Assembly (NCBI GenBank): GCA_024178355.1
Contig: JAMZNZ010000002.1
Location: 1,283,501-1,347,500 of the forward strand
Direction: 5' to 3'
Length of the DNA stretch: 64,000 nt
Source: Maricaulaceae bacterium EIL42A08
GTDB lineage: Bacteria; Pseudomonadota; Alphaproteobacteria; Caulobacterales; Maricaulaceae
Position numbers and translations under genes: made by a program. Of this stretch, positions 1-64,000 are shown in pieces (the stretch's first letter is position 1; every line of letters starts with the position of its first letter). The notes under the pieces are model-generated. The model worked only from the letters and a program-made list of their open reading frames with translations, searched no databases and was not told the origin of the DNA.

Positions 1-87
1 AGTCGGCGTGACAGAGGGGGCCTGGATCAGCTTTCGCGCCAGCGGGATCGGATCGGTCGGGTCAGTCGTGGGTTTAAGGTCTTCCAT
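1..87 (-). CDS. dapE: Succinyl-diaminopimelate desuccinylase, N-terminus only
   Basis: The minus strand reads 29 codons from an ATG at 87 to the left edge with no stop. The end of this stretch, LARKLIQAPSVTP, matches the start of DapE/ArgE-type M20 metallopeptidases, where a 'LI..PSVTP' segment opens the catalytic domain. DapE removes succinate from N-succinyl-LL-diaminopimelate in lysine and peptidoglycan precursor synthesis. It lies about 50 bp downstream of the NlpC/P60 gene on the same strand and may share its transcript. The catalytic residues are outside the window, so another M20 peptidase is possible. Confidence 0.6.
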   Translation of the reverse strand, partial: MEDLKPTTDPTDPIPLARKLIQAPSVTPT

Positions 88-137
88 GACCCCACACATA
101 GGCTGAAACCGGGCGCTTCGCCATCATGGCGCATGCT

Positions 138-935
138 TTAGTCAGGCTTGCGATAAATCCCGCTCATCGGGGCGTAGTGAAAGGCGATCCGCATGGCGGC
201 ACGCTGCAGGGGTTCAGCCACCGTCATCATGTGGTGACCGTTGGCGTGCAGCAGCGTGTCCGCGTCGGTCATGATGCCCACATGCCCCGGCCAGAAGACC
301 AGATCGCCGCGTTTTAACCCGGTAAAGTCCTCCGTGGTTTCCACCGCCTGCCAGTTGGCCTTCGCCCAGGCTTCCTGCGGCCCGGAATCACGCGGACACA
401 GTATCCCAGCGGCCTCCAGTGAGGTCTGAACGAGCCCGGAGCAATCAATCCCGAGGCTTTCTTTGGCTCCCCAGAAATAGGGCGTGTGCAAGAAGCGCTC
501 GGCAACCGCGACATAGTCTGGCTCCCAGTCGTCACCGACCGGGCGCAGATGGCCCTCAAACACCCAGCCCATGCGCTGGGCTTCGATGAATTTGCCAGTG
601 CGTGCGCCGCCAACGACCTTGGCATTGAGACTGATCAGGCACACCGGCGCCGATTTAAGGTCCGGCTGAGAATAAACATAGGTCCTCAGCGCCTTGACCT
701 GATGGGTCGGGATCAGCGCTGGCGCGGACAAGGCCGCCATGTCCACAAAGCCTGGATAATCATCCTGCGCGGTGCGACCCTTCGCCCAGCCGTTCTGTTC
801 CTCCTCAACCAGGAAGACTTCTCCGGCCAGAAGCTGGGTGTCCTGCGCGCCGTCCTCTTCGGGCGTGCGCCGCACTGGCGCGACACCGGCAGTGACCTGA
901 AACGCGCCCAAAGCGGAAGTTGGCTTATCGGCCAT
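138..935 (-). CDS. NlpC/P60 family (C40) peptidase with SH3-like N-terminal region
   Basis: Predicted cell-wall peptide hydrolase of 265 aa. Residues about 15-130 look like bacterial SH3 domains; the C-terminal third is an NlpC/P60 fold. The catalytic cysteine is C165 in GIDCSGLV, followed by H218 in PGHVG and a third polar residue near H230. The family cleaves gamma-D-Glu-diamino acid bonds in murein peptides. There is no obvious signal peptide, which suggests a cytoplasmic role in recycling imported muropeptides, as for dipeptidyl-peptidase VI-like enzymes. The ATG at 935 overlaps the end of the aminopeptidase gene by 11 bp, and AAGGA lies just upstream, so the two are probably translationally coupled and act together on peptides. 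Confidence 0.85.
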   Translation of the reverse strand: MADKPTSALGAFQVTAGVAPVRRTPEEDGAQDTQLLAGEVFLVEEEQNGWAKGRTAQDDYPGFVDMAALSAPALIPTHQVKALRTYVYSQPDLKSAPVCLISLNAKVVGGARTGKFIEAQRMGWVFEGHLRPVGDDWEPDYVAVAERFLHTPYFWGAKESLGIDCSGLVQTSLEAAGILCPRDSGPQEAWAKANWQAVETTEDFTGLKRGDLVFWPGHVGIMTDADTLLHANGHHMMTVAEPLQRAAMRIAFHYAPMSGIYRKPD

Positions 936-2301
936 AACGATCCTTCAGCATGGTCCAGAGCGCGCGAGCGCCCAGCATTTCACCGCCCTGAGGACGGCCC
1001 GGGCGCGCGGTGGGGTTCCAGGCAAAGATATCAAAATGGACCCAGTTTTTCGCGTCGCTGGCAAACCGGCGCAGGAAGAGCGCTGCGGTGATAGAGCCCG
1101 CAAAGCTGCCCGAACCGGTGTTGGAAAGGTCGGCAATCGGGCTTTCCATCCACTGATCATACCCATCCCATAGCGGCATCTGCCAGACAGGGTCGTCGCT
1201 CTGCTCACCAGCCTCGGTGATGCCCGCGGCGAGCTCCGCATTATCAGTGTAGAAGGGCGCAACTTCGGGGCCGAGCGCCACGCGGGCGGCACCGGTCAGG
1301 GTTGCCATATCGATCAGCAGATCAGGATCGGACTCCACCGCCTTGGTGATCGCATCGGCCAGCACCAGACGCCCCTCAGCATCGGTATTACCGATCTCCA
1401 CGGTCAGGCCCTTGCGGCTGTCCAGGATATCGCCAGGACGGAAGGCATTGCCGGAAATGGCGTTTTCAACAGCCGGGATCAGCACGTGCAGGCGCACCGG
1501 CAGCTTGGCGTCCATGATGATGGAAGCAAGCCCCAGCACGTTGGCTGAACCGCCCATATCCTTCTTCATCAACAGCATGCCGCTGGCCGGTTTGATGTCG
1601 AGACCCCCGGAGTCAAAGCACACACCCTTGCCCACCAGGGCCAGGCGCGGATGGCTTTCATCGCCCCATTCAAACTCGATCAGGCGGGGGGCATCCACCG
1701 ATGCGCGCCCCACCGCATGGATCATCGGGTAGCTGTCGCCCTTTTTAAGGAGCTTATCGCCTGTCGTGACGTGGACTTTTGCGCCGTGCGCCTTGGCCAA
1801 CTCGCGCGCAGCCGCTTCCAGATCGCTGGGCAGCATGTCGCCAGCCGGTGTGTTGACGAGGTCACGGGTCAGCGTAACACCCGCTACTACGCGGGCCGCT
1901 TCAGCCGCATCGCCCCCTTCAGGGACCACAAAGCGGGCCGGTTGGCGCTTGGCGGCCTTGTAGCGCGTGAACTGATAGCCTCCGAGGCCCAGCGCGATGG
2001 CGGTCTGGGTCGCATCCCAACCCTCAGGCAGGCCAGACACGGCATAATCACCTTCAGGCAGACTCATGGCCGCGCCAGCTATATCAAACGGCGTCTTCGC
2101 TGGTCCTGCCCCGATCAGGGCAAACGGCCCCTCACCGGCTGGCAACAGCAGCGTCTCACCTGGCCCAGCCTCAAACCCCGCTCCGCGCGCATGCTCGGCA
2201 CTAGCCGCGGGCAGTCCGGTAATCGCTTCTTCCAGCCCGTCAGAGGTGACGATCTGAACCGTCCGGTCAGCAGACGGGGCGAAGGGGCTTTGATCAGTCA
2301 T
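925..2301 (-). CDS. M17 leucyl aminopeptidase family protein
   Basis: Cytosolic two-metal aminopeptidase of 458 aa that removes N-terminal residues from peptides. The M17 signatures are present: GKGVCFDSGGLDIKP (K225, D230), KKDMGG (D248) and NTDAEGR (D307, E309, R311), which supply the metal ligands and catalytic lysine/arginine. It is shorter than E. coli PepA (about 500 aa) because the N-terminal domain is compact, as in many alphaproteobacterial homologues. An in-frame TTG at 2304 precedes the ATG at 2301; the ATG is preferred, with AAGGA about 10 nt upstream. It heads a minus-strand unit with the NlpC/P60 gene and probably dapE. Confidence 0.88.
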   Translation of the reverse strand: MTDQSPFAPSADRTVQIVTSDGLEEAITGLPAASAEHARGAGFEAGPGETLLLPAGEGPFALIGAGPAKTPFDIAGAAMSLPEGDYAVSGLPEGWDATQTAIALGLGGYQFTRYKAAKRQPARFVVPEGGDAAEAARVVAGVTLTRDLVNTPAGDMLPSDLEAAARELAKAHGAKVHVTTGDKLLKKGDSYPMIHAVGRASVDAPRLIEFEWGDESHPRLALVGKGVCFDSGGLDIKPASGMLLMKKDMGGSANVLGLASIIMDAKLPVRLHVLIPAVENAISGNAFRPGDILDSRKGLTVEIGNTDAEGRLVLADAITKAVESDPDLLIDMATLTGAARVALGPEVAPFYTDNAELAAGITEAGEQSDDPVWQMPLWDGYDQWMESPIADLSNTGSGSFAGSITAALFLRRFASDAKNWVHFDIFAWNPTARPGRPQGGEMLGARALWTMLKDRYGR

Positions 2302-2425
2302 CAATATGGCGTCCTTTAAAAGGCTTTAGCCGACTGGCATTTGCGGCCAATCGTTAACGGCTTCTTGACCGACTTCGGTCAGGCTTGATCCTGACTTAGT
2401 CCGTTTCAGGATCAAGAGGTAGACC

Positions 2426-3247
2426 ATGCGCGCGCATCTGTCCGCAATTGCACTGACTGCAGCTCTGCTGTCTGGCTGCGCCACGTCCGGCGAACTGGCC
2501 CTGACCGAAGAAGAAGAAGCGCTCGCCGCCGAGCTTCAATCGCGGTCGCTGGCTCCGGCCACAGCCGAAGAACGCGCCGCCATCGAAAACCAGGACTTGC
2601 TGACCCAGGCCGCCTTCTGGGCCGAAGCCTATGAGCTGAACCCCGGCGACCGGGAAGCAGCGGTGAAGCTGTCGAATGTGCTGCGCCAGCTTAACGGTGC
2701 GCCGCGCGCCGCCGAGATCGCCCGTCAGGCGCTGGCATTGTATCCAGAAGACGCAGAACTTCAGACCGCCTACGGCATGGCGCTGGTCGCCTCTGGCCGC
2801 GGCGCGCAGGCCGTGGAGCCGCTCAGCCGCGCGGTGTCCAACACGCCTGGCGACTGGCGCTTGCTCAACGCGCTGGGCGTCGCGCTGGAACAGTCCGGCC
2901 GAACCGAACTTGCGCGCAATCGCTTCCGCGAGGCGCTTGCCGCGTCCGATGGCGAGCCGAGCGTTCTGAACAATCTGGCGCTCTCGCTGATGCTGGACGG
3001 TGATCCGGAAACGGCTGAAAGCTATCTCCGCCAGGCCGCCAATCGTGAGCTTGCAGGCCCGGAAATCCGCCAGAATCTGGCCATGGCCGTCGCTCTGCAG
3101 GGCCGCTTTGATGAGGCTGAAGAGATCGCGCTGATCGATTCCACCCCCGACATGGCCCGCCAGAATCTCGACTATATCCGCGCCCTCATGAGCAGCCCGC
3201 GCAGCTATGACGAACTGCGCCGCGCCGAGCTTGAGGCGATGCGGTAG
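2426..3247 (+). CDS. tadD: TadD-like TPR lipoprotein
   Basis: Lipoprotein of 273 aa: a signal peptide ends in the lipobox LSGC with C18 as the predicted lipidated residue. The rest is helical tetratricopeptide repeats from about residue 60 to 250 (for example the stretches around NPGDREAAVKLSNVL and YPEDAELQTAYGMAL). Tad loci normally include such a lipoprotein (TadD), thought to help assemble the secretin or pilus machine. The ATG at 2426 has AAGAGG upstream. A small TGACCG/CGGTCA hairpin at 2366-2381 lies in the shared promoter region with the divergent aminopeptidase gene. It is convergent with the main minus-strand Tad operon. The TadD name rests on position and architecture. Confidence 0.75.
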   Translation: MRAHLSAIALTAALLSGCATSGELALTEEEEALAAELQSRSLAPATAEERAAIENQDLLTQAAFWAEAYELNPGDREAAVKLSNVLRQLNGAPRAAEIARQALALYPEDAELQTAYGMALVASGRGAQAVEPLSRAVSNTPGDWRLLNALGVALEQSGRTELARNRFREALAASDGEPSVLNNLALSLMLDGDPETAESYLRQAANRELAGPEIRQNLAMAVALQGRFDEAEEIALIDSTPDMARQNLDYIRALMSSPRSYDELRRAELEAMR

Positions 3248-3321
3248 GGGCTCGCGTAAGAATGGTGCGGGCTTATGAGTTGCAGCGACGCATTCTTGAT
3301 AGGCCGAGCAATCTTCTGACT

Positions 3322-3360
3322 TCACAGCATGGGTCCCCCGGATAAACCGGGGGATGACAA
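3322..3360. repeat. Left arm of 39-bp inverted repeat around GIY-YIG gene
   Basis: These 39 bp are the exact reverse complement of 3697-3735. Each arm contains its own hairpin: CCCCCGG and CCGGGGG separated by ATAAA (3335-3353). The arrangement resembles REP sequences around a mobile single gene. No target-site duplication was obvious. Confidence 0.9.
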
Positions 3361-3390
3361 TCGCGGAAAGGAGTGCGCTAAATTCTCCTC

Positions 3391-3687
3391 ATGGATGAGC
3401 GCGCCTACTTCGTATACCTGCTAGCTAGCCAGAAGAACGGAACACTGTATTGCCGCGTAACCAGCGACTTGATTGGCCGCGCATGGCAGCACCGTGAAGG
3501 CGAAATGCGAGGCTTCACTTCAAAGTATTCGGTAAAGCGACTGGTCTGGTATGAGCAGCATGCAGATATCCTGGAAGCCATTAAACGCGAAAAGCGGATC
3601 AAGAAATGGCCACGTCAATGGAAGCTCAATCTGATCGAAGAGCTCAACCCTGATTGGCGCGACCTCTATTTTGACCTAGAGCCATAG
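3391..3687 (+). CDS. GIY-YIG nuclease-fold protein, degenerate motif
   Basis: Small stand-alone GIY-YIG domain of 98 aa, of the UPF0213/YhbQ-like type common in alphaproteobacteria. The first motif is VYLLAS, followed by NGTLYCRVTSDL; related proteins usually have YIG where this one has YCR. Later conserved features are present: R and H in RAWQHREGE, the FTSKYSVKRLVWYE block, and the AIKREKRIKKWPR helix. The catalytic tyrosine is kept but the glycine after it is lost, so activity is uncertain. The gene sits between exact inverted repeats (3322-3360 and 3697-3735) in the gap between two convergent Tad genes, which suggests it arrived as a unit. AAGGAG lies rather far upstream of the ATG. Confidence 0.8.
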   Translation: MDERAYFVYLLASQKNGTLYCRVTSDLIGRAWQHREGEMRGFTSKYSVKRLVWYEQHADILEAIKREKRIKKWPRQWKLNLIEELNPDWRDLYFDLEP

Positions 3688-3696
3688 CCCCACCAC

Positions 3697-3735
3697 TTGT
3701 CATCCCCCGGTTTATCCGGGGGACCCATGCTGTGA
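3697..3735. repeat. Right arm of 39-bp inverted repeat
   Basis: Perfect inverted copy of 3322-3360, beginning 10 bp after the stop codon of the GIY-YIG gene. It could double as a transcription end for that gene through its GC-rich hairpin. A weaker relative (CAGCATGG followed by GCCCGGACGGGC) appears at about 3761-3782, possibly a decayed third copy. Confidence 0.9.
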
Positions 3736-3793
3736 CCCATAAAACAGGCTGACACAGCTCAGCATGGATTGCCCGGACGGGCCCAACCGAATA

Positions 3794-4282
3794 CTACCCC
3801 TCAGGCGGCGGGCTCATGGGCGGAGGGGGCGGTTCGCTCGCTTCCACTTTTTTTAATGGGAAGCGCTGTTTCAGCCAGCTGGAGACCAGTGTCTGGTCGA
3901 ACCGGAAATCGTCCGCAAGCGCGCGCAACTCTGCGGGAGCCCGGCCATCCTTCGACGCTTCAATCGCGCGGTAGAGCGCATAGAGCCGCAGATAGCCCTT
4001 CTCGTCACGCGACAGATTGGTGTCATCAAGCCCGGCGCAGACATCGATCAGCTTGGACAATCCGGACCGGCGCTTGCCTTCAGCCAGATCCACCACAGCC
4101 ATGGCTAGTGCCGGCTTCCAGCCACCGTCGGCGTATTTCAGGCGCTTGGGTACGGCGGACAGCTCACGCCGGGCGCGCTTCACATCACCTTCAGCAAGAG
4201 CGTCGAGCGCGTTATCAGCCGACTCACCAGCAATGCGCAGCGCTTCGCGCCGACGTTCTGCTGCTTTTGCTGAGCCAAACAT
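3794..4282 (-). CDS. Hypothetical helical protein at the end of the Tad operon
   Basis: No family recognised with confidence. The 162-aa product is charged and probably all helical, with repeated Ala/Leu/Arg heptad-like segments and a proline-rich tail (PPPPPMSPPPEG). There is no signal peptide or membrane segment, so it should be cytoplasmic. It lies about 75 bp downstream of tadC on the same strand and is the last minus-strand gene of the pilus cluster, so a role with the Tad platform or ATPase is plausible but only inferred from position. A TPR-like or DUF fold is possible. Confidence 0.65.
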   Translation of the reverse strand: MFGSAKAAERRREALRIAGESADNALDALAEGDVKRARRELSAVPKRLKYADGGWKPALAMAVVDLAEGKRRSGLSKLIDVCAGLDDTNLSRDEKGYLRLYALYRAIEASKDGRAPAELRALADDFRFDQTLVSSWLKQRFPLKKVEASEPPPPPMSPPPEG

Positions 4283-4357
4283 AATCTACCCCACACCGCG
4301 AAAGGACTGCCCCTCCGGCAAATCACCGTGCAAGGCTAGCGCGCCGAAGCGGCAACG

Positions 4358-5338
4358 TCACATGCTTTGGTAAGAAATCACTGCAGGTCCGATGATGACC
4401 AGAAAGAGCACCGGCAGGAAGAACAGGATCATCGGCACGGTCAGCTTGGCAGGAAGAGCCGCGGCCTTTTTCTCCGCCGCGCTCATGCGCATGTCGCGGT
4501 TTTCCTTGGCCATCACGCGCAACGCCTGACCCAGCGGGGTACCATAACGTTCAGCCTGCACGAGAGCCGTAGCTACCGACTTCACGCCGGGGTGGCCGGT
4601 CCGCATGGCCAGGTTCTCGTACGCCATGCGGCGATCCTGCAAGAAGGCGAGCTCAGCGGTGGTCAGGGAGAGCTCTTCGGCCAGCTCAATGGAGCTGGAA
4701 CCGATTTCAGACGCCACCTTCTGGAAGGCCGCCTCGATACTCATGCCCGCTTCCACACAGATCAGCAGTAGGTCCAGGGAGTCCGGGAAGGCCTGCATGA
4801 TGCTGTCGCGGCGCTTGGACGCCAGATTGCTCAGATAGATGCCCGGCGCATAATAGCCCAGCACCGCAAGGCCCATGTTGACCGCCAGCATCTGCATGCC
4901 CTGCAGGCCGAAATCATTGATGAAGGTGAGATGCAGGAAGGACAGGCCGAACAGCACGAACGGCATGGCAAAGCGGAAGAAGTAGAAGCCGAACACCGGC
5001 CCCTGACCGCGCAAGCCCGCCTGAACCATCTTGTTTTTCAGGTTCGGGTCTTCCAGCAGCTTCTGCAGGTTCAGCGCTTCCACCACCCGCTTGGACAGGG
5101 TCTGCTTCGCCTCACCGCGAAGGGATCCACGTGAGGCGTCTTTCTCGATCTGCTCACGCGCCTTGCGGCGCAGCTCGTCGCGGCGATTGGATACCGCCTT
5201 GAGGCGCTTGGAGGTGGTGTCCTTGTCAAAGGCGGGCGCAGAGATCGTCCATATTGTGGCAAACACCAGTACTGCGGCGATCGCAGCAAACAAATTGCCC
5301 GGGTTGGTGACCCAGTCTGCAAAGGCGTAAAGATCCAT
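4358..5338 (-). CDS. tadC: Tad pilus inner-membrane platform protein TadC
   Basis: Type II secretion F-domain protein of 326 aa. An N-terminal membrane segment (about residues 15-33) precedes a cytoplasmic stretch, two central hydrophobic segments (about 125-165), the T2SSF domain (LLLICVEAGMSIEAAFQKVA) and a C-terminal membrane segment (MILFFLPVLFLVIIGPAVI). In Tad systems TadC pairs with TadB to form the platform that couples the CpaF ATPase to pilin assembly or removal. It starts 9 bp after tadB ends, in the same operon. Confidence 0.9.
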   Translation of the reverse strand: MDLYAFADWVTNPGNLFAAIAAVLVFATIWTISAPAFDKDTTSKRLKAVSNRRDELRRKAREQIEKDASRGSLRGEAKQTLSKRVVEALNLQKLLEDPNLKNKMVQAGLRGQGPVFGFYFFRFAMPFVLFGLSFLHLTFINDFGLQGMQMLAVNMGLAVLGYYAPGIYLSNLASKRRDSIMQAFPDSLDLLLICVEAGMSIEAAFQKVASEIGSSSIELAEELSLTTAELAFLQDRRMAYENLAMRTGHPGVKSVATALVQAERYGTPLGQALRVMAKENRDMRMSAAEKKAAALPAKLTVPMILFFLPVLFLVIIGPAVISYQSM

Positions 5339-5347
5339 CTGTCGCCC

Positions 5348-6346
5348 CTACATCTTGAAGTTAATCATGCCGCGCATCACGAAAATGCCGATGCCCATCC
5401 ACGTCACACCAGCCAGCAGCATCAGCTGGCCCATAGAGGTGGTGAAAAGCGGCATCATGTAATCGGGCGAAATCACGAGCACCATGGTCGCCACCCCAGG
5501 GGGCAGCGAACCAATAATCATGGCCGACGCCTTGGCTTCAGACGAAAGGGCCCCGACCTTTTCGCGCATCATCTTACGCGCGCGCAAAACCGCAGACAGA
5601 TTGTTCAGCGCTTCAGCCAGGTTACCACCGGTTTTCGACTGGATCGTCAGCACAATGGAGAAGAAGGACAGCTCCGGCAGTGGCATACGGCGCAACATGC
5701 GACGCAGGCCCTCTTCGGCATCCACGCCGACAGCAATACCTTCGGTCAGCTTTTCAAACTCGCTGCGTACCGGCTCTTCAGCTTCGCGCGCGATGATTTT
5801 CAAACACTCATTGAGCGGCAGGCCAGACTTGATGCCGCGTACAATTACATCCAGCGCATCGGCAAAGTTGCCGGTGAATTTCTTCTGGCGACGGCTCTTG
5901 GCCATGCCCAGGATCCAGCGCGGCATACCCAGTCCCATGACGGCCGTCGCGCCCAGGATCAGCAGCGGATGCTGACCAGTGACAAAGGTGAGCACCAGGG
6001 CTACGCCGCCCATGATCGCGGAGATGATCCAGAATTTCGTGGGGCTCCAGTCGAGACCGGCCTGCTCCAGACGCGCTGTCAGGGTCAGTGACTTCTTGCG
6101 TTCGGCCTTCTGGCGGTCCTCCAGGTCCTTCAGGGAGTCCTGGATCTGTTTCTTTTTCGCAGCCGAGCTGTCCAGCACCGCGTTCTTGCGCTTGGTGCGC
6201 GACACACCGGCACCATCGCCCAGCGCAGCGGCGACGCGACTCTTGCTGGCTTTTTCGGTGTCACCGCCACCAACAAAGGCAAAGCCGACACCGGCCACTG
6301 CGATAAAGGCGCAGACCGCAGCCAGGATGAACGCAAAATCCCCCAT
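5348..6346 (-). CDS. tadB: Tad pilus inner-membrane platform protein TadB
   Basis: T2SSF-family membrane protein of about 332 aa, partner of TadC. An N-terminal membrane segment (FAFILAAVCAFIAVAGVGFAF) is followed by a charged linker, a hydrophobic pair, the F domain with GLPLNECLKIIAREAEEPV, and a C-terminal pair of membrane helices. An open frame continues upstream to 6472 but that part overlaps cpaF in another frame. The ATG at 6346 lies 7 bp after the cpaF stop and gives the expected TadB N-terminus, so it is taken as the start. Confidence 0.9.
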   Translation of the reverse strand: MGDFAFILAAVCAFIAVAGVGFAFVGGGDTEKASKSRVAAALGDGAGVSRTKRKNAVLDSSAAKKKQIQDSLKDLEDRQKAERKKSLTLTARLEQAGLDWSPTKFWIISAIMGGVALVLTFVTGQHPLLILGATAVMGLGMPRWILGMAKSRRQKKFTGNFADALDVIVRGIKSGLPLNECLKIIAREAEEPVRSEFEKLTEGIAVGVDAEEGLRRMLRRMPLPELSFFSIVLTIQSKTGGNLAEALNNLSAVLRARKMMREKVGALSSEAKASAMIIGSLPPGVATMVLVISPDYMMPLFTTSMGQLMLLAGVTWMGIGIFVMRGMINFKM

Positions 6347-6353
6347 CGCGCGG

Positions 6354-7886
6354 TTATGCCTCCGCAGCTTCGAGGGCGTCAGCCAGCTGGCCTTCAAGGC
6401 CGAAGTAGCGGGCACGATCCCAGAAGTTCGGACGGGCAATGCCGGTCGAGACGTGACGGCCTGCGATGTCACCCTGGGCGTCTTCGCCGGTGATCTCGTA
6501 CAGGAACAGGTCCTGGGTGATGATCACATCGCCCTCCATGCCCAGCACTTCGGTGATGTGGGTGATCTTGCGCGAACCATCGCGCAGGCGGGCTGCCTGA
6601 ATGATCACATCGATCGAGCCGGAGATCATTTCGCGGATCGTCTTGGTGGGCAGGTTATAGCCGCCCATGGTGATCATGGATTCGATACGGCTGAGGGCTT
6701 CGCGCGGTGAGTTGGCGTGCAGCGTGCCCATCGAACCGTCGTGACCGGTGTTCATGGCCTGCAGAAGGTCAAACGCCTCCGGGCCACGCACCTCACCCAC
6801 GATGATACGTTCAGGACGCATGCGCAGACAGTTCTTCACCAGGTCGCGCATGGTGACCTGACCAGAGCCTTCAAGGTTTGGCGGGCGGGTTTCGAGGCGC
6901 ACCACATGCGGCTGTTGCAGCTGGAGCTCGGCGGCGTCTTCACAGGTGATGATGCGTTCATCCTCACCGATGAAACCCGTCAGACAGTTCAGAAGCGTCG
7001 TCTTACCCGAACCGGTACCGCCACTGATCAGCACGTTACAGCGGGCCGCGCCGATGATTTCCAGAATGCGCGCGCCTTCAGGCGAGATTGAGCCGAAGTC
7101 CACCAGGTTGGAAAGCTTCAGCTTGTCCTTTTTAAACTTACGAATGGTCAGCGTGGGTCCGTCCAGCGCCAGCGGCGGCGCGATGACGTTCACACGTGAG
7201 CCGTCGGCCAAACGAGCGTCACAGATCGGCGAGCTTTCATCTACACGGCGGCCCACCTGGGACACGATGCGCTGACAGATATTCATCAGCTGGCCGTTAT
7301 CGCGGAACTTGATATTGGTCTTTTTGACCTTGCCCGCGACTTCGATAAACACGTCGCCTGCGCCGTTGACCATGATGTCGGCGATATCATCGCGCGCCAG
7401 CAACGGCTCCAGCGGACCATAGCCCAGCACATCGTTACAGATGTCCTGAAGCAGCTGCTCCTGCTCGGCGATGGACATGGCCACATTCTTGATCGAGATG
7501 ATCTCGGTGACGATGTCGCGGATTTCTTCAGCGGCCGTGTCGTTATCAAGGCGAGCCAGCTGCGACAGATCGATCGTATCGATCAGCGCGTTAAAGATCG
7601 TGGTCTTGATCGCGTAATATTCAGCCGACCGTTCAGCGCCGACCGCTTCAACCGCAGACTTGGGTTTGGGCTTGAGTGCTGTAGACGGCTTTGACGGCTT
7701 GGGAGCCGCCGCGGGCTTTTCAGCCTCGGGGCGGGTCTTGACCGCAACACCGGCAGCCGGGTTCGAAGGCCGTGGCGCTGCAGGCTTCTCCGCCGTAGGC
7801 TTTGGCGCAGCCGGGGCTGGTGAGGCCGGAGCTTTTGAAAAACCCGGCCCGCCGCCTCCTGGCGTGGTTGGACGCTTGCCAAACAT
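6354..7886 (-). CDS. cpaF: Tad pilus secretion ATPase CpaF/TadA
   Basis: Hexameric secretion ATPase of 510 aa that powers Flp pilus extension and retraction. A Pro/Ala/Lys-rich disordered N-terminus (about residues 1-80) precedes the GspE/VirB11-type core. Visible motifs are the Walker [10 protein letters not shown], the Asp box around [12 protein letters not shown], the Walker B region [12 protein letters not shown] and the His box [15 protein letters not shown]. It lies 13 bp after cpaE and 7 bp before tadB, so co-transcription is likely. Confidence 0.95.
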
Positions 7887-7899
7887 GCTCGCTTAACGC

Positions 7900-9510
7900 T
7901 CAGCCTTTCGAGAACAGGTTGCCAAACAGGGACTTGGACCGCTTGGTCTCAGCCGGAGAGCGCCCGGTCAGAACACTTGCAAGATGGGCAAAACCATCAG
8001 CGGCCTTCGACTTGGGATCGACCTCGGCAATCATCTGACCGTTATTGGCGGCCCTACCAAACAGCGCGGGCTCAAACGGCAGCACCAGGATCGGAGACGC
8101 GCCAAGTGCGTCAGAGAAATCCTTCAGCGGGATATCCGGCTTCTTCGGGCACCCGGCCATGTTCACCACCACTTTCGGCGGCTCGTCATTGGGGCGCGCG
8201 GTACGAACAAGATCGAACAGATTCTTGGCGTTGCGCAGGCAGGCCAGATCCGGCGTGACCGTCACGACGACCTGGTCGGCCGCAAGCACCTGCTGGCGAA
8301 CCCAGGGGCTCCACGCATGCGGCAGATCCAGAGCAATGAACGGGGCCTGAAGGCGAACCTTCTCTACCACCTCATCAAAGGCGTCCGGTGAGAAATCCCA
8401 GTCACTTTCAAGCGTGGCCGGAGCCGAAAACAGGCTCAAACGGTCATTACACTTCACCAGCAGGCGATCGAGCAGCGCTTCGTCGAGACGGTGCGGTTCA
8501 GACAGCGCCTCGACGATGGTCTGGTTCGGGTCCTGATTGAAATCGAGACCGGCGGTCCCGAAGGACAGGTCCAGGTCAACCAGAACCGCGTCAGAGCGCA
8601 GCTGGTCAGTCATCTGCCAGGAGACGTTATGGGCGACCGTGGACGAGCCCACGCCGCCCTTCGCCCCGATGAAAGCCATCGTTTTGCCAACAAACGGCGC
8701 TTCAGGATCAAGGAAAAGGTCTGAGACCGTCTTGATGACATTGAGCGGCGTCATCGGCGGCACGAGATACTCGCTCACACCCCGGCGGATCAGCTCACGA
8801 TACAGTGTGATATCGTTGGTGGCCCCGATGATGACAACCTTGGTGTCGGGATCGCAGACCATGGCCAGCTCTTCCAGCTGGGCAAAAAGCTGCGGACCAC
8901 GCATGCCGGTTTCCACCAGCAGCAGCTCTGGCGTCGAGGCGTCATGAAAGCGCTCGATGGCTGCTGCCAGCCCGCCCAGTTCCACCGTCATGTGGGTCTT
9001 GGACATGCGGCGGTCAGAGCCGGCATTATGGATCAGCTGGCCGGTTTCCGGGCGGTCACAGAAGGCGTGAATGGTGATGCGCGGAACCGGACGGGTGTCG
9101 ATCAGCTCGTCGTCATTCAGCGGTGCGACTTCGCCTTGAATGCCCATCGGCTGTTCAGGCATATCCACAGCACTGACATCGCCAAAGTCGTCGGTTTCAG
9201 CGGGAGATTCAGCAACTTCCAACGCATCGTCGGTCGCATTGGCGTCGGCAAGGCGCGCGCCAAACGGGCGATCAACGCGCTCCCCCGGCGCAGCAGCCTC
9301 AAAGCCACCGTCGGCAAGATCATCGCCGAAGTCGCCAAAGTCATCGCCGGAGGCTGGCGGTGGCGGAGCCACCTCTTCGCCCAGCATGCGACGCTCAATC
9401 GCTTCGGCGTCCAGGAACGGGTCCTCAGACCCGGCTTGGCTTTCTTCAAAGCCTTCGAACTCGTCTTCGGGATCGAATGCGTTTTCGAATGAATCAGCAG
9501 GTTGTGACAT
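7900..9510 (-). CDS. cpaE: Tad pilus localisation ATPase CpaE
   Basis: About 536 aa. It has an acidic, low-complexity N-terminus (about 1-140), an atypical receiver-like domain (about 145-260, LLLVETGMRG and VVIIGATNDITLYRELIRRGVSEYLVPP in two stretches) and a MinD/ParA-type ATPase with the deviant Walker A GAKGGVGSST. In Caulobacter CpaE places the pilus secretin at one pole. An in-frame GTG at 9516 is also possible because AAGGGG lies 4 nt before it; the ATG at 9510 is 10 nt from the same site. It follows cpaD by 14 bp in the operon. Confidence 0.92.
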   Translation of the reverse strand: MSQPADSFENAFDPEDEFEGFEESQAGSEDPFLDAEAIERRMLGEEVAPPPPASGDDFGDFGDDLADGGFEAAAPGERVDRPFGARLADANATDDALEVAESPAETDDFGDVSAVDMPEQPMGIQGEVAPLNDDELIDTRPVPRITIHAFCDRPETGQLIHNAGSDRRMSKTHMTVELGGLAAAIERFHDASTPELLLVETGMRGPQLFAQLEELAMVCDPDTKVVIIGATNDITLYRELIRRGVSEYLVPPMTPLNVIKTVSDLFLDPEAPFVGKTMAFIGAKGGVGSSTVAHNVSWQMTDQLRSDAVLVDLDLSFGTAGLDFNQDPNQTIVEALSEPHRLDEALLDRLLVKCNDRLSLFSAPATLESDWDFSPDAFDEVVEKVRLQAPFIALDLPHAWSPWVRQQVLAADQVVVTVTPDLACLRNAKNLFDLVRTARPNDEPPKVVVNMAGCPKKPDIPLKDFSDALGASPILVLPFEPALFGRAANNGQMIAEVDPKSKAADGFAHLASVLTGRSPAETKRSKSLFGNLFSKG

Positions 9511-9524
9511 GCTCACGCGACCCC

Positions 9525-10184
9525 TTAGTTATTGATGACTTCGCTGACAGCACCGCTGTCTTGCCCGTTGGACTGGCTCGCGGTTGAGCTGCCCTCGCGA
9601 TAGTTATCCAGCACCGTCTGGCGGCGACCGGTATCGGGCGCATCCATGGTGCGCGGCGTTTCCAGATCACGCGGGTCTGCGACCATGGCTGCCAGATTAG
9701 CCGCCGTCGCACAGCCAAAGGTCGGCCAGGCACGCCCCGGACGGGCATTGACCAGATCCGGCCAGCTTTCAGGGCAATCGGGCGCAACCGCCTGATAACG
9801 GTTAAACGAGAACAGCACCGGAGCCTGGATCTGATCGCCAGCCTCATACGCCCCACCGGCAATCTGCTGCCAGTTAAGCCCGTGGGCGTAAAGCCGGGTA
9901 CGAGCCTCTGCGATGGCGGCGATGGCCGCCTCGGCATTGCCGGCGTTTTGCGGATAGGAAATCACCAGCGGACCATGGCCACGGGCCTTGTATTCGGTTG
10001 CCAGCGTTTCGATCAGCGCGATCTGGGACCAGTTCAGCCCGTTATCGGCCGGGTTTACATCCATCGCCACGCGCACCGTCTCCGGCACAGCACTGGCCCG
10101 GGGCATCTCGCGCGGCGCAGAAGTTGCGCAGGCGGTGACAGCAAGGCCGATGACGGCGATCGTAACAAAGCGCATCAAGTTCAT
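9525..10184 (-). CDS. cpaD: Tad pilus lipoprotein CpaD
   Basis: CpaD-family outer-membrane lipoprotein of about 219 aa, needed for secretin stability or pilus biogenesis. The signal peptide ends in VTAC with C19 as the lipid-accepting residue. The conserved region includes the paired-cysteine stretch APDCPESWPDL and FGCATAANLAAMVADPRDL, typical of CpaD. The open frame reaches 10262 but the first 26 codons overlap cpaC; the ATG at 10184, just downstream of the cpaC stop and with GGAGTAAGG before it, is the better start. Confidence 0.9.
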   Translation of the reverse strand: MNLMRFVTIAVIGLAVTACATSAPREMPRASAVPETVRVAMDVNPADNGLNWSQIALIETLATEYKARGHGPLVISYPQNAGNAEAAIAAIAEARTRLYAHGLNWQQIAGGAYEAGDQIQAPVLFSFNRYQAVAPDCPESWPDLVNARPGRAWPTFGCATAANLAAMVADPRDLETPRTMDAPDTGRRQTVLDNYREGSSTASQSNGQDSGAVSEVINN

Positions 10185-10188
10185 AGCC

Positions 10189-11766
10189 TTACTCCAGCAT
10201 AAATCCGACAGGGCCCAGCCAGCCGCGCCCCTCCACCTGCGCACCCGGCGCGGCGTAGACACGGTTCAGACGACCCAGAAAAACATTGGCTGCCATGGAG
10301 GAGGCTACAAAGCCCTCGCCCGGCTCTTCGAGCGCGTCTGGATCGGTCGGGTCAACCAGGTATGGGGTCACCACGACAACCAGCTCGGTCTCGTTGTTGG
10401 CAAAGTCACGTGAGCGGAAGAGCGAGCCCAGCACCGGCAGGCGCTCCACGCCTGGCACACCGTCCATGGCCTGGCGGGTTTCTTCCTTGATCAGGCCAGC
10501 AATCACCAGGCTACCGCCAGACGGCAGCTCGACGGTGGTCTCGGCCCGGTTCACGGTCAGCGCCTGAAGGGTCACGCCCGGCACAGTTCCAACCACTTCG
10601 CCGTTTTCGTTCACAACCGCGGTTTCCGACAGCGACAGTGCGCCTTCGTTGGACAGCTCACTGATCTCGGTAGAGATACGCAGCGAGATGCGTCCCTCAG
10701 ACAGGACCACTGGCGTAAAGCCCAGGCCCACACCGAAGGGCTTGTATTCAACGGTCACATTGCCGTCGCGGTCGCGGCCCACCGGGACCGGGAATTCACC
10801 CCCGGCCAGGAATTGAGCCGGCTCACCGGAAATGGCGGTGATATTCGGTTCGGCCAGCGTGCGCACCAGACCCACGCGCTCCAGCGCGGACAGGGTCGCA
10901 GAAACGGAGCTCTGCAGCACGCCATCGACGAAATTCTGAGTGCCGAGCGTGCCGGTCAGGCCACCCAGCGCGGCACCTGCAACGCCAAAGCCATTGGAGG
11001 TGGAGAAACCACGCTGCGACTGGTAGCGACCGGGCGCAAACACCTCATAGATCGGATTGCCGTTGGCATCGTCCAGAGGCACACCAAGATCATTGGTCGC
11101 ACGCACACGGGTTGGGCCATCAAAATCGCCAAAGCCCTGAGAACCCGACAGGTTTACGCCCAGCTGGCGGACCACATTGCGCTCCATCTCCACGATGCGA
11201 ACACGCAGCATCACCTGGTCGCGGCCTTCAACGGTCAGGAAGCTGATGATCTGCTCTTCGGTCTCGGTCCAGCGGCGCGCAATCTGCAGCGCAGCATCGG
11301 CCGCGGACGCAGACGGCACAGTGCCCGACAGGATGATGTTCGAATTCATGCTTTCCGCTTCAACGCGGCTGTTCGGCACGAAGCGATTAAGCGCGTCCTG
11401 CAGCGAAGCCATGTCACGCTCAACACGCACGCTGAGATCCAGGATCAGCTCACCATGAATGTCGAAGAAGAAGATATTGGTGCGGCCAACTTCCTGCCCC
11501 AGCAGCAGGGCGCGGCGCGGCGTGCGCACAACTGCGCTGGCCACCGTGTCGGACGCGACCATCACTTCAACCGCATCGACAGGGAGGTGAACAATCGCAG
11601 CCTGGCCGAGCGGCAGGGTCAGGCTTTCCGACACCGGGCCATTGCCCGGCTCGCGGATAACCACCTGCATGGTGTTGTTACGCTCCGGCGTAGAGACCAG
11701 CTGTGCCTGGGCAGTACCTGCCAGGGCACCAATCGCGCACAGAGCCGAGAAAACTGTCTTGATCAC
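10189..11766 (-). CDS. cpaC: Tad pilus secretin CpaC
   Basis: Outer-membrane secretin of 525 aa through which the Flp pilus passes. It has a signal peptide ending AQA, a pilus-secretin N-terminal domain (about 35-105), a BON-like repeat (about 110-180) and the secretin core ending in the beta domain with the GSLF and TELVVVVTPYLVDP motifs. The start is GTG at 11766, whose first four bases (GTGA) overlap the cpaB stop, indicating translational coupling. Its N-terminal domain is related to the separate protein at 13796-14254. Confidence 0.94.
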   Translation of the reverse strand: MIKTVFSALCAIGALAGTAQAQLVSTPERNNTMQVVIREPGNGPVSESLTLPLGQAAIVHLPVDAVEVMVASDTVASAVVRTPRRALLLGQEVGRTNIFFFDIHGELILDLSVRVERDMASLQDALNRFVPNSRVEAESMNSNIILSGTVPSASAADAALQIARRWTETEEQIISFLTVEGRDQVMLRVRIVEMERNVVRQLGVNLSGSQGFGDFDGPTRVRATNDLGVPLDDANGNPIYEVFAPGRYQSQRGFSTSNGFGVAGAALGGLTGTLGTQNFVDGVLQSSVSATLSALERVGLVRTLAEPNITAISGEPAQFLAGGEFPVPVGRDRDGNVTVEYKPFGVGLGFTPVVLSEGRISLRISTEISELSNEGALSLSETAVVNENGEVVGTVPGVTLQALTVNRAETTVELPSGGSLVIAGLIKEETRQAMDGVPGVERLPVLGSLFRSRDFANNETELVVVVTPYLVDPTDPDALEEPGEGFVASSMAANVFLGRLNRVYAAPGAQVEGRGWLGPVGFMLE

Positions 11767-12566
11767 TGCGTCCGACCTCCCAGCGCCACGCGCTGCTCAG
11801 ATCCATAACGGAAGACACGAACCGTGGAGCGCACACCGTCCTGGCTGCTGTCGTCTTCGCCAGCAAAACGGGCCCCGCCTTCGGTATCGGCAATGGAGCG
11901 CAGTGCCAGCGACACGTCGCCAGACGCCACAGACAGGGCAACACTGCGCGCCTGGGTGCTGGTCAGCTCCAGCGTAGCGGTTGAACCCACCACCGCGCCG
12001 TCCTCGGTTTCAGAGTATATCTGGTCAATGGCCAGGACGCGCACGTTCTCAACGACCACATCAGAGCCAAAACCGTTTTCGCTTTCACGCGTGACAATGA
12101 TGTCCACGCGATCATTGGGCAGGATGAAGCCGCCGGCGCCTGAACGTGCCGAAATCGGCACAGCTACGGCGCGCATGCCCGGCGTCAGGACAGCCGACAT
12201 GAAGCCCGCCTCGCCCGGCTTGACCAGCTTGGCCGAATTGGCCGGCTCGCCAGCGACAAAGCCGGTGCGCGCGATGGAACCGGCAAGTGTTTCCAGCGCG
12301 TTGGGCTCATCAATCTGATTAACGTAGGATGCCAGAACCGCTTCTTCCGGCCAGGGCGTCCAGCGGAAATCTGCTGACTGCACCCGCTCGCCCGGCGAAA
12401 TATCGCGAGCCGCCACAAGAACCCGCGAAGTCTCAACTACAGGCGCTTCAACGACGGGAGCAGGTTGAGGGGCCGGTGCAGGCTGCATCGCTCCACGCAC
12501 AAAGAAGGCTGCGGCAACAGCAGCCAGTCCGGCACCGGCGAGCACAATAATGCGAATTAAGTTCAT
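11763..12566 (-). CDS. cpaB: Tad pilus assembly protein CpaB
   Basis: CpaB/RcpC family, about 267 aa. One N-terminal membrane segment (LIRIIVLAGAGLAAVAAAFF) is followed by a Pro-rich spacer and a periplasmic SAF domain (VLVAARDISPGERV) plus the RcpC/CpaB core (VPISARSGAGGFILPNDRVD). The family is thought to help secretin assembly and may bind peptidoglycan. The ATG at 12566 is chosen because the seven upstream codons add nothing conserved. It overlaps the downstream cpaC start by 4 bp. Confidence 0.92.
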   Translation of the reverse strand: MNLIRIIVLAGAGLAAVAAAFFVRGAMQPAPAPQPAPVVEAPVVETSRVLVAARDISPGERVQSADFRWTPWPEEAVLASYVNQIDEPNALETLAGSIARTGFVAGEPANSAKLVKPGEAGFMSAVLTPGMRAVAVPISARSGAGGFILPNDRVDIIVTRESENGFGSDVVVENVRVLAIDQIYSETEDGAVVGSTATLELTSTQARSVALSVASGDVSLALRSIADTEGGARFAGEDDSSQDGVRSTVRVFRYGSEQRVALGGRTQ

Positions 12567-12671
12567 GACGGTCCATTCCAGGCGCACGAGGAGGTGTGCA
12601 CCATCAGACCGCTGAATCCTAAAGGCCGCGTTAATAATAGACGTGAAGGAATCCTAACCAGCCGCCATGGT

Positions 12672-13184
12672 TCAGAGCGCGTAAATGGAAAAAAGCGCAC
12701 TGTTAGGCAGCCAGAGCAGGGCTCCGCTGGCGATCGCCACCGCATAGGGTGCCGGTGCGCCTTGGGCCAGAGCTGTTTTTCCCAGCCATTCGGCATCTAC
12801 CGGAAGGGCTGGACTGACACGGCGAAGCAAGACCAGTGCCAAAGCCAGAACACCACCCGAAGCGGCTGCTGCGAGCAGGAACATCATCGCGTCTGGCCAG
12901 CCAAACCACAGCGCGCCAGCGGCAATCAGCTTTACATCGCCCCCGCCAAGCCAGCCTGGGGCCCACAACAACATGCCGACTGCCAGAAATCCGACAAAAG
13001 TGGCAACCGACAAACCGGCACCCATCCAGCCCAGCCCGAGGAAGGGCGCACTGACGATCCAGAATGCAATCATTGCCAAAACGATCCAGTTCGGGATCGT
13101 GAAGCGTGCCATATCGGTCCATGCCGCAGCCAGCATCAGTCCGATGAAAACGAGAAGCGGCGCATTTGAAAGAAGCTCGGTCAT
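12672..13184 (-). CDS. cpaA: Tad prepilin peptidase CpaA/TadV
   Basis: A24-family aspartic prepilin peptidase of 170 aa, without the N-methylation domain, as expected for TadV/CpaA. The two catalytic aspartates are visible: D24 in WTDMARF and D83 in the GGGDVKL form of the GxGD motif. It has about five membrane segments and would cut the leader from the Flp pilin and the TadE/TadG pseudopilins. The open frame goes up to 13286, but the ATG at 13184 gives the normal N-terminus. It sits between flp and cpaB, the usual order in Caulobacter. Confidence 0.92.
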   Translation of the reverse strand: MTELLSNAPLLVFIGLMLAAAWTDMARFTIPNWIVLAMIAFWIVSAPFLGLGWMGAGLSVATFVGFLAVGMLLWAPGWLGGGDVKLIAAGALWFGWPDAMMFLLAAAASGGVLALALVLLRRVSPALPVDAEWLGKTALAQGAPAPYAVAIASGALLWLPNSALFSIYAL

Positions 13185-13286
13185 GGTCACGGGTCCGGTT
13201 GGAAATTTCAAAGACACACAGCTCTTAGCCCAAACAGGCTTAAGGCCCGGTGCACGGCCTATTGAGACTTCATCAAGATTTCGCAA

Positions 13287-13328
13287 GAGAACAAAAGAAA
13301 AGGCCGCCTCCGTTCTGGAGGCGGCCTT
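13287..13328 (-). terminator. Rho-independent terminator after flp
   Basis: A perfect 12-bp stem (AAGGCCGCCTCC at 13300-13311, partner 13317-13328, 5-nt loop) is followed on the minus strand by a T-rich stretch. It lies about 30 bp downstream of flp and before cpaA, so it should let the abundant pilin be made in excess over the assembly genes. Confidence 0.88.
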
Positions 13329-13359
13329 ATCAATGCGTTTGCCTGTTGGCTTGGGCTAA

Positions 13360-13548
13360 TTAGCCGTCAGCCGTACCAACCGTACCGCCGACGTTACCCG
13401 ACAGGTTGGTGAAGGTGGTGTTGAGGTTGGTGCCCAGCGTAGTCACGCCAGCAATGATAACCACAGCAATGAGGGCTGCAATCAGGCCATACTCAATGGC
13501 GGTTGCACCAGACTCATCCTTGATAAAACGCGAAACCAGATTTTTCAT
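13360..13548 (-). CDS. flp: Flp-type pilin subunit (PilA)
   Basis: Major Tad pilin, 62 aa. A short charged leader ends at G14, followed by ATAIEYGLIAALI, the Flp signature with the Glu5-Tyr6 pair after the cleavage site, and a hydrophobic helix. CpaA would cut after G14. The tail is rich in Gly/Thr/Asn. The open frame extends to 13614 but the ATG at 13548 gives the proper leader, with GGAG upstream. Followed by a strong terminator. Confidence 0.95.
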   Translation of the reverse strand: MKNLVSRFIKDESGATAIEYGLIAALIAVVIIAGVTTLGTNLNTTFTNLSGNVGGTVGTADG

Positions 13549-13659
13549 CCCATCCACTCCAATTTGCTTTTTGTGAGCGTCAGGCTCGTGGCCGTCCCGA
13601 CCCGTCCTGAACACGCATCACTAAACAGCAAGTCTCTTTAGGTCCGGTAAAAAACGATG

Positions 13660-13676
13660 GTTTATTTTGTCTAAAC
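13660..13676. promoter_or_regulatory. Inverted repeat GTTTA-N7-TAAAC upstream of flp
   Basis: About 110 bp before the flp ATG, in the divergent region shared with the gene at 13796. Five-base arms are separated by 7 bases, the same spacing as CtrA sites (TTAA-N7-TTAA), but the arms do not match that consensus well. Binding by CtrA or another regulator is only a guess. Confidence 0.25.
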
Positions 13677-13795
13677 TTGCGAATTCTCAAGCATGGTTTC
13701 CAACGGGTAAACAAAATAAATATCACGGCGCGTTTAGACTTCCTTCACTCGCGCGCGCGAGAGTGCGCATACACGCCACTTAAAAGGACTCTGAC

Positions 13796-14254
13796 ATGCG
13801 CGCGTTGTTTGCTGCTATTGCCCTGTTTGCCGCCAGCGCTGGTCCGGCTGCCGCACAGTATACAGTCCCGATCGACCAGGCGGGCCTGCTGCGCCTTCCG
13901 GAAGACGCCACCGCAATCGTTGTGGGCAACCCGGCGATTGCGGACGCGACCATGTTTGATGCCCGCACCGTCTTCGTCAGTGGGCGCGCCTATGGCCAGA
14001 CCAATATCATCGCGCTGAATGCGGAAGGTCAGGTGATCTACGCCAACGATGTGTCAGTGACCCAGGCCCTGCGCAACCATGTCCAGGTGTTCAATAACAA
14101 CCAGCAGCACAGCTTTGTGTGTGACCCGATCTGTCACCGCGTGCCGCTGATTGGCGATGAAGAAAGTGCATTCAGCCGTACAATCTCGCAGCGTGATGCT
14201 GTGACGAATGCAGCAGGCAACGCGGCTGGTAACGGCGGCTCCACCGATAATTAA
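13796..14254 (+). CDS. Periplasmic pilus secretin N-domain protein
   Basis: Small exported protein of 152 aa: a signal peptide ends near AAA-Q, followed by a single T2SS/T3SS pilus N-terminal domain (about 22-95: LRLPEDATAIVVGNPAIADA and the GQTNIIALNAEG segment). This is the same domain that opens CpaC, without a secretin core. The C-terminal part has two cysteines (C-D-P-I-C) and a low-complexity Asn/Gly tail. Stand-alone copies are found beside Tad genes in this group and may cap or help the secretin; that role is inferred. Divergent from flp. Confidence 0.82.
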   Translation: MRALFAAIALFAASAGPAAAQYTVPIDQAGLLRLPEDATAIVVGNPAIADATMFDARTVFVSGRAYGQTNIIALNAEGQVIYANDVSVTQALRNHVQVFNNNQQHSFVCDPICHRVPLIGDEESAFSRTISQRDAVTNAAGNAAGNGGSTDN

Positions 14255-14302
14255 TCCTGATTTTTCACCGCATTTTAAGGGCGTTAGCGTAAAGCTGTCG
14301 CC

Positions 14303-14866
14303 ATGAAACGGCTAACACAACTCTTCAAAGCCTTGCAGCGCGCGCCTTTGTCAGCGCGCGCGCGGCGTTTTGCCAATGATCGCAAGGGCGCGACAGCGGT
14401 AGAGTTTGCGTTTGTCGCCGCGCCCTTCTTCCTTCTGATTTTTGCCATTCTTGAGATCGCGCTGATCTTCTTTGCCTCGGCAACAATTGAAGAAGCGGTC
14501 GCTGACGCTGCCCGTGACATTCGCACCGGTGAGTTTCAGAGCGCTGGTCAGAATGAAGAAGACTTCCGCGCTGCCATCTGCGCGCGGGTGCAAACAGTTG
14601 CCGATTGCGGACGGTTGCGCGTCGATGTGCGCACCTTTGAGGGCTTTTCCAACGCGAATATGGGCGCGCCGGTCGACGATGAAGGCGATCTTGACGATAG
14701 CGGCTTCACCTTTGAGCCAGGCGGGCCGCAGGACATTGTCGTGGTGAGGGTCTTTTATGACTGGCAACTGCTGGGCCCGGGCGCGCTGAACGGCCTGTCC
14801 AACCTGCCTGGCAATCGCCGCCTGATCTCGTCAGCGACGGCCTTCCGCAACGAGCCCTATGAGTAG
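14303..14866 (+). CDS. tadE: TadE-family pseudopilin
   Basis: 187 aa with an N-terminal TadE-like segment: a basic cytoplasmic leader, then GATAVEFAFVAAPFFLLIFA, a prepilin-type cleavage motif (G before A, E at +5) and a membrane helix. The periplasmic part contains two cysteines (AAICARVQTVADCG). TadE and TadF/TadG are minor pseudopilins processed by the prepilin peptidase and needed for Flp pili. Likely co-transcribed with the following gene. Confidence 0.87.
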   Translation: MKRLTQLFKALQRAPLSARARRFANDRKGATAVEFAFVAAPFFLLIFAILEIALIFFASATIEEAVADAARDIRTGEFQSAGQNEEDFRAAICARVQTVADCGRLRVDVRTFEGFSNANMGAPVDDEGDLDDSGFTFEPGGPQDIVVVRVFYDWQLLGPGALNGLSNLPGNRRLISSATAFRNEPYE

Positions 14867-14876
14867 GAGGCCGGCG

Positions 14877-15422
14877 ATGTTTCTGTCGATCCGTAGCTGG
14901 CTGGCCCGCTTCAAACGTGATGCGAGCGGCGTGTCTGCGCTTGAATTTGCGCTCATCGCTCCGGTCCTGATCGCCATGTATCTGGGCAGTGCAGAACTGA
15001 CCATGGCGATCAGCGCGGACCGCAAGGTGACCAGCGCCACAATGGCTGTGGCGGATCTGGTCACACAGGATGATCTGATCACCGATGCAGAACTGAACGA
15101 TATCTATGCGGCCGGTGATGCCATCATCTTCCCCAACGACCCGACCAGCCTGACCTTCCGCATCACGTCTGTGCGCATGGACATCGACGGTGAGATTTTC
15201 GTCGACTGGAGCGAGGGGCGCGGGGTCGATCCACACACGACTGACAGCCTGCCTGACCTGCCCGGCGGCCTTTTGGCCCCAATGAACTCCATCGTGATGG
15301 TGGAGACGACCTACCCTTATGCGGGTCCCTTCCCAGATGAGTCCGGCCCGCTGATGACCCTGAGCGATACCGCCTATCTGCGTCCGCGTCGTTCCGCCTG
15401 GGTCCGCCGCTCCAACAATTAG
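14877..15422 (+). CDS. TadE/TadG-family pseudopilin
   Basis: Second TadE-like protein, 181 aa from the ATG at 14877. The leader is followed by SGVSALEFALIAPVLIAMYL, again with the Glu five residues after the cleavage glycine. An earlier ATG at 14859 overlaps the previous stop, but AGGAGG sits just before 14877, so that start is better. The stop codon overlaps the stop of the convergent pabC gene (15419-15422). Confidence 0.85.
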   Translation: MFLSIRSWLARFKRDASGVSALEFALIAPVLIAMYLGSAELTMAISADRKVTSATMAVADLVTQDDLITDAELNDIYAAGDAIIFPNDPTSLTFRITSVRMDIDGEIFVDWSEGRGVDPHTTDSLPDLPGGLLAPMNSIVMVETTYPYAGPFPDESGPLMTLSDTAYLRPRRSAWVRRSNN

Positions 15423-16243
15423 GCGGCGCTGTTCTCAAGCGCGATGAGTTGAGCCAAGACCGGGTGGCGAACATCCAGCTTGCGACCGTCGACGCTGGCC
15501 ACCGGCACGCACCCCATCACCGCGTTTGTGACACAGGCCGCGACAGCGTCTGAAAAAATCGGTGTCGTCGCACCGGCGATGAAGATGCCCAGCCCTGCCG
15601 CCTCTGCTGCCTCCAGGATCGCAGCGCGCGTCGTACCGGGCAGAGCGCCCGCCTCGACAGATGGCGTCACCACCTGCCCGTCCGCGCTCATCCAGAACAG
15701 GTTTGCCACATCACAGCAGACAGGTGCCTGACCATCGGGCCCAGGCATGACGGCCATGTCCGCCCCCCTTGCCCGCGCTTCACGGCGTGCGGCAAGGTTT
15801 TCACCATAGCCGGAAAGCTTGAAGTGATGCCCTGGCGAGGCACTGCGTGGATACCGCTCTACAACGGCCAGCCGGATAGCTTCAAGCGACTCATGTCTGG
15901 GGGTCAGCGTTAGGAGGCAGGTGGGCGTGCGTTCTGACGACGGCTCAAACCCGGCCCCGCGTCCGCCGCTCACCGTCAGCCGGAGCACGCCCTCAGACAG
16001 ACCCTCAGCCTTTGCCAGCGCCTCTGCAGCTGCCACAATGCTCTCAAGATCAGGCGCAGGCAGCCCAAGATACTCAAGCCCGGATTTCAGGCGTGTAGCG
16101 TGGTGATCCCAGCGCCGGATTACACCCGCGCTCCATCGCATGGTCTCGAATGCGGCCTCACCCAGCAGAAAGCCGCGATCATCGACGCCAAGGCGCGCCT
16201 CTTCGGCCTCACAAATCTCGCCGTTGAACCAGACTTTAGCCAT
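15419..16243 (-). CDS. pabC: Aminotransferase class IV, probable 4-amino-4-deoxychorismate lyase
   Basis: PLP-dependent fold-type IV enzyme of 274 aa. The order is N-terminal FNGEI, GFLLGEAAFETMR, the lysine that binds PLP in HFKLSGYGENLAAR, and the C-terminal segment with GALPGTTRAAIL that binds the PLP phosphate. PabC converts aminodeoxychorismate to p-aminobenzoate for folate. The ATG at 16243 overlaps the end of pabB by 8 bp, which strongly supports this role over branched-chain or D-amino acid aminotransferase. The upstream open frame to 16360 overlaps pabB and was not used. Confidence 0.85.
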   Translation of the reverse strand: MAKVWFNGEICEAEEARLGVDDRGFLLGEAAFETMRWSAGVIRRWDHHATRLKSGLEYLGLPAPDLESIVAAAEALAKAEGLSEGVLRLTVSGGRGAGFEPSSERTPTCLLTLTPRHESLEAIRLAVVERYPRSASPGHHFKLSGYGENLAARREARARGADMAVMPGPDGQAPVCCDVANLFWMSADGQVVTPSVEAGALPGTTRAAILEAAEAAGLGIFIAGATTPIFSDAVAACVTNAVMGCVPVASVDGRKLDVRHPVLAQLIALENSAA

Positions 16244-17558
16244 GCTCGATCGCCCGGCGCAGCGCCCCGGCCTTGGCCTGGGTCTCAGCCAGCTCGCTGG
16301 CAGGATCAGAGTCGATGGTGATTGCCCCGCCAGACCGCACTTCCAGTGCCCAGCAGCCATCCTGGCGTACCATGGCTGCGGTGCGGATCATCACATTAAG
16401 ATCGCTCGCCCCGTCTGCACCAATCCACCCAAGTGAGCCGCAATAGGGGCCCCTCGCCTCACCTTCCAGCTCGGCGATAATCTCCATCGCGCGCGGCTTG
16501 GGTGCCCCGGTGATGGAGCCCGGCGGGAAGCTTGCCTGAAGCAGGTCGTAGACATCGCGCCCCTTCGCCAGCTGTCCTGTGACCGTGGAGACCAGGTGGT
16601 GCACGTTGGCAAAGCTTTCGATCTTGAACAGATCCGGCGCTCTCACGCTGCCTGGCTCACAAACCCGGGCGATATCGTTACGCATCAGATCCACGATCAT
16701 CAGGTTTTCAGCCCGGTCCTTTTCAGACCGGCTTAACGCTTCGCGCTCAAACGCATCGATTTGCGGATCATTATGGCGCGGGCGCGTGCCCTTGATCGGG
16801 CGGGTCTCCACCGCGCCGCTGGCATCGAGATGGAAGAAGCGCTCAGGCGAGTTGGTTACGACAGCGCGGTGCGCATCCAGCCGGTAATAGGCCGAATAGG
16901 CGGCCGGGCTCTGGCTCGCCAGGCGCTCCATCAAGGCGAAGGGCGCATCAACGCCCGACATCGTACCGCGGAACGGATGGGACAGGTTGACCTGAAACAC
17001 GTCGCCCGCTCGCACATAGTCGCGCGCTTTTTGGGCCGCGCTTAGATACTCAGCCTCGCTCCACACCATGGACAGGCTACCACGGCCTGCTTCCATCTCG
17101 GCCTCGCGCGCACCCAGCGCACCGGCAAGCCGGGCCGCAGCTGCAGGCTCACCGCGCACTTCAAGCCACTGACGCGCTTCGTCAAAAACCGCGACGGCGT
17201 CATACCAACCCATGGCCACAGCCGGCCAGTCACACAGGCCCGCAGGTTGCTCCGGCCAACGCTCGAACGCATGACCCAGCTCATAGCCCATAAGCCCGGC
17301 GTAGCCGCCGGAAACACCCTCCGCTTCACCCGACGCCTGCCAGCGGTGCTGAGCCCCAAGCGCTTCAAATCCGATGCGTGGATCGTCCTCAATCACCTGA
17401 AACGCGGGAAAGGCCATCAGATAGGTGTGACGCGATCGCGGCTCGCCGCCGTGCAGCAGCAGGGTTCCTGGTTCGTCACGCAGCGGCGCCATCGCCTGTA
17501 ATGGCGAGCGCCACGGCAAGGGAATTGTGGCCTGAGCAAGGGGTGACAGGCTGGCCAA
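16236..17558 (-). CDS. pabB: Aminodeoxychorismate synthase component I
   Basis: Chorismate-binding enzyme of 440 aa. The PIKGTRPR motif carries the lysine that distinguishes PabB from anthranilate synthase TrpE, followed by ENLMIVDLMRNDI, the catalytic VHHLVSTV and the SFPPGSITGAPKPRAM segment. With a glutamine amidotransferase it makes 4-amino-4-deoxychorismate. The only start that keeps the typical LPWRSPLQAM N-terminus is TTG at 17558, 3 bp after the upstream phosphatase stop. Operon with pabC. Confidence 0.88.
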   Translation of the reverse strand: MASLSPLAQATIPLPWRSPLQAMAPLRDEPGTLLLHGGEPRSRHTYLMAFPAFQVIEDDPRIGFEALGAQHRWQASGEAEGVSGGYAGLMGYELGHAFERWPEQPAGLCDWPAVAMGWYDAVAVFDEARQWLEVRGEPAAAARLAGALGAREAEMEAGRGSLSMVWSEAEYLSAAQKARDYVRAGDVFQVNLSHPFRGTMSGVDAPFALMERLASQSPAAYSAYYRLDAHRAVVTNSPERFFHLDASGAVETRPIKGTRPRHNDPQIDAFEREALSRSEKDRAENLMIVDLMRNDIARVCEPGSVRAPDLFKIESFANVHHLVSTVTGQLAKGRDVYDLLQASFPPGSITGAPKPRAMEIIAELEGEARGPYCGSLGWIGADGASDLNVMIRTAAMVRQDGCWALEVRSGGAITIDSDPASELAETQAKAGALRRAIEHG

Positions 17559-17561
17559 GGA

Positions 17562-18335
17562 TCAGGACGCCAGCAGACGCTCACGCATGCGCTGGAGCGT
17601 CGTCTCGTCGATGCCCAGCGTATCGCGCAGATACTGGCGCGGATCTCCCATCACCGCCCACGCAGCATCAAGGTAGGTCTTGTCGATCCCCAGGAAGGCT
17701 TTCAGCTCCTCAGGCCGGAAGACGCGGCCGTATTTTTCTTCCAGGCGCCCGCGCATGGAGGCTGCGACCCGGTCAAAATCCACCGCGGTGTTGGTCATCA
17801 GATAGTCTTCGACCACCGCGTCATGATCGACACCGGCTTCGCTCAAGACCAGCGCGCAGAAAATCCCGGTGCGGTCCTTGCCCGCCGCGCAGTGGACCAC
17901 GAAGGCCTCGTCCTCGCCGCGCTCGGCCAGCGCCTTGATGCCCTCGCGAAAGACATGCTGGTTGCCCTCATCAAAGGGCAGGCGCTTGTAAGTGGCGGTC
18001 ATGAACTCACGGATCGTGTCGAAGGTCAGGTCCGCTTCGCGCAGGAAGGTAATGTGCGGTGCTTCAGCCGGTCCGGCATGATCGCTCTCAATGACGGTAA
18101 CCCCGGCCACTTCAGGCCAGTGAGACGGTTCGTTGGCGCGCTCTGATGGGCGGCGCAGGTCCGCCACGACGCTGATCCCCAGCTCTTCAAGGAAGGCCTT
18201 GTCATCATCGGTGGCGCGAGAAAACTGGCCTGAGCGATAAAGCCCCGGCGCAATCTTGCGACCACCCTCTCCCTCATAGCCGTCAAAGCGACGGAAATTG
18301 TGGATACCCGCAAGGCTGTAAACACGCTCTGTCAT
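17562..18335 (-). CDS. Tyrosine-protein phosphatase (DUF/Y_phosphatase3 type)
   Basis: Dual-specificity-like phosphatase of 257 aa. The P-loop HCAAGKDRTG gives C149 and R155 (CX5R); the general acid is probably an Asp in the DHAG or nearby loop. The N-terminus GIHNFRRFDGY and LYRSGQFSRAT are typical of the Y_phosphatase3 family (LipA/IphP-like), which act on phosphotyrosine proteins or phosphoinositides. No signal peptide, so cytoplasmic. It starts at the ATG 18335 and ends 3 bp before pabB, so it probably shares that transcript although no pathway link is known. Confidence 0.85.
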   Translation of the reverse strand: MTERVYSLAGIHNFRRFDGYEGEGGRKIAPGLYRSGQFSRATDDDKAFLEELGISVVADLRRPSERANEPSHWPEVAGVTVIESDHAGPAEAPHITFLREADLTFDTIREFMTATYKRLPFDEGNQHVFREGIKALAERGEDEAFVVHCAAGKDRTGIFCALVLSEAGVDHDAVVEDYLMTNTAVDFDRVAASMRGRLEEKYGRVFRPEELKAFLGIDKTYLDAAWAVMGDPRQYLRDTLGIDETTLQRMRERLLAS

Positions 18336-18469
18336 CGTCGAATATCCTGCATCACTTGAGAGCCACGTTCCTTGCCCAAGCAACGATTTGGGTCAAGGAA
18401 AAGGGTGCGCACGAAGATGACCAGATCGAAAATCAGATCGTCGTCAGGACGCAAGCCAATACGAGCCGG

Positions 18470-19132
18470 CTAGTCCTCAGCACCCATTGCACAACGCCCG
18501 TCAATGACGGTGTGTTCAAGCCATTCACAGGCATCGGTATGGGCATCTGTACTGATCTGAATAAGGAAATTTTCCTGCGAGGCCAGTTCACGGAACATAA
18601 GTCCAAGCAGCTGAAACCGTGGCGAAAGCTCGCCCTCGGCCATGTTCTCTTCATTCAGGAACATGGTCGAAGCCATCTGCCGCCAGGTCGAATTAACACC
18701 GCTTTCCTGGAGAGAATATGCCGCCGCCAGATCCGCAACGACATCATAGTCAACCGGGTCCAGGACGCCGCTATTGACGGCATAGTCCCAGGCTGTGCGT
18801 GTAAGTTGGGGCGGAAAGAGCCCGCGCGGCATGACGTCGACCGCATCTTCAATAAAGCGGCCGCGCGCTGGCAGATCGCCCGCCTCAATCGAGGCGGCAT
18901 GATCGGCCAGAAGCTGTCCTGTTTCACCATGATAGGGCGCAACGACCTGAAGCTGGGCAATATTGCTTTCCAGCTCCAGCACGATGCGCTCTATGGCCAT
19001 GTTGGCTCGAGCCTCCGCGCGATTGTCTTCGCGCCACTCTGTCACCAGGAAGGCCAGCAAAACCGCTAGCAAAACCATCGAGGCTTCAAAAACGGCTTTG
19101 GCGATGGTGGCGAAATCAAGCCTGATCGACAT
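18470..19132 (-). CDS. Membrane-anchored hypothetical protein (DUF6090-like layout)
   Basis: 220 aa with one N-terminal membrane helix (about residues 14-32: VFEASMVLLAVLLAFLVTEW) followed by a charged, helical domain. The layout, a short basic start, one helix ending in a Trp-Glu/Asn-rich motif and a helical rest, resembles the DUF6090 class. Function unknown. The C-terminal part has two cysteines (CEWLEH and GRCAMG). It lies 10 bp downstream of the AMP nucleosidase gene on the same strand, so it is probably co-transcribed. Confidence 0.7.
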   Translation of the reverse strand: MSIRLDFATIAKAVFEASMVLLAVLLAFLVTEWREDNRAEARANMAIERIVLELESNIAQLQVVAPYHGETGQLLADHAASIEAGDLPARGRFIEDAVDVMPRGLFPPQLTRTAWDYAVNSGVLDPVDYDVVADLAAAYSLQESGVNSTWRQMASTMFLNEENMAEGELSPRFQLLGLMFRELASQENFLIQISTDAHTDACEWLEHTVIDGRCAMGAED

Positions 19133-19141
19133 GGTGCATCC

Positions 19142-20644
19142 TTACCTGAAGGGTGGCTCGTCAAAGCTGCGCAGCTTGCGCGAATGCAGCGCCTTGGAAC
19201 CCTGACGTTTCAGGATTTCCACCGCTTCAATCCCGGCCGCCAGGTGTTCAGACACTGAGCGCTGGTAGAAGAGGTTGGCCGCCCCTGGCAGCTTCAGCTC
19301 ACCATGGAGCGGCTTGTCAGAAACACACAGAAGCGTTCCGTACGGCACCCGCAGGCGGAAGCCGTTAGCCGCAATCGTGGCACTTTCCATGTCCACGGCG
19401 ATGGAACGTGACTGGTTGATGCGCCGGGCTTCCTGATTATAGCGAAGTTCCCAGTTGCGGTCGTCATAGGTCACGACCGTCCCGGTGCGCAGGCGCCGCT
19501 TCAGGTCTTCACCCTCATCACCGGACACCGTCGCCACAGCCTGGTGCAGGGCCTGCTGGATCTCTGCGATCGGTGGGATCGGGATTTCCGCTGGAAGGTC
19601 TTTGTCGAGAACGCTGTCATAGCGCAGATAGGCGTGGGCCAGTACATAATCACCGAGCCGCTGGGAGTGGCGCAGCCCCCCACAATGGCCCACCATCAGC
19701 CAGGCTTCAGGACGCAACACAGCCAGGTGATCCGTGATGGTTTTTGCGTTCGACGGCCCCACCCCGATATTGACCAGCGTGATGCCGCGCCCGTTCGGCG
19801 CAATCAGGTGATAGGCCGGCATCTGGAAACGACGCCACAACGCGTTATTGACCTCGCCCACCGGGTCTTCGGTGGTGGCGTCCACGCGCACCTGACCGGC
19901 CGCAGACAGCGCTTCATATTCGCTTTCCGGGTCCTGGATCTGCTTGACCGCCCACTCCACAAAAGCGTCCACATAGCGGTGGTAGTTGGTAAACAGGATG
20001 AAGTCCTGAACATCCTCGAACGGTGCGCCGGTATAGTGACGAATGCGCTGCAGCGAATAGTCGGTACGCGCCGCATCAAACAGTGACAGCGGACGGGCGG
20101 TGCCAGCAACAGACGGGCGGTCGCCATTGGGAAGCGCGTCATCGACACTGGCCAGATCCACATACGGGAAGTGACGCACAAGCTCAGCCACGCTGGCCGC
20201 GTCCATATCCAGCCCTTCAGCACCATCAAGCACGTAGGAGAACGGGATCTCCTTGGTCGAAAGGCCGGTTTCGATCCGGATCGGATACTCCCCGGACAAA
20301 AGCTCGATCTGCTCGGTCAGATAGCTGCGGAACAATTCGGGATGGGTAATCGTCTGGGCGTAGACGCCGGCTTCGGAAAACTTGCCAAACGCGCGGCTAA
20401 CCGGCGGCACAGGGCCTTCGGGCAGATAGGTGATGCGCAGTTCAGGATAGGAAAACGAGCCGGCAAAGCGATCAGCCTCGGACGGCGGCTTGCCGCCATC
20501 GAGATAGATTTTCAGCTCATCGCGCAGCGCACTGACGGAGGCTTCATAGAGCTCGCACAGCCGATCAACGGCTTGGCTGGCAGAACTGGCTTTACGGAAG
20601 GTTTTTTCGACGGCTTCAGCCGATACAGCATTCAGTGCGCTCAT
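19142..20644 (-). CDS. amn: AMP nucleosidase
   Basis: 500-aa enzyme that hydrolyses AMP to adenine and ribose 5-phosphate, controlling purine nucleotide pools. The N-terminal Amn-specific domain (about 1-190) is followed by a nucleoside-phosphorylase fold. Key parts are the GITLVNIGVGPSNAKT phosphate loop, VGHCGGLRHSQRLGDYV and AVDMESATIAANG, where the Met-Glu pair binds the ribose. Length and domain order match the family. ATG at 20644. Confidence 0.92.
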   Translation of the reverse strand: MSALNAVSAEAVEKTFRKASSASQAVDRLCELYEASVSALRDELKIYLDGGKPPSEADRFAGSFSYPELRITYLPEGPVPPVSRAFGKFSEAGVYAQTITHPELFRSYLTEQIELLSGEYPIRIETGLSTKEIPFSYVLDGAEGLDMDAASVAELVRHFPYVDLASVDDALPNGDRPSVAGTARPLSLFDAARTDYSLQRIRHYTGAPFEDVQDFILFTNYHRYVDAFVEWAVKQIQDPESEYEALSAAGQVRVDATTEDPVGEVNNALWRRFQMPAYHLIAPNGRGITLVNIGVGPSNAKTITDHLAVLRPEAWLMVGHCGGLRHSQRLGDYVLAHAYLRYDSVLDKDLPAEIPIPPIAEIQQALHQAVATVSGDEGEDLKRRLRTGTVVTYDDRNWELRYNQEARRINQSRSIAVDMESATIAANGFRLRVPYGTLLCVSDKPLHGELKLPGAANLFYQRSVSEHLAAGIEAVEILKRQGSKALHSRKLRSFDEPPFR

Positions 20645-20826
20645 TGATGGGCACCTGCTGCTTCAATTTTAGTCTTGAGGGTCATCGTAGGGTCCTCTCA
20701 TCTCTCTTCTTCTTGATCGCGCCTTAGCTAGCGCCAAATTGATCGGCTGAAAAGCCTTTGGCCTTTGCCTGCTGCACCTGCACAGGCTATGTCACGCGGC
20801 TTCTGGACCCTTTAGGACTTGATCAG

Positions 20827-23403
20827 ATGAGCGAGAGCACGCCCAGACCCTGGCGAGTGATGAAATTCGGCGGCGTCTCAGTCGCCGATCCGGCGCGGTG
20901 GACCACGATTGCAGAGCTGGCCAGACAGCGTCTGAAATCGGGGGATCGTGTGCTCATCGTGCACTCTGCGCTTGCCGGGGTCTCCAATGCGCTGGAAGCC
21001 CTGCCACAAGCGGCTTTGAACGGTCGGGGCGACGCTGAAGCCACCGCCATCAAGGACCGCCATCGCGCCTTTGCTGCAGAAGCTGGCTTGGATGCCGACC
21101 AAGCTCTGGCCGACCTGTTCGACACGCTCGACCGGCTGACTGCTGGCATTGCGCTGGTGGGCGAAGCTTCCCCGCGGGTGCGCGCCGAACTTTTGTCGCT
21201 GGGTGAGCTGATGGCCAGCCGCTTAGGGCTGGCCTGCCTTGAGGCTGAAGGTCTGACCCCGCACGCGCTTGATGCCCGCACCGCCCTGACTGCGACCGAC
21301 CCGGGCCGCGATGCGCGGGCCTATCTTGATAATGTTGTGGCCGACGGAGCCGACCCGGATCTGAGCGCCCAGCTTGAAGGGGCCGAGCTGGCGCTGACGC
21401 AGGGCTTTATCGCGCGCAACGCACGGGGCGAAACCGTGCTTTTAGGGCGCGGGGGTTCGGACACGTCAGCGGCTTATTTCGCTGCCAAGCTGGAAGCCGA
21501 TGAGCTTGAAATCTGGACCGATGTGCCAGGCCTGTTCAGTGCCGATCCGCGCCTGACCGATGGGGCGCGCATGTTAAAGGCGCTGACCTATCAGGAGGCT
21601 CAGGAGATCGCGACCATGGGCGGCAAGGTGCTGCATCCGCGCGCGGTGGGGCCGGTGCGCCGCGCCGGTGTGAAGCTGTCGGTGCGCTCCACCTTGCGCC
21701 CGGAGCTTGAAGGCACCGCCATCAGCGCCAATCCCGGCGACGACGCCCCGCGCCTGAAAGCCGTTTCGGTCAAAACCGGTGTGAAGCTGGTCGTCATCGA
21801 AGGCGCGAATATGTGGCGCCAGGCCGGCTTCCTGGCGGACATGTTTGCCTGTTTCAAAGCCTGCGGCGTGTCGGTGGACCTGGTCTCCACCTCGCAAACC
21901 AACGTCACCGTCAGCCTTGATCCTGACCCCGGCCTAGATGAAGCGCGCCTGAAGGCGCTGCGTGAAGCGCTCGCGCCGCTCGCCCGCGTCACCATCATCG
22001 ACAACGCCGAAGCGGTCAGCCTGTTGGGCTCTGGCATCCGGCGCATCCTGCATCAGCTGGCCCCGGCGCTGGAGATGTTCCAGGACAAGCCGATCCGTCT
22101 GGTCAGCCAGGCCGCTAACGACCTGAACTTCACCGTTGTGGTGGATGAGGACCAGGGCAAGGCGCTCGCGGCCCGCCTGCATGAGGAGCTGATCAGTTCC
22201 GCGCATGAGGGTCCGGTCTTTGGCCCCAGCTGGGCGGCCCTGACCGCGGCACCTAAGACAACTCCACACCGCTCTGCCCCGTGGTGGCACGCCAGGCGCG
22301 ACGCGCTGCTTGACCGGGCCCCACAGACGGGCGGGCGCTATGTCTATGACCTTGAAACCATTACCGCGCGCGCCAGCGCGGTCGCAGGCCTGACCAGCCT
22401 GTCGCGGGCCTTCTATGCGATGAAGGCGAACAATCATCCTGAGGTCCTGAAGACCGTCCGCGAGGCCGGATTGGGCTTTGAATGCGTCAGCCCCGGCGAG
22501 ATTGCGCGGTTGAAGTCGGTCTTCGATGACCTTAAGCCTGAAGAAGTGCTCTTCACCCCGAACTTCGCCCACCGTAGCGAGTATGAGGATGCAGTCGCCT
22601 TTGGCAGCTGGCTCACCATTGATGGCCTGCATCCGCTGGAAGCCTGGCCGGAGGTGTTCAAGGGCGCGAAGGTCATCCTGCGGGTCAATCCGGACCGCCC
22701 CCGCGGCCACCACGATCACGTCAAAACCGCCGGGCCCAAGGCCAAGTTCGGCATTCCGCTGTCTGACCTGAAAGCGGCCAAGGCCGCAGCCGACGCAGCC
22801 GGCGCCACAGTCATTGGCCTTCACGCCCATGCCGGGTCCGGCGTGACGGAGTCCAATCACTGGCGCGAGATCGGCGCGGTCCTGGCGAAAGCCGCCGAGA
22901 CCTTCCCGGACGTCACCATCCTGAATGTGGGTGGCGGGCTTGGCGTGCCTGAGAGCTTTGATGCACCGGTGCTGGACCTGAAGGCCGTGGACGACGACCT
23001 CGCCGCGCTTAAAAAAGCCCATCCTGGCTATGACATCTGGATGGAGCCGGGGCGCTACCCGGTCGCTGAAGCCGGTGTCCTGCTGGCCCCCGTCACCCAG
23101 ATCAAAACCGCCTTCGGCGCGCGCTTCATCGGGCTGGGCACCGGTATGAACTCGCTGATCCGGCCCGCGCTCTACGGCGCGCGCCACGAGATGGTGAACC
23201 TGACCCGGCTTGATCAGCCCGCTACAGGACTCGCCTCCATCGTGGGGCCGATCTGTGAAAGCGCGGACTTGCTGGGTGCCGATCGTCTGATGCCGGAAAC
23301 CCACGAAGGCGACGTCATCCTGATTAGCGAAACCGGGGCCTACGGTGCAGTCATGGCCTCACGCTACAATCTGCGTGAACCGGCCGATGAAGCGGTGATC
23401 TGA
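20827..23403 (+). CDS. Bifunctional aspartate kinase / diaminopimelate decarboxylase
   Basis: 858-aa fusion that joins the first step of the aspartate pathway to the last step of lysine synthesis. Residues about 11-440 are an aspartate kinase: MKFGGVSVADP opens the amino acid kinase domain, then GRGGSDTSA, WTDVPGLFSADPR and paired ACT regions near VVIEGANMW and LVSTSQTNVTVSLD. Residues about 475-858 are a LysA-type PLP decarboxylase: FYAMKANNHPEV with K533 as the PLP lysine, HAHAGSGV, NVGGGLGVPE, MEPGRYPVAEAG and GPICESAD. Such fusions are known in xanthomonads and related bacteria. An in-frame upstream ATG/TTG region exists, but the ATG at 20827 with AGGA upstream fits the kinase N-terminus. 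Monocistronic by position. Confidence 0.92.
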   Translation: MSESTPRPWRVMKFGGVSVADPARWTTIAELARQRLKSGDRVLIVHSALAGVSNALEALPQAALNGRGDAEATAIKDRHRAFAAEAGLDADQALADLFDTLDRLTAGIALVGEASPRVRAELLSLGELMASRLGLACLEAEGLTPHALDARTALTATDPGRDARAYLDNVVADGADPDLSAQLEGAELALTQGFIARNARGETVLLGRGGSDTSAAYFAAKLEADELEIWTDVPGLFSADPRLTDGARMLKALTYQEAQEIATMGGKVLHPRAVGPVRRAGVKLSVRSTLRPELEGTAISANPGDDAPRLKAVSVKTGVKLVVIEGANMWRQAGFLADMFACFKACGVSVDLVSTSQTNVTVSLDPDPGLDEARLKALREALAPLARVTIIDNAEAVSLLGSGIRRILHQLAPALEMFQDKPIRLVSQAANDLNFTVVVDEDQGKALAARLHEELISSAHEGPVFGPSWAALTAAPKTTPHRSAPWWHARRDALLDRAPQTGGRYVYDLETITARASAVAGLTSLSRAFYAMKANNHPEVLKTVREAGLGFECVSPGEIARLKSVFDDLKPEEVLFTPNFAHRSEYEDAVAFGSWLTIDGLHPLEAWPEVFKGAKVILRVNPDRPRGHHDHVKTAGPKAKFGIPLSDLKAAKAAADAAGATVIGLHAHAGSGVTESNHWREIGAVLAKAAETFPDVTILNVGGGLGVPESFDAPVLDLKAVDDDLAALKKAHPGYDIWMEPGRYPVAEAGVLLAPVTQIKTAFGARFIGLGTGMNSLIRPALYGARHEMVNLTRLDQPATGLASIVGPICESADLLGADRLMPETHEGDVILISETGAYGAVMASRYNLREPADEAVI

Positions 23404-23979
23404 AGCGGCGAGGAGACACCTGTCCCGGCCGAGCCCCCCAATGGGGCGAAGAGCCGGGATCAATCAAGCGCGTCTGATTTTGATCGATTGGGCGCAAGCC
23501 GCAAATCTCACGCGCCCTGCGCGGCGATGTCCGGCCTTGACGAAAATGACCGCGACAAGGCGCTCTCAAAGGAGGGATAACCCGTCTCTTTATCCCCCAA
23601 ACCGCCCCATTCAGCCCCTCGAGAAAACGCACGGGTCAGGTTTCACCTGATCCTGAGTCAGGCTGCATCGATCCTGGTCGATGGCGCTTGAAGGGCGTTT
23701 CGCCCTTATCCCCATGTTTCGAAGCGCCAGATTCTTGGCAGCCGACCAGAGACGCGACCGCCGCGAGCGCGGGATAACTTGAGGCGCTATGAGGGGATAA
23801 GTCTGGGCCGAAAAAGGAGGCGAATGGTCAGTCGGAGTGAGCACGCATCCTGGACTGTAGAGCTCTGACTACAGCAACTCAGGATCAAGGATTTCGGTGA
23901 CCCGGCCTTCTGCATACGCGCGAGAGCCTTCACAGCAATAAAACCGCGTTCCGGTCGTCAAGCCCTTTTGTTTGAACCA
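23404..23979. other. Gene-free, hairpin-rich region with five GGGATAA/TTATCCC motifs
   Basis: No convincing gene. It begins with a nested hairpin after the lysine gene (CCCGGC 23424-23429 with 23453-23458, enclosing GCCCC/GGGGC). Further on are CATCGA/TCGATG (23666-23671, 23678-23683), AAGGGCG/CGCCCTT (23691-23697, 23701-23707) enclosed by GGCGCTT/AAGCGCC (23683-23689, 23722-23728), and CTGTAG/CTACAG near 23860-23885. The 7-mer GGGATAA or its complement occurs at 23574, 23590, 23706, 23771 and 23794. It could encode a structured RNA or hold protein-binding sites; neither is shown. Confidence 0.5.
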
Positions 23980-24258
23980 CTAAACTGTTTCCGGAAACAC
24001 TATGTGCATGGTTGCCCGCAACTGCCCTTTCAGTTCCACGCCTCGCGGAATGACAGAACCGTCGGAATTGCGAAACAAAGGCCAGGTATTGGAGCTAACC
24101 GCTGGTAGTTTGGGATGCGCATCCAGATCATCTGCAAAGACGAACGACCAACGAACTCCATTCCATTTGACAGGTGCGTTAGGCCTCCTGTCAAAAATTG
24201 TAATATCAGCCTTAAAGGCCGGTGGGCAAAGCCGATCCCAGTCATGGATGTCATTCAT
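23980..24258 (-). CDS. Hypothetical protein, 92 aa, AT-richer than its surroundings
   Basis: No family recognised. The ATG at 24258 has GGAG 6 nt upstream, and the frame reads like a globular protein with many aromatic residues (WNGVRWSFVF, NTWPLF) and balanced charge. The order 'FKADITIF ... G.RW.F' loosely recalls small EF-Tu-domain-like proteins, but this is not strong enough to name. Upstream codons also look coding until stops near 24308, so the gene may be the remainder of a longer one cut by the repeat at 24333. Lower GC than neighbours suggests recent arrival. It could also be a chance frame. Confidence 0.45.
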   Translation of the reverse strand: MNDIHDWDRLCPPAFKADITIFDRRPNAPVKWNGVRWSFVFADDLDAHPKLPAVSSNTWPLFRNSDGSVIPRGVELKGQLRATMHIVFPETV

Positions 24259-24332
24259 GGCCCGCTCCAGCTCGTCAGAAGAATTTTGCCTACGAGGAAC
24301 CGTTTATCAAATACTCGCAAATACAGATTTCA

Positions 24333-24675
24333 CGCATGCCAACCGCCCGTCCCCCCTCCGCGAACGGAAGAAGTGGCGGGCGGCGGCGTCGCTCGGGGGG
24401 CAGGCCATCTCTGGCGTGATCCCTTTGCTAAGCACCAGACTTTGCAGTCTGATTTCGGCCGCGTCCGGTTTGACCCTTTCGCACTCCCGACCCCGTTTTC
24501 CCTGTGCGTGCGCAGGTCATCGAGCCCGGTGTCTGTGGCGTCCTTCCGCTGCCTTGCGGCCCCGGCGGTCTCGCCTCGACAAGAAAAGTAAAGCAAAGGT
24601 TAATTTTTTCGTCAAACAAAAACGAATCACTTCCTGTGGACAATTAAAAACCCCAAGAAGAATCAGTGATTAAAC
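24333..24675 (+). repeat. Dispersed non-coding repeat, copy A
   Basis: About 310-340 bp that align end to end with copy B at 26207-26555. Shared blocks are CGCATGCCAACCGCCCG (start), GGGCGGCGGC, a 17-nt hairpin at 24435-24451, a 26-nt block right after it with 24 identities (24451-24476), CTTGCGGC, and a TGTGGACAA 9-mer at 24635-24643. Open frames exist on the minus strand in both copies, but their reading frames go out of step through indels, so the repeat is not conserved as protein. Confidence 0.75.
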
Positions 24676-24741
24676 CTCGAAACTTTTTTTGCCAGCGACC
24701 AATGCGGGCCTGTCAAGGCAGGGCCAGGGCCTTCAAAAGGG

Positions 24742-25804
24742 CTAGTCGTGCAATACCGCGTCAACGCTCACCAGCTGCCAATCCAGCATCTGATCGAGAT
24801 AGGCATCAAAGAACGCCTTGTGGGATGAGCCTGTAATAACAAGCACATCGCCGCCCGGAGCATTGCCAGCCGCTTCAACCACATTGGCGGCCATGCGCAG
24901 GCCCCGCGTCTGCCACCAGGCCACATAGTGGCGCGCCACAGCGTCTTCGTCCGGGGTTGCCGCCGCCAGGCCAAAGTCGTTATTGATCGTCATCTGCTGG
25001 TAGGCGGGGCCATTGATGAAGCGGTAGCCCGCCACCATTCGCTCAGCCGAGCCCGGATAGCTTCGGGCTTCTGCCAGCATCTCGTCGGTCCCGGGCACAG
25101 CGGTTTGCCAGACGCTCTGGATGACCGAACCCAGCGTGTCAGGCGCGCGATGCTGAATGATATCAGCGGAGTGGTCATCCATGGCATGCACGCGCTGCAA
25201 ACCGAGGCGCACGGCAAGACGAACACCGATCTGGTTGTTTTCGTTGAGGGATTGAGTAAAGCGCGTGAAGCGGTCGGCCAGCGCCTCGGTCACACCATCA
25301 GCGGCCACACGCTCTTCGTCGCTCAGATAGGCCCACTGAACCGCCGCTGACCACGGCTCCCCCGCCGCAAAGAAGAGAAGCGCGAACTCACGGCGCTGCT
25401 GCGCGCTGGGGGCCTCGGGGAAGTTGGCCAGCACCGCGTCCATGCGGGCAACCGCGTCTGGAAAGCTTACACCCAGCGCCTCAAGGGCCGGGGCCGGGTC
25501 GAAGCAATAGCGGTCAGCCACGCCGGGATGGAGCGCATCATACTGGCGCAAGGCCTCACAGCCTCGTCCATCAATGGCTTCGATCGTAATGATATCAGGA
25601 CCATACGCCTCCCTCCAGCCGGTCAAGAACGAGCTCGATGTGAGCAGGCTCAAAGGCACCCTCTGGCAATTGCCGAAGATGGGGCGAGCCCAGTACCAGC
25701 GCCCGGGTCGGTTCACCGCCCAGCGGCTCCTGTACGCCTGAAAAATCAAGGCCGGGAGCGGCAGGTTGGAGGGTCAGGGCCGTTGCGGCCAGTAAAGTGA
25801 GCAT
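24742..25804 (-). pseudogene. Frameshifted exported protein, TraB/DUF5694-like
   Basis: Two overlapping frames together make one protein of about 350 aa. The first part starts at ATG 25804 with a signal peptide (MLTLLAATALTLQPAAPG) and runs through RALVLGSPHLRQLPE and IELVLDRLEGG. The second part begins AYGPDIITIEAIDGRGCEA and continues to the stop at 24742. One extra base in the GGAGGGAGG run (25608-25616) breaks the frame; removing one G gives LDRLEEAYGPDII, as expected. The layout (LGSPHL, then 'PD.ITIE', long helical part) resembles DUF5694/TraB-type proteins of unknown function. It is flanked by the two direct repeats A and B. It may be a real pseudogene or a sequencing error. Confidence 0.65.
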
Positions 25805-26206
25805 GATCGTCTTGTCTCCCAAGCTATCGACAAACCAGTACGAGCCCCTGGCCCATAGATTATCGGGGCTGAAGCTTCTTTATGGAAGCTGGATGCATTC
25901 GAAGACGGCTTTGGATGCACGCAGGCTGTTATTGTGTGACCCGATGGCGTGCAGCGACCCGGTGCGAAGTCACGTGCTGAATTGAGCGCCTGGCCGGGTT
26001 GGACCTGCGGGCAGAGAGCCTGCTTCAGCGGTCTAAGCGGGTGGCTTCTGTCTCGAAACAGGCAGCGCGCACATCAGACAGTCGCGTTCTGAGGACAGGC
26101 ACTTTCTGATCAACGCGGTAGGCTCACCTGCGCCCACCATAACAATTGCGGCAGGCACAAGACCGCCCGCGCTCACACTTCAAGTAAAAGGAAATAAAGA
26201 GTCTCG
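25805..26206. other. Gene-free stretch before repeat copy B
   Basis: No convincing gene, RNA or promoter element was found. Short frames on both strands are broken by stops, and their translations show no known motif. It separates the frameshifted gene from repeat copy B. Confidence 0.4.
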
Positions 26207-26555
26207 CGCATGCCAACCGCCCGGCCTTCCCCGTGGAGGGAGGGTGACGGGCGGCGGCCCAGCTTCGGGTCCTGAACCATTGCTGGCTCGGGGCCCTCAG
26301 CCAAGCATCGGGTTTTTAACCCCGATTTCGGTCGCTTCCGGTTTGACCCATCTGCTTCCCCGATCCCGTTGCCTTGCGCGAGCGCTTGGCCTCGGTCCCG
26401 GATCGCTGCGTCGTTCCCGCTCCTTGCGGCTCGGTGCGTCTCGCTGCGACAAATGCAGTTAAGCAATTATTCACCTTTGACACAAGCAAAACTGATTCGG
26501 TTTATGTGGATAAGCCAGATTCACGTTTTGAATCAGCGCAGAGAGATTAAAGAAA
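26207..26555 (+). repeat. Dispersed non-coding repeat, copy B
   Basis: Second, diverged copy of the element at 24333-24675, in the same orientation 1.87 kb away. Its hairpin lies at 26308-26324 and the conserved block at 26324-26349; TGTGGATAA (a perfect DnaA-box 9-mer) is at 26505-26513. Compared with copy A, hairpin positions 3/16 and 5/14 change from A-T to G-C pairs, so pairing is kept although bases differ. Confidence 0.75.
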
Positions 26556-26653
26556 ATTGGGCTTTTGACGCCCTGGATTTAGGTTGAACCGCAGTGTCAA
26601 CGAGCTGTCATATGTTTTTTGAGCGCCGCCACTCCTGCAAGGAGACACTGAAA

Positions 26654-26737
26654 CCCCGGCGCAAGCCGGGGCCTCGCGCCTTAAAAAGCGCCAAGTCCGG
26701 CAAAAGGTCCCGGATCCACGCTTCGCTCGTCCGGGAC
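26654..26737. repeat. REP-like palindromes
   Basis: Two GC-rich palindromes lie close together: CCCCGGC-GCAA-GCCGGGG (26654-26671) and GTCCCGGA/TCCGGGAC with a 15-nt loop (26707-26714, 26730-26737). They resemble intergenic palindromic repeats of alphaproteobacteria and may mark a site of repeat insertion downstream of the beta-oxidation operon. Confidence 0.5.
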
Positions 26738-26754
26738 TTCCGGATGAAAGATGC

Positions 26755-26786
26755 AAAAAACCCCGACGCAGTGTCCTGCGCCGGGG
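26755..26786 (-). terminator. Rho-independent terminator of the acyl-CoA oxidation operon
   Basis: Stem CCCCGACGCA (26761-26770) with TGCGCCGGGG (26777-26786), one mismatch, followed on the minus strand by six T. It lies about 30 bp after the stop of the multifunctional enzyme gene. Confidence 0.88.
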
Positions 26787-26817
26787 CTCTTTTGTCTGGC
26801 GTGAGAGCGAAAAGCCC

Positions 26818-29013
26818 TTACGCGGCAGCCTTCTCTGACCCAAAGCGGGTGTAGAAGGTTTCGCCTTTGCTCGCCATGTCGCGCAGGAGCTGCGGCACTT
26901 CGAACGGCTTGCCGTATTTGGCCGCCAGCTCATCGGCGCGGGTCACGAAGCTGGGTGCCCCGATCGTGTCGATGAAGCTCAGCACGCCGCCGGTGTAGGG
27001 CGCGAAGCCCCAGGCGAGGATGGAGCCGACATCGGCTTCGCGCGGGTCAGCAACGATGTTTTCTTCCATCGTGCGGGCCGCCTCGATGGCCTGGGCGTAG
27101 AGGATGCGATCCTTGATTTCTTCGACCGTCGGCTGCTCCTCGAGCAGCTTGCCGCCCGGTGCGAACTGATCAAGCTCATCCCAGAGCGACTTGCCTTCAT
27201 CGTTGTAAACAAAGAAGCCCTTGCCGTTCTTGCGGCCATAGCGACCCAGCTCATACATGCGCTCAATCACGGTGGCGTTGGGGGTGTCCTCAAACGCGTC
27301 GCCGAGATCCTTCTTGGTCTGCTGCAGCACCTTGTAGCCAAGGTCGATGGCGACTTCGTCCTGCAGGGTCAGCGGACCGACCGGCATGCCTGCCATCTTC
27401 GCGGCGTTCTCGATCAGCGCCGGCTTCACGCCTTCGGTCAGCAGATACATGCCCTGCTCGATATAGCGCATGACGCAGCGGTTGGCGTAGAAGCCGCGGG
27501 TGTCAGCCACCACGATCGGCGTCTTCTTGATCTTGGCCACGAAGTCGAGACAGAGCGAAACCGCCTTGTCGCCCGTCTTCTCGCCGACGATCAGCTCGAC
27601 CAGCATCATCTTCTCAACCGGTGAGAAAAAGTGCACGCCGATGAAGTTTTCCGGGCGCGAAGAGGCTTCGGCCAGCGAGGAGATCGGAATGGTCGAGGTA
27701 TTCGAGCCAAAGATCGCGCCTTCAGGCAGATGTTCTTCAGCCGCCTTGGTGATCTTGTGCTTGAGTTCGGAGTTCTCAAACACGGCCTCGATCACCAGAT
27801 CCACGTCTTTGAGCATCGAATAGTCGGTCGTCGCGGTGACCAGATTGGTCTTCGCGTCGGCCTTTTCCTGGGTCAGCTTGCCGCGCTTCACGCCCTTGGC
27901 GAAGTGCGCCGCGACATGGGCCTTGCCCTTGTCGGCGCCTTCCTGGTTGACGTCGATCAGCACCACTTCGATACCAGCCTGAGCCGAAACCGTAGCGATA
28001 CCAGCACCCATGAAGCCGGCACCGATGACGGCGATCTTGTTGACCTCGCCCTTGGTCTGACCGGCCGGACGGCGTGCGCCCTTCTCCAGAGCCTGCTTGG
28101 ACAGGAAGAGCGAGCGGATCATGTTCCGGCTTTCCGGGCGCATCAGCAGCTTGGTGAAGTAGCGGCTTTCGATACGCAGACCGGCGTCGATAGGAACCTG
28201 CAGGCCCTCATAGACGCATGACAGGATGTAGCGCTGGGCCGGGTAGTTGCCGTAGGTCTCTTTTAAGAGCATCGGGGATGCACCGCCGAAAACCTGCATG
28301 CCAGCGGGGTGGTAAGGGCCACCGCCCGGAATCTTGAACTTGTCCTGATCCCAGGGCTGCTTGCCGCCCATGGGGTCGGCTTTAACAAGCTCCTTGGCCT
28401 TGGCGACGATCTCAGACGCCGGAGCAACTTCGTGCACCACGCCCTGGGCCTTGGCCGTATCGGCATCGAGCTGTTTGCCCTGCAGCATGACCGGCGCTGC
28501 ATTCATCACGCCAATCAGGCGCGGCAGGCGCTGCGTTCCGCCACCGCCGGGCAGAACACCGACGAGGGCTTCGGGCAGACCCAGCTTGGCACCGGTGTCA
28601 TTCGCCATCACGCGGTAGTGGCAGGCGAGCGTCACCTCAAAGCCGCCACCCAGCGCCAGGCCGTTGATCGCCGCAGCAACAGGCTTGCCGCAGGTCTCCA
28701 GATTGCGAAGCGACTGGTTGAGGCGATAGGCGACCTCAAACAGGGCTTCCTTGGCTTCCTCTTCAGACTTACCGGCCAGCGCGCCCATGCCGCCGCCCAG
28801 CTCAGACAGGTCAGCACCGGCGCAGAAGGCTTTCTTGCCAGAGGTGATCACCGCGCCCAGAATCGCGTCGTCAGAGGCGATCTTTTCAACAAACTGGCCC
28901 ATCTCAGCCATGACGTCATTGGAAAGGACGTTCATGGAGACATTCGGGCTGTCGAAGGTGATGAGGGCAATGCCGTCGGCATCAACCTCGAATTTGAAGT
29001 GTGTGTAGGTCAT
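26818..29013 (-). CDS. Multifunctional 3-hydroxyacyl-CoA dehydrogenase / enoyl-CoA hydratase (FadB/FadJ type)
   Basis: 731-aa beta-oxidation enzyme. An N-terminal crotonase domain (about 1-190) has FCAGADLSELGG and the GGGFEVTLACHYRV oxyanion loop with the catalytic Glu region PEALVGVLPGGGGTQRLP. A central NAD-binding domain has GAGFMGAGIATVSAQAG, and the C-terminal dehydrogenase domains have FFSPVEKMMLVELIVG and the NRCVMRYIEQG segment. It hydrates enoyl-CoA and oxidises L-3-hydroxyacyl-CoA. It forms the alpha-type partner of the thiolase that ends 24 bp upstream; last gene of the operon. Confidence 0.92.
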   Translation of the reverse strand: MTYTHFKFEVDADGIALITFDSPNVSMNVLSNDVMAEMGQFVEKIASDDAILGAVITSGKKAFCAGADLSELGGGMGALAGKSEEEAKEALFEVAYRLNQSLRNLETCGKPVAAAINGLALGGGFEVTLACHYRVMANDTGAKLGLPEALVGVLPGGGGTQRLPRLIGVMNAAPVMLQGKQLDADTAKAQGVVHEVAPASEIVAKAKELVKADPMGGKQPWDQDKFKIPGGGPYHPAGMQVFGGASPMLLKETYGNYPAQRYILSCVYEGLQVPIDAGLRIESRYFTKLLMRPESRNMIRSLFLSKQALEKGARRPAGQTKGEVNKIAVIGAGFMGAGIATVSAQAGIEVVLIDVNQEGADKGKAHVAAHFAKGVKRGKLTQEKADAKTNLVTATTDYSMLKDVDLVIEAVFENSELKHKITKAAEEHLPEGAIFGSNTSTIPISSLAEASSRPENFIGVHFFSPVEKMMLVELIVGEKTGDKAVSLCLDFVAKIKKTPIVVADTRGFYANRCVMRYIEQGMYLLTEGVKPALIENAAKMAGMPVGPLTLQDEVAIDLGYKVLQQTKKDLGDAFEDTPNATVIERMYELGRYGRKNGKGFFVYNDEGKSLWDELDQFAPGGKLLEEQPTVEEIKDRILYAQAIEAARTMEENIVADPREADVGSILAWGFAPYTGGVLSFIDTIGAPSFVTRADELAAKYGKPFEVPQLLRDMASKGETFYTRFGSEKAAA

Positions 29014-29037
29014 AATCTTGCTCTCAAATCCCGTGCC

Positions 29038-30246
29038 TTAAACGCGCTCGATGATGGTTGCGGTTCCCATGCCGCCGCCGACGCAAAGCGTGGCGAGGCC
29101 GGTGCCCTGACCGGTGCGCTCCAGCTCATCGAGAAGCGTGCCGAGGATGATAGCGCCGGTGGCACCCAGCGGGTGGCCCATGGCAATCGCGCCGCCATTC
29201 ACATTCGTCTTCGAATGCTCCACGCCGAGATCTTCCATGAAGCGCAGCACGACAGAGGCGAAGGCTTCGTTCATCTCATAAAGATCGATGTCGGACGGGC
29301 TCATGCCAGCCTTCTTCAGCGCCTTGCGGGCTGACGGAGCCGGACCGGTCAGCATGATGGTCGGCTCAGAGCCGATGGAGGCCATCGCCTTGATGCGCGC
29401 GCGCGGCTTCAAGCCGAGCTTCTCGCCCATTTCTTTCGAGCCGATCAGCACAGCCGCTGCACCGTCCACGATGCCCGACGAGTTGCCGGCGTGGTGCACG
29501 AAGTTGATTTTCTCAACGTCAGGATAGCGCTGCATGGCGACCTTATCGAGGCCCACGAAAGCCGACAGGTCTTTAAACGACGGCTTCAGGCTCGCCAGCG
29601 ACTGCATGTCGGTGCCCGGGCGCATGTGCTCGTCATGGTCAAGCTGGGTGAGGCCCAGCTGGTTCTTCACCGGCACGACCGACTTGTCGAAGCGGCGCTC
29701 TTTCCAGGCCTTTTCCGCGCGGTTCTGGGACTCCACGGCGTAGGCATCCACGTCGTCGCGCGAATAGCCATACTTGGTGGCGATCAGGTCAGCGGACACG
29801 CCTTGCGGCACGAAGTAATGGTCAAACGCCATCTCCGGATCGACGACCATGGCACCGCCGTCAGAGCCCATGGGCACACGGCTCATGGCCTCAACACCGC
29901 CACCGATGGTCATGTCGGCTTCACCGGACATGACTTTCGCGGCGGCCAGGTTCACAGCTTCCAGGCCCGAGGCGCAGAAGCGGTTGACCTGAAAGCCGGA
30001 GGCGGTTTCAGCATAGTTGGCGTTGATGGCCGCGGCGCGGGCGATGTCTGCGCCCTGCTCGCCCACTGGCGACACACAGCCCAGCACCACATCGTCGATC
30101 ACCGAGGTGTCGAGATCGTTGCGGTCGCGGATGGCCTGCAGCTGCTGGGTAGCCAGCTGCAGAGCCGTAATCTCGTGCAGCGAGCCGTTTTTCTTGCCCT
30201 TGCCGCGCGGGGTGCGCGTGGCGTCATAGATATAGGCTTCAGTCAT
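29038..30246 (-). CDS. Acetyl-CoA C-acyltransferase (thiolase)
   Basis: 402-aa thiolase performing the final cleavage of 3-ketoacyl-CoA. The nucleophilic cysteine is C91 in [11 protein letters not shown], the His motif is [13 protein letters not shown], and the second catalytic Cys lies in [10 protein letters not shown] near the C-terminus. It lies directly upstream of the multifunctional enzyme, as in fadBA or fadIJ pairs. Substrate chain length cannot be read from the sequence. Confidence 0.92.
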
Positions 30247-30273
30247 TGGGGGTTCCTCCCGGGAGTGCGCGCT

Positions 30274-31440
30274 TTAGAGAGTCCGCGCGATGAGCAGTTT
30301 CATGATCTCGTTGGTGCCGCCATAGATCCGCTGGACGCGGGCATCGCGGAACATGCGAGCGATCGGGTATTCATTCATGTAGCCATAGCCACCATGGAGC
30401 TGGACGCATTCGTCGATCAGCTCGCACTGGATATCGGTAACCCAGTATTTCGCCATGGAGGCGGTCGCGGCATCCAGCTGGCCCTTGATCAGAAGATCAG
30501 AGCAGTGCTGGCAGAAGACTTCGGCGATGGTCGCCTTGGTCTTCAGCTCAGCCAGCTTGAACTGGGTGTTCTGAAAATCGATTACGGCTTTGCCGAAGGC
30601 CTTGCGCTCTTTGACGTAGTTGATGGTCTCGTGCAGCGCACGCTTCATCATGCCCACGCCCTGAACAGCGATCTGCAGGCGTTCCTGAGGCAGCTGTTCC
30701 ATCAGCTGGATGAAGCCGTGACCTTCTTCCTGGCCGAGGCGCGCTTCAGCAGGCACCCACATGTCTTCAAAGAAGAGCTCTGCGGTGTCCTGGGACTTCA
30801 TGCCAACCTTGTCGAGATTGCGACCGCGGCGGAAGCCTTCCACCTCGTCAGTCTCCACCAGGAAGAGCGTGGTGCCCTTCGCGCCCGCCTTCGGGTCGGT
30901 CTTGGCGACGACCACGATGAAGTTCGCCGTGCCGCCATTGGTGATGAAGGTCTTCGAGCCGTTGATGCGGTAGCCATTGCCGTCCTTGACCGCCGTGGTT
31001 TTCACACCCTGAAGGTCAGATCCGGCCCCAGGTTCAGACATGGCAATCGCGCCGACATATTCGCCCGACACCAGCTTGGGCAGCAGCTTTTTCTTCTGCT
31101 CTTCAGAGCCATAGTGCCAGACATAAGGCGCAACGATGGAGTTGTGCAGCGAAGCGCCCCAGCCCTCAACACCGGCCTCGGTTGTGGCCATGTGGAAGAC
31201 ATAGTCGTGGGCCCAGTTACCACCGGCCCCGCCATATTCTTCCGGGCAGGACGGGCACAGCAGACCGGCTTCGCCTGCCTTGGTCCAGACATCGCGGTCC
31301 ACGATGCCTTCCTTTTCCCAGCGCTCTGAGTGCGGCAGGCATTCCTTTTCAACGAAGCCGCGCACGGCGTCCTCGAAGATATTCACGTCTTCCTGGTCCA
31401 GCCATTCAGGACGTGGAACGTTCAAAACCTGTGCGGTCAT
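30274..31440 (-). CDS. Acyl-CoA dehydrogenase
   Basis: FAD-dependent dehydrogenase of 388 aa that introduces the alpha,beta double bond. The typical middle part AIAMSEPGAGSDLQGVKT and NGSKTFITNGG is present, as are the C-terminal ELIDECVQLHGGYGYMNEYPI and IYGGTNEIMKLLIAR; the Glu of this last motif is the usual catalytic base. The sequence fits medium- or short/branched-chain dehydrogenases. It is separated from the upstream dehydrogenase gene by a terminator-like hairpin at 31476-31507. Confidence 0.92.
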   Translation of the reverse strand: MTAQVLNVPRPEWLDQEDVNIFEDAVRGFVEKECLPHSERWEKEGIVDRDVWTKAGEAGLLCPSCPEEYGGAGGNWAHDYVFHMATTEAGVEGWGASLHNSIVAPYVWHYGSEEQKKKLLPKLVSGEYVGAIAMSEPGAGSDLQGVKTTAVKDGNGYRINGSKTFITNGGTANFIVVVAKTDPKAGAKGTTLFLVETDEVEGFRRGRNLDKVGMKSQDTAELFFEDMWVPAEARLGQEEGHGFIQLMEQLPQERLQIAVQGVGMMKRALHETINYVKERKAFGKAVIDFQNTQFKLAELKTKATIAEVFCQHCSDLLIKGQLDAATASMAKYWVTDIQCELIDECVQLHGGYGYMNEYPIARMFRDARVQRIYGGTNEIMKLLIARTL

Positions 31441-31475
31441 GAGGGGTCTCCTCCCAAAATCAGTTTTTCATTACG

Positions 31476-31507
31476 AAAAGCCCTCCGCCGTAGAAGCGGC
31501 GAAGGGC
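31476..31507 (-). terminator. Intra-operon terminator or attenuator
   Basis: Stem GCCCTCCGCCG (31480-31490) with CGGCGAAGGGC (31497-31507), one mismatch, followed on the minus strand by TTTTCG. It lies between the two acyl-CoA dehydrogenase genes and may reduce transcription of the three downstream genes. Confidence 0.6.
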
Positions 31508-31521
31508 CTGTCGGTGTTTGA

Positions 31522-33309
31522 TCAGAACGCTTCGGCGTCGAGCGCCATTATGGTTTCTGCGCCGTTCTGGATGCGGGCGAGATGCGCATCCGCATCCGGC
31601 AGCCACCACTCGACGAAGAATTTCGCGGTCACCAGCTTGCATGCATAAATCGGGTCATCCGTACCTTCCGCGACCTTCGCCGCGGCGGCCTTGGCCATCT
31701 TCGCCCACATGTAGGCAAAGCAGGTCAGGCCGAACAGGTGGAGATAATCGGTCGATGCCGCACCAGCATTGTCGAAATTCTCCAGGCCCTTCTCAACCAG
31801 CCAGTTGGTGCCTTTTTGGAGCTTGGCCTTCACATCACGCAGGCCGTCGACATAGAGCTTCAGCTCGGCATTGCCTTCGTTTTCGGCAATGAAGCTGTCG
31901 AGCTCGGCCATGAAGGTATTGATCGGACGCATGCCGGCCATGGCGAGCTTGCGGCCTACCAGGTCGAGCGCCTGAACGCCGTTGGTGCCTTCATAGATCA
32001 GGGTGATACGCGCATCGCGCAGGGTCTGCTCGATGCCCCACTCCTGGGTAAAGCCGGAACCACCATGAACCTGCAGGCCGGTGGAGACGCTGTCATAGCC
32101 CTTGTCGGTCAGGTAGGCCTTCACGATCGGGGTCAGCAGCGCCATATAGTCGCCAGCCTTTTCGCGGGTGGCTTCGTCTTCAGCCTTGTGTTCCAGATCC
32201 GCCTGCAAACCGGTCCAGTAGGTGAAGGCGCGCGCGCCCTCAACGAAGACCTTCTGGTTCATCAGCATGCGGCGCACGTCCGGGTGCACGATGATCGGAT
32301 CAGCCGGGCCATCCGGGTTTTTCGGGCCAGTCAGGGAGCGGCCCTGGATGCGGTCTTTGGCGAAGGCGAGCGAGTACTGGTAGGCCGTCTCAGCCACCGA
32401 CAGACCCTGAAGGCCAACGCCAAGGCGGGCCTCGTTCATCATGACGAACATGATCTTCAGGCCCTTGTTTTCCTCGCCCACGAGCCAGCCCTTGGCGTCG
32501 TCATAATTCATGACGCAGGTGGCGTTGCCGTGGATGCCCATCTTCTCTTCAAGGCCGCCGCACTCAAGCGTATTGCGCTCGCCCGGATTGCCGTCAGCAT
32601 CGGGCAGATATTTCGGCACCACGAAGAGCGAGATGCCCTTCACGCCTTCCGGCGCGCCTTCGATGCGGGCCAGAACCAGGTGGACGATATTGCCGGACAG
32701 CTCGTGCTCACCGGCAGAAATCCAGATCTTCTGGCCGGTAATCTTGTAGCTGCCGTCAGCCTGTGGCACGGCCTTGGTGCGCAGCATCCCCAGATCGGTG
32801 CCGCAGTGCGGCTCGGTCAGGTTCATGGTGCCCGACCACTCGCCGGAGAACATCTTCGGCAGGTAGAGGTCTTTCTGCTCCTGAGAGCCGCCCACCAGAA
32901 GCGCCTGGGCCGCACCACCGGTCAGGCCCGGATACATGCCAAACGCCATGTTGGAACTGGAGAGGATCTCGCTAAAGGCAAGGTTGAGATAGTGAGGCAG
33001 ACCCTGACCGCCATACTCGGTCGGAGCCGACAATGCGGTCCAGCCAGCTTCGGTCAGCTGGTTGTAAGCATCATCAAAACCGGTCGGGGTGGTCACGACT
33101 CCGTCTTTCAGCGAGCAACCCTCACGGTCGCCAACCTTATTAAGCGGGTAGAGCACGTTCTCACAGAACTTGCCGCCCTCTTCCAGCACCGCATCGACAA
33201 TGTCGGCCGGGGCATCGGAAAAGCTCGGCAGATTGCCGTATTGCTGAACATTCAGAACATCGTTGAGCACGAAGCGCTGATCACGAAGGGGAGCTGTATA
33301 GCTGGGCAT
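31522..33309 (-). CDS. Acyl-CoA dehydrogenase with C-terminal extension
   Basis: 595-aa dehydrogenase of the long (FadE-like, AidB-related) class. The FAD/substrate region reads MNLTEPHCGTDLGMLRTKA and KIWISAGEHEL; the C-terminal core has VHGGSGFTQEWGIEQ and IYEGTNGVQALDLVGRKLA. An additional C-terminal domain of about 120 residues is the acyl-CoA dehydrogenase C-terminal type. It belongs to the same minus-strand unit as the MerR gene upstream and the second dehydrogenase and thiolase downstream. Confidence 0.9.
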   Translation of the reverse strand: MPSYTAPLRDQRFVLNDVLNVQQYGNLPSFSDAPADIVDAVLEEGGKFCENVLYPLNKVGDREGCSLKDGVVTTPTGFDDAYNQLTEAGWTALSAPTEYGGQGLPHYLNLAFSEILSSSNMAFGMYPGLTGGAAQALLVGGSQEQKDLYLPKMFSGEWSGTMNLTEPHCGTDLGMLRTKAVPQADGSYKITGQKIWISAGEHELSGNIVHLVLARIEGAPEGVKGISLFVVPKYLPDADGNPGERNTLECGGLEEKMGIHGNATCVMNYDDAKGWLVGEENKGLKIMFVMMNEARLGVGLQGLSVAETAYQYSLAFAKDRIQGRSLTGPKNPDGPADPIIVHPDVRRMLMNQKVFVEGARAFTYWTGLQADLEHKAEDEATREKAGDYMALLTPIVKAYLTDKGYDSVSTGLQVHGGSGFTQEWGIEQTLRDARITLIYEGTNGVQALDLVGRKLAMAGMRPINTFMAELDSFIAENEGNAELKLYVDGLRDVKAKLQKGTNWLVEKGLENFDNAGAASTDYLHLFGLTCFAYMWAKMAKAAAAKVAEGTDDPIYACKLVTAKFFVEWWLPDADAHLARIQNGAETIMALDAEAF

Positions 33310-33410
33310 GGATCCGTCTCCAGGTGAGGGTCAGGTAAGGATGAGAAGCAAACTGCCAGCGGCGGTCTGCGTCGAGGATTTGATAGAGGTCGTCACAAAA
33401 ATTTTACGCA

Positions 33411-33893
33411 TCAGTCGCCCACCCCGGTTTCCCATTGGGTCAGACGAGCTTGCGCCAGGGCTTCGAAAGCCCGGGCCCGGCGCTTCAGGTCTTCGGGCGG
33501 CTCGCGGTCCGCCAGACGCTCTTCCAGCCAGCGCTTGCCGTTGGAGAGCTCGGTAATGGCCTTGTCAATATCAGCGCGCTGACGCTTCAGAACGCCAATA
33601 CGCTCTTCAAACCTGGCAATGGACTTTTCAAGACCGTCGCGGTTTGACCCGGCATTCAATAGTTCGACATCGAGCATGTCCTTGATGTCTTCAAGCGAAA
33701 AGCCGACCCGCTTGCCACGCAGGATCAGTTCAAGGCGCGCCTTATCAGCCTGCGAATAAAGGCGTTTTGCCCCTTCCCGCTTTGGCGAAAGTAGCCCTTC
33801 CTGTTCATAGTAACGAAGCGTGCGCGACGTTACGTCAAAGCGCTCAGCGAGCTCTCGTATCGTATAGTGCGCGGGATGGGGCTTCGACGTCAT
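33411..33893 (-). CDS. MerR-family regulator, LiuR-like
   Basis: 160-aa DNA-binding protein. The HTH is YTIRELAERFDVTSRTLRYYE with the MerR wing (GLLSPKREGAKRLYS), then a long coiled-coil dimer helix (about 80-125). There is no metal-binding cysteine pattern, as expected for a ligand- or coenzyme-A-linked MerR. It is the first gene of the acyl-CoA oxidation operon (about 100 bp before the first dehydrogenase), and a palindrome typical of LiuR sites lies 20 bp upstream of its start. It probably controls its own operon. The ATG at 33893 was chosen; the longer frame to 34007 crosses the operator. Confidence 0.87.
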   Translation of the reverse strand: MTSKPHPAHYTIRELAERFDVTSRTLRYYEQEGLLSPKREGAKRLYSQADKARLELILRGKRVGFSLEDIKDMLDVELLNAGSNRDGLEKSIARFEERIGVLKRQRADIDKAITELSNGKRWLEERLADREPPEDLKRRARAFEALAQARLTQWETGVGD

Positions 33894-33913
33894 GGCGCGA
33901 GACCCTAGACAAG

Positions 33914-33929
33914 TTGACGTGAACGTCAA
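33914..33929. promoter_or_regulatory. LiuR-like operator TTGACGT-GA-ACGTCAA
   Basis: Perfect palindrome with 7-bp arms and a 2-bp centre, directly upstream of the MerR gene. It closely resembles the operator reported for LiuR-type MerR regulators of branched-chain amino acid and fatty acid degradation. No second copy was found before the dehydrogenase genes, so the operon may be read from this promoter. Confidence 0.7.
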
Positions 33930-34048
33930 CGTAAATTTAGTCGCACGCTGACGACTGAACTCACCCAGCCGACCAAGATCATCGAAAACGCCTTGACCCT
34001 GCCGCATTCCTTCGCTCGGCTAGCAGCACGCTTTGAGGAACACCATTC

Positions 34049-35521
34049 ATGCGCAGTCTTGCCGTTATTCTCCTAGCCGCCACCTGCGGTACAGCTCACG
34101 CTCAGGGCCCTGAAACCAGCCCTTGGGACTATGAAGCTGGCCGCGCAACGCCCTTTGGTGAAGGCAGCGCTGTGGCCTGGGACATTCTTGTCTCGTCCAA
34201 CGATGGCGGGGCCAACCTCAACCGCGTGCACGCTGAGCTGGGGCCGGACTGGGTCGCATGGCGTGAACCCACAGGTCCGGTTCAGTGGGTCGACCTGCCC
34301 GAAGGTCGCATCCTGCGCATCGAAAACAACATGCTGACAAATATCGCATTGGTGGCTGAAGCCCGTCGTCGGCTTGATATTTATGCCAGCCTCAGCCGCG
34401 CCGGATCGCTGGACACCATTCCCTTTGGCCCCGGTCGAAGCTTTCACCGCGTCTGGCTGGAAGCAGCCATGGGCATCGCGGCGAACTCCGGCGAAGTGGA
34501 GATTGTCGACACTGAAACCGGCTTTGACGCTCAGTTCGGCGAAGAAACAGTGTTCAGCGCCGACTATGGCCAGACCGACGACACGCTGTGCGCCGAGGCA
34601 CGAATTGATCCAGCCCGCCGGACTGCAACCCTCGCCCTGATACGTCACGCCGTACCGATCCATCCTGACGCCTTTGACGCCCTGCAAGCGCGCAACGATC
34701 TGCCCTGCGCCTTTTCCTACACGGTATACAGCCCAGATAGCCCAGACGGCCGTTTTGAAAGCTGGGTCCTGAAACCCGCAAGCAGCCGCCCCCTACCTCG
34801 CCCCGGCGACGCTACCGGCGAAACACTGCCCCAGGAGGCGCTGATTGGCGCTGTCGGCGAAACGGCGGTATCAGTCGTTCGTGTCGAAGGCAACCAGCCG
34901 CCTGATCCCATTGAGTTCTTCTCAGACACCCAGACCCTGCGTGCCACCGGCGATCTCGCAGGAGCCTTTCTGACCACGATTCAGGAAACCCACCACTTCG
35001 GCCCATGCCCGGAACAGGCCATCGGGTCCGCGCGTCTGACCTGTTCTGAAGCCCCCGGCCTTGCCCGCCAAGCCGCTCAGAATGAAGGCCTCAGGCAGGT
35101 TCTGGAAGGTATGAATGCCCTGCGCCAGGGAGATCACGCACGCGCTGTTGAGCGCCTGGCCCCGTTCCGGTTGCGCGATGACAGCGCAGGCGTGGCAGCC
35201 CGCATTCTGGTCGCGAACGAGCTGGTTGCCTGGGGGCAGGAGGGTCTTGATGCCCGGCCTGACCTTGACCCGGCTGCCATGCTTGCCGAGGCACTGGAGC
35301 TCGACCCGTATGCGCCAGACACCTACTGGCATCTGGGCCGCCGCTATCTGGAAGCTGGCGCGCCCCATGCCGCATGGACCCTGTTTGATCTGGGCCGGGC
35401 GCTGCCGGGACGCGAGCCGACGCCGCTTCTGTCACAAGTCGATACTCTGGAAGCGCGGATCGGCGAACTGGCTCCTGACTGGATGAACCCGGCTGGCTCT
35501 GTCGCCGAATCAAGCCAGTAA
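34049..35521 (+). CDS. Exported hypothetical protein with C-terminal TPR-like repeats
   Basis: 490 aa with a signal peptide ending AHA. The N-terminal part (about 25-330) shows no recognised domain and has several cysteines (for example TLCAEAR, DLPCAFSY, FGPCPEQ, RLTCSEA) that could form disulfides. The C-terminal part (about 340-475) is helical with TPR-like spacing (ELDPYAPDTYWHLGRRYLEAG). Periplasmic or outer-membrane location is likely. The ATG at 34049 has GAGGAA upstream. Followed after 190 bp by the PodJ-like gene; no functional link is known. Confidence 0.72.
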   Translation: MRSLAVILLAATCGTAHAQGPETSPWDYEAGRATPFGEGSAVAWDILVSSNDGGANLNRVHAELGPDWVAWREPTGPVQWVDLPEGRILRIENNMLTNIALVAEARRRLDIYASLSRAGSLDTIPFGPGRSFHRVWLEAAMGIAANSGEVEIVDTETGFDAQFGEETVFSADYGQTDDTLCAEARIDPARRTATLALIRHAVPIHPDAFDALQARNDLPCAFSYTVYSPDSPDGRFESWVLKPASSRPLPRPGDATGETLPQEALIGAVGETAVSVVRVEGNQPPDPIEFFSDTQTLRATGDLAGAFLTTIQETHHFGPCPEQAIGSARLTCSEAPGLARQAAQNEGLRQVLEGMNALRQGDHARAVERLAPFRLRDDSAGVAARILVANELVAWGQEGLDARPDLDPAAMLAEALELDPYAPDTYWHLGRRYLEAGAPHAAWTLFDLGRALPGREPTPLLSQVDTLEARIGELAPDWMNPAGSVAESSQ

Positions 35522-35554
35522 GGTCAGCTCTCGTTTAGAGAGTTTTACGAGACA

Positions 35555-35666
35555 TTAACCGCATCATCAGTTTCTTAACCGGTACGCAATGCGTCTGGCC
35601 GGACCGATTTTGCCTGTGGATATACCAGATATTGGGGCCTCCCGACTGGTTTACACAATATTAACC
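35555..35666. promoter_or_regulatory. Three TTAACC half-sites upstream of podJ
   Basis: TTAACC occurs at 35555, 35575 and 35661. CtrA half-sites begin TTAAC, and podJ of Caulobacter is cell-cycle controlled. GATTC and GAGTC (CcrM methylation sites, GANTC) also lie close together near 35687-35700. The full TTAA-N7-TTAA spacing is not present, so CtrA binding is uncertain. Confidence 0.35.
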
Positions 35667-35710
35667 CGTCCAGTACGGTGAAGATTGCAGGATTCGGGAG
35701 TCGGTTTCGC

Positions 35711-38700
35711 ATGTCGTCGGGCACACCATGGAGCGTGAAGGGGATCGATCCCCGAGCCCGTGCGGTTGCCAAGACGGCTGCGCGCAAGGAGGGCATGACC
35801 CTCGGCGAATGGCTTAACCGCGTCATTCTCGATGACGATGGCAACCCCACCGACTGGGATGGATCTTTAGAAAGCTACCCGGGATTTGGCGGCGGCGGTG
35901 GCGGCGGTGACGATGATGACGCCCTGCGTGCAGTGATCGACCGCCTCACCGGACGTCTCGAAGCTGCCGAACGCCGCTCGACTTTAGCACTGTCCGGCGT
36001 CGATCAATCGGTACTGGCTCTCACAAGACGTCTTGAAGCGCTGGAAAATGGCGGCGTTGACAGTGAGGCCGTGGACTCTGCTTTGACTCGAACCCGCAAT
36101 CAGCACGATGAGCTTCTGGAGCGCGTTCGCAAGCTGGAGCGCTCAGGCCCCGGTGGCGGCGACACACCAGCGCTCAAAGCCATTGAAAATACGGTCGGCA
36201 AGCTGGCTGGTCGCATGTACGAGACTGAGCGTGATGTCCGTATCGAGCTTGATAACCTGACTCATAAGGAAGAGCTGCGCCGCGAAACCTCTGAAAAGGC
36301 GTTGCGTGGATTAAGCGAGCGCCTGGATGACAATGAGCGCCGCCTGACCACCGAGCAGCGCGAGTTGCGCGATCGCCTTGCTGAGGACCAGAAACAGGCC
36401 GCCGATTTGCGCGCCTCACTGGAGGAACAGAGCCGCTCCCTGCAAAGCCGGGTCATAGCGGCTGAAAGCGCAACCCATCGCGCCGCGGAAGCCCTGGTTC
36501 AAAGTCAGGAGCGACTTGATGGTCGACTGCGCGCCCTTGAAAGCAAAGGGCCGGTTGGTACCGAGGACTTAAACCAGCGCTTTGAGACGCTGGGACGCGA
36601 GCTTGCAAGCCTGATCCGCGACACCCGCGAAGAGTTCGGTCAACGTGTTGCCGAGGTCGCGAATGCCGGTGTCGATGGTCAGCGTATGGAGCGCGCGCTT
36701 AAGGCCGCTGAAGCCCGCCTGACCCAGGCTGAAGCGCGGCAAAGCGAGACGCTTAATCGGATCGGTGAGGAGGTGGCACGGCTGGCTCGCGCCGTCGGCC
36801 GCCGGATTGAAGACGCAGAACGCCGCCTTGAGCAAAAGTTAACCGACACAGCCGAGCGTCAGGACGGGCACCGCTCACGGGCCGAATTTGATTCGCGCCT
36901 GGAGCGGGTTCGCGAAGAAAATACCGCCGCGGTCCGGCGTATCGGTGAGCAGATGGCACGCCTTGGCGAGAACCTCGCTGATCGGGTGCAGCAGGCCGAG
37001 CTTCGGTCAGCCGCAGCGGTCGAGCAGGCAGGCGAGCGCATGGCGCAAGTGGTCGAAAAACTGGAAACGCGGCAAGCCGCCGACCAGGGCGCAGACCTTG
37101 AAACGCGCATTCAGGCCAGCGAGGAGCGCACCGCCCAGCGTATCGATCAGGCCATGGACCGGGTGCACGAACGCCTCGACAAGGCGCGCGAGGAAACCGC
37201 CGATGCCCTGTCACCGGTGCAACGGGCCATGACCGCGCTGGCTGATCGCCTGGAAGCGATCGAACAGGGCAAGTCCAATCGCGTTGAAAATACCAAAGCT
37301 GACGCAGCGAAAGAGGCTGAGGCTCCAATCGATCTGGATGCACCCCTGCCTCAGGCTCCAAACCTGAACGCGCAAGACAACGTCCGACCAGACCCGTGGG
37401 CGCGCAATGACAGCGACAGCTTCGTGGTCGAAGCCGACAGCGCACCGCTAACGCCTCTGCCGCAGGCACCGCTGGTACAGGATACACCCGACGAGCCGCT
37501 TGATTTTGGCGATGCGCCAGACCCTGCGCCACGTCAGCAGCGTCAACAGGCACGCCGTCCGGCAGCCCTCGGCGCAACAGCGGACTCCGACTTCATGATG
37601 ACGGCGCGCCAGTCGGTGCGACCCGGCGGAAGCACATCACGCCCCCAGTGGAATGATCCTGAAGAATCCCAGGCAGGCGGCGGCCGTATCCTGCTTATCA
37701 CCGCAAGTGTCCTTGGCTTTGGTGCCGTAGCCGCGGCTGCTGGCATGCTGGCGCTGGAAGCTTTTGGTGGTGGCGGGCAATCAGCATCGCGACAGGTTCA
37801 AGCCGATAGGTCCGAAAGCGTAGCCAGTGTGTTTTCGCAAGCCGCGCCGCCCGAGGAGAGCGTAACAGCGGCTGCCAGCCCTGCCCCGTCACCGGAAATA
37901 CCAGCACAATCGTCTGTGACACCGCAAAGCGGCTCATCACCCGAGCCGACAGCGCCAGTCAGAGAAGAAACGAGCACAACAAACGCCGAGAGCGTTGATC
38001 CTGATGCGGGCCTGATCGCCGCTGTTTCGGTCGAGGTTCCAAGCCTTGAAGCGGCTGCATCTGCTGGCGATCCCATTGCCCGCTATCAACTTGGCGTCCG
38101 GTTGATTGAAAGCGGCCAGACAACCGATGGCGCTGCGTTGCTACGCCGTGCGGCTGAGCAGGGTATTCCAGAAGCCATGCGTCGCTATGGCCTTATGCTC
38201 ACCCGCGGTGACGGTGTTGCGCAGGATGTTGATGCTGGCCGGAGCTTTGTGGTCCGCGCGGCTGAGGCGGGCAATGTGCTCGCCATGCATGACGCCGGTG
38301 GATTATTCATCAACGCGCCTGAAACCGCTGAGACCCAGGCAGCTGCCGCCCGGTGGTTCCAGGAAGCTGCCTTGCACGGCCATTCCGACAGCCAGTTCAA
38401 CATGGCACTCCTGTTTCAGGAAGGCTTCGGCGTGCCGCAAAGCGCGGCGGATGCCTACACATGGTTCCTGATCGCATCAGCAGGCGGTGACGTGGATGCC
38501 GGTGGTCGCGCCGCGCGCCTTCGCCAGTCACTGAACCCTTCAGCTCGCGCCGAGGCTGAACAGATTGCACAGACCTTCACCCCGCGCACCGCCGACCCTG
38601 CCGCTCAGGGGCAATATCCCAACCAGCCCTGGAATTCCGGTCCGGAAATTCTGACTGCTCGCGCCCAGACATTGCTTGGCAATCTGGGCTATGATGCCGG

Positions 38701-38833
38701 TCCGGCGGATGGCGTTCTGGGTGAGCGCACCCGTCGGGCGATCGTGCGCTATCAGCGCGACACCGGGCTTGAACCGGGGTCGAATCTGACAGCCAGCCTG
38801 GTCGCCCGGCTGGAACAATCCGCCGCCAATTAG
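35711..38833 (+). CDS. podJ: PodJ-like polar organising protein with SEL1 repeats and peptidoglycan-binding domain
   Basis: 1040-aa single-pass membrane protein. The N-terminus PWSVKGIDPRARAVAKTAA and the MTLGEWLNRVIL segment are the PodJ-family signature; then come long coiled coils (about residues 75-540), a Pro/Asp-rich linker, a membrane helix (about 656-680), a Ser/Pro/Thr-rich periplasmic stalk, SEL1-type repeats (about 780-945) and a C-terminal peptidoglycan-binding domain (ARAQTLLGNLGYDAGPADG). In Caulobacter PodJ marks the new pole for pili and holdfast. Its presence fits the Tad locus in this window. The ATG at 35711 has GGGAG upstream; the frame open from 35678 is less likely. Confidence 0.82.
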   Translation: MSSGTPWSVKGIDPRARAVAKTAARKEGMTLGEWLNRVILDDDGNPTDWDGSLESYPGFGGGGGGGDDDDALRAVIDRLTGRLEAAERRSTLALSGVDQSVLALTRRLEALENGGVDSEAVDSALTRTRNQHDELLERVRKLERSGPGGGDTPALKAIENTVGKLAGRMYETERDVRIELDNLTHKEELRRETSEKALRGLSERLDDNERRLTTEQRELRDRLAEDQKQAADLRASLEEQSRSLQSRVIAAESATHRAAEALVQSQERLDGRLRALESKGPVGTEDLNQRFETLGRELASLIRDTREEFGQRVAEVANAGVDGQRMERALKAAEARLTQAEARQSETLNRIGEEVARLARAVGRRIEDAERRLEQKLTDTAERQDGHRSRAEFDSRLERVREENTAAVRRIGEQMARLGENLADRVQQAELRSAAAVEQAGERMAQVVEKLETRQAADQGADLETRIQASEERTAQRIDQAMDRVHERLDKAREETADALSPVQRAMTALADRLEAIEQGKSNRVENTKADAAKEAEAPIDLDAPLPQAPNLNAQDNVRPDPWARNDSDSFVVEADSAPLTPLPQAPLVQDTPDEPLDFGDAPDPAPRQQRQQARRPAALGATADSDFMMTARQSVRPGGSTSRPQWNDPEESQAGGGRILLITASVLGFGAVAAAAGMLALEAFGGGGQSASRQVQADRSESVASVFSQAAPPEESVTAAASPAPSPEIPAQSSVTPQSGSSPEPTAPVREETSTTNAESVDPDAGLIAAVSVEVPSLEAAASAGDPIARYQLGVRLIESGQTTDGAALLRRAAEQGIPEAMRRYGLMLTRGDGVAQDVDAGRSFVVRAAEAGNVLAMHDAGGLFINAPETAETQAAAARWFQEAALHGHSDSQFNMALLFQEGFGVPQSAADAYTWFLIASAGGDVDAGGRAARLRQSLNPSARAEAEQIAQTFTPRTADPAAQGQYPNQPWNSGPEILTARAQTLLGNLGYDAGPADGVLGERTRRAIVRYQRDTGLEPGSNLTASLVARLEQSAAN

Positions 38834-38842
38834 GGCGCGCGG

Positions 38843-39769
38843 GTGCAGATTTACCTTCCGATCGCTGAAATCTCGCTCAACCTGTATCTATTGCTCGGGT
38901 TGGGACTTGGGGTTGGCTTCCTGTCTGGCCTGTTGGGGGTCGGCGGGGGGTTTTTGATGACCCCCATTCTTATTTTTCTTGGGATACCACCGGCCGTGGC
39001 TGTGTCCACACAGGCCAACCAGATCATGGCAAGCTCGGTGTCTGGCGCGCTGGCCCACTGGCGACGAAAATCGCTCGATGTGAAGATGGGCACAGTGCTG
39101 ATCATCGGAGGCATGGTTGGCTCGGTTCTGGGCGTCCAGATCTTTGGCTATCTGCAGAGCCTGGGTCAGATCGATCTGGTGATTTCGCTTTGCTATGTCG
39201 GCTTTCTTGGTGTCATCGGCTCGCTGATGCTGGTGGAAAGCGTCAACGCTATCCGCCGCAGGATGAACGGCAATCCACCGCCGAAACGCAAACGCCGCAA
39301 ACGCCGCCTGATCGATGCCCTGCCCTTCAAGACACGCTTCCCGGTGTCGGGGCTCTACATGAGCGTGATCCCACCGCTGGCCATCGGCTTTCTCGTAGGC
39401 CTTCTGGCCGCACTGATGGGCGTAGGCGGTGGCTTTGTGATGGTGCCGGCGATGATCTATATTCTATGCATGCCGACCAGCGTTGTAATCGGCACCAGCC
39501 TGTTTCAGATCCTGTTCGTGACGGCGGTGACCACCTTCCTGCAGGCGGCGCAAAACCAGACGGTGGACATCGTGCTGGCTGCCATCCTTATTGTTGGCGG
39601 CGTGGTTGGAGCTCAGTTCGGCGTGAAGGCTGGAGCCAAGGTCAAGGGCGAGGAATTGCGCGCCGGGCTTGCTCTGCTGGTTGTGGCGGTTTGCCTGAAG
39701 CTCGCCTGGGACCTCGCCGCCACGCCAAACGATCTCTACGTCCTGATCGAGGCTGGGGGCGCGCCATGA
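38843..39769 (+). CDS. TauE/SafE-family (TSUP) membrane transporter
   Basis: 308 aa with about eight membrane segments in two related halves, each with a GVGGG motif (LLGVGGGFLMTP and LMGVGGGFVMVP). The family exports sulfite, sulfonates or related anions; the substrate here is unknown. The start is GTG at 38843. Its stop overlaps the ATG of the next gene (ATGA at 39766-39769). That next gene belongs to a family repeatedly found beside TSUP transporters. Confidence 0.87.
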   Translation: MQIYLPIAEISLNLYLLLGLGLGVGFLSGLLGVGGGFLMTPILIFLGIPPAVAVSTQANQIMASSVSGALAHWRRKSLDVKMGTVLIIGGMVGSVLGVQIFGYLQSLGQIDLVISLCYVGFLGVIGSLMLVESVNAIRRRMNGNPPPKRKRRKRRLIDALPFKTRFPVSGLYMSVIPPLAIGFLVGLLAALMGVGGGFVMVPAMIYILCMPTSVVIGTSLFQILFVTAVTTFLQAAQNQTVDIVLAAILIVGGVVGAQFGVKAGAKVKGEELRAGLALLVVAVCLKLAWDLAATPNDLYVLIEAGGAP

Positions 39770-40578
39770 TCCGCACCCTCACCTTCGCCCTGGCGCTGAC
39801 CAGTCTTCCTTGCCTTGCTGTCGCTCAGGACGCCCCGCCAGCTCAACAGGCGCGCATCGCCGCCGCGCTCACAGAAGACGTCGTCGAAATCCGGTCCGAC
39901 TTTGCAGGCGCGCCCCTGACCATCTTTGGAGCGGCAGAAGGCTTGCAGGACGGCGATGACATCGTCGTTGCCGTGCGCGGTCCTGAACGCGACCTGCGCG
40001 TGATGAAGAAGGAACGCGTACTGGGTATCTGGGTCAACTCAGCCCCTGTGCGCTTTGAAAGCGTGGCCAGCTATTACGCTGTCGCCTCGACCCGTCCCCT
40101 GTCGGACTTTGCAGGCTTTGCTGCGCTGCGCCGCAATGGCATTGGCATGACCCACCTGCCCCTGCGTGCGCCCGATGAAGAGCGCACCGAAACCCTGCTT
40201 GGCGTACCCGATGTGGTGGTGTCAGACCTTGGCGCTGAGATTGTCGATTACCGCCAGGCCATCGTGCGCAACAAGACCCGCCAGTCGCTTTATGTGGAGG
40301 CAGATAGCGGTGTCGAGCGCCTGGAGGGTGGTCTGTTTATTGCCCGCCTCTTCCTGCCCAGCGAGACCCCGGTGGGCGATTACACGATCGAGGTCTATCT
40401 GTTCCGGGACGGCGCGCCGATTGCGTCGCGAGAAACCCAGCTGCAGGTGGCCAAGGCCGGGATGGAGCGCGTCCTTTATGATCTGGCCCATGACCGGCCC
40501 ATCCTTTATGGGCTGTTGGCCTTGATCATGGCCGCGCTGTCAGGTTGGCTGGCTGCTGTGGTCACACGAAACCGGTAA
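39766..40578 (+). CDS. TIGR02186-family membrane-anchored protein
   Basis: 270 aa with a signal peptide (cleavage near AVAQ), a periplasmic domain of about 215 residues and a C-terminal membrane helix (LYGLLALIMAALSGWLAAVV). LTEDVVEIRSDFAGAPLTIFGA and KKERVLGIWVN are typical of the TIGR02186 group, which accompanies TSUP permeases. A beta-rich accessory domain is likely. Starts at the ATG 39766 overlapping the transporter stop. The frame open further upstream lies inside the transporter gene. Confidence 0.82.
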   Translation: MIRTLTFALALTSLPCLAVAQDAPPAQQARIAAALTEDVVEIRSDFAGAPLTIFGAAEGLQDGDDIVVAVRGPERDLRVMKKERVLGIWVNSAPVRFESVASYYAVASTRPLSDFAGFAALRRNGIGMTHLPLRAPDEERTETLLGVPDVVVSDLGAEIVDYRQAIVRNKTRQSLYVEADSGVERLEGGLFIARLFLPSETPVGDYTIEVYLFRDGAPIASRETQLQVAKAGMERVLYDLAHDRPILYGLLALIMAALSGWLAAVVTRNR

Positions 40579-40601
40579 CGCGAAGAAAGGAAGCGAGCCC
40601 C

Positions 40602-41096
40602 ATGAAACGTCTCAGCGATGCCCCGATGGCGGCTCTGGTTCTGGGCTTTGGCGGCCTTATTCCCTTCGTGGCCGGTGCCATTGGCCTGGGTATTGGCGGA
40701 CAGGCCGAGCTACAGGCCGCGAACGCGCTTCCCGTCTACGCGGCAGTCATCCTGTCCTTCCTGGCCGGGGGACGCTGGTCGGCTGAGCTGGTCATTCGCG
40801 CAGATGCGCCGCGCACGGGCGTGCTGGTTCTGGCGATCCTGATCGCGCTGGCCGGCTGGATCGCCGTTCCGCTTCAGGTGTGGAGCCAGCCGGGTCTGCC
40901 GCTCAATCTGGAGCTGACAGGCTGGGGCATCCTGATCTTCGGCTTTCTGATCCAGTATTTGTGGGATCGCGCCGCCATCCGCGACGCGACCTTCCCGCAA
41001 TGGTATCTGCCATTGCGGCTGTTGCTGACCACCGGCGCGGTCCTCAGCCTCAGCCTTGCCGCCTTTATCCGGTGGTCACCAACCTTCAGCCTTTAA
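40602..41096 (+). CDS. DUF3429 membrane protein
   Basis: 164-aa integral membrane protein with about five helices (for example AALVLGFGGLIPFVAGAIGL and AAVILSFLAGGRWSAEL). The length and W/G-rich loops match DUF3429. Function unknown. The ATG at 40602 has AAGGAAG upstream. It follows the TIGR02186 gene by 23 bp and is probably co-transcribed, while the next gene converges from the other strand. Confidence 0.75.
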   Translation: MKRLSDAPMAALVLGFGGLIPFVAGAIGLGIGGQAELQAANALPVYAAVILSFLAGGRWSAELVIRADAPRTGVLVLAILIALAGWIAVPLQVWSQPGLPLNLELTGWGILIFGFLIQYLWDRAAIRDATFPQWYLPLRLLLTTGAVLSLSLAAFIRWSPTFSL

Positions 41097-41100
41097 GCAG

Positions 41101-42267
41101 CTAACCTTCCATCGAAAACGTCAGACCGGCATGCTTTTCCAGCCGGTCGATCAGGCGTTGCCCCAGCGCAGGAGCCGTCGTCCAGACACCGCCGGGCGTA
41201 TCCTCACGCGGCGTTTCAATCAGGGCCAGCAGGCTTTCTGTGATCATTTTCGAAGTCGAGCCATAGCCGGGATCGCGGTCGCCCTTGACCACGGACGTCA
41301 TGCGCTCACCACCGTCGGTGACACCGGTAAACATGACTTCATAGAAGCCGGTCTCACGCTCTTGCTTTGATGGCCCCTCACCTGGCTTTGGCGGGTTATC
41401 CTGCATGGAGCGGTCTTTGGCGACCATGGTGGCCATCTGTTCGCCCTGCTCGCCCGGCCCGGTCAGGAACATCTCGTCATAGACAAAGTCGGTGCCGTAG
41501 CGATGGCCCAGAAGCGCGTTGGAGCGGTGGATATTCTTGGTGTTGATCGCGGCCATGATGAATGGTGCGGACCAGCTGTTGAGGTCGTCTTCAAAGATCG
41601 GCTTGTCGCCAGCGGGCTGTTCGGGGCCCTTGAAGCCGCCAGAAAGCGAGAAAGGATCAATCAGCCATTCGAAGATATGCGGCTCGCGCTTCACCCGCGC
41701 CATGGTTTCAAAGAAGCTGGCTGCCGTACCGCCAGAGAAGGTGCCCTTCATGGCCCGCACCCGACCCTTGACCCGGGCGATCGGCTTGCCGGTTTTGGCG
41801 ATGGCCGCTTCTTCCAGCGCAAAGACGCCCAGGTCGAACGGGATGGAATCAAAGCCGCAGGACAGCACCAGACGCGCGCCCGACGCCGTGGCCTTGTCTG
41901 AATAGGTGTCGATGACGTCGCGCATCCAGGCTGGCTCACCGCACAGGTCGACATAGTCGGTGCCCGCTTCAGCGCAGGCAGCAACCAGCGGCTCGCCATA
42001 TTTCTGGTAGGGACCAACGGTCGTGACCACACCGCGCGTGCGCTCGGCCATCGCCTTGAGCGAAGCAGGATCAGAGCTATCAGCGACGATCAGCGGCGTC
42101 TCTTCGGGAACGCCCATCTCATCGCGAACCGCCTTCAGCTTGTCTTCAGAGCGCCCGGCCATCGCCCAGCGCAAATCTGGATGGGTTGCGGCGATATACT
42201 CAGCCACCAAACGGCCGGTAAATCCGGTTGATCCATAGACCACAACGTCGAATTCGCGATCAGCCAT
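41101..42267 (-). CDS. Saccharopine dehydrogenase-family NAD(P)-binding protein (trans-acting enoyl reductase-like)
   Basis: 388 aa with an N-terminal Rossmann fold: VVVYGSTGFTGRLVAEYI, a GxxGxxG-type loop, then DSSDPASL and VVTTVGPYQKYG. This matches the saccharopine dehydrogenase-like enzymes related to the mycobacterial trans-acting enoyl reductase, used in lipid or polyketide reduction. No biosynthetic cluster is nearby, so the substrate is unknown. The gene is separated from pdeM by a 66-bp gap. Confidence 0.85.
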   Translation of the reverse strand: MADREFDVVVYGSTGFTGRLVAEYIAATHPDLRWAMAGRSEDKLKAVRDEMGVPEETPLIVADSSDPASLKAMAERTRGVVTTVGPYQKYGEPLVAACAEAGTDYVDLCGEPAWMRDVIDTYSDKATASGARLVLSCGFDSIPFDLGVFALEEAAIAKTGKPIARVKGRVRAMKGTFSGGTAASFFETMARVKREPHIFEWLIDPFSLSGGFKGPEQPAGDKPIFEDDLNSWSAPFIMAAINTKNIHRSNALLGHRYGTDFVYDEMFLTGPGEQGEQMATMVAKDRSMQDNPPKPGEGPSKQERETGFYEVMFTGVTDGGERMTSVVKGDRDPGYGSTSKMITESLLALIETPREDTPGGVWTTAPALGQRLIDRLEKHAGLTFSMEG

Positions 42268-42333
42268 AAAGGCCTCCTAACTTGAGAATTATTTGATGCG
42301 CAGGCTTCACGCTTCGCTGGGCCGATGCAAGGC

Positions 42334-43041
42334 CTAATCGGGTCGCAAACGCTCTCCCGCAATTGGAAACACACCTGCATCGCCGAGCATCCAGGCTGTC
42401 GGGCGCTCCTCAAAGACTGTGTGCCACGCTGAATCACACACATTCAGCCCACCAGTGAAGGCCCCAAAGGCGGGCAGCACCAGCCGGTCACCATCAGTGG
42501 CAAAACAGCGCCTGCGCAAACCACGGCCGCGCACAGATACCCGGGCGCACGGGTGCAGGTGACCCGCGACCTCACCCGGGCATGGTCCATCAGTCGGTTC
42601 ATGGCGCAGGATCAGTCCTTTGAGCTCGGCTTGCGGTGCCGTACGCCCACCAAACCGCGCAGGAGGTTCCGGGTCGTGATTGCCTTCAATCCAAAGCCAG
42701 TCATCCACCGAAGACACAAGCGCTGCGAGTGCCTGAGCATCGCTGGCATGCATGCGCCCGTCTGCGCCCAGGTCATGAAAGCTATCACCGAGCGCAAACA
42801 CCCGTCGCGCCTGAAGCCGGTCAATCGCGCATGAAAGGCGGCGCAGCGTCTCACGGGTATCATAGGGTGGCAGAAGCTGGCCACGCGCAGCAAAAGCGCT
42901 GCCCTTTTCAAAGTGCAGGTCAGCGACCATCAAAGTGGCCGTTTCTGGCTCAAACGCGACCCCGGAGATGTCCGCGAGCAGGCGCGTGCCATTCACGATC
43001 AGATCAGGGCTCTGCTTGGGGGTCTGAAGCGCGGACTGCAT
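42334..43041 (-). CDS. pdeM: PdeM-family metallophosphoesterase
   Basis: 235-aa calcineurin-like phosphoesterase. The metal and catalytic motifs are ADLHFEKG, ALGDSFHDLG, EGNHD and GHLHP, in that order. The family is called ligase-associated DNA damage response endonuclease and normally sits in a cluster with a DNA ligase, an exonuclease and a helicase. Here none of those partners is nearby. The ATG at 43041 gives the usual length. Confidence 0.85.
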   Translation of the reverse strand: MQSALQTPKQSPDLIVNGTRLLADISGVAFEPETATLMVADLHFEKGSAFAARGQLLPPYDTRETLRRLSCAIDRLQARRVFALGDSFHDLGADGRMHASDAQALAALVSSVDDWLWIEGNHDPEPPARFGGRTAPQAELKGLILRHEPTDGPCPGEVAGHLHPCARVSVRGRGLRRRCFATDGDRLVLPAFGAFTGGLNVCDSAWHTVFEERPTAWMLGDAGVFPIAGERLRPD

Positions 43042-43096
43042 AGGCGCAGTTACGCCGATGGCATCGCATCAGGCAAGGTGCGGCCTGTGATTGAGA

Positions 43097-44200
43097 CTAC
43101 TCGGCACGCACTCGGGCCATGACCCAGTTCCAGTAACGCAAAACCGTCTGCGCCTTGTCCACCGACAGGGTCGCATAAACGATTTCGGCGTGCTTGAGGC
43201 GAACGTCAGCTGTTTCCTCGTCACCCAGCTTGATCAGGCGCTGGAGATAGACCCGTGACAGACCGGTGGCCTTGGCCAGCACCGCCATCGGCTCACCGCC
43301 AAAATCGTCAATCATGCGGTCCATTAGATCGCGCTTGATGTTTGACAGGGAGGCGAGCGCCTCACGGATGAGGTCGTGCGCACCTTCAATGCTGGCTGCA
43401 TCAATGCATCCCTCAAGAGATTTGAAAGGCGAGCGCTCAGCAGCTGCGCGATCACGCTGGCGACGATCAATATAGATCAACGCCGCCTCTGTCGCCGGAT
43501 CATCCACATTCTCTTTGGCAAAAAGCGGGAAAACGTCCTCAGCCGCTTCCTGCAGGATGGCTCGGCTGGAGGCAAACCGATCAAGGATCAGCTTGCGAAG
43601 GCTGTGGGTGACGGTCCAGAAAACTGCGAAACCCTGAGACGGGCGAAGTTCCGGGCGTTTGATCAAATGGCTGGCCAGCGCTTCCTTCTTGGTGGCCTCG
43701 CGCACCAGAAAATCTACCGTTTGAGGGGCCAGGCGAGCACCGGGGTTGCGCATGAGCGCAATGAGGACATCAGGATCAGCCGTGACGCAGACGGCCGCGG
43801 CTACAGTTTCAGACACATGCTCACGCCGGGCCAGCGCCATGCGGTGATCGCGCCCACCCTTGCGAGCTATTTCCATCATGTCAAAGTCAGTCAGCGCCAG
43901 CGAATGGCGCACAATGGGTTCAGCCACATCAAACACGTCCGTGGCCAAACGGCGCAGCAGAACTGGAGGCGCTTCGGCCTGCTCAGCAAGGCGAGCAGCC
44001 ACCTTGGCCTTCAGGGCATCATCGGCATCACGCAGCAGCTCATCAAGGATATCAGCCGTCATCCAGCGTTCTTGCGGAGACACCCGGCTTGACGGCAAAC
44101 ACACGATATCGGCCAGCCGGCGCGTCAAGCGGGAGCGCGCCTTGCTTGCAGGAATCTGTGAAGTGACTTCAGTCTCTTCGGGGGTAAAGTCCTTGGCCAT
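43097..44200 (-). CDS. DUF2336 protein
   Basis: About 367 aa, all helical, with HEAT-like repeats (RHSLALTDFDMMEIAR, ADPDVLIALMRNPGARL). The length and the DUF2336 core match alphaproteobacterial proteins of unknown function. No signal peptide. The ATG at 44200 is taken; an ATG at 44248 adds 16 codons and cannot be excluded. It lies 55 bp upstream of pdeM on the same strand. Confidence 0.78.
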   Translation of the reverse strand: MAKDFTPEETEVTSQIPASKARSRLTRRLADIVCLPSSRVSPQERWMTADILDELLRDADDALKAKVAARLAEQAEAPPVLLRRLATDVFDVAEPIVRHSLALTDFDMMEIARKGGRDHRMALARREHVSETVAAAVCVTADPDVLIALMRNPGARLAPQTVDFLVREATKKEALASHLIKRPELRPSQGFAVFWTVTHSLRKLILDRFASSRAILQEAAEDVFPLFAKENVDDPATEAALIYIDRRQRDRAAAERSPFKSLEGCIDAASIEGAHDLIREALASLSNIKRDLMDRMIDDFGGEPMAVLAKATGLSRVYLQRLIKLGDEETADVRLKHAEIVYATLSVDKAQTVLRYWNWVMARVRAE

Positions 44201-44281
44201 GGGCTGCCTGTGCCAGATCCGGTGTTCGCAAAGATCAGAAGATTGCATCCGGTCCCGTTAAGAAGGCCTTAGGGCCCAAAG

Positions 44282-44295
44282 ATGCCATATGGCAT
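44282..44295. promoter_or_regulatory. 14-bp perfect palindrome in divergent promoter region
   Basis: ATGCCATATGGCAT lies between the divergent DUF2336 and MFS genes. CGTTAAGAAG occurs twice nearby (44256 and 44307). Such a palindrome could bind a dimeric repressor; no regulator is identified. Confidence 0.35.
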
Positions 44296-44442
44296 TCTAT
44301 AACAATCGTTAAGAAGATATGATTCACACTTCATGGCGTATATACAATTCAACCCTTAGGGGTGCTTCTTGAGGCCACTGGCTGGGCAGGCTAGAGCGTC
44401 AAGACTAAGAGCGCATCAGCGCCGGGGCAAAAGGGAGGGGAC

Positions 44443-45708
44443 GTGGCTCATCCAAGGCTGAGCAAGACGATACGTCGGAGCATACGGATCGCGCCGTTTG
44501 CAGCCTATCTGGTGGCTGTATTCGGCTGGTTTTTCAGCTTTGGCTTGCAAACCGCAATTTTTCCCGGTGTCATAAATTACACACTCAATGAGACGCCCGA
44601 GCGACTGGGTCTGGCTCAGGCGTCGCTTACAGCGCCGATGCTGTTCCTTCTGCCGCTTGCAGGCGTGCTGGCCGAGCGTTGGGACCGCCGCATTGTCATG
44701 TCAGGCTTTCATGCGGTCGCAGCGTTAGGCGCGGGGCTGCTTGCATGGCTGCTGTTTGAGAACCTGCTTCAATACAACATCCTGATCGCTTATGCGCTGC
44801 TGGTTGGGGTCGCCAGCGCTTTCGTCATGCCAGCACGCGACAGCGCAGTTAACGCGGTAACACGGGTCGCCCAACGCATGGGCCGCCCGAATTTCACGCT
44901 TCAGAAGGCGGTCATTCTCACCTCACTGGTACAATTCGCCGGGCAGGTCCTTGGCATGGGGGCTGGCTTTCTTGCAGGTATCTTTGGACCCGCGCCCCTG
45001 TTTGCAACCCAGGCTGCCGCGCTCGTTATCGGTGCCCTCGGTGCCATGCTTCTTCCCCATATCCAGAAGCGTCATCGATCAAAGGACACGGTTTGGAAAA
45101 GCCTGTTGGGCGGCATTTCAGCAGTCGTGAACTCTTCTGTGCTCGCCCCGATGACGCTGCTCATGCTTGCGGTAGGATGCCTGGTTGTGGGCGGCGGCTA
45201 TTTTGTCATCGTGCCCATTCTGGTGCGTGACGAATATATGGGTGGTTATGGCCTTTTATCTTCACTGCTGGTGATTTTCTGGATTGGGGCCTTCGTTGCC
45301 AATCTGATCCTGGCCCGCATCGGTAGCGTCGAGCAACCTGGCCTTTTGTTGATGGCAGCCCAGGTCGTAACGGTTGTTTCAATGGGCCTGCTCGCATTGC
45401 CCATCCCACTGTACTGGCTTTTCGTAATGGTTTTCGGCTGGGGCCTGGGCGGAGGGGTCGCAATTACGCTGTCACGTGCCGTGGTTCAGGAGAATGCCCC
45501 ACGCGACAAGGTCGCACGGGTCATGAGCGTTTATCAGCTTGGACTGTTCGGTGGTATGCCGCTGGGCGCGTATGTCATGGGCTATGTTGTTGCAGAGCTG
45601 GGCCCGCGCATGGCAGCTCTAATTCCCATGGCAGGCCTTGCCCTGGTTCTGGTCCTCATTGCACTCCTGACACCGATTTTACAGGTCAAACGGGTCGATC
45701 CAGCGTAA
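44443..45708 (+). CDS. MFS transporter
   Basis: 421 aa with about 12 membrane helices and the MFS signature LAERWDRRIV after helix 2, plus a PARDSAVNAVTR segment. The fold resembles the drug/macrolide exporter branch. The substrate cannot be deduced. The GTG at 44443 has GGGAGGGG just upstream, so it is the likely start. The gene is divergent from the DUF2336 gene and lies before msrB. Confidence 0.87.
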   Translation: MAHPRLSKTIRRSIRIAPFAAYLVAVFGWFFSFGLQTAIFPGVINYTLNETPERLGLAQASLTAPMLFLLPLAGVLAERWDRRIVMSGFHAVAALGAGLLAWLLFENLLQYNILIAYALLVGVASAFVMPARDSAVNAVTRVAQRMGRPNFTLQKAVILTSLVQFAGQVLGMGAGFLAGIFGPAPLFATQAAALVIGALGAMLLPHIQKRHRSKDTVWKSLLGGISAVVNSSVLAPMTLLMLAVGCLVVGGGYFVIVPILVRDEYMGGYGLLSSLLVIFWIGAFVANLILARIGSVEQPGLLLMAAQVVTVVSMGLLALPIPLYWLFVMVFGWGLGGGVAITLSRAVVQENAPRDKVARVMSVYQLGLFGGMPLGAYVMGYVVAELGPRMAALIPMAGLALVLVLIALLTPILQVKRVDPA

Positions 45709-45753
45709 TAGTCTGCCTATATCGGTGACAGATCGATGATAAGGAGACGCGAC

Positions 45754-46161
45754 ATGCCGCGCCTGTCTGAAGACGCCATCGCCAAGCTACGCGAAGGCCT
45801 GCCTCAGGATGTTGAGCAGATTGCCTTTTTTGAAGGCACCGAAGCCCCCGGCTGCAGCCCACTGAATGCTGAGAAGCGCGACGGCACCTATAACTGCGCG
45901 GTTTGCAGTGAAGTTCTGTTCACAAGCGCGCAGAAGTATGAAAGCGGTTCTGGCTGGCCCAGCTTCTGGGCTCCCGCAAATGACCAGGCGCTCGAGACCA
46001 AGCGGGACTTCAAGCTGATCATGCCGCGTACAGAATTTCACTGCGCCAATTGCGGAGCCCATGGTGGCCACGTCTTCAACGACGGACCGGAGCCGACGGG
46101 CCTGCGCTATTGTGTCAACGGCATCGTACTGGACTTTCACCCTAACGAAGGTGAACACTAA
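45754..46161 (+). CDS. msrB: Peptide-methionine (R)-S-oxide reductase
   Basis: 135-aa thiol reductase repairing methionine-R-sulfoxide. Two CxxC pairs (C48/C51 and C97/C100) bind zinc; the catalytic cysteine is C120 in RYCVNG. KYESGSGWPSFW and the GGHVF stretch are the substrate site. The ATG at 45754 has AAGGAG eight bases upstream and is preferred over the ATG at 45736. No MsrA gene is nearby. Confidence 0.93.
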   Translation: MPRLSEDAIAKLREGLPQDVEQIAFFEGTEAPGCSPLNAEKRDGTYNCAVCSEVLFTSAQKYESGSGWPSFWAPANDQALETKRDFKLIMPRTEFHCANCGAHGGHVFNDGPEPTGLRYCVNGIVLDFHPNEGEH

Positions 46162-46203
46162 TCCCTTCAATTATTGCCGGATTGCCGGCTGAGAAGGGAT
46201 CCC

Positions 46204-48474
46204 ATGTCTGACCTGCACTCACCCTCGCGCCTGCTTGCCATTCTGGCAGCCGGCGCGACCGCTCTTCTGTCCGCCTGCAGTCCACCTGCAGACGCTCCCA
46301 CCCCCGAAAGCCAAGAGGCCCAAATGGACGCCCCTGACCTTCTAGCCCGCGCCCGCTCGATCGAGGCCCCGACCGTCGAACAGCGCCCGCAGGAAATCAT
46401 CCAGCACGGTGAAACGCGCGTTGATGAATATGCGTGGCTGCGCGATGACAACTGGCAGCAGGTGATGCGTGAGCCAGAGGTGCTCGCCCCAGATATCCGC
46501 ACCATGCTTGAAGCTGAAAACGCCTATGTGGGCGAGGTGATGTCGCCCCTGCGCGGTTTGCAATCGCGGATTTATGATGAAATGCGCGGCCGCATCAAGG
46601 AAGACGACAGTTCACCGCCGGAGCGCGATGGGCCATTTTTCTACTATGTGCGCTACCGCGAAGGGGGCCAGTATCCAGTTTATGTCCGTCGCCCCGCCGA
46701 CGAGAACGGCGAGATCACGGGTGAAGAACAGATTATCCTGGACGGCGATGCTGAAGCTGAAGGATTCGAGTATTTTGACCTTGGCGCAGTGTCCCAGTCC
46801 CCGGACCACCGCTATCTGGCCTACGCGGTCGATACGGCAGGATCGGAATTTTACACCCTGCGCATCCGCGACATGCAAACCGGTGAGGACGTCGCCAGCC
46901 TGACCGAAGAGGGTTATGGCTCTCTGGTCTGGGCGAACGACTCTGAGACGATTTACTGGGTCTGGCGCGACGAAAACAATCGCCCGCGCCGGGTCTACCG
47001 CCAGGCTTTCAGCAGCGATGATGCTGAACTGATCTATGAGGAAAGCGATCCGGGTTACTTCCTGGGCGTTGGCAAGACCGAAGGCGACACCTGGATTGCC
47101 CTGACGTCCGGCGATCACATGACCAGTGAATGGCGCGTATTTAACGCCAATGACCCGGCCGCCGAGGCCATCCTGGTATCAGAGCGCGAGCCGGGTATCG
47201 AGTACTCCCTCACCGAGGCGGGCGGCGCACTTTATGTGCGCACTAATCAGGACGGCGCGGTCGATTTCAAAATCATGACCGCACCGCTGGATGATCCGCG
47301 TCGCGAGAACTGGGAAGACCTGATTGATCATCGTCCGGGCGTTCTGGTGAACGGGCTGATCGGCTTTGAAAACTGGATGGTGCGCATGGAGCGCTCCAAC
47401 GCCCTGCCACGTATCATCGTGCGCAATCTGGCTGACAATGCCGAGCACGAAATCTCCTTTGATGAGGAGGCCTACGCGCTCGGCCTTCAGGGCAGCGCTG
47501 AATACGCAACCGACGTGATGCGCTTTTCCTACGAAAGCCCGTCAACGCCAGAAGAGACCTTTGATTACAACATCGCCGCGCGCGAGCGTACCTTGATCAA
47601 GCGCCAGGAAATCCCGTCTGGTCATGATGCGTCGGACTATGTGGTGCGCCGCCTGATGGCTCCGGCCCGCGACGGTGTGGAAGTGCCGGTCACCCTGCTC
47701 TACCACGCCGATACTCCGGTCGATGGATCCGCACCTGTGCTGCTTTACGGCTATGGGTCCTACGGGATCACCATTCCGGCCAGCTTCTCGGTATCCCGCC
47801 TTAGCCTTGTCGATCGCGGCATGATCTACGCCATCGTGCACATGCGTGGCGGTCAGGCCATGGGCTATAACTGGTATCTGGACGGCAAGCTGAATAACAA
47901 GCACAACACCTTCAACGACTTCGTGGACGGCGGGCGCTTTCTGGTGAACGAGGGGTACACCTCTGAAGGCCAGCTTGTGGCCATGGGCGGCTCGGCTGGC
48001 GGACTTCTGGTTGGCGCTGCCATGAACCAGGACCCGAACCTGTTTGCCGGCGTCATTGCCGCTGTGCCTTTTGTAGACGTGGTCAACACGATCTCAGATC
48101 CGACCCTGCCGCTGACCCCACCAGAGTGGAATGAGTGGGGCAACCCCATAGAGGACGCAGACGCCTATCGCTACATGATGAGCTACAGCCCCTATGACAA
48201 TGTCACGGAGCAAGCTTATCCGCACCTTTTCGCGACCGCCGGCCTGACCGACCCGCGGGTGACCTATTGGGAGCCGGCAAAATGGGTGGCTCGGCTGCGT
48301 GACCGTCGGACCGATGATGGCCTGACCCTGTTCCGCACCAATATGGGAGCGGGCCATGGCGGTGCATCAGGCCGTTTTGATGCGCTGGAAGAACGCGCCG
48401 AAGAATGGGCCTTTGCCCTGATGTCGGTGGGCCTTGCTGATATTGAGGCGGCTGAAACCAGAAGTGCCGATTAG
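46204..48474 (+). CDS. ptrB: Oligopeptidase B, lipoprotein form (S9A)
   Basis: Serine peptidase of 756 aa with a lipoprotein signal peptide (LSAC, C25). A beta-propeller domain (about 75-460) precedes the alpha/beta-hydrolase domain. The catalytic serine is S597 in GGSAGGLL; the Asp is in TAGLTDPRVTYWEP and the His in GAGHGGASGRFD. Oligopeptidase B cuts after Arg/Lys in short peptides. Membrane anchoring suggests work on peptides in the periplasm or on the outer surface. ATG at 46204; a 12-bp terminator follows. Confidence 0.92.
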   Translation: MSDLHSPSRLLAILAAGATALLSACSPPADAPTPESQEAQMDAPDLLARARSIEAPTVEQRPQEIIQHGETRVDEYAWLRDDNWQQVMREPEVLAPDIRTMLEAENAYVGEVMSPLRGLQSRIYDEMRGRIKEDDSSPPERDGPFFYYVRYREGGQYPVYVRRPADENGEITGEEQIILDGDAEAEGFEYFDLGAVSQSPDHRYLAYAVDTAGSEFYTLRIRDMQTGEDVASLTEEGYGSLVWANDSETIYWVWRDENNRPRRVYRQAFSSDDAELIYEESDPGYFLGVGKTEGDTWIALTSGDHMTSEWRVFNANDPAAEAILVSEREPGIEYSLTEAGGALYVRTNQDGAVDFKIMTAPLDDPRRENWEDLIDHRPGVLVNGLIGFENWMVRMERSNALPRIIVRNLADNAEHEISFDEEAYALGLQGSAEYATDVMRFSYESPSTPEETFDYNIAARERTLIKRQEIPSGHDASDYVVRRLMAPARDGVEVPVTLLYHADTPVDGSAPVLLYGYGSYGITIPASFSVSRLSLVDRGMIYAIVHMRGGQAMGYNWYLDGKLNNKHNTFNDFVDGGRFLVNEGYTSEGQLVAMGGSAGGLLVGAAMNQDPNLFAGVIAAVPFVDVVNTISDPTLPLTPPEWNEWGNPIEDADAYRYMMSYSPYDNVTEQAYPHLFATAGLTDPRVTYWEPAKWVARLRDRRTDDGLTLFRTNMGAGHGGASGRFDALEERAEEWAFALMSVGLADIEAAETRSAD

Positions 48475-48497
48475 GCGCAATCAAGAGCCTGGAAATG

Positions 48498-48530
48498 AAG
48501 CGGCGCAGGGTCTTCCTGCGCCGCTTTTAT
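48498..48530 (+). terminator. Terminator of ptrB, possibly bidirectional
   Basis: Perfect 12-bp stem (AAGCGGCGCAGG at 48498-48509 with 48515-48526) and a T-rich tail on the plus strand. It lies between the convergent ptrB and the small membrane gene and may end both transcripts. Confidence 0.88.
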
Positions 48531-48531
48531 T

Positions 48532-48930
48532 TTAATTTTCAACCAAGAGCTCGCTCAGGACGGATCGCCACCATCGGCGTTTCACATCTGGATCTGCCAT
48601 CGATAGAGGCGTTGATAGGACCACCAGTTCTGGCTCAATAGCCGCTGGGTCCACCCGCGTTTCGATGTCAAAACCGGGGTGATCGATGGTATCATCAGGC
48701 TCTATCAGCGCGGCCACAGGCGGTGCGGGCCACGGGCCAGAGGCCCACGGGTATAGCGGTTCCGTCTCAAGACAGGCCCAAGAGTAGGTCAGGCTTGCGG
48801 TCGGCGCCTCACGCGGTGGCCAATCAGTATCGAGAACCACGGGCGCTGTGGCATGCCCCATTATAGCGAAGACACATGCGGCCAGTGCAGCGCCCCCCGC
48901 TGCACTGGTCATATGACGCACAAGCGACAC
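48532..48930 (-). CDS. Small hypothetical protein with one membrane helix, next to TonB
   Basis: About 132 aa, not recognised. An N-terminal hydrophobic helix (TSAAGGAALAACVFAIMG) and an acidic, proline-rich C-terminal domain with WACLETEPLYPW. The GTG at 48930 lies 2 bp after the tonB stop with GGAG eight bases before it, so it is probably translated together with that gene. An ATG at 48912 is also possible. Longer frames overlap tonB. Its position suggests an accessory to the second TonB; this is inference. Confidence 0.55.
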   Translation of the reverse strand: MSLVRHMTSAAGGAALAACVFAIMGHATAPVVLDTDWPPREAPTASLTYSWACLETEPLYPWASGPWPAPPVAALIEPDDTIDHPGFDIETRVDPAAIEPELVVLSTPLSMADPDVKRRWWRSVLSELLVEN

Positions 48931-48932
48931 CG

Positions 48933-49589
48933 CTATTGCTCCAGCCTGAAGTCGAGCGTCGTCTGCACGCCGCGGCGCACAATCTCTTCTCCTGGGCGAC
49001 CGCTCGCGACGGCGTGGCGCCATTGATCCACGGCTGCAAGCGAAGCGCGCTCAAACCCGACACTGTCACAAGCAAGCGCCCGTGCATTGGCCGTTCGCCC
49101 ATTGGCGAGAATATCGTATTGGATGGTGCAGCTGCCTTCGCGTCCACGAGCAAGCTCCATACGAGGATAGTCCGGAGACACTCGAAACCGCAGCGGTGGC
49201 GGCGGCATGGGAAGGGTCTGCATCAGGCTGTCATCAAGCTCGACTTCCACAGCCGCAGGGGCCGTGGACACCGCAGAGGCACCGGGATTATCAGCCGGGT
49301 CAGCAGGCAGGCGGGTCTGCATCGGCGGTGGCTCGACCGCTTCGACTTGCGTGGGCAGGACGCGTTCTGTGGCAACAACGTCCTCTGGCACCAGTGAAAG
49401 CGTGACCGTCGGAACCTCTCGTACCACCGGCGGTGCGGGGTCTTCGACCCAGATCAATGCGCGCATTAACAGGAACAGGGCCGCCGTTACGCCGGCGGCG
49501 AGCGCCAGAGCCAAGCCGACTCGCAGCACATGTCCAAGAGCTGAAATCGACGTCTGGTATGGGCGGTCTGCCATTATGGTCGCTGTCAT
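48933..49589 (-). CDS. TonB-family energy transducer (second copy)
   Basis: 218 aa: an N-terminal membrane helix (about 19-45), a Pro/Val-rich spacer and a C-terminal TonB domain (SPDYPRMELARGREGSCTIQ and ARALACDSVGFERASLAAV). TonB transmits proton-motive force to outer-membrane receptors. The ATG at 49589 has GGAG upstream. The spacer is short compared with classical TonB. It lies about 200 bp past the terminator that ends the main ton operon, with its own small partner gene, so it is probably transcribed separately. Confidence 0.82.
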   Translation of the reverse strand: MTATIMADRPYQTSISALGHVLRVGLALALAAGVTAALFLLMRALIWVEDPAPPVVREVPTVTLSLVPEDVVATERVLPTQVEAVEPPPMQTRLPADPADNPGASAVSTAPAAVEVELDDSLMQTLPMPPPPLRFRVSPDYPRMELARGREGSCTIQYDILANGRTANARALACDSVGFERASLAAVDQWRHAVASGRPGEEIVRRGVQTTLDFRLEQ

Positions 49590-49734
49590 CGTGATACTCC
49601 CCTATCTACGATCGCGTTGCGCCCCCACAACCCAGACGACCATCGCGCCAGACGCGAATGGCGAAATTGAGGCAGATTAAATTTTGGCAATAAAATAATC
49701 GGCCAACGGGCGTGGGAAACCAATTCTGCATATA

Positions 49735-49768
49735 AGAAAAAACCCCGCCGCAGCGACCTGCGACGGGG
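49735..49768 (-). terminator. Terminator of the ton operon
   Basis: Stem CCCCGCCGCAG (49743-49753) with CTGCGACGGGG (49758-49768), one mismatch, followed on the minus strand by a run of T. It lies about 30 bp downstream of the TPR gene. Confidence 0.88.
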
Positions 49769-49795
49769 CTTTGAAGTCAGAACCGAGTTAGCGAC

Positions 49796-51349
49796 TTAAG
49801 AGCCGTTCGCAGCAATCTCTTCAATGCGACGAGCGATTTCTTCATCGACACGCGCCTGAAGCTCCGCGGCTTCCTCATCCGTCATGTTGGCTTCACGGAT
49901 CTGGTCACCGTACTGGTTGAAGTAAGGCTGGCAGCGGTCTGGCACCTCAACGACGACCTGACCGGTTTCATCAACCTGGCCAACGATGTCGGCAATGTTG
50001 ACTTCGTTGGTCACAATCAAACGACACTCTTCGACACGCACTTCGTTCAGGCGACGTGCGTTGCGGCGCTCGTTTGCGATTTGGCCTTCGATAAACGTCA
50101 CCCAACCATTGGCTTCACGACGGCTGTCAGTGAAGCGCGCTGACTCGCGGTAAGCTGCGAGGGCAGAGTTGCGTTCACCCTTCTGGTAGCGCACGGCACC
50201 GAGAAGTGCCCAGGCCGCACCTGGCTGGTCCAGGCCACCGCGCTCAATCGCCTGTTCAAATGCAGTCTCAGCGGCGTCCAGATTGTTCCGCTCGAAGTGG
50301 GCTTCAGCCAGCTTCAGGAACCACTCGCCTTCTCCGGTCTGGTTAGCCAGACGGTCAAGAACCGGAGTGGCCCGCTCAAACTCCTGCGCCTGACGCCACA
50401 TATTGGCCAGCGTGCGAAGCTGGTTAGTATCGCCCTCGCAACGCTGCGAGTTGATCGCACGTTCAAGGATCGTCGCACCACGATACGGGTTTTCGTAATA
50501 GCTGTAGTACTGGGCCAGACGGAACAGCTCATTGCATTCCTGGAACAAGCCATTGAGATACATCAGCTTGTTGGCTTCAAACGCATCGCTTTCACGTTCA
50601 AGGCGTGCGAACAGAGCCACGAGGTTCTGCCAGCTGCGACGCTCACCAGGAAATACGGACAGAGCTTCACGCACAACCCGAAGCTCATCGCTCGGGCGGT
50701 TCAGTTGCTGGTAGTAGATCTGCATCAGCGTGAAGTCGGACTGAGTCTTGTTCGCCTTCATCTGATAGTATTGCTCAGCAAAGCGCAGACCATCAGCGTA
50801 GCGGTCGGCCTGTGCATAAGCTTGAGACAGAAGACGCAATAGCGACTCGTTGAGTTCAACACCGTTATTAACGGCGGCCTCAAGCATGCTGATGCCTTCC
50901 TGAAGCTGCTCGGTAGCCAGGTAAAGCTGGCCGAGCTGGACGCGGATGGTGTTGGCTTCATCCGTCGTCGCGGCCCCGGTATTCAGCATTGCACGGAAGT
51001 CGGAAATCGTGCCCTGGAGATTATCCAGCTGAAAGCGCGAGGTGCCGCGTAGCTGAAGCGCAATAAACCGCTCATACTCGGTCAGCTCTTCAGAAAGCAG
51101 AGGTGTCATCAGGTTGATGATACCCTGGAAGTCTTCAACGTCCTGGAGCTCCACGGCGCGCTGCACAGTCTGGCCCACGTCTGTGGACAGGGTCCGGTTC
51201 GTGGGCGGCTCTTCCTGTTCGCTGTCGCGGTTATTGCGACGCTGGGCATCGGCATCCGCGACTGCGATGAAGGCCAGCATTGCAGCAAGCATAATGCTCA
51301 TGAACGCTTGCAGCATGTGGTTCGGTTCAATGGTTCGGCTGTTGGCCAT
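49796..51349 (-). CDS. TPR protein of the ton operon
   Basis: About 517 aa with a signal peptide (LAFIAVADADAQ) and tetratricopeptide repeats over most of the length (YERFIALQLRGTSRFQLDN, GQLYLATEQLQEGISMLEAA). In Vibrio and related bacteria a periplasmic TPR protein follows the TonB2-type operon and is needed with it. The frame open to 51508 overlaps tonB; the ATG at 51349 with GGGGAG upstream is the better start. Last gene before the terminator. Confidence 0.85.
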   Translation of the reverse strand: MANSRTIEPNHMLQAFMSIMLAAMLAFIAVADADAQRRNNRDSEQEEPPTNRTLSTDVGQTVQRAVELQDVEDFQGIINLMTPLLSEELTEYERFIALQLRGTSRFQLDNLQGTISDFRAMLNTGAATTDEANTIRVQLGQLYLATEQLQEGISMLEAAVNNGVELNESLLRLLSQAYAQADRYADGLRFAEQYYQMKANKTQSDFTLMQIYYQQLNRPSDELRVVREALSVFPGERRSWQNLVALFARLERESDAFEANKLMYLNGLFQECNELFRLAQYYSYYENPYRGATILERAINSQRCEGDTNQLRTLANMWRQAQEFERATPVLDRLANQTGEGEWFLKLAEAHFERNNLDAAETAFEQAIERGGLDQPGAAWALLGAVRYQKGERNSALAAYRESARFTDSRREANGWVTFIEGQIANERRNARRLNEVRVEECRLIVTNEVNIADIVGQVDETGQVVVEVPDRCQPYFNQYGDQIREANMTDEEAAELQARVDEEIARRIEEIAANGS

Positions 51350-51407
51350 GTCTTGGCTCCCCGGGTGTCTGGCTGCCGCCCGTTTCAGGCGACAGCCGCA
51401 CCATTCC

Positions 51408-52025
51408 TTAGTCAGCAAGCTGGAAGTTGAACTCGGTGACAACGCCGGTACGGCGTACCGCCACCCCATCCACGATCTTCGGCTGGTAACGCCAGCGCTC
51501 AACCGCACGGATTGAGTCGCGACGGAAAAGCGAGCTATCGCAATCCAGGATCTCGATATTCGTCGTCACACCGTCAGGCGTCACATCAAACGTCACCGTG
51601 CATCTTCCCTCAACACCCCGCTCAGCGGCGCGCATCGGATATTGCGGTTCAATACGAACCAGCGGCTGTGCGTCGCGGTCCGAGACCGAGAAGTTTACGT
51701 CGTTGCCCGACAGTGACGGCGGCTCGAAATCAGGAATTTCGCCCACGATTGTGGAGAGATCCTCATTCGGTTGCTCCGCGGCCTGGCGCTCAATCTGCGG
51801 CGGTGGCGGCGGAGGCGTCACCTCCGGCACGTCATCGATGGTCAATTCTCGCACATTAGCCTGAAGTTCATCGACTTCCTCGGCAATCGAGATGACCACG
51901 TCCTCAACATCATCTTCAAGTTCCAGCTCATCGGTGAAGATGAGACGGTCCATGAGAAGAAACAGCAGGAAAGTCACGACACTGGCAACTGGAATGCCAA
52001 TGAGCAGGCGAATAATGGAGGCCAT
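51408..52025 (-). CDS. TonB-family energy transducer of the ton operon
   Basis: 205 aa. N-terminal helix (LLIGIPVASVVTFLLFLLMD), an acidic Glu/Asp-rich spacer, a Pro-run, and a C-terminal TonB domain (LVRIEPQYPMRAAERGVEG and DVTPDGVTTNIEILD). It would energise TonB-dependent receptors together with the ExbB/ExbD proteins encoded just upstream. Spacing to the upstream exbD is 15 bp. Confidence 0.88.
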   Translation of the reverse strand: MASIIRLLIGIPVASVVTFLLFLLMDRLIFTDELELEDDVEDVVISIAEEVDELQANVRELTIDDVPEVTPPPPPPQIERQAAEQPNEDLSTIVGEIPDFEPPSLSGNDVNFSVSDRDAQPLVRIEPQYPMRAAERGVEGRCTVTFDVTPDGVTTNIEILDCDSSLFRRDSIRAVERWRYQPKIVDGVAVRRTGVVTEFNFQLAD

Positions 52026-52040
52026 TGTCTTCGCTCCTTC

Positions 52041-52448
52041 TTAGGACGCTTCGTCCGTCGAGATCAGAACCTCGACGTCGAGTTCCATCAAAAGCTCCTG
52101 AATATCGAGAACCGTCCCGATCGGAGCTTCTGCGTCGCCCTGGATCATTGCTTCCGCACGCGGGTTTTCTTCAAGCAACTGCTCGAGAACCGGCCGGACA
52201 GACCGGAGCTCATACACGTTGCCGTCAATCCAGATTTCGTCATCTGCAGACACAGCCACCAGGAGGGTCGGCTTCATGCCCTGCGGAGCTTCGGTATCTG
52301 GACGCTCAACGAGCTCGCCTGGCTCCTTCACGAACACAGCAGTCACGATGAAGAAGATAAGCAGGATGAACACGACGTCGAGCATGGGGGTCATGTCCAG
52401 CTCGACTTCTTCCTCGTCGCTCATCACACGGCTGTTACGTCTAGCCAT
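52041..52448 (-). CDS. ExbD-family biopolymer transport protein (second)
   Basis: 135 aa with MTPMLDVVFILLIFFIVTAVF, the ExbD membrane helix with the essential Asp (LDVVF), and a periplasmic domain. It lies between another ExbD and TonB, so the operon encodes two different ExbD proteins. Confidence 0.9.
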   Translation of the reverse strand: MARRNSRVMSDEEEVELDMTPMLDVVFILLIFFIVTAVFVKEPGELVERPDTEAPQGMKPTLLVAVSADDEIWIDGNVYELRSVRPVLEQLLEENPRAEAMIQGDAEAPIGTVLDIQELLMELDVEVLISTDEAS

Positions 52449-52466
52449 GGTGGTCTCCTTAACCTC

Positions 52467-52874
52467 TTACTCGGACGTGTCGCGAGAAATGATGACGGCA
52501 ATCGAGTTTTGTCGAAGGTCGTCGAGCATTTCCACAACAAGACCGTGCTCGGCTTCATCATTCGGCGTGATCACCACAGCAGATTCAGGCGATTCAGCCC
52601 GAATTCGCGAAACAGCGGCGGTCACTCGAAGCGCACTGGTCGATTCACCGTTCACGAACACATTATTCTGCGCATCAATCTGAACGATGATCGGTGGCGG
52701 TGCGTTCGGGGGCGGCGGCTCATCACTATCGGGCGGCGGACGAAGGTCCTCACCAACCTCGGTAAGGAAGGTTGCCGTCACGATAAAGAAGATGAGCAGG
52801 ATGAAGACGATGTCCAGCATCGGCGTCATATTGACGTCGGCCTGGTCATTGCCTCTGCGTGTACGTCTGCGCAT
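52467..52874 (-). CDS. ExbD-family biopolymer transport protein (first)
   Basis: 135 aa with the same ExbD helix and catalytic Asp (MTPMLDIVFILLIFFIVTATF split in the same place), and a Pro-rich spacer after it. It diverges from the following ExbD in the periplasmic part. Gap to the upstream exbB is 3 bp. Confidence 0.9.
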   Translation of the reverse strand: MRRRTRRGNDQADVNMTPMLDIVFILLIFFIVTATFLTEVGEDLRPPPDSDEPPPPNAPPPIIVQIDAQNNVFVNGESTSALRVTAAVSRIRAESPESAVVITPNDEAEHGLVVEMLDDLRQNSIAVIISRDTSE

Positions 52875-52877
52875 GGC

Positions 52878-53399
52878 CTAGTCCACCTCTAGCTCATCGG
52901 TCAGCTCGTGCACCCGCTGCTTGGCGAGACGCTCGATCTGATTTGAGAACAAAAGACCGGACAGCGCGGCAACCATACCTGCCATGGTGGGGATTGTGGC
53001 TCGGGCAACACCGGCGCTCATTGCGCGGGCATCAGACGAACCAGAAATCGCCATCACGTCAAACACGGAGACCATACCGGTCACGGTGCCGAGAAGGCCG
53101 AACAGAGGAGCCACCGCGACCAGGGTCTTGATGAGTTCCACATTTTGTTCTGCCTTCGCCTTCACCTCTGAAATCAGCTGATCGCGGATTGCATGGGCCC
53201 GGCGGGAGTGGTGGTCACTGCGTGCCCCCCACTCCTTGAGAACCCGGTTGCGATCGCCCTTATAGGCGAAACCGAAATACGCCAGCCGTTCCAGGATAAA
53301 GGCCCACAGTACGAAGGTCAGACCCATGATGTAGGTCAGGACCGGACCTCCGCGTTCCAGGAATTCCTGGATACTTGTAACTGCGCCTTGGAAATCCAT
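52878..53399 (-). CDS. ExbB/TolQ/MotA-family proton channel, short
   Basis: 173 aa with three membrane helices and the MotA/TolQ motif (VAVAPLFGLLGTVTGMVSVFD). It forms the inner-membrane channel with the ExbD proteins. The length is short because it lacks the N-terminal extension of the next gene. Confidence 0.88.
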   Translation of the reverse strand: MDFQGAVTSIQEFLERGGPVLTYIMGLTFVLWAFILERLAYFGFAYKGDRNRVLKEWGARSDHHSRRAHAIRDQLISEVKAKAEQNVELIKTLVAVAPLFGLLGTVTGMVSVFDVMAISGSSDARAMSAGVARATIPTMAGMVAALSGLLFSNQIERLAKQRVHELTDELEVD

Positions 53400-53411
53400 G
53401 GATCTGTTTCC

Positions 53412-54803
53412 TTAGCTGGCGTTTTCTTCCGCGTGACGTGCCACGATACCGGCTGCCTGCTCTTCAAGAGCCTGCTGGGCACCGCGAGCAAAGCTCGCCG
53501 CGAAGGAGTGAATGAACAGCAGCGGGATGGCAGCAATAAGGCCGGACACCGTGGTCACAAGAGCCTCGGAGATACCACCAGCCATGATCTGCGGGTCACC
53601 GGTACCAAACAGAGTGATCTGCGTGAAGGTCCGGATCATGCCCGTCACCGTACCCAGAAGGCCGAGCAGCGGAGCCACACCAGCAGCCAGTTTCAGGAAG
53701 TTCAGACCAAACTCAAGCTTCGGCGTTTCGCGAAGAATGGCTTCGTCAACCTTCAGCTCGATGGTCTCGAACGGACGGTCCTTGACTTCCTCATAGGCCA
53801 GCATCACGCGACCAAGCGGATTGGACTTGGAAGCGGTAGAGCGACGCTTCTGGGCATTAATGGCCGAAGTCGTCAGCAGCAACATCACCAGACGGAACAG
53901 GCCGAAGACTGCCGAGAAGATGAAGAGGCCAGCGATGATCTTGGCAACAATACCACCCTGCTCGAAGCGCTCGGACAGGTTTGGAACACTGCGGTAGATG
54001 TCCAGAAGCGCACCACGCGACGGATCAATCGGTCCAGAGACGATTTCACCGGCTTCTGCGTTCAGGATGTTGCTTGCAGCACCCATGATCGTGCCCGGGG
54101 GCTGACGCTCAAGTGCCACGAGCGAGAAGCTATCGCTGCCTGCACCATCGGACTTGTAGTTCAGGAAGGTCGGAGAACCGGTGTCGGCAACCGCAACGAA
54201 GGTACCGATGCGGACCACGTCAACCGGGTTGCCATCATTGAGACCGAGAACGCGGCGGCTGAAGCGGGTCACCTCCGCCTGGCCTTCCATCTCGTTGATC
54301 ATGGTGGTCCAGATCGCGTCGAGCTCACGGCGGCTTGGCAGCGTACGCGAGTTGGCAAGCGTGTTCAGGTCGTCGGCGCGACCCGTGTACTGGGCCGACA
54401 CGAGCGACGCGTCGATCGTCGCGCCAAATTCGCCGGCATACTGGCGGGCAGCACCGAACAGCTCACCGAAAGCACCCTGTGCTTCCTGCAGAAGAGCGGA
54501 CTGCTCGTCGATAAGCACAACGTTTGCGTCGAATTCCGCTTCAAGCTGAGCGCTCTGTGCTTCCAGAGCAGCCATGCGGTTTTGAGCCTGGCGAAGAAGC
54601 GCAACCTGCTGATCGCGGTTAGCGCGGAACTCCTGAATGCGGCGCTGGTTTTCAGCGGCAGCATCGCGGGAGTCAGCGCGGACACGGTCCAGAAGCTGCT
54701 GAATGCTCGTCACAGGTTCAGCGTCAGTCTGGGCGAAAACCGGCGCACTCAGGAGCGAAGCTCCAAGAGAGACGGCGGCAATGGTTTTGATGAGGTTTTT
54801 CAT
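53412..54803 (-). CDS. Long ExbB/MotA family protein (TtpC-like)
   Basis: 463 aa with a signal peptide (ending VFAQ), an N-terminal coiled-coil periplasmic region (about 25-130, many Gln/Ala/Glu), then ExbB-type membrane helices and the signature ASNILNAEAGEI plus LGLLGTVTGMIRTF. This is the layout of TtpC of the Vibrio TonB2 system, which is required with ExbB2/ExbD2/TonB2. It lies between the DUF3450 gene and exbB. Confidence 0.88.
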   Translation of the reverse strand: MKNLIKTIAAVSLGASLLSAPVFAQTDAEPVTSIQQLLDRVRADSRDAAAENQRRIQEFRANRDQQVALLRQAQNRMAALEAQSAQLEAEFDANVVLIDEQSALLQEAQGAFGELFGAARQYAGEFGATIDASLVSAQYTGRADDLNTLANSRTLPSRRELDAIWTTMINEMEGQAEVTRFSRRVLGLNDGNPVDVVRIGTFVAVADTGSPTFLNYKSDGAGSDSFSLVALERQPPGTIMGAASNILNAEAGEIVSGPIDPSRGALLDIYRSVPNLSERFEQGGIVAKIIAGLFIFSAVFGLFRLVMLLLTTSAINAQKRRSTASKSNPLGRVMLAYEEVKDRPFETIELKVDEAILRETPKLEFGLNFLKLAAGVAPLLGLLGTVTGMIRTFTQITLFGTGDPQIMAGGISEALVTTVSGLIAAIPLLFIHSFAASFARGAQQALEEQAAGIVARHAEENAS

Positions 54804-54826
54804 CAGATAAATCTCCGTCTCGTAAC

Positions 54827-55594
54827 TTACTGGGCGCTCGGGCCAGGAATCGGTGCCGTGAAGACATCCGGAGTGGTTAGCTCTTCAGCGATACGCTGAG
54901 CGCGCAGCACTTCACTTGCCATGGACCCGGGAACAGGACGCCAGGTCTGATTGGCCTTGGTCATGATCTCAAGATTGCCGTCGACTTCGCGGATAAGAGC
55001 CACGCGGCCGATCTGAACAAACTGGGCTTCCTGGGGAACACCGTCGATCACCACCTCTTCAGAGTAGGACCGCAGCGAACGACCGTAGGAGCTCTCGATT
55101 TCGTAGGCGTTGAGAAGCACGCGATACTTTTCCGCCGGCGGGATCAGCGGGTTACCAAGATCTGCTTCGATGCGATCGAGGCGAGCCTGACGCGCATCCA
55201 TCTGGAACGGCAGGTCAGAGTTGATGAAGCTCTCAAGCTCAACAAACATTTCAAGCAACATCGGCGTAAGATCACGCTCGATCGTTTCAACGCGCTCCAG
55301 CTGGCGAGCCAGAGACGTCAACTCGTTTTCCTGAGAGCGGATAAAGACCTGCTGCTGCTGGACCAGGATTTCCTGGGACTGGATCTGCTCCTGAAGAGCA
55401 ATGTACTGACGCTCAGCGTCGTCAGCTTGCTCAGCGATCGAGTCGATCTGGTTCTGAGCCTGGGCTCCGGCCTCAGTCGACTGGCGCGCCACGTTGAGCG
55501 CTGTGTCGATTTGTGCCTGAGCGGCACCCGCTGCGATTAAGACCGCAGCGCCCGCCATAAGCGATGTGCGGATGGCATCAATGGTTCTGGACAT
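54827..55594 (-). CDS. DUF3450 protein of the ton operon
   Basis: 255 aa with a signal peptide (AAQAQ) and a long coiled coil (about 35-120, IALQEQIQSQEILVQQQQ). DUF3450 proteins regularly precede the TtpC-type ExbB in marine bacteria. First gene of the operon, ATG at 55594. Function unknown; probably periplasmic partner of the long ExbB. Confidence 0.87.
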   Translation of the reverse strand: MSRTIDAIRTSLMAGAAVLIAAGAAQAQIDTALNVARQSTEAGAQAQNQIDSIAEQADDAERQYIALQEQIQSQEILVQQQQVFIRSQENELTSLARQLERVETIERDLTPMLLEMFVELESFINSDLPFQMDARQARLDRIEADLGNPLIPPAEKYRVLLNAYEIESSYGRSLRSYSEEVVIDGVPQEAQFVQIGRVALIREVDGNLEIMTKANQTWRPVPGSMASEVLRAQRIAEELTTPDVFTAPIPGPSAQ

Positions 55595-56170
55595 ATGTTC
55601 GCCTCACAGTAGCTAGCGCAGATCTATCAAACGCTGCGCAACTCCGTTTCCCTCACTCTGTCGGTGCGCCGAATATTGCCTGACGGCTTCGAGCCCCAAA
55701 ACAAAATATGGCGCACCGCGCGCCAACGACCAGCACGCTGGTCGCGTTAAAAAACTAAAACGAGGACATCACAGTGATTTTTGTCATCCCCTCGGTCCGC
55801 GACGTAAACCGTCGTCTCTTACTTTGGCGTGAACGCTACCACTCGCTGAGCAGCCCGATCAACCATTCAAAGCGCCCACGAGCCCACGTTAATACCCATT
55901 AACCAATTTGATCGTCGCAGTGAGGCGATTATGCGACAGGGGTGATTTCCACCCCCTTTCGGACCCTGAAAAAGCTTTACATTCAGAACTTAAGCACTAT
56001 CTGCGACAGCTGATCGCAGGGCCGCTGAACGGTGTTCACATCGACTTTTATGACAATTGCAGCTCGCTGTTGATAACAACTGCGGTTCATATGCAATTGC
56101 ATGAAGATCCCCGTTCCCGCCGTCTTACGGTCAGCGGATTCACGGGTGAATCGTCGGATTTTAAATGAAA
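55595..56170. other. Intergenic region upstream of the ton operon
   Basis: 576 bp without a convincing gene; an 86-aa frame (55908-56168, TTG start) has no supporting evidence. It should hold the promoter of the ton operon. A GACCAGC-AC-GCTGGTC palindrome lies at 55728-55743. No Fur box was recognised. Confidence 0.5.
55728..55743. promoter_or_regulatory. Palindrome upstream of the ton operon
   Basis: Perfect 7-bp arms with a 2-bp centre, about 135 bp before the DUF3450 start. Could be an operator; the bound regulator is unknown. Confidence 0.3.
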
Positions 56171-56245
<75 letters not shown>

Positions 56246-56445
56246 GCATGGCCAATTTCTCGGCCACGAGAAGCGCTAGATAGCTCGGCTTCGATCTTGA
56301 TGCAACGGGTCGTACTGCACCGACTTGCACCTGGGGATCAGCGCTGACCGCATCACAATGTAAAAATGGAAATTAAGGCTGCAAATCCGGTGTCGACTGC
56401 CGATTGCCAAGCCCCAAGCCTTTGCGTATAAGCCCCGCCTCGGTT

Positions 56446-56522
56446 CGGAGTATAGCTCAGCCTGGTAGAGCACTGTCTTCGGGAGGCAGGGGTCGCAGGT
56501 TCAAATCCTGCTACTCCGACCA
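56446..56522 (+). tRNA. tRNA-Pro (CGG)
   Basis: 77 nt with encoded CCA. The acceptor stem pairs CGGAGTA with TACTCCG; the anticodon loop TTCGGGA has the anticodon CGG; the T arm is GGTTCAAATCC. It lies divergent from the tRNA-Gln gene, about 200 bp away. Confidence 0.95.
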
Positions 56523-56626
56523 TTTTCTTTCCCGCCCCATTTTTCGGCGTAATGCGCGCTATCGCCCTTAACTCTTTCTTCACGAACAGGGTCCGTTTAA
56601 GGTGACGGTGCGTCTAGCCGGGGGGA

Positions 56627-58408
56627 ATGATGCGCCACTTCTTTACAACTGTCTTTGCCAGCATGCTTGGCGTTATCGCGGCTGTTCTGGCCCTATTTGT
56701 GCTCGCCACGCTAGCCGTCAGCGCCCAGCTGGCAAATCTGATTGAGGCCAATGACAGCTTTGTGGAGACAAGCGAGTCCACCACATCGGTCATTCTCGAG
56801 CTCGATCTTCGTGCCCCGAGGCTCGACCAGGCTGCGCGTTCCGTCCTACCCTCCAGTGGGCCTGCCAGCCTTGTGGAGACATTGACCGCTCTGCAGCGCG
56901 CAGCTTCAGATCCGCAGGTCGCCGGCATTTTTGTGCGAACCGGCGCAGGCGTTACGCCCTCCGATGCCGAAGAAATCAACCGCGCGCTCACAGGCATCTC
57001 GCAAGCGGGCAAGCCGGTGGTCGCACATATCCAGACGCTCACAAGCGGTTCCACAGCCCCCTATTTTGCAGTGGTGGGCGCTGACGAAATCTGGATGCAT
57101 CCTTCAGGCTGGTTCGCCGCAACCGGCCTGCAAACTCAACAGATCTTCCTCGGCGACGGCCTGTCGCGCCTCGGGGTCGAAGCCCAGTTTCTCCAGCTTT
57201 ATGAATACAAGGGTGCCGCGGAAATCTTCACACGCGACGTCTATAGTGATGCTGCCCGCGAAGCCATCACGGCCTGGATGGAGTCGCTGCATGAGACAGC
57301 GATCACCCATATTGCCAACGGTCGAAATCTGACACCGGATCAGGCCGCACAGCTGATCGAAGCGGGCCCCTACCTGGCAACCGAAGCGCTTGAAATCGGC
57401 CTTGTTGATCAGCTTGGACAGACCGAAACCGCAAGGGCCACAATAGTTGCGCGCCACGGCCCTGCACGCGTGGAAAGCCTTGACACCTATGCGCGACAGG
57501 TTCGCGCGCCTGAACCCGGGCCGGTCATTGCGCTAGTCAATGGCCAGGGCAGCGTTGTAGATGGCCCGGCTCCGCGCGGGCTTGCAGCTCCGCAGGTCAT
57601 TGCCTCTGATACACTTGCAAATGCCATCAATGCGGCAGCGGCGGCTACTGACGTTCGCGCGATCGTCTTACGCCTTGATACTGGCGGCGGCAGCGCAACC
57701 GCATCGGACCAGATCGCAGCCGCCATCCTCAGAGCGCGACAGGCCGGTACGCCAGTTATTGTTTCATTCGGATCGGTGGCTGCTTCGGGTGGTTATTATA
57801 TCGCAGCACCGTCCGACTACATCATTGCCAACGCAGGCACTCTAACCGGTTCGATTGGCGTCATAAGTGGCAAGGTCGCGATCGGGCCAGCGCTGGAGCG
57901 AGCGGGTATCACCTTTGATTCGGTAACCGTTGGCGGCGCGTTCGCAAGTGCCATGTCGCCCGACACGCCGTACACAGAGGCACAACGAGCAGCGATTGAG
58001 GCCTGGGCGCAAGCCACGTACGACGATTTTACCGCCCTCGTCGCGGAGGGCCGCGATCTGCCGCTTGCCCGCGTGGAGAGCCTGGCCAGAGGTCGAGTTT
58101 GGACCGGTGCCCAGGCGCTCGAACTGGGCCTGATTGACGAAATTGGTGGTTACCCTGAGGCCATAGCGGCAGCTCGCCGGCTCGCCGGCATCTCTCCCGA
58201 TCAGTCTGTGACACTTCGCACCTACCCGGCCGAATTGACCGGGCTAGCCCGCCTGCAGGCTATTTTAAACGGGTCGGTGCAAAGTGCTGAAGCTCTGGGT
58301 TCGCTGGCCGCGACGCTCGAGCGCCCGCAAGTCCAGGCCCTTTTAAGGTCAAGCCAGTTACAGAACGTGCCGGTCAGCACACAAGCCGCACCACCAGAAC
58401 CGCGTTAG
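56627..58408 (+). CDS. sppA: Signal peptide peptidase SppA, 67K type
   Basis: 593-aa S49 serine peptidase in two tandem domains, as in E. coli SppA. An N-terminal membrane helix (FASMLGVIAAVLALFVLATL) precedes the first domain with the catalytic lysine K195 in EYKGAAE; the serine nucleophile is S387 in VAASGGYY. It digests remnant signal peptides. Two ATGs lie in tandem at 56627 and 56630. Its stop overlaps that of the convergent DUF3667 gene. Confidence 0.9.
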   Translation: MMRHFFTTVFASMLGVIAAVLALFVLATLAVSAQLANLIEANDSFVETSESTTSVILELDLRAPRLDQAARSVLPSSGPASLVETLTALQRAASDPQVAGIFVRTGAGVTPSDAEEINRALTGISQAGKPVVAHIQTLTSGSTAPYFAVVGADEIWMHPSGWFAATGLQTQQIFLGDGLSRLGVEAQFLQLYEYKGAAEIFTRDVYSDAAREAITAWMESLHETAITHIANGRNLTPDQAAQLIEAGPYLATEALEIGLVDQLGQTETARATIVARHGPARVESLDTYARQVRAPEPGPVIALVNGQGSVVDGPAPRGLAAPQVIASDTLANAINAAAAATDVRAIVLRLDTGGGSATASDQIAAAILRARQAGTPVIVSFGSVAASGGYYIAAPSDYIIANAGTLTGSIGVISGKVAIGPALERAGITFDSVTVGGAFASAMSPDTPYTEAQRAAIEAWAQATYDDFTALVAEGRDLPLARVESLARGRVWTGAQALELGLIDEIGGYPEAIAAARRLAGISPDQSVTLRTYPAELTGLARLQAILNGSVQSAEALGSLAATLERPQVQALLRSSQLQNVPVSTQAAPPEPR

Positions 58409-59550
58409 GCCACCAGTGCGCTGATCAAAAGCGTGGCCACAAGGCCGATCCCCAGGATGATTCCGTAGACGAAAGTGAGCGTTACGGTTCGCAGGATACT
58501 GGTAAATCGCCCCCGCTCGTAAACCACGCGGTGGAGCCGATAGAGGTAAGCGTGAGAATAAACCAGTCCGGCAAGGAACATCAGTGAGCCAGACAGTAAG
58601 TCCGCCAGCAAATAGAACACGGCCATCGACAGGAACAGCGCAGCGTGAAAATGCACTGAAACGATCAAATGGTCATAGAGATAAAAACCCCGCCGCCAGG
58701 CGTAGGTCAGGCTGAGCAGAAGCGCATAGACCGGCACCATGACGAACATGATCCGCGGCACCCAGCTCTGCGCGCGCTCGAGCCACGCAGCCGGATCCTC
58801 TGCCACACGATTGATACGCTCTCCAAGCCAATTTGGCGTTTGATCGGGCAGAGAGACGGTCGATCCGGCGTCCGATTCAACCCCTTCAGGTAACGCGCCA
58901 TCAGGCGGAGTATCAACAAGTTCGCTTTCAGACGCCGGTGGCTCAGCTGCGTCCTCGTTCCGCGTACCGAACAATGTCGCCAAACCAGACTCTTCGAACG
59001 CCTGGCGCGCTTCTGCGGCCTGTTCTGGCGTGAATTCACCGGAAGCTTCGGCGCGATCAATCTGCGCTTCGATATTGCCCGCCTCCTCAATTGCCCCGCG
59101 CACGACCTGCGGATCAGGGCCCGTCACGCTGTTTGCGACCAATGGCACCAGAAGGAAGAAAATAAGGGATGCAACGATGTAGAGCCGAAACGGCGGCATG
59201 AAGCGCGCCCGCTGGCCTTTGAGATAAGCGCGAGTAATCCGGCCGGGGCGCAGCAGAAGATTCGGGATCGTACGAGCGACGCGGCCATCAAGGGCGAGCA
59301 AGCCCTCGATGATCTCTCCCACTAGCCCCCTTACCGGGCGATGGAATTCATCGGCGAGTTGACCACAATGGTGACAGACCGCGCCCTGAAGCTTGGTATT
59401 ACAATTAGCGCAATGCCCCTCTTTGACATCAGGGCGCAGTTCCGCCTTTCGAGACGGACGCGCCTTCGCTGCGCGGGCTGACGGATCGGCGGCAGAGGCG
59501 GCAACGTGCTCGGCGGCAACATCAGCTGCATCATCGAGCCCGTCACTCAT
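58405..59550 (-). CDS. DUF3667 membrane protein with zinc ribbon
   Basis: 381 aa. A CxxC...CxxC zinc ribbon (HCANCNTKL and CHHCGQ, about residues 43-63) is followed by the DUF3667 core (YLKGQRARFMPPFRLYIVAS) and several membrane helices. The central region is acidic. Function unknown. The ATG at 59550 is used; an in-frame TTG at 59562 also exists. Confidence 0.83.
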   Translation of the reverse strand: MSDGLDDAADVAAEHVAASAADPSARAAKARPSRKAELRPDVKEGHCANCNTKLQGAVCHHCGQLADEFHRPVRGLVGEIIEGLLALDGRVARTIPNLLLRPGRITRAYLKGQRARFMPPFRLYIVASLIFFLLVPLVANSVTGPDPQVVRGAIEEAGNIEAQIDRAEASGEFTPEQAAEARQAFEESGLATLFGTRNEDAAEPPASESELVDTPPDGALPEGVESDAGSTVSLPDQTPNWLGERINRVAEDPAAWLERAQSWVPRIMFVMVPVYALLLSLTYAWRRGFYLYDHLIVSVHFHAALFLSMAVFYLLADLLSGSLMFLAGLVYSHAYLYRLHRVVYERGRFTSILRTVTLTFVYGIILGIGLVATLLISALVA

Positions 59551-59583
59551 CTCCGCCCCCAAATCCGGTCAAGTCGCCTAAGC

Positions 59584-61239
59584 CTAACCAGCTGACGCGG
59601 CGGCACCCAGGCTGGCTTCCTGAGTCTCCTCAGCAAAGCACAGGAAGCGCGTCCGGTGAATGTGGACGATATTGTCCTCCCACCCCGTCACCGACGGGTT
59701 CACCAGCGCCTTGTTCACATAGTAAACGATCGGAATATACGGCATCTCGTCGAGCATCATCTGCTCGGCCTGGGCCAGTAGCTCACCGCGCGCTTCCGCG
59801 TCCAGCGTAAGATTGGCCTGCGCCACCAGGTCATCATATTCCTCGTTTGACCAGCGCGAGTAGTTCATCGGAATGGACCCCGTCTCGGCCAGGAAGAGGA
59901 AGTTGTAGGCGTCGTTGTAATCACCGATCCAACCACCATCGCCCAGCTGATAATCGCCAGAGCGCAGGTTGGAATAGTGGATCTGGGTTTCGACCTGACC
60001 GATCTCGACATCAACCCAGTCAGCGATCAGCTCCCAGTCCTGCTGGACAACAGGTGCCACACGCGGGTTATCACCGGTCGAGCGGAAGCTGTATTCCACT
60101 TCCAGCGGGTTATCAGGACCGTAGCCCGCCTCTTCCAGCATCTGGCGCGCCATCTCCCGGCGCTCCTCGACGGGTGTGTCGAACCAGCTGATGCGAGCGG
60201 TGCTAGGATAACCGGTTACACCTGGCGGCACGAAGGAGTGAGCCGGAATCTGTCCTGCGCGCAGAATATCCTCAGCAATGAATTCGCGGTCGATGGCCAT
60301 GCCAAGCGCATTGCGCACTACTGGATCATCGAACGGCTCCACCGTCGTGTTGAATGAGAAATAGACGATGCCCAGATACGGGTTCACGCGGACATAGTCA
60401 GGAATCTGCTCCTGCAGGAAGCCCATATTCTGACCAGCAAAGTCAGTGTTCAGATCAAGCTCGCCGTTGCGCACCCGCCGCTCAGCCGCGGGATTGTCCA
60501 CCGTGGGGTAGTAGAAGACTTCATCGACACAGACATTCTGGTTGTCGAAAAAGAGCTCGTTGCGTTCCACGTGAACAAAGTCGTTCGCACGCCACTGAAC
60601 CAGCTTGTAAGGACCGTTGGTTTCAATGTTCTGAGGCTGAACCCAGGCATCACCGTGCACTTCGACAACGTGCTGAGGCACCGGGAATGTGGTGTAGTGG
60701 GTCAGAAGGCCCGGCAGATACGGAGCCGGAAACTCCAGCTCGATCTGAAGCGTTGACGCGTCGACCGCCGTCACACCCAGCTCTTCAGGTGCCAGATCAC
60801 CGCTATTCACACCGCGCGCATTGCGAATCGGGTAGAGCAGCGATGCGTAGTTCGCGAGCGTGTCCGGGGTCAGGATCCGGCGCAGTGCGAATTCAAAGTC
60901 ATAGGCATCGACCGGCTCACCGTCCGACCACTGGGCCTCACGCAAGGTGAACGTCCAGGTCAGGCCATCTTCAGAAACAGAATAGCTCTCAGCCATGCCC
61001 GGGATCGGCTCACCGGCCGCGTTCTCGGTAAACAGCCCGATGAACATGTCGCCAATGATGTTGTTTTCCCAGGTTCCCGACGCCTTGTGCGGGTCAAGAG
61101 AAAGTGGCTCGGCCCCATTGCCGCGATGCAGGACAGTGATATCGCTGTCGGCACCCTCACCGTCGCCGCCGCACGCGGCCAGAGTGATAGCAGATGCGCC
61201 AGCAACAAGGGCCAGGCTAAGGCTGCGAAGTCGTGACAT
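59584..61239 (-). CDS. oppA: Peptide-binding lipoprotein OppA
   Basis: 551-aa substrate-binding protein (SBP_bac_5) with a lipoprotein signal peptide (LAAC, C23). HRGNGAEPLSLDPHKASGTWE and the TNYASLLYPI/NYSRWSNEEYD segments match OppA. It delivers oligopeptides to the OppBC permease encoded beyond the small gene at 61458. The oppD/oppF ATPases are not in the window. Divergent from the next gene. Confidence 0.88.
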   Translation of the reverse strand: MSRLRSLSLALVAGASAITLAACGGDGEGADSDITVLHRGNGAEPLSLDPHKASGTWENNIIGDMFIGLFTENAAGEPIPGMAESYSVSEDGLTWTFTLREAQWSDGEPVDAYDFEFALRRILTPDTLANYASLLYPIRNARGVNSGDLAPEELGVTAVDASTLQIELEFPAPYLPGLLTHYTTFPVPQHVVEVHGDAWVQPQNIETNGPYKLVQWRANDFVHVERNELFFDNQNVCVDEVFYYPTVDNPAAERRVRNGELDLNTDFAGQNMGFLQEQIPDYVRVNPYLGIVYFSFNTTVEPFDDPVVRNALGMAIDREFIAEDILRAGQIPAHSFVPPGVTGYPSTARISWFDTPVEERREMARQMLEEAGYGPDNPLEVEYSFRSTGDNPRVAPVVQQDWELIADWVDVEIGQVETQIHYSNLRSGDYQLGDGGWIGDYNDAYNFLFLAETGSIPMNYSRWSNEEYDDLVAQANLTLDAEARGELLAQAEQMMLDEMPYIPIVYYVNKALVNPSVTGWEDNIVHIHRTRFLCFAEETQEASLGAAASAG

Positions 61240-61457
61240 TCGGTTTCCCCTTCAAATTCGTCTTGTCGACGTTTGGCCGACAGCTTTATCACATTGATCG
61301 CAATGCGCACGTGCGACGATTACGCCGCGCAATACGCATCGCGATTTATCCAGTTTGGCAAGACCAACTTGAGCGCAGGATGAACACGATCAGGCCTTGA
61401 CGGAGTCCTAATCTCCTAGAGAACTAGGCATGTTTTCAAGCAAAACCGGTATCTGAC

Positions 61458-62105
61458 ATGAAATATCTTGCATCATCGTCCCTTTCTGCGGGCCTTCTTG
61501 CACTGGCATTTGGCGCGCTCTCCAACGCGCAGAGCCCTGAAACCACGTCTTCGCCAACCATGGACGCGCTTCTTGCCTGTCAGGATCTCAGAGGCACAGA
61601 TGACCGCCTTGCCTGCGTCGATGAACGGCTTGCCGCTTTGGCCGCTGCTATCACGACCGGCCAACTTGTCGTCGTTGAACGAGAAACGCCGCAAATGGCC
61701 GAAACAGTCGCCGAAGCCGTGGTCACAGCGCAGGCCCAGGTGGTCGCGTTCGAGCCGTGGGACCGATTCGGGTTCGAGCAGCCGCGCATCCTTCCACCCG
61801 GCAATGAGCGCGAAGGCGTCGAAGTCAGCGAAGGCATCACCGCTGATATCGCCGATGATGGTCGCATGTCAGCGATTTACGGGCTGGAAGTCGCCAGCGT
61901 CTCTTTCAATGATTCCGGGCGCGCCACAGTGCGCATGATGAACGGCCAGGTCTGGCGCCAGCGTGATACGGTGCGCGTTCGTCGCGTCCGAGACCGCGAC
62001 TATGAGGAAGGCGTGTTCGCTGAAGTCGAAGGGGCCTTCATGGGCGGATATGTCATGCGGTTAAGCCACGCGCGCGGTCGGTTCCGGGTCGAACGGGTAA
62101 GATAA
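61458..62105 (+). CDS. Exported hypothetical protein with an N-terminal Cys pair motif
   Basis: 215 aa with a signal peptide (AFGALSNAQS) and the segment LLACQDLRGTDDRLACVDERL, in which two cysteines spaced 14 apart resemble the 'C..L.D..RLAC.D' motif of many periplasmic proteins of this group. The rest is rich in Glu, Val and Arg. Function unknown. It interrupts the opp gene set on the opposite strand. Confidence 0.72.
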   Translation: MKYLASSSLSAGLLALAFGALSNAQSPETTSSPTMDALLACQDLRGTDDRLACVDERLAALAAAITTGQLVVVERETPQMAETVAEAVVTAQAQVVAFEPWDRFGFEQPRILPPGNEREGVEVSEGITADIADDGRMSAIYGLEVASVSFNDSGRATVRMMNGQVWRQRDTVRVRRVRDRDYEEGVFAEVEGAFMGGYVMRLSHARGRFRVERVR

Positions 62106-62128
62106 CGCACCCGCGCCTGCCTTACGCT

Positions 62129-62213
62129 GAGCTATCGGTCCTTCGGATCGATAGCATCACGCATCTTCCCATAAAGCGGAGCTATCGGTCCTTCGGATCG
62201 ATAGCATCACGCA
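62129..62213. repeat. 35-bp tandem duplication at the 3' end of oppC
   Basis: 62129-62163 and 62179-62213 are identical over 35 bp, 50 bp apart. The second copy covers the oppC stop codon; the first lies downstream of it. Both contain a hairpin with 10 paired bases and a TTC loop (CTATCGGTCC with GGATCGATAG, one G-T pair). Confidence 0.9.
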
Positions 62214-63087
62214 GGCCATCCCCGATGAAGTTAAAGCAGAACAGCGTCACCATCATGGTCAGCGCCGGAAAATAAAGCGTCCACGGCGCGATCTCCATGT
62301 CGCGGGCCCCGTTGGAAATGAGGTTACCCAGCGAAGTCAGCGGCTCCTGAACGCCCAGCCCCAGGAAGGAGAGGAAGCTTTCAGCCAGGATCACCACCGG
62401 AATTGTCAAAGTGACATAGACCACCACCGGGCCCAGCACGTTGGGAACGATATGGCGGCGAATGATTGAAAGCTGACCAACACCAGCGGCATGAGCCGCC
62501 TCCACAAATTCCATACCCCTCAACGCGATGGTCTGACCGCGCACGATGCGGGCCATGGTCAGCCATTCCACCGCGCCAATAGCCACGAAGATCAGGATGA
62601 TATTGCGTCCAAAGACCACCATCAGAATGATCACGAAGAAGATGAAGGGAATGGCATAGAGCACGTCCACGATCCGCATCATCAGCTGATCGAGGCGACC
62701 GCCCACAAAGCCGGCTGTTGCGCCCCACAACACACCAATGGCCAGCGAGACCATGGTGGCGACCACACCAACCATCAGGCTCATGCGCAAGCCAACCAGC
62801 GTTCTGGCAAACAGGTCTCGCCCCTGGGCGTCGGTTCCGAAAATGTGGAAGTTTTCGAACGTTGGCGGCAGCTGCACACGATCGCGATAGATAAACGCGC
62901 TGTCGTGGATCCAAAGCAAAGGACCGATGAACGCCAGAAACACCAGCACGGCCAGGAGACAGATACTGAAGACTGCGGCCTTGTTGCGCAAAAGGCGCGT
63001 GCGCGCATCATCCCACAGCGAGCGGCCCTTGACCGCTGCGCCTTCCATCATTTCGCGCTTTTCAGCCGGTGTGGATGTCAGGCTCAT
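62182..63087 (-). CDS. oppC: Oligopeptide ABC transporter permease OppC
   Basis: 301 aa with an N-terminal membrane helix followed by a periplasmic loop and five more helices. The EAA loop (EAAHAAGVGQLSIIRRHIVPN) contacts the ATPase. The ATG at 63087 overlaps the oppB stop by 4 bp (ATGA). Its last codons overlap the tandem repeat at 62129-62213. Confidence 0.9.
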   Translation of the reverse strand: MSLTSTPAEKREMMEGAAVKGRSLWDDARTRLLRNKAAVFSICLLAVLVFLAFIGPLLWIHDSAFIYRDRVQLPPTFENFHIFGTDAQGRDLFARTLVGLRMSLMVGVVATMVSLAIGVLWGATAGFVGGRLDQLMMRIVDVLYAIPFIFFVIILMVVFGRNIILIFVAIGAVEWLTMARIVRGQTIALRGMEFVEAAHAAGVGQLSIIRRHIVPNVLGPVVVYVTLTIPVVILAESFLSFLGLGVQEPLTSLGNLISNGARDMEIAPWTLYFPALTMMVTLFCFNFIGDGLRDAIDPKDR

Positions 63088-64000
63088 TCTTCGTACTTCA
63101 CTTTCGGATTGAGGACCGCGTAAAGCAGGTCAGCAATCAGATTAAGGACGATGATCAAGGTCGCGTACAGGATCACGACCCCCATCACCACGGTATAGTC
63201 GCGCTGCAGAGCGGCGAACACAAACTGACGGCCAATGCCAGGCAGGGAGAAGACCTGCTCAATCACGATGGAGCCGGTCAGAAGCGCTGCCGATGCCGGG
63301 CCGAGATAACTCACCAACGGCAGGATAGCGCTACGCAGAGCATGGCGCGAAATCACAGCGGTCGCCGATAGGCCCTTGGCCCGTGCCGTACGGATATAGT
63401 TGGAGCGGATCACCTCGATCATGGAGGCCCGCATCAGCCGCGAGATGATCGCGATCTGCGGCAGCGCCAGCGTAATCACAGGCAGGATCAGGCGCTCCGG
63501 CGTCATGCCCAATCTGGGATCAAGGCCGCCAGAGGGCAGCCATCCCAGGTAAATCCCAATGAAGAGCGCCAGAATCGGACCGACCACAAAGGGTGGAATC
63601 ACAATCCCGACGGTTGCAAAAGCCACCACGCCATAGTCGGCCGGCGTGTTCTGGCGCAGCGCGGCAATCGAGCCCATGATCGTCCCGATAAAGACTGCCA
63701 GAGTGATCGAAAGCAGACCGATCGTGGCTGAAACCGGAAAGCCTTCGGCAATGATATCGGCCACGTCCTTGTCACGAAACTTGAGCGACGGCCCCAGATC
63801 ACCTTGAACCAGCGCGCCCATATAATCGAAATATTGCAGGACAATATGCTTATCCATGCCATAGGCCGCCATGATGTTCTGGCGAATTTCCTCTGGCATT
63901 GGGCGCTCAAGGTCGAACGGACCGCCCGGCGCAACGCGCATCATGAAGAATGCGACCGTGATGATCACCAGGATCGTCGGAATCGCGATCAGAATGCGGC
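63084..64000 (-). CDS. oppB: Oligopeptide ABC transporter permease OppB, N-terminus missing
   Basis: The frame runs off the right edge; codons before 63968 continue as IPTILVIITVAFF, the normal start of the first helix of OppB. At least 305 aa are visible, with the EAA-type loop RTARAKGLSATAVISRHALR. It pairs with OppC and uses OppA. The translation start lies outside the window. Confidence 0.9.
   Translation of the reverse strand, partial: RILIAIPTILVIITVAFFMMRVAPGGPFDLERPMPEEIRQNIMAAYGMDKHIVLQYFDYMGALVQGDLGPSLKFRDKDVADIIAEGFPVSATIGLLSITLAVFIGTIMGSIAALRQNTPADYGVVAFATVGIVIPPFVVGPILALFIGIYLGWLPSGGLDPRLGMTPERLILPVITLALPQIAIISRLMRASMIEVIRSNYIRTARAKGLSATAVISRHALRSAILPLVSYLGPASAALLTGSIVIEQVFSLPGIGRQFVFAALQRDYTVVMGVVILYATLIIVLNLIADLLYAVLNPKVKYEE

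Follow-up and report, generated by a model that had tools for sequence, protein, structure and literature searches.

Predicted structured RNA genes with DnaA-box-like promoter elements beside fadJ in Maricaulaceae

Two diverged copies of an apparently non-coding sequence, copy A (24333-24675) and copy B (26207-26555), lie close together in a stretch of 64,000 nucleotides from Maricaulaceae bacterium EIL42A08 (hereafter the window, with positions counted from its first letter). Are they members of a dispersed repeat family, parts of a protein gene, or genes for an RNA, and what would such an RNA do? An original prediction, made from the letters alone, had proposed an undescribed repeat family with a selected structure, covarying hairpins and DnaA-box-like ends.

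Two copies and their predicted transcription units

A DNA search of the whole 2.99-Mb genome aligned the two copies in the same orientation, with 70% identity over about 260 bases (E ~5e-19) and an ungapped core of 77 nt at 73%, which bears out their homology. The 17-nt hairpin was also as predicted, positions 3/16 and 5/14 being A-T in A and G-C in B, and its helix varies with pairing kept in an alignment of six copies from three genomes. The copies of two genomes of the same genus (G002 and G004) were found by DNA search, and then aligned with those of the window. The three A-A pairs of these three genomes are 94% identical from -66 to -1 and 74-89% identical along the RNA, against 21-44% in the flanks on each side; in five other pairs (A with B, and more distant genes) the promoter is 36-59% and the RNA 49-70% identical. 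This conserved island spans the box to the 3' hairpin and is read as a transcription unit, which on the minus strand of A shows, in order, a TTRTCCACA box, TTGACG, 17 nt, TTTACT and, after 6 nt, GTCG.

The TTRTCCACA box is the 9-mer of the original prediction read from the opposite strand. Both 9-mers (TGTGGACAA in A and TGTGGATAA in B, at the coordinates of the box elements in Table 1) are indeed present, but they are upstream promoter elements centred near -59 rather than the ends of the copies: they sit 32 (A) and 42 (B) bases inside the ends originally given, and similarity among the A copies of three species collapses just past them. No U-tract terminator was seen in most members, so that placement of the 3' end rests on conservation. 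It is near certain that A and B are paralogous genes, predicted on the minus strand, whose product is a non-coding RNA with a predicted length near 245 nt. The earlier interpretation was partly right, having missed that the functional strand would be the minus strand, and that the RNA is predicted to reach 850 nt in relatives.

Table 1. Predicted RNA genes, their promoters and neighbouring genes in the window
Feature	Coordinates	Strand	Basis
Copy A of the RNA gene; transcript of ~247 nt and 5' end at 24580, both predicted	24334-24580	-	Cross-species conserved island, covariation, shared 5'/3' ends
Copy B of the RNA gene; transcript of ~243 nt and 5' end at 26450, both predicted	26208-26450	-	Shared 5'/3' ends, covariation
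Predicted promoter of A: -35 TTGACG (24610-24615), 17-nt spacer, -10 TTTACT (24587-24592)	24587-24615	-	28-gene alignment; 94% identity among three species' A copies
Predicted promoter of B: -35 TTGTGT (26480-26485), 17-nt spacer, -10 TTAACT (26457-26462)	26457-26485	-	Extraction script and 28-gene alignment
DnaA-box-like element TTGTCCACA, centre ~-59 from predicted A start	24635-24643	-	TCCAC core -57 to -61 in 28/28 genes
DnaA-box-like element TTATCCACA, centre ~-59 from predicted B start	26505-26513	-	TCCAC core position
GANTC (CcrM-type methylation motif), -48 of A	24624-24628	.	Motif scan
GANTC, -48 of B	26494-26498	.	Motif scan
Covarying hairpin of the original prediction, copy A	24435-24451	-	Both-side pair changes among six copies
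Covarying hairpin of the original prediction, copy B, one internal mismatch	26308-26324	-	Six-copy alignment
3' hairpin of A, GCCGCCGCCCG...CGGGCGGTTGGC, most conserved part of the RNA	24338-24387	-	28-gene alignment A8
3' hairpin of B	26212-26258	-	28-gene alignment A8
DUF5694 gene between B and A; true start may be further upstream	24742-25749	-	Pfam PF18950, E 7e-16
fadJ-type 3-hydroxyacyl-CoA dehydrogenase, conserved upstream neighbour	26818-29013	-	Pfam

Elsewhere in the window, a 92-aa ORF without Pfam match lies directly downstream of RNA A (23980-24258, minus strand), and an 881-aa ORF (20758-23403, plus strand) combines an aspartate-kinase domain, an ACT domain and a diaminopimelate-decarboxylase-type domain, and looks like a bifunctional lysine-pathway enzyme. 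Two tRNA genes occupy opposite strands at 56174-56519.

Distribution among relatives and genomic place

An RNA model built from the 3' part of six same-genus copies (R1) matched 18 of 61 relatives at E <=1, several of them weakly, and, with the limit set at E <=0.01, 26 of 137 family genomes; in the genus of the window, four of 15 genomes matched at E 0.01 and the other 11 gave no match. A promoter model (R2), which covers a different stretch and is not wholly independent, having been trained on genes found with R1, reached 31 of the 137 family genomes at E <=0.01, namely the 26 of R1, at E <=1e-6, and five weak ones. Among 398 sampled genomes of the order, 25 matched R2 at E <=0.001, all but one of them in the family (24), the exception being G240 at E 5e-4. 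The six copies of R1, and the 28 genes behind a further model (R3), match themselves by construction. In the window's own genome, the DNA search, R1 and R2 all gave two copies only.

Extraction from the RTCG after the promoter to 4 bases beyond the 3' hairpin motif yielded 48 entries and 28 distinct genes, from 25 of the 26 R1-positive genomes, the remaining one (G080) being dropped by the promoter filter though a box and promoter are visible there. Most hosts carry one gene per genome, and a pair occurs in three genomes of the same genus (G000, G002 and G004). A pattern scan of named genomes returned 41 stretches, of which 20 belong to the family; 19 of these gave extracted genes, and the twentieth (L115) failed the promoter filter. 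None of the 21 non-family stretches and one viral stretch matched R2 at E 0.1, and two of these 22 matched R1 weakly (L112 at E 0.0027, L105 at E 0.038); after these tests they were taken as chance matches rather than members. The named hosts of the pattern scan are Oceanicaulis, Maricaulis (M. maris DSM 4734, M. parjimensis and M. alexandrii among them), Hyphobacterium and Marinicauda salina, genera that NCBI places in Maricaulaceae, which presumably corresponds to the family sampled in the genome searches. As far as searched, the RNA family appears confined to Maricaulaceae. Three further genomes of the window's genus (G006, G014 and G007; loci L176, L174 and L175) show a diverged 3' hairpin in the fadJ-to-LysR region (R3, E 1e-5, 1e-5 and 0.002 over 18 loci), with a partial promoter match in G007 as well; they were excluded from the member count, and are perhaps strongly diverged orthologues.

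The genomic place of the gene is largely constant: for 24 of the 28 genes fadJ lies upstream, 0.2-3.3 kb away and on the same strand. The four genes without a near fadJ comprise two close to a contig end (G004), one with a flank of 1 kb only (G123), and one (G009) whose fadJ is about 137 kb away. Because this neighbour is kept, the locus would be inherited in place rather than mobile, and with one gene per genome in most hosts the notion of a dispersed repeat family has to be given up.

Structure, modules and promoter

Does the RNA itself bear marks of selection? In two alignments, each scored with a structure derived from that same alignment, pairing changes exceed the controls. The first, made by MAFFT from sequence alone, comprises RNAs of 292-381 nt (A5, 12 of the 17 Maricaulis genes, five long ones being omitted); it gave an RNAalifold structure of 108 pairs, 30 with changes on both sides, and 86 double-change cells, whereas the shuffles give 35.6 (sd 4.8), all 500 falling short of 86, and slid partners give 6-19. 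Similarly, five same-genus RNAs (A4, which omits copy B of G002 owing to an insertion) gave 21 such cells against 9.8 (sd 2.3), again with 0/500 shuffles and with 2-5 for slid partners. The count of further pair types stayed within the shuffle range (142 of 500 shuffles for A5 and 90 of 500 for A4 reach the observed value). Helix 19 of A5, the 3' hairpin in Maricaulis, is 98% paired. GNRA tetraloops, a type of loop known to dock, cap 107 of the 280 hairpins predicted over the 28 RNAs; for shuffled sequences the figure is 7.0 of 228.6. Folding z-scores range from -0.49 to -8.51 (10-30 shuffles per RNA) and are weak in several members, so that folding energy alone would not be convincing for every one of them. 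The original prediction would have been undone if these two copies were the only ones and the pairing changes were due to chance; there are indeed just two in this genome, but relatives occur in 26 of 137 family genomes and the changes exceed the controls.

The RNAs are 237-850 nt long over the 28 distinct genes. Tandem Repeats Finder reported 4.5 copies of an 87-nt unit in G121 and 1.9 copies of a 184-nt unit in G116, and in a whole-RNA alignment G120 differs from G121 by a gap of exactly 87 nt plus two indels of one base each within modules; a longer block is absent from G118 at this module site. Copy B of G002 has three 3' modules by R1, though none by Tandem Repeats Finder. Self-comparison revealed repeats in G120, G121 and G116 and none in G118, copy B of G002, G022 and G036, so that tandem duplication is limited to some members, and the longer RNAs seem to have arisen partly by duplication of modules. 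The predicted fold of the G121 RNA has about three hairpins per 87-nt unit, two of them tetraloop-capped. Separately from the RNA copies, many short direct and inverted repeats surround the locus in G002 (L039, 8683-14136).

A DnaA-box-like site stands at a fixed position at the promoter of all 28 genes. Its TCCAC core starts at -60 or -61 in 26 genes; the two exceptions, with -57 or -58, both have a predicted start that is ambiguous by a few bases. Since the extraction demanded a TCCAC no more than 75 nt ahead of the -35 element, and a 17-nt spacer (TTGNNN-N17-hexamer), the presence of the box is partly by construction and its position is not. Half of the genes (14/28, all from Maricaulis) carry two more TCCAC cores upstream at exact 21-bp steps, making three in all. 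Relative to the numbers expected from 400 kb of G110, DnaA-like sites are far in excess (48, in 27 of 28 genes, vs 0.22), as are exact TTATCCACA (8, in seven genes, vs 0.01), GANTC (33, in 17 genes, vs 4.8) and full CtrA boxes of the form TTAA-N7-TTAA (4, in four genes, vs 0.01), these gene counts not being independent because the 28 genes are related. GANTC lies at -48 in all six A and B genes of G000, G002 and G004. The window copies have one-mismatch forms of the CtrA box, and with full boxes in four genes only, CtrA control is unlikely to be a general feature. The two-box pattern was found in four of eight genomes searched, every time solely at the RNA promoter. In one Maricaulis locus (L093, 4518-4574), a reported tandem repeat consists of three TTATCCACA-type boxes, spaced with a period of 21 bp and immediately preceding the RNA promoter.

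What would bind there? A class I activator is positioned near -61.5. The resemblance of the boxes to TTATCCACA makes DnaA the leading activator candidate. Many boxes depart from the DnaA consensus (TTGTCCACG, TTTTCCACC), and for this reason another protein may bind instead; for DnaA as activator of the RNA gene we see an even chance. DnaA is described as activating transcription in Caulobacter, with TTATCCACA as the consensus box (PMC8203912).

Competing explanations and meaning

Comparison of the members shows a predicted sigma-70-type promoter on the minus strand with a box near -59, a GC-rich RNA of many GNRA-capped hairpins with compensatory changes, a conserved 3' hairpin, tandemly duplicated hairpin modules in some relatives, and inheritance in place beside fadJ. 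The explanation that we favour, by a little over even chances, takes A and B as paralogous structured RNA genes whose product would be multivalent and shape-based, under DnaA-type control. A DnaA-type activator would bind near the class I position and tie expression to the replication cycle, while GANTC (CcrM/GcrA), plus CtrA boxes in a few species, would add timing. The RNA would act by shape and valency, not by a base-pairing seed: repeated GNRA-capped modules may dock one protein many times, or each other, in the manner of a scaffold or titrating RNA, and A and B may be two separately tuned copies. The scaffold or titrator reading is suggested by the kept ends and promoter, the drifting interior, the gain of whole modules and the GNRA loops, and the function by shape and valency, taken by itself, is tentative, with a chance somewhat short of even. 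A more specific proposal, in which helically phased DnaA would switch on a replication-coupled RNA of duplicable GNRA-capped modules, is quite unlikely; the modules would assemble with one another or with many copies of one protein, and their number would determine how large or how multivalent the resulting RNA-based particle is.

Among the other explanations, a cell-cycle antisense RNA like CcnA of Caulobacter crescentus, whose control would be linked to CtrA/DnaA and which would pair with mRNAs, ctrA or gcrA for instance, is unlikely, though it has its attractions: CcnA too is an alphaproteobacterial non-coding RNA, described as an RNA of the cell cycle whose promoter contains a CtrA box (PMC8959179), and the GANTC sites and full CtrA boxes counted above are regulator motifs of the same kind. 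By that description, however, CcnA sits in the replication origin (PMC8959179). The RNA studied here differs in this respect: in G110, the single Maricaulis genome that was profiled, its locus is ruled out as the origin, GC skew being positive in ten samples from 0 to 1.43 Mb and negative or about zero in ten beyond, with the RNA at 0.61 Mb and hemE at 3.03 Mb of 3.14. Moreover, the interior sequence and the length of the RNA change fast, and inspection by eye showed no unpaired stretch shared by all genera. It is very improbable that the DNA rather than the RNA matters, as a datA-like DnaA-binding or titration site, or as a replication element with incidental transcription; phased DnaA-like boxes occurring nowhere else in the eight genomes searched would fit such an element, but compensatory changes and GNRA loops act on RNA, the position of the box is tied to the promoter, and skew and hemE in G110 place the origin elsewhere. 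A cis-acting leader of a downstream gene is highly improbable: in G009 a LysR gene does start 241 nt downstream on the same strand, but within flanks of up to 3 kb a LysR gene follows on that strand in nine of 28 genes only, at 241-2901 nt, and DUF5694 comes after B but before A.

Three readings retain next to no probability. Sponge RNAs of the CsrB/RsmZ type have repeated hairpins and evolve fast, and the modular, fast-evolving, multi-hairpin build of the RNA is like theirs, but CsrA (PF02599) was found in none of six genomes searched, as far as the Pfam model reaches (three of 14 control genomes were positive), which leaves a sponge for CsrA/RsmA almost certainly wrong; the explanation favoured above does, however, include a sponge for some other protein. 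A repeat-bearing protein gene on either strand, equally remote, could draw on the 87-nt unit being a multiple of three, on open frames exceeding shuffles (antisense in G120 and G121, sense in G117 and copy B of G002), and on long repetitive frames in the 850-nt RNA of G121 (L091, 3319-4312), of 262 aa antisense and of 208 aa sense, the latter passing the RNA end. These frames have no Pfam match, nor have the minus-strand ORFs over A and B, no consistent ORF was found across members, and sense-strand ATG ORFs closed inside the RNA do not exceed 95 codons, half of the genes (14/28) having none; together with covariation, the frame-breaking single-base indels in the G120/G121 modules and the 184-nt unit of G116, this led to the rejection of a coding role, in agreement with the non-protein claim of the original prediction. 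A decayed mobile element or a REP/MITE-like repeat could be argued from two diverged copies and a GC-rich palindromic 3' hairpin; a total of two copies in the genome, the fixed place beside fadJ and the conserved promoter speak against it, and its probability is negligible.

Is the RNA a known one? Rfam holds models for GOLLD, ROOL and OLE, and none of these matched in scans of the window, of L091 or of seven relatives' loci. Rfam 15 gave only two tRNAs at or above gathering over the whole window, five sub-threshold matches at E <=10 in 24250-26700, none on the RNA copies, one sub-threshold match (E 0.53) in L091 of G121 (3300-4300), and none at the loci of the seven relatives. 6S RNA (RF00013), also a stand-alone structured RNA gene, was rejected: in all six genomes searched, the window's own included, it is a separate gene matched elsewhere, with no match at the RNA locus. 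In the titles and abstract openings of open-access papers that treat RNAs or cell-cycle regulators in connection with Maricaulis or Oceanicaulis, with subscription journals mostly outside, the RNA is not described. That the family is apparently undescribed and that its RNA structure is under selection, as originally proposed, is upheld by the lack of an Rfam match and by pairing changes beyond the controls.

GOLLD, ROOL and OLE are described as large ornate bacterial RNAs with elaborate conserved structure and poorly understood functions (PMC12286853), and the RNA reported here is similarly long (up to 850 nt), with an elaborate conserved secondary structure. It differs from them in starting at about 240 nt and in a length that varies partly by tandem modules, and from GOLLD and ROOL, which occur in phages and prophages and often near tRNA islands (PMC12286853), by its place beside fadJ; the single viral pattern match had no support from R1 or R2. 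Bacteria have few large structured RNAs, most of them obscure in function, and the RNA adds an apparently undescribed family to them, present in named marine relatives of Caulobacter, Maricaulis maris among them. The position of the box and the 21-bp phasing at the promoter make a sharp, testable prediction, and the gain of whole modules by close species offers a natural length series for asking what module number does.
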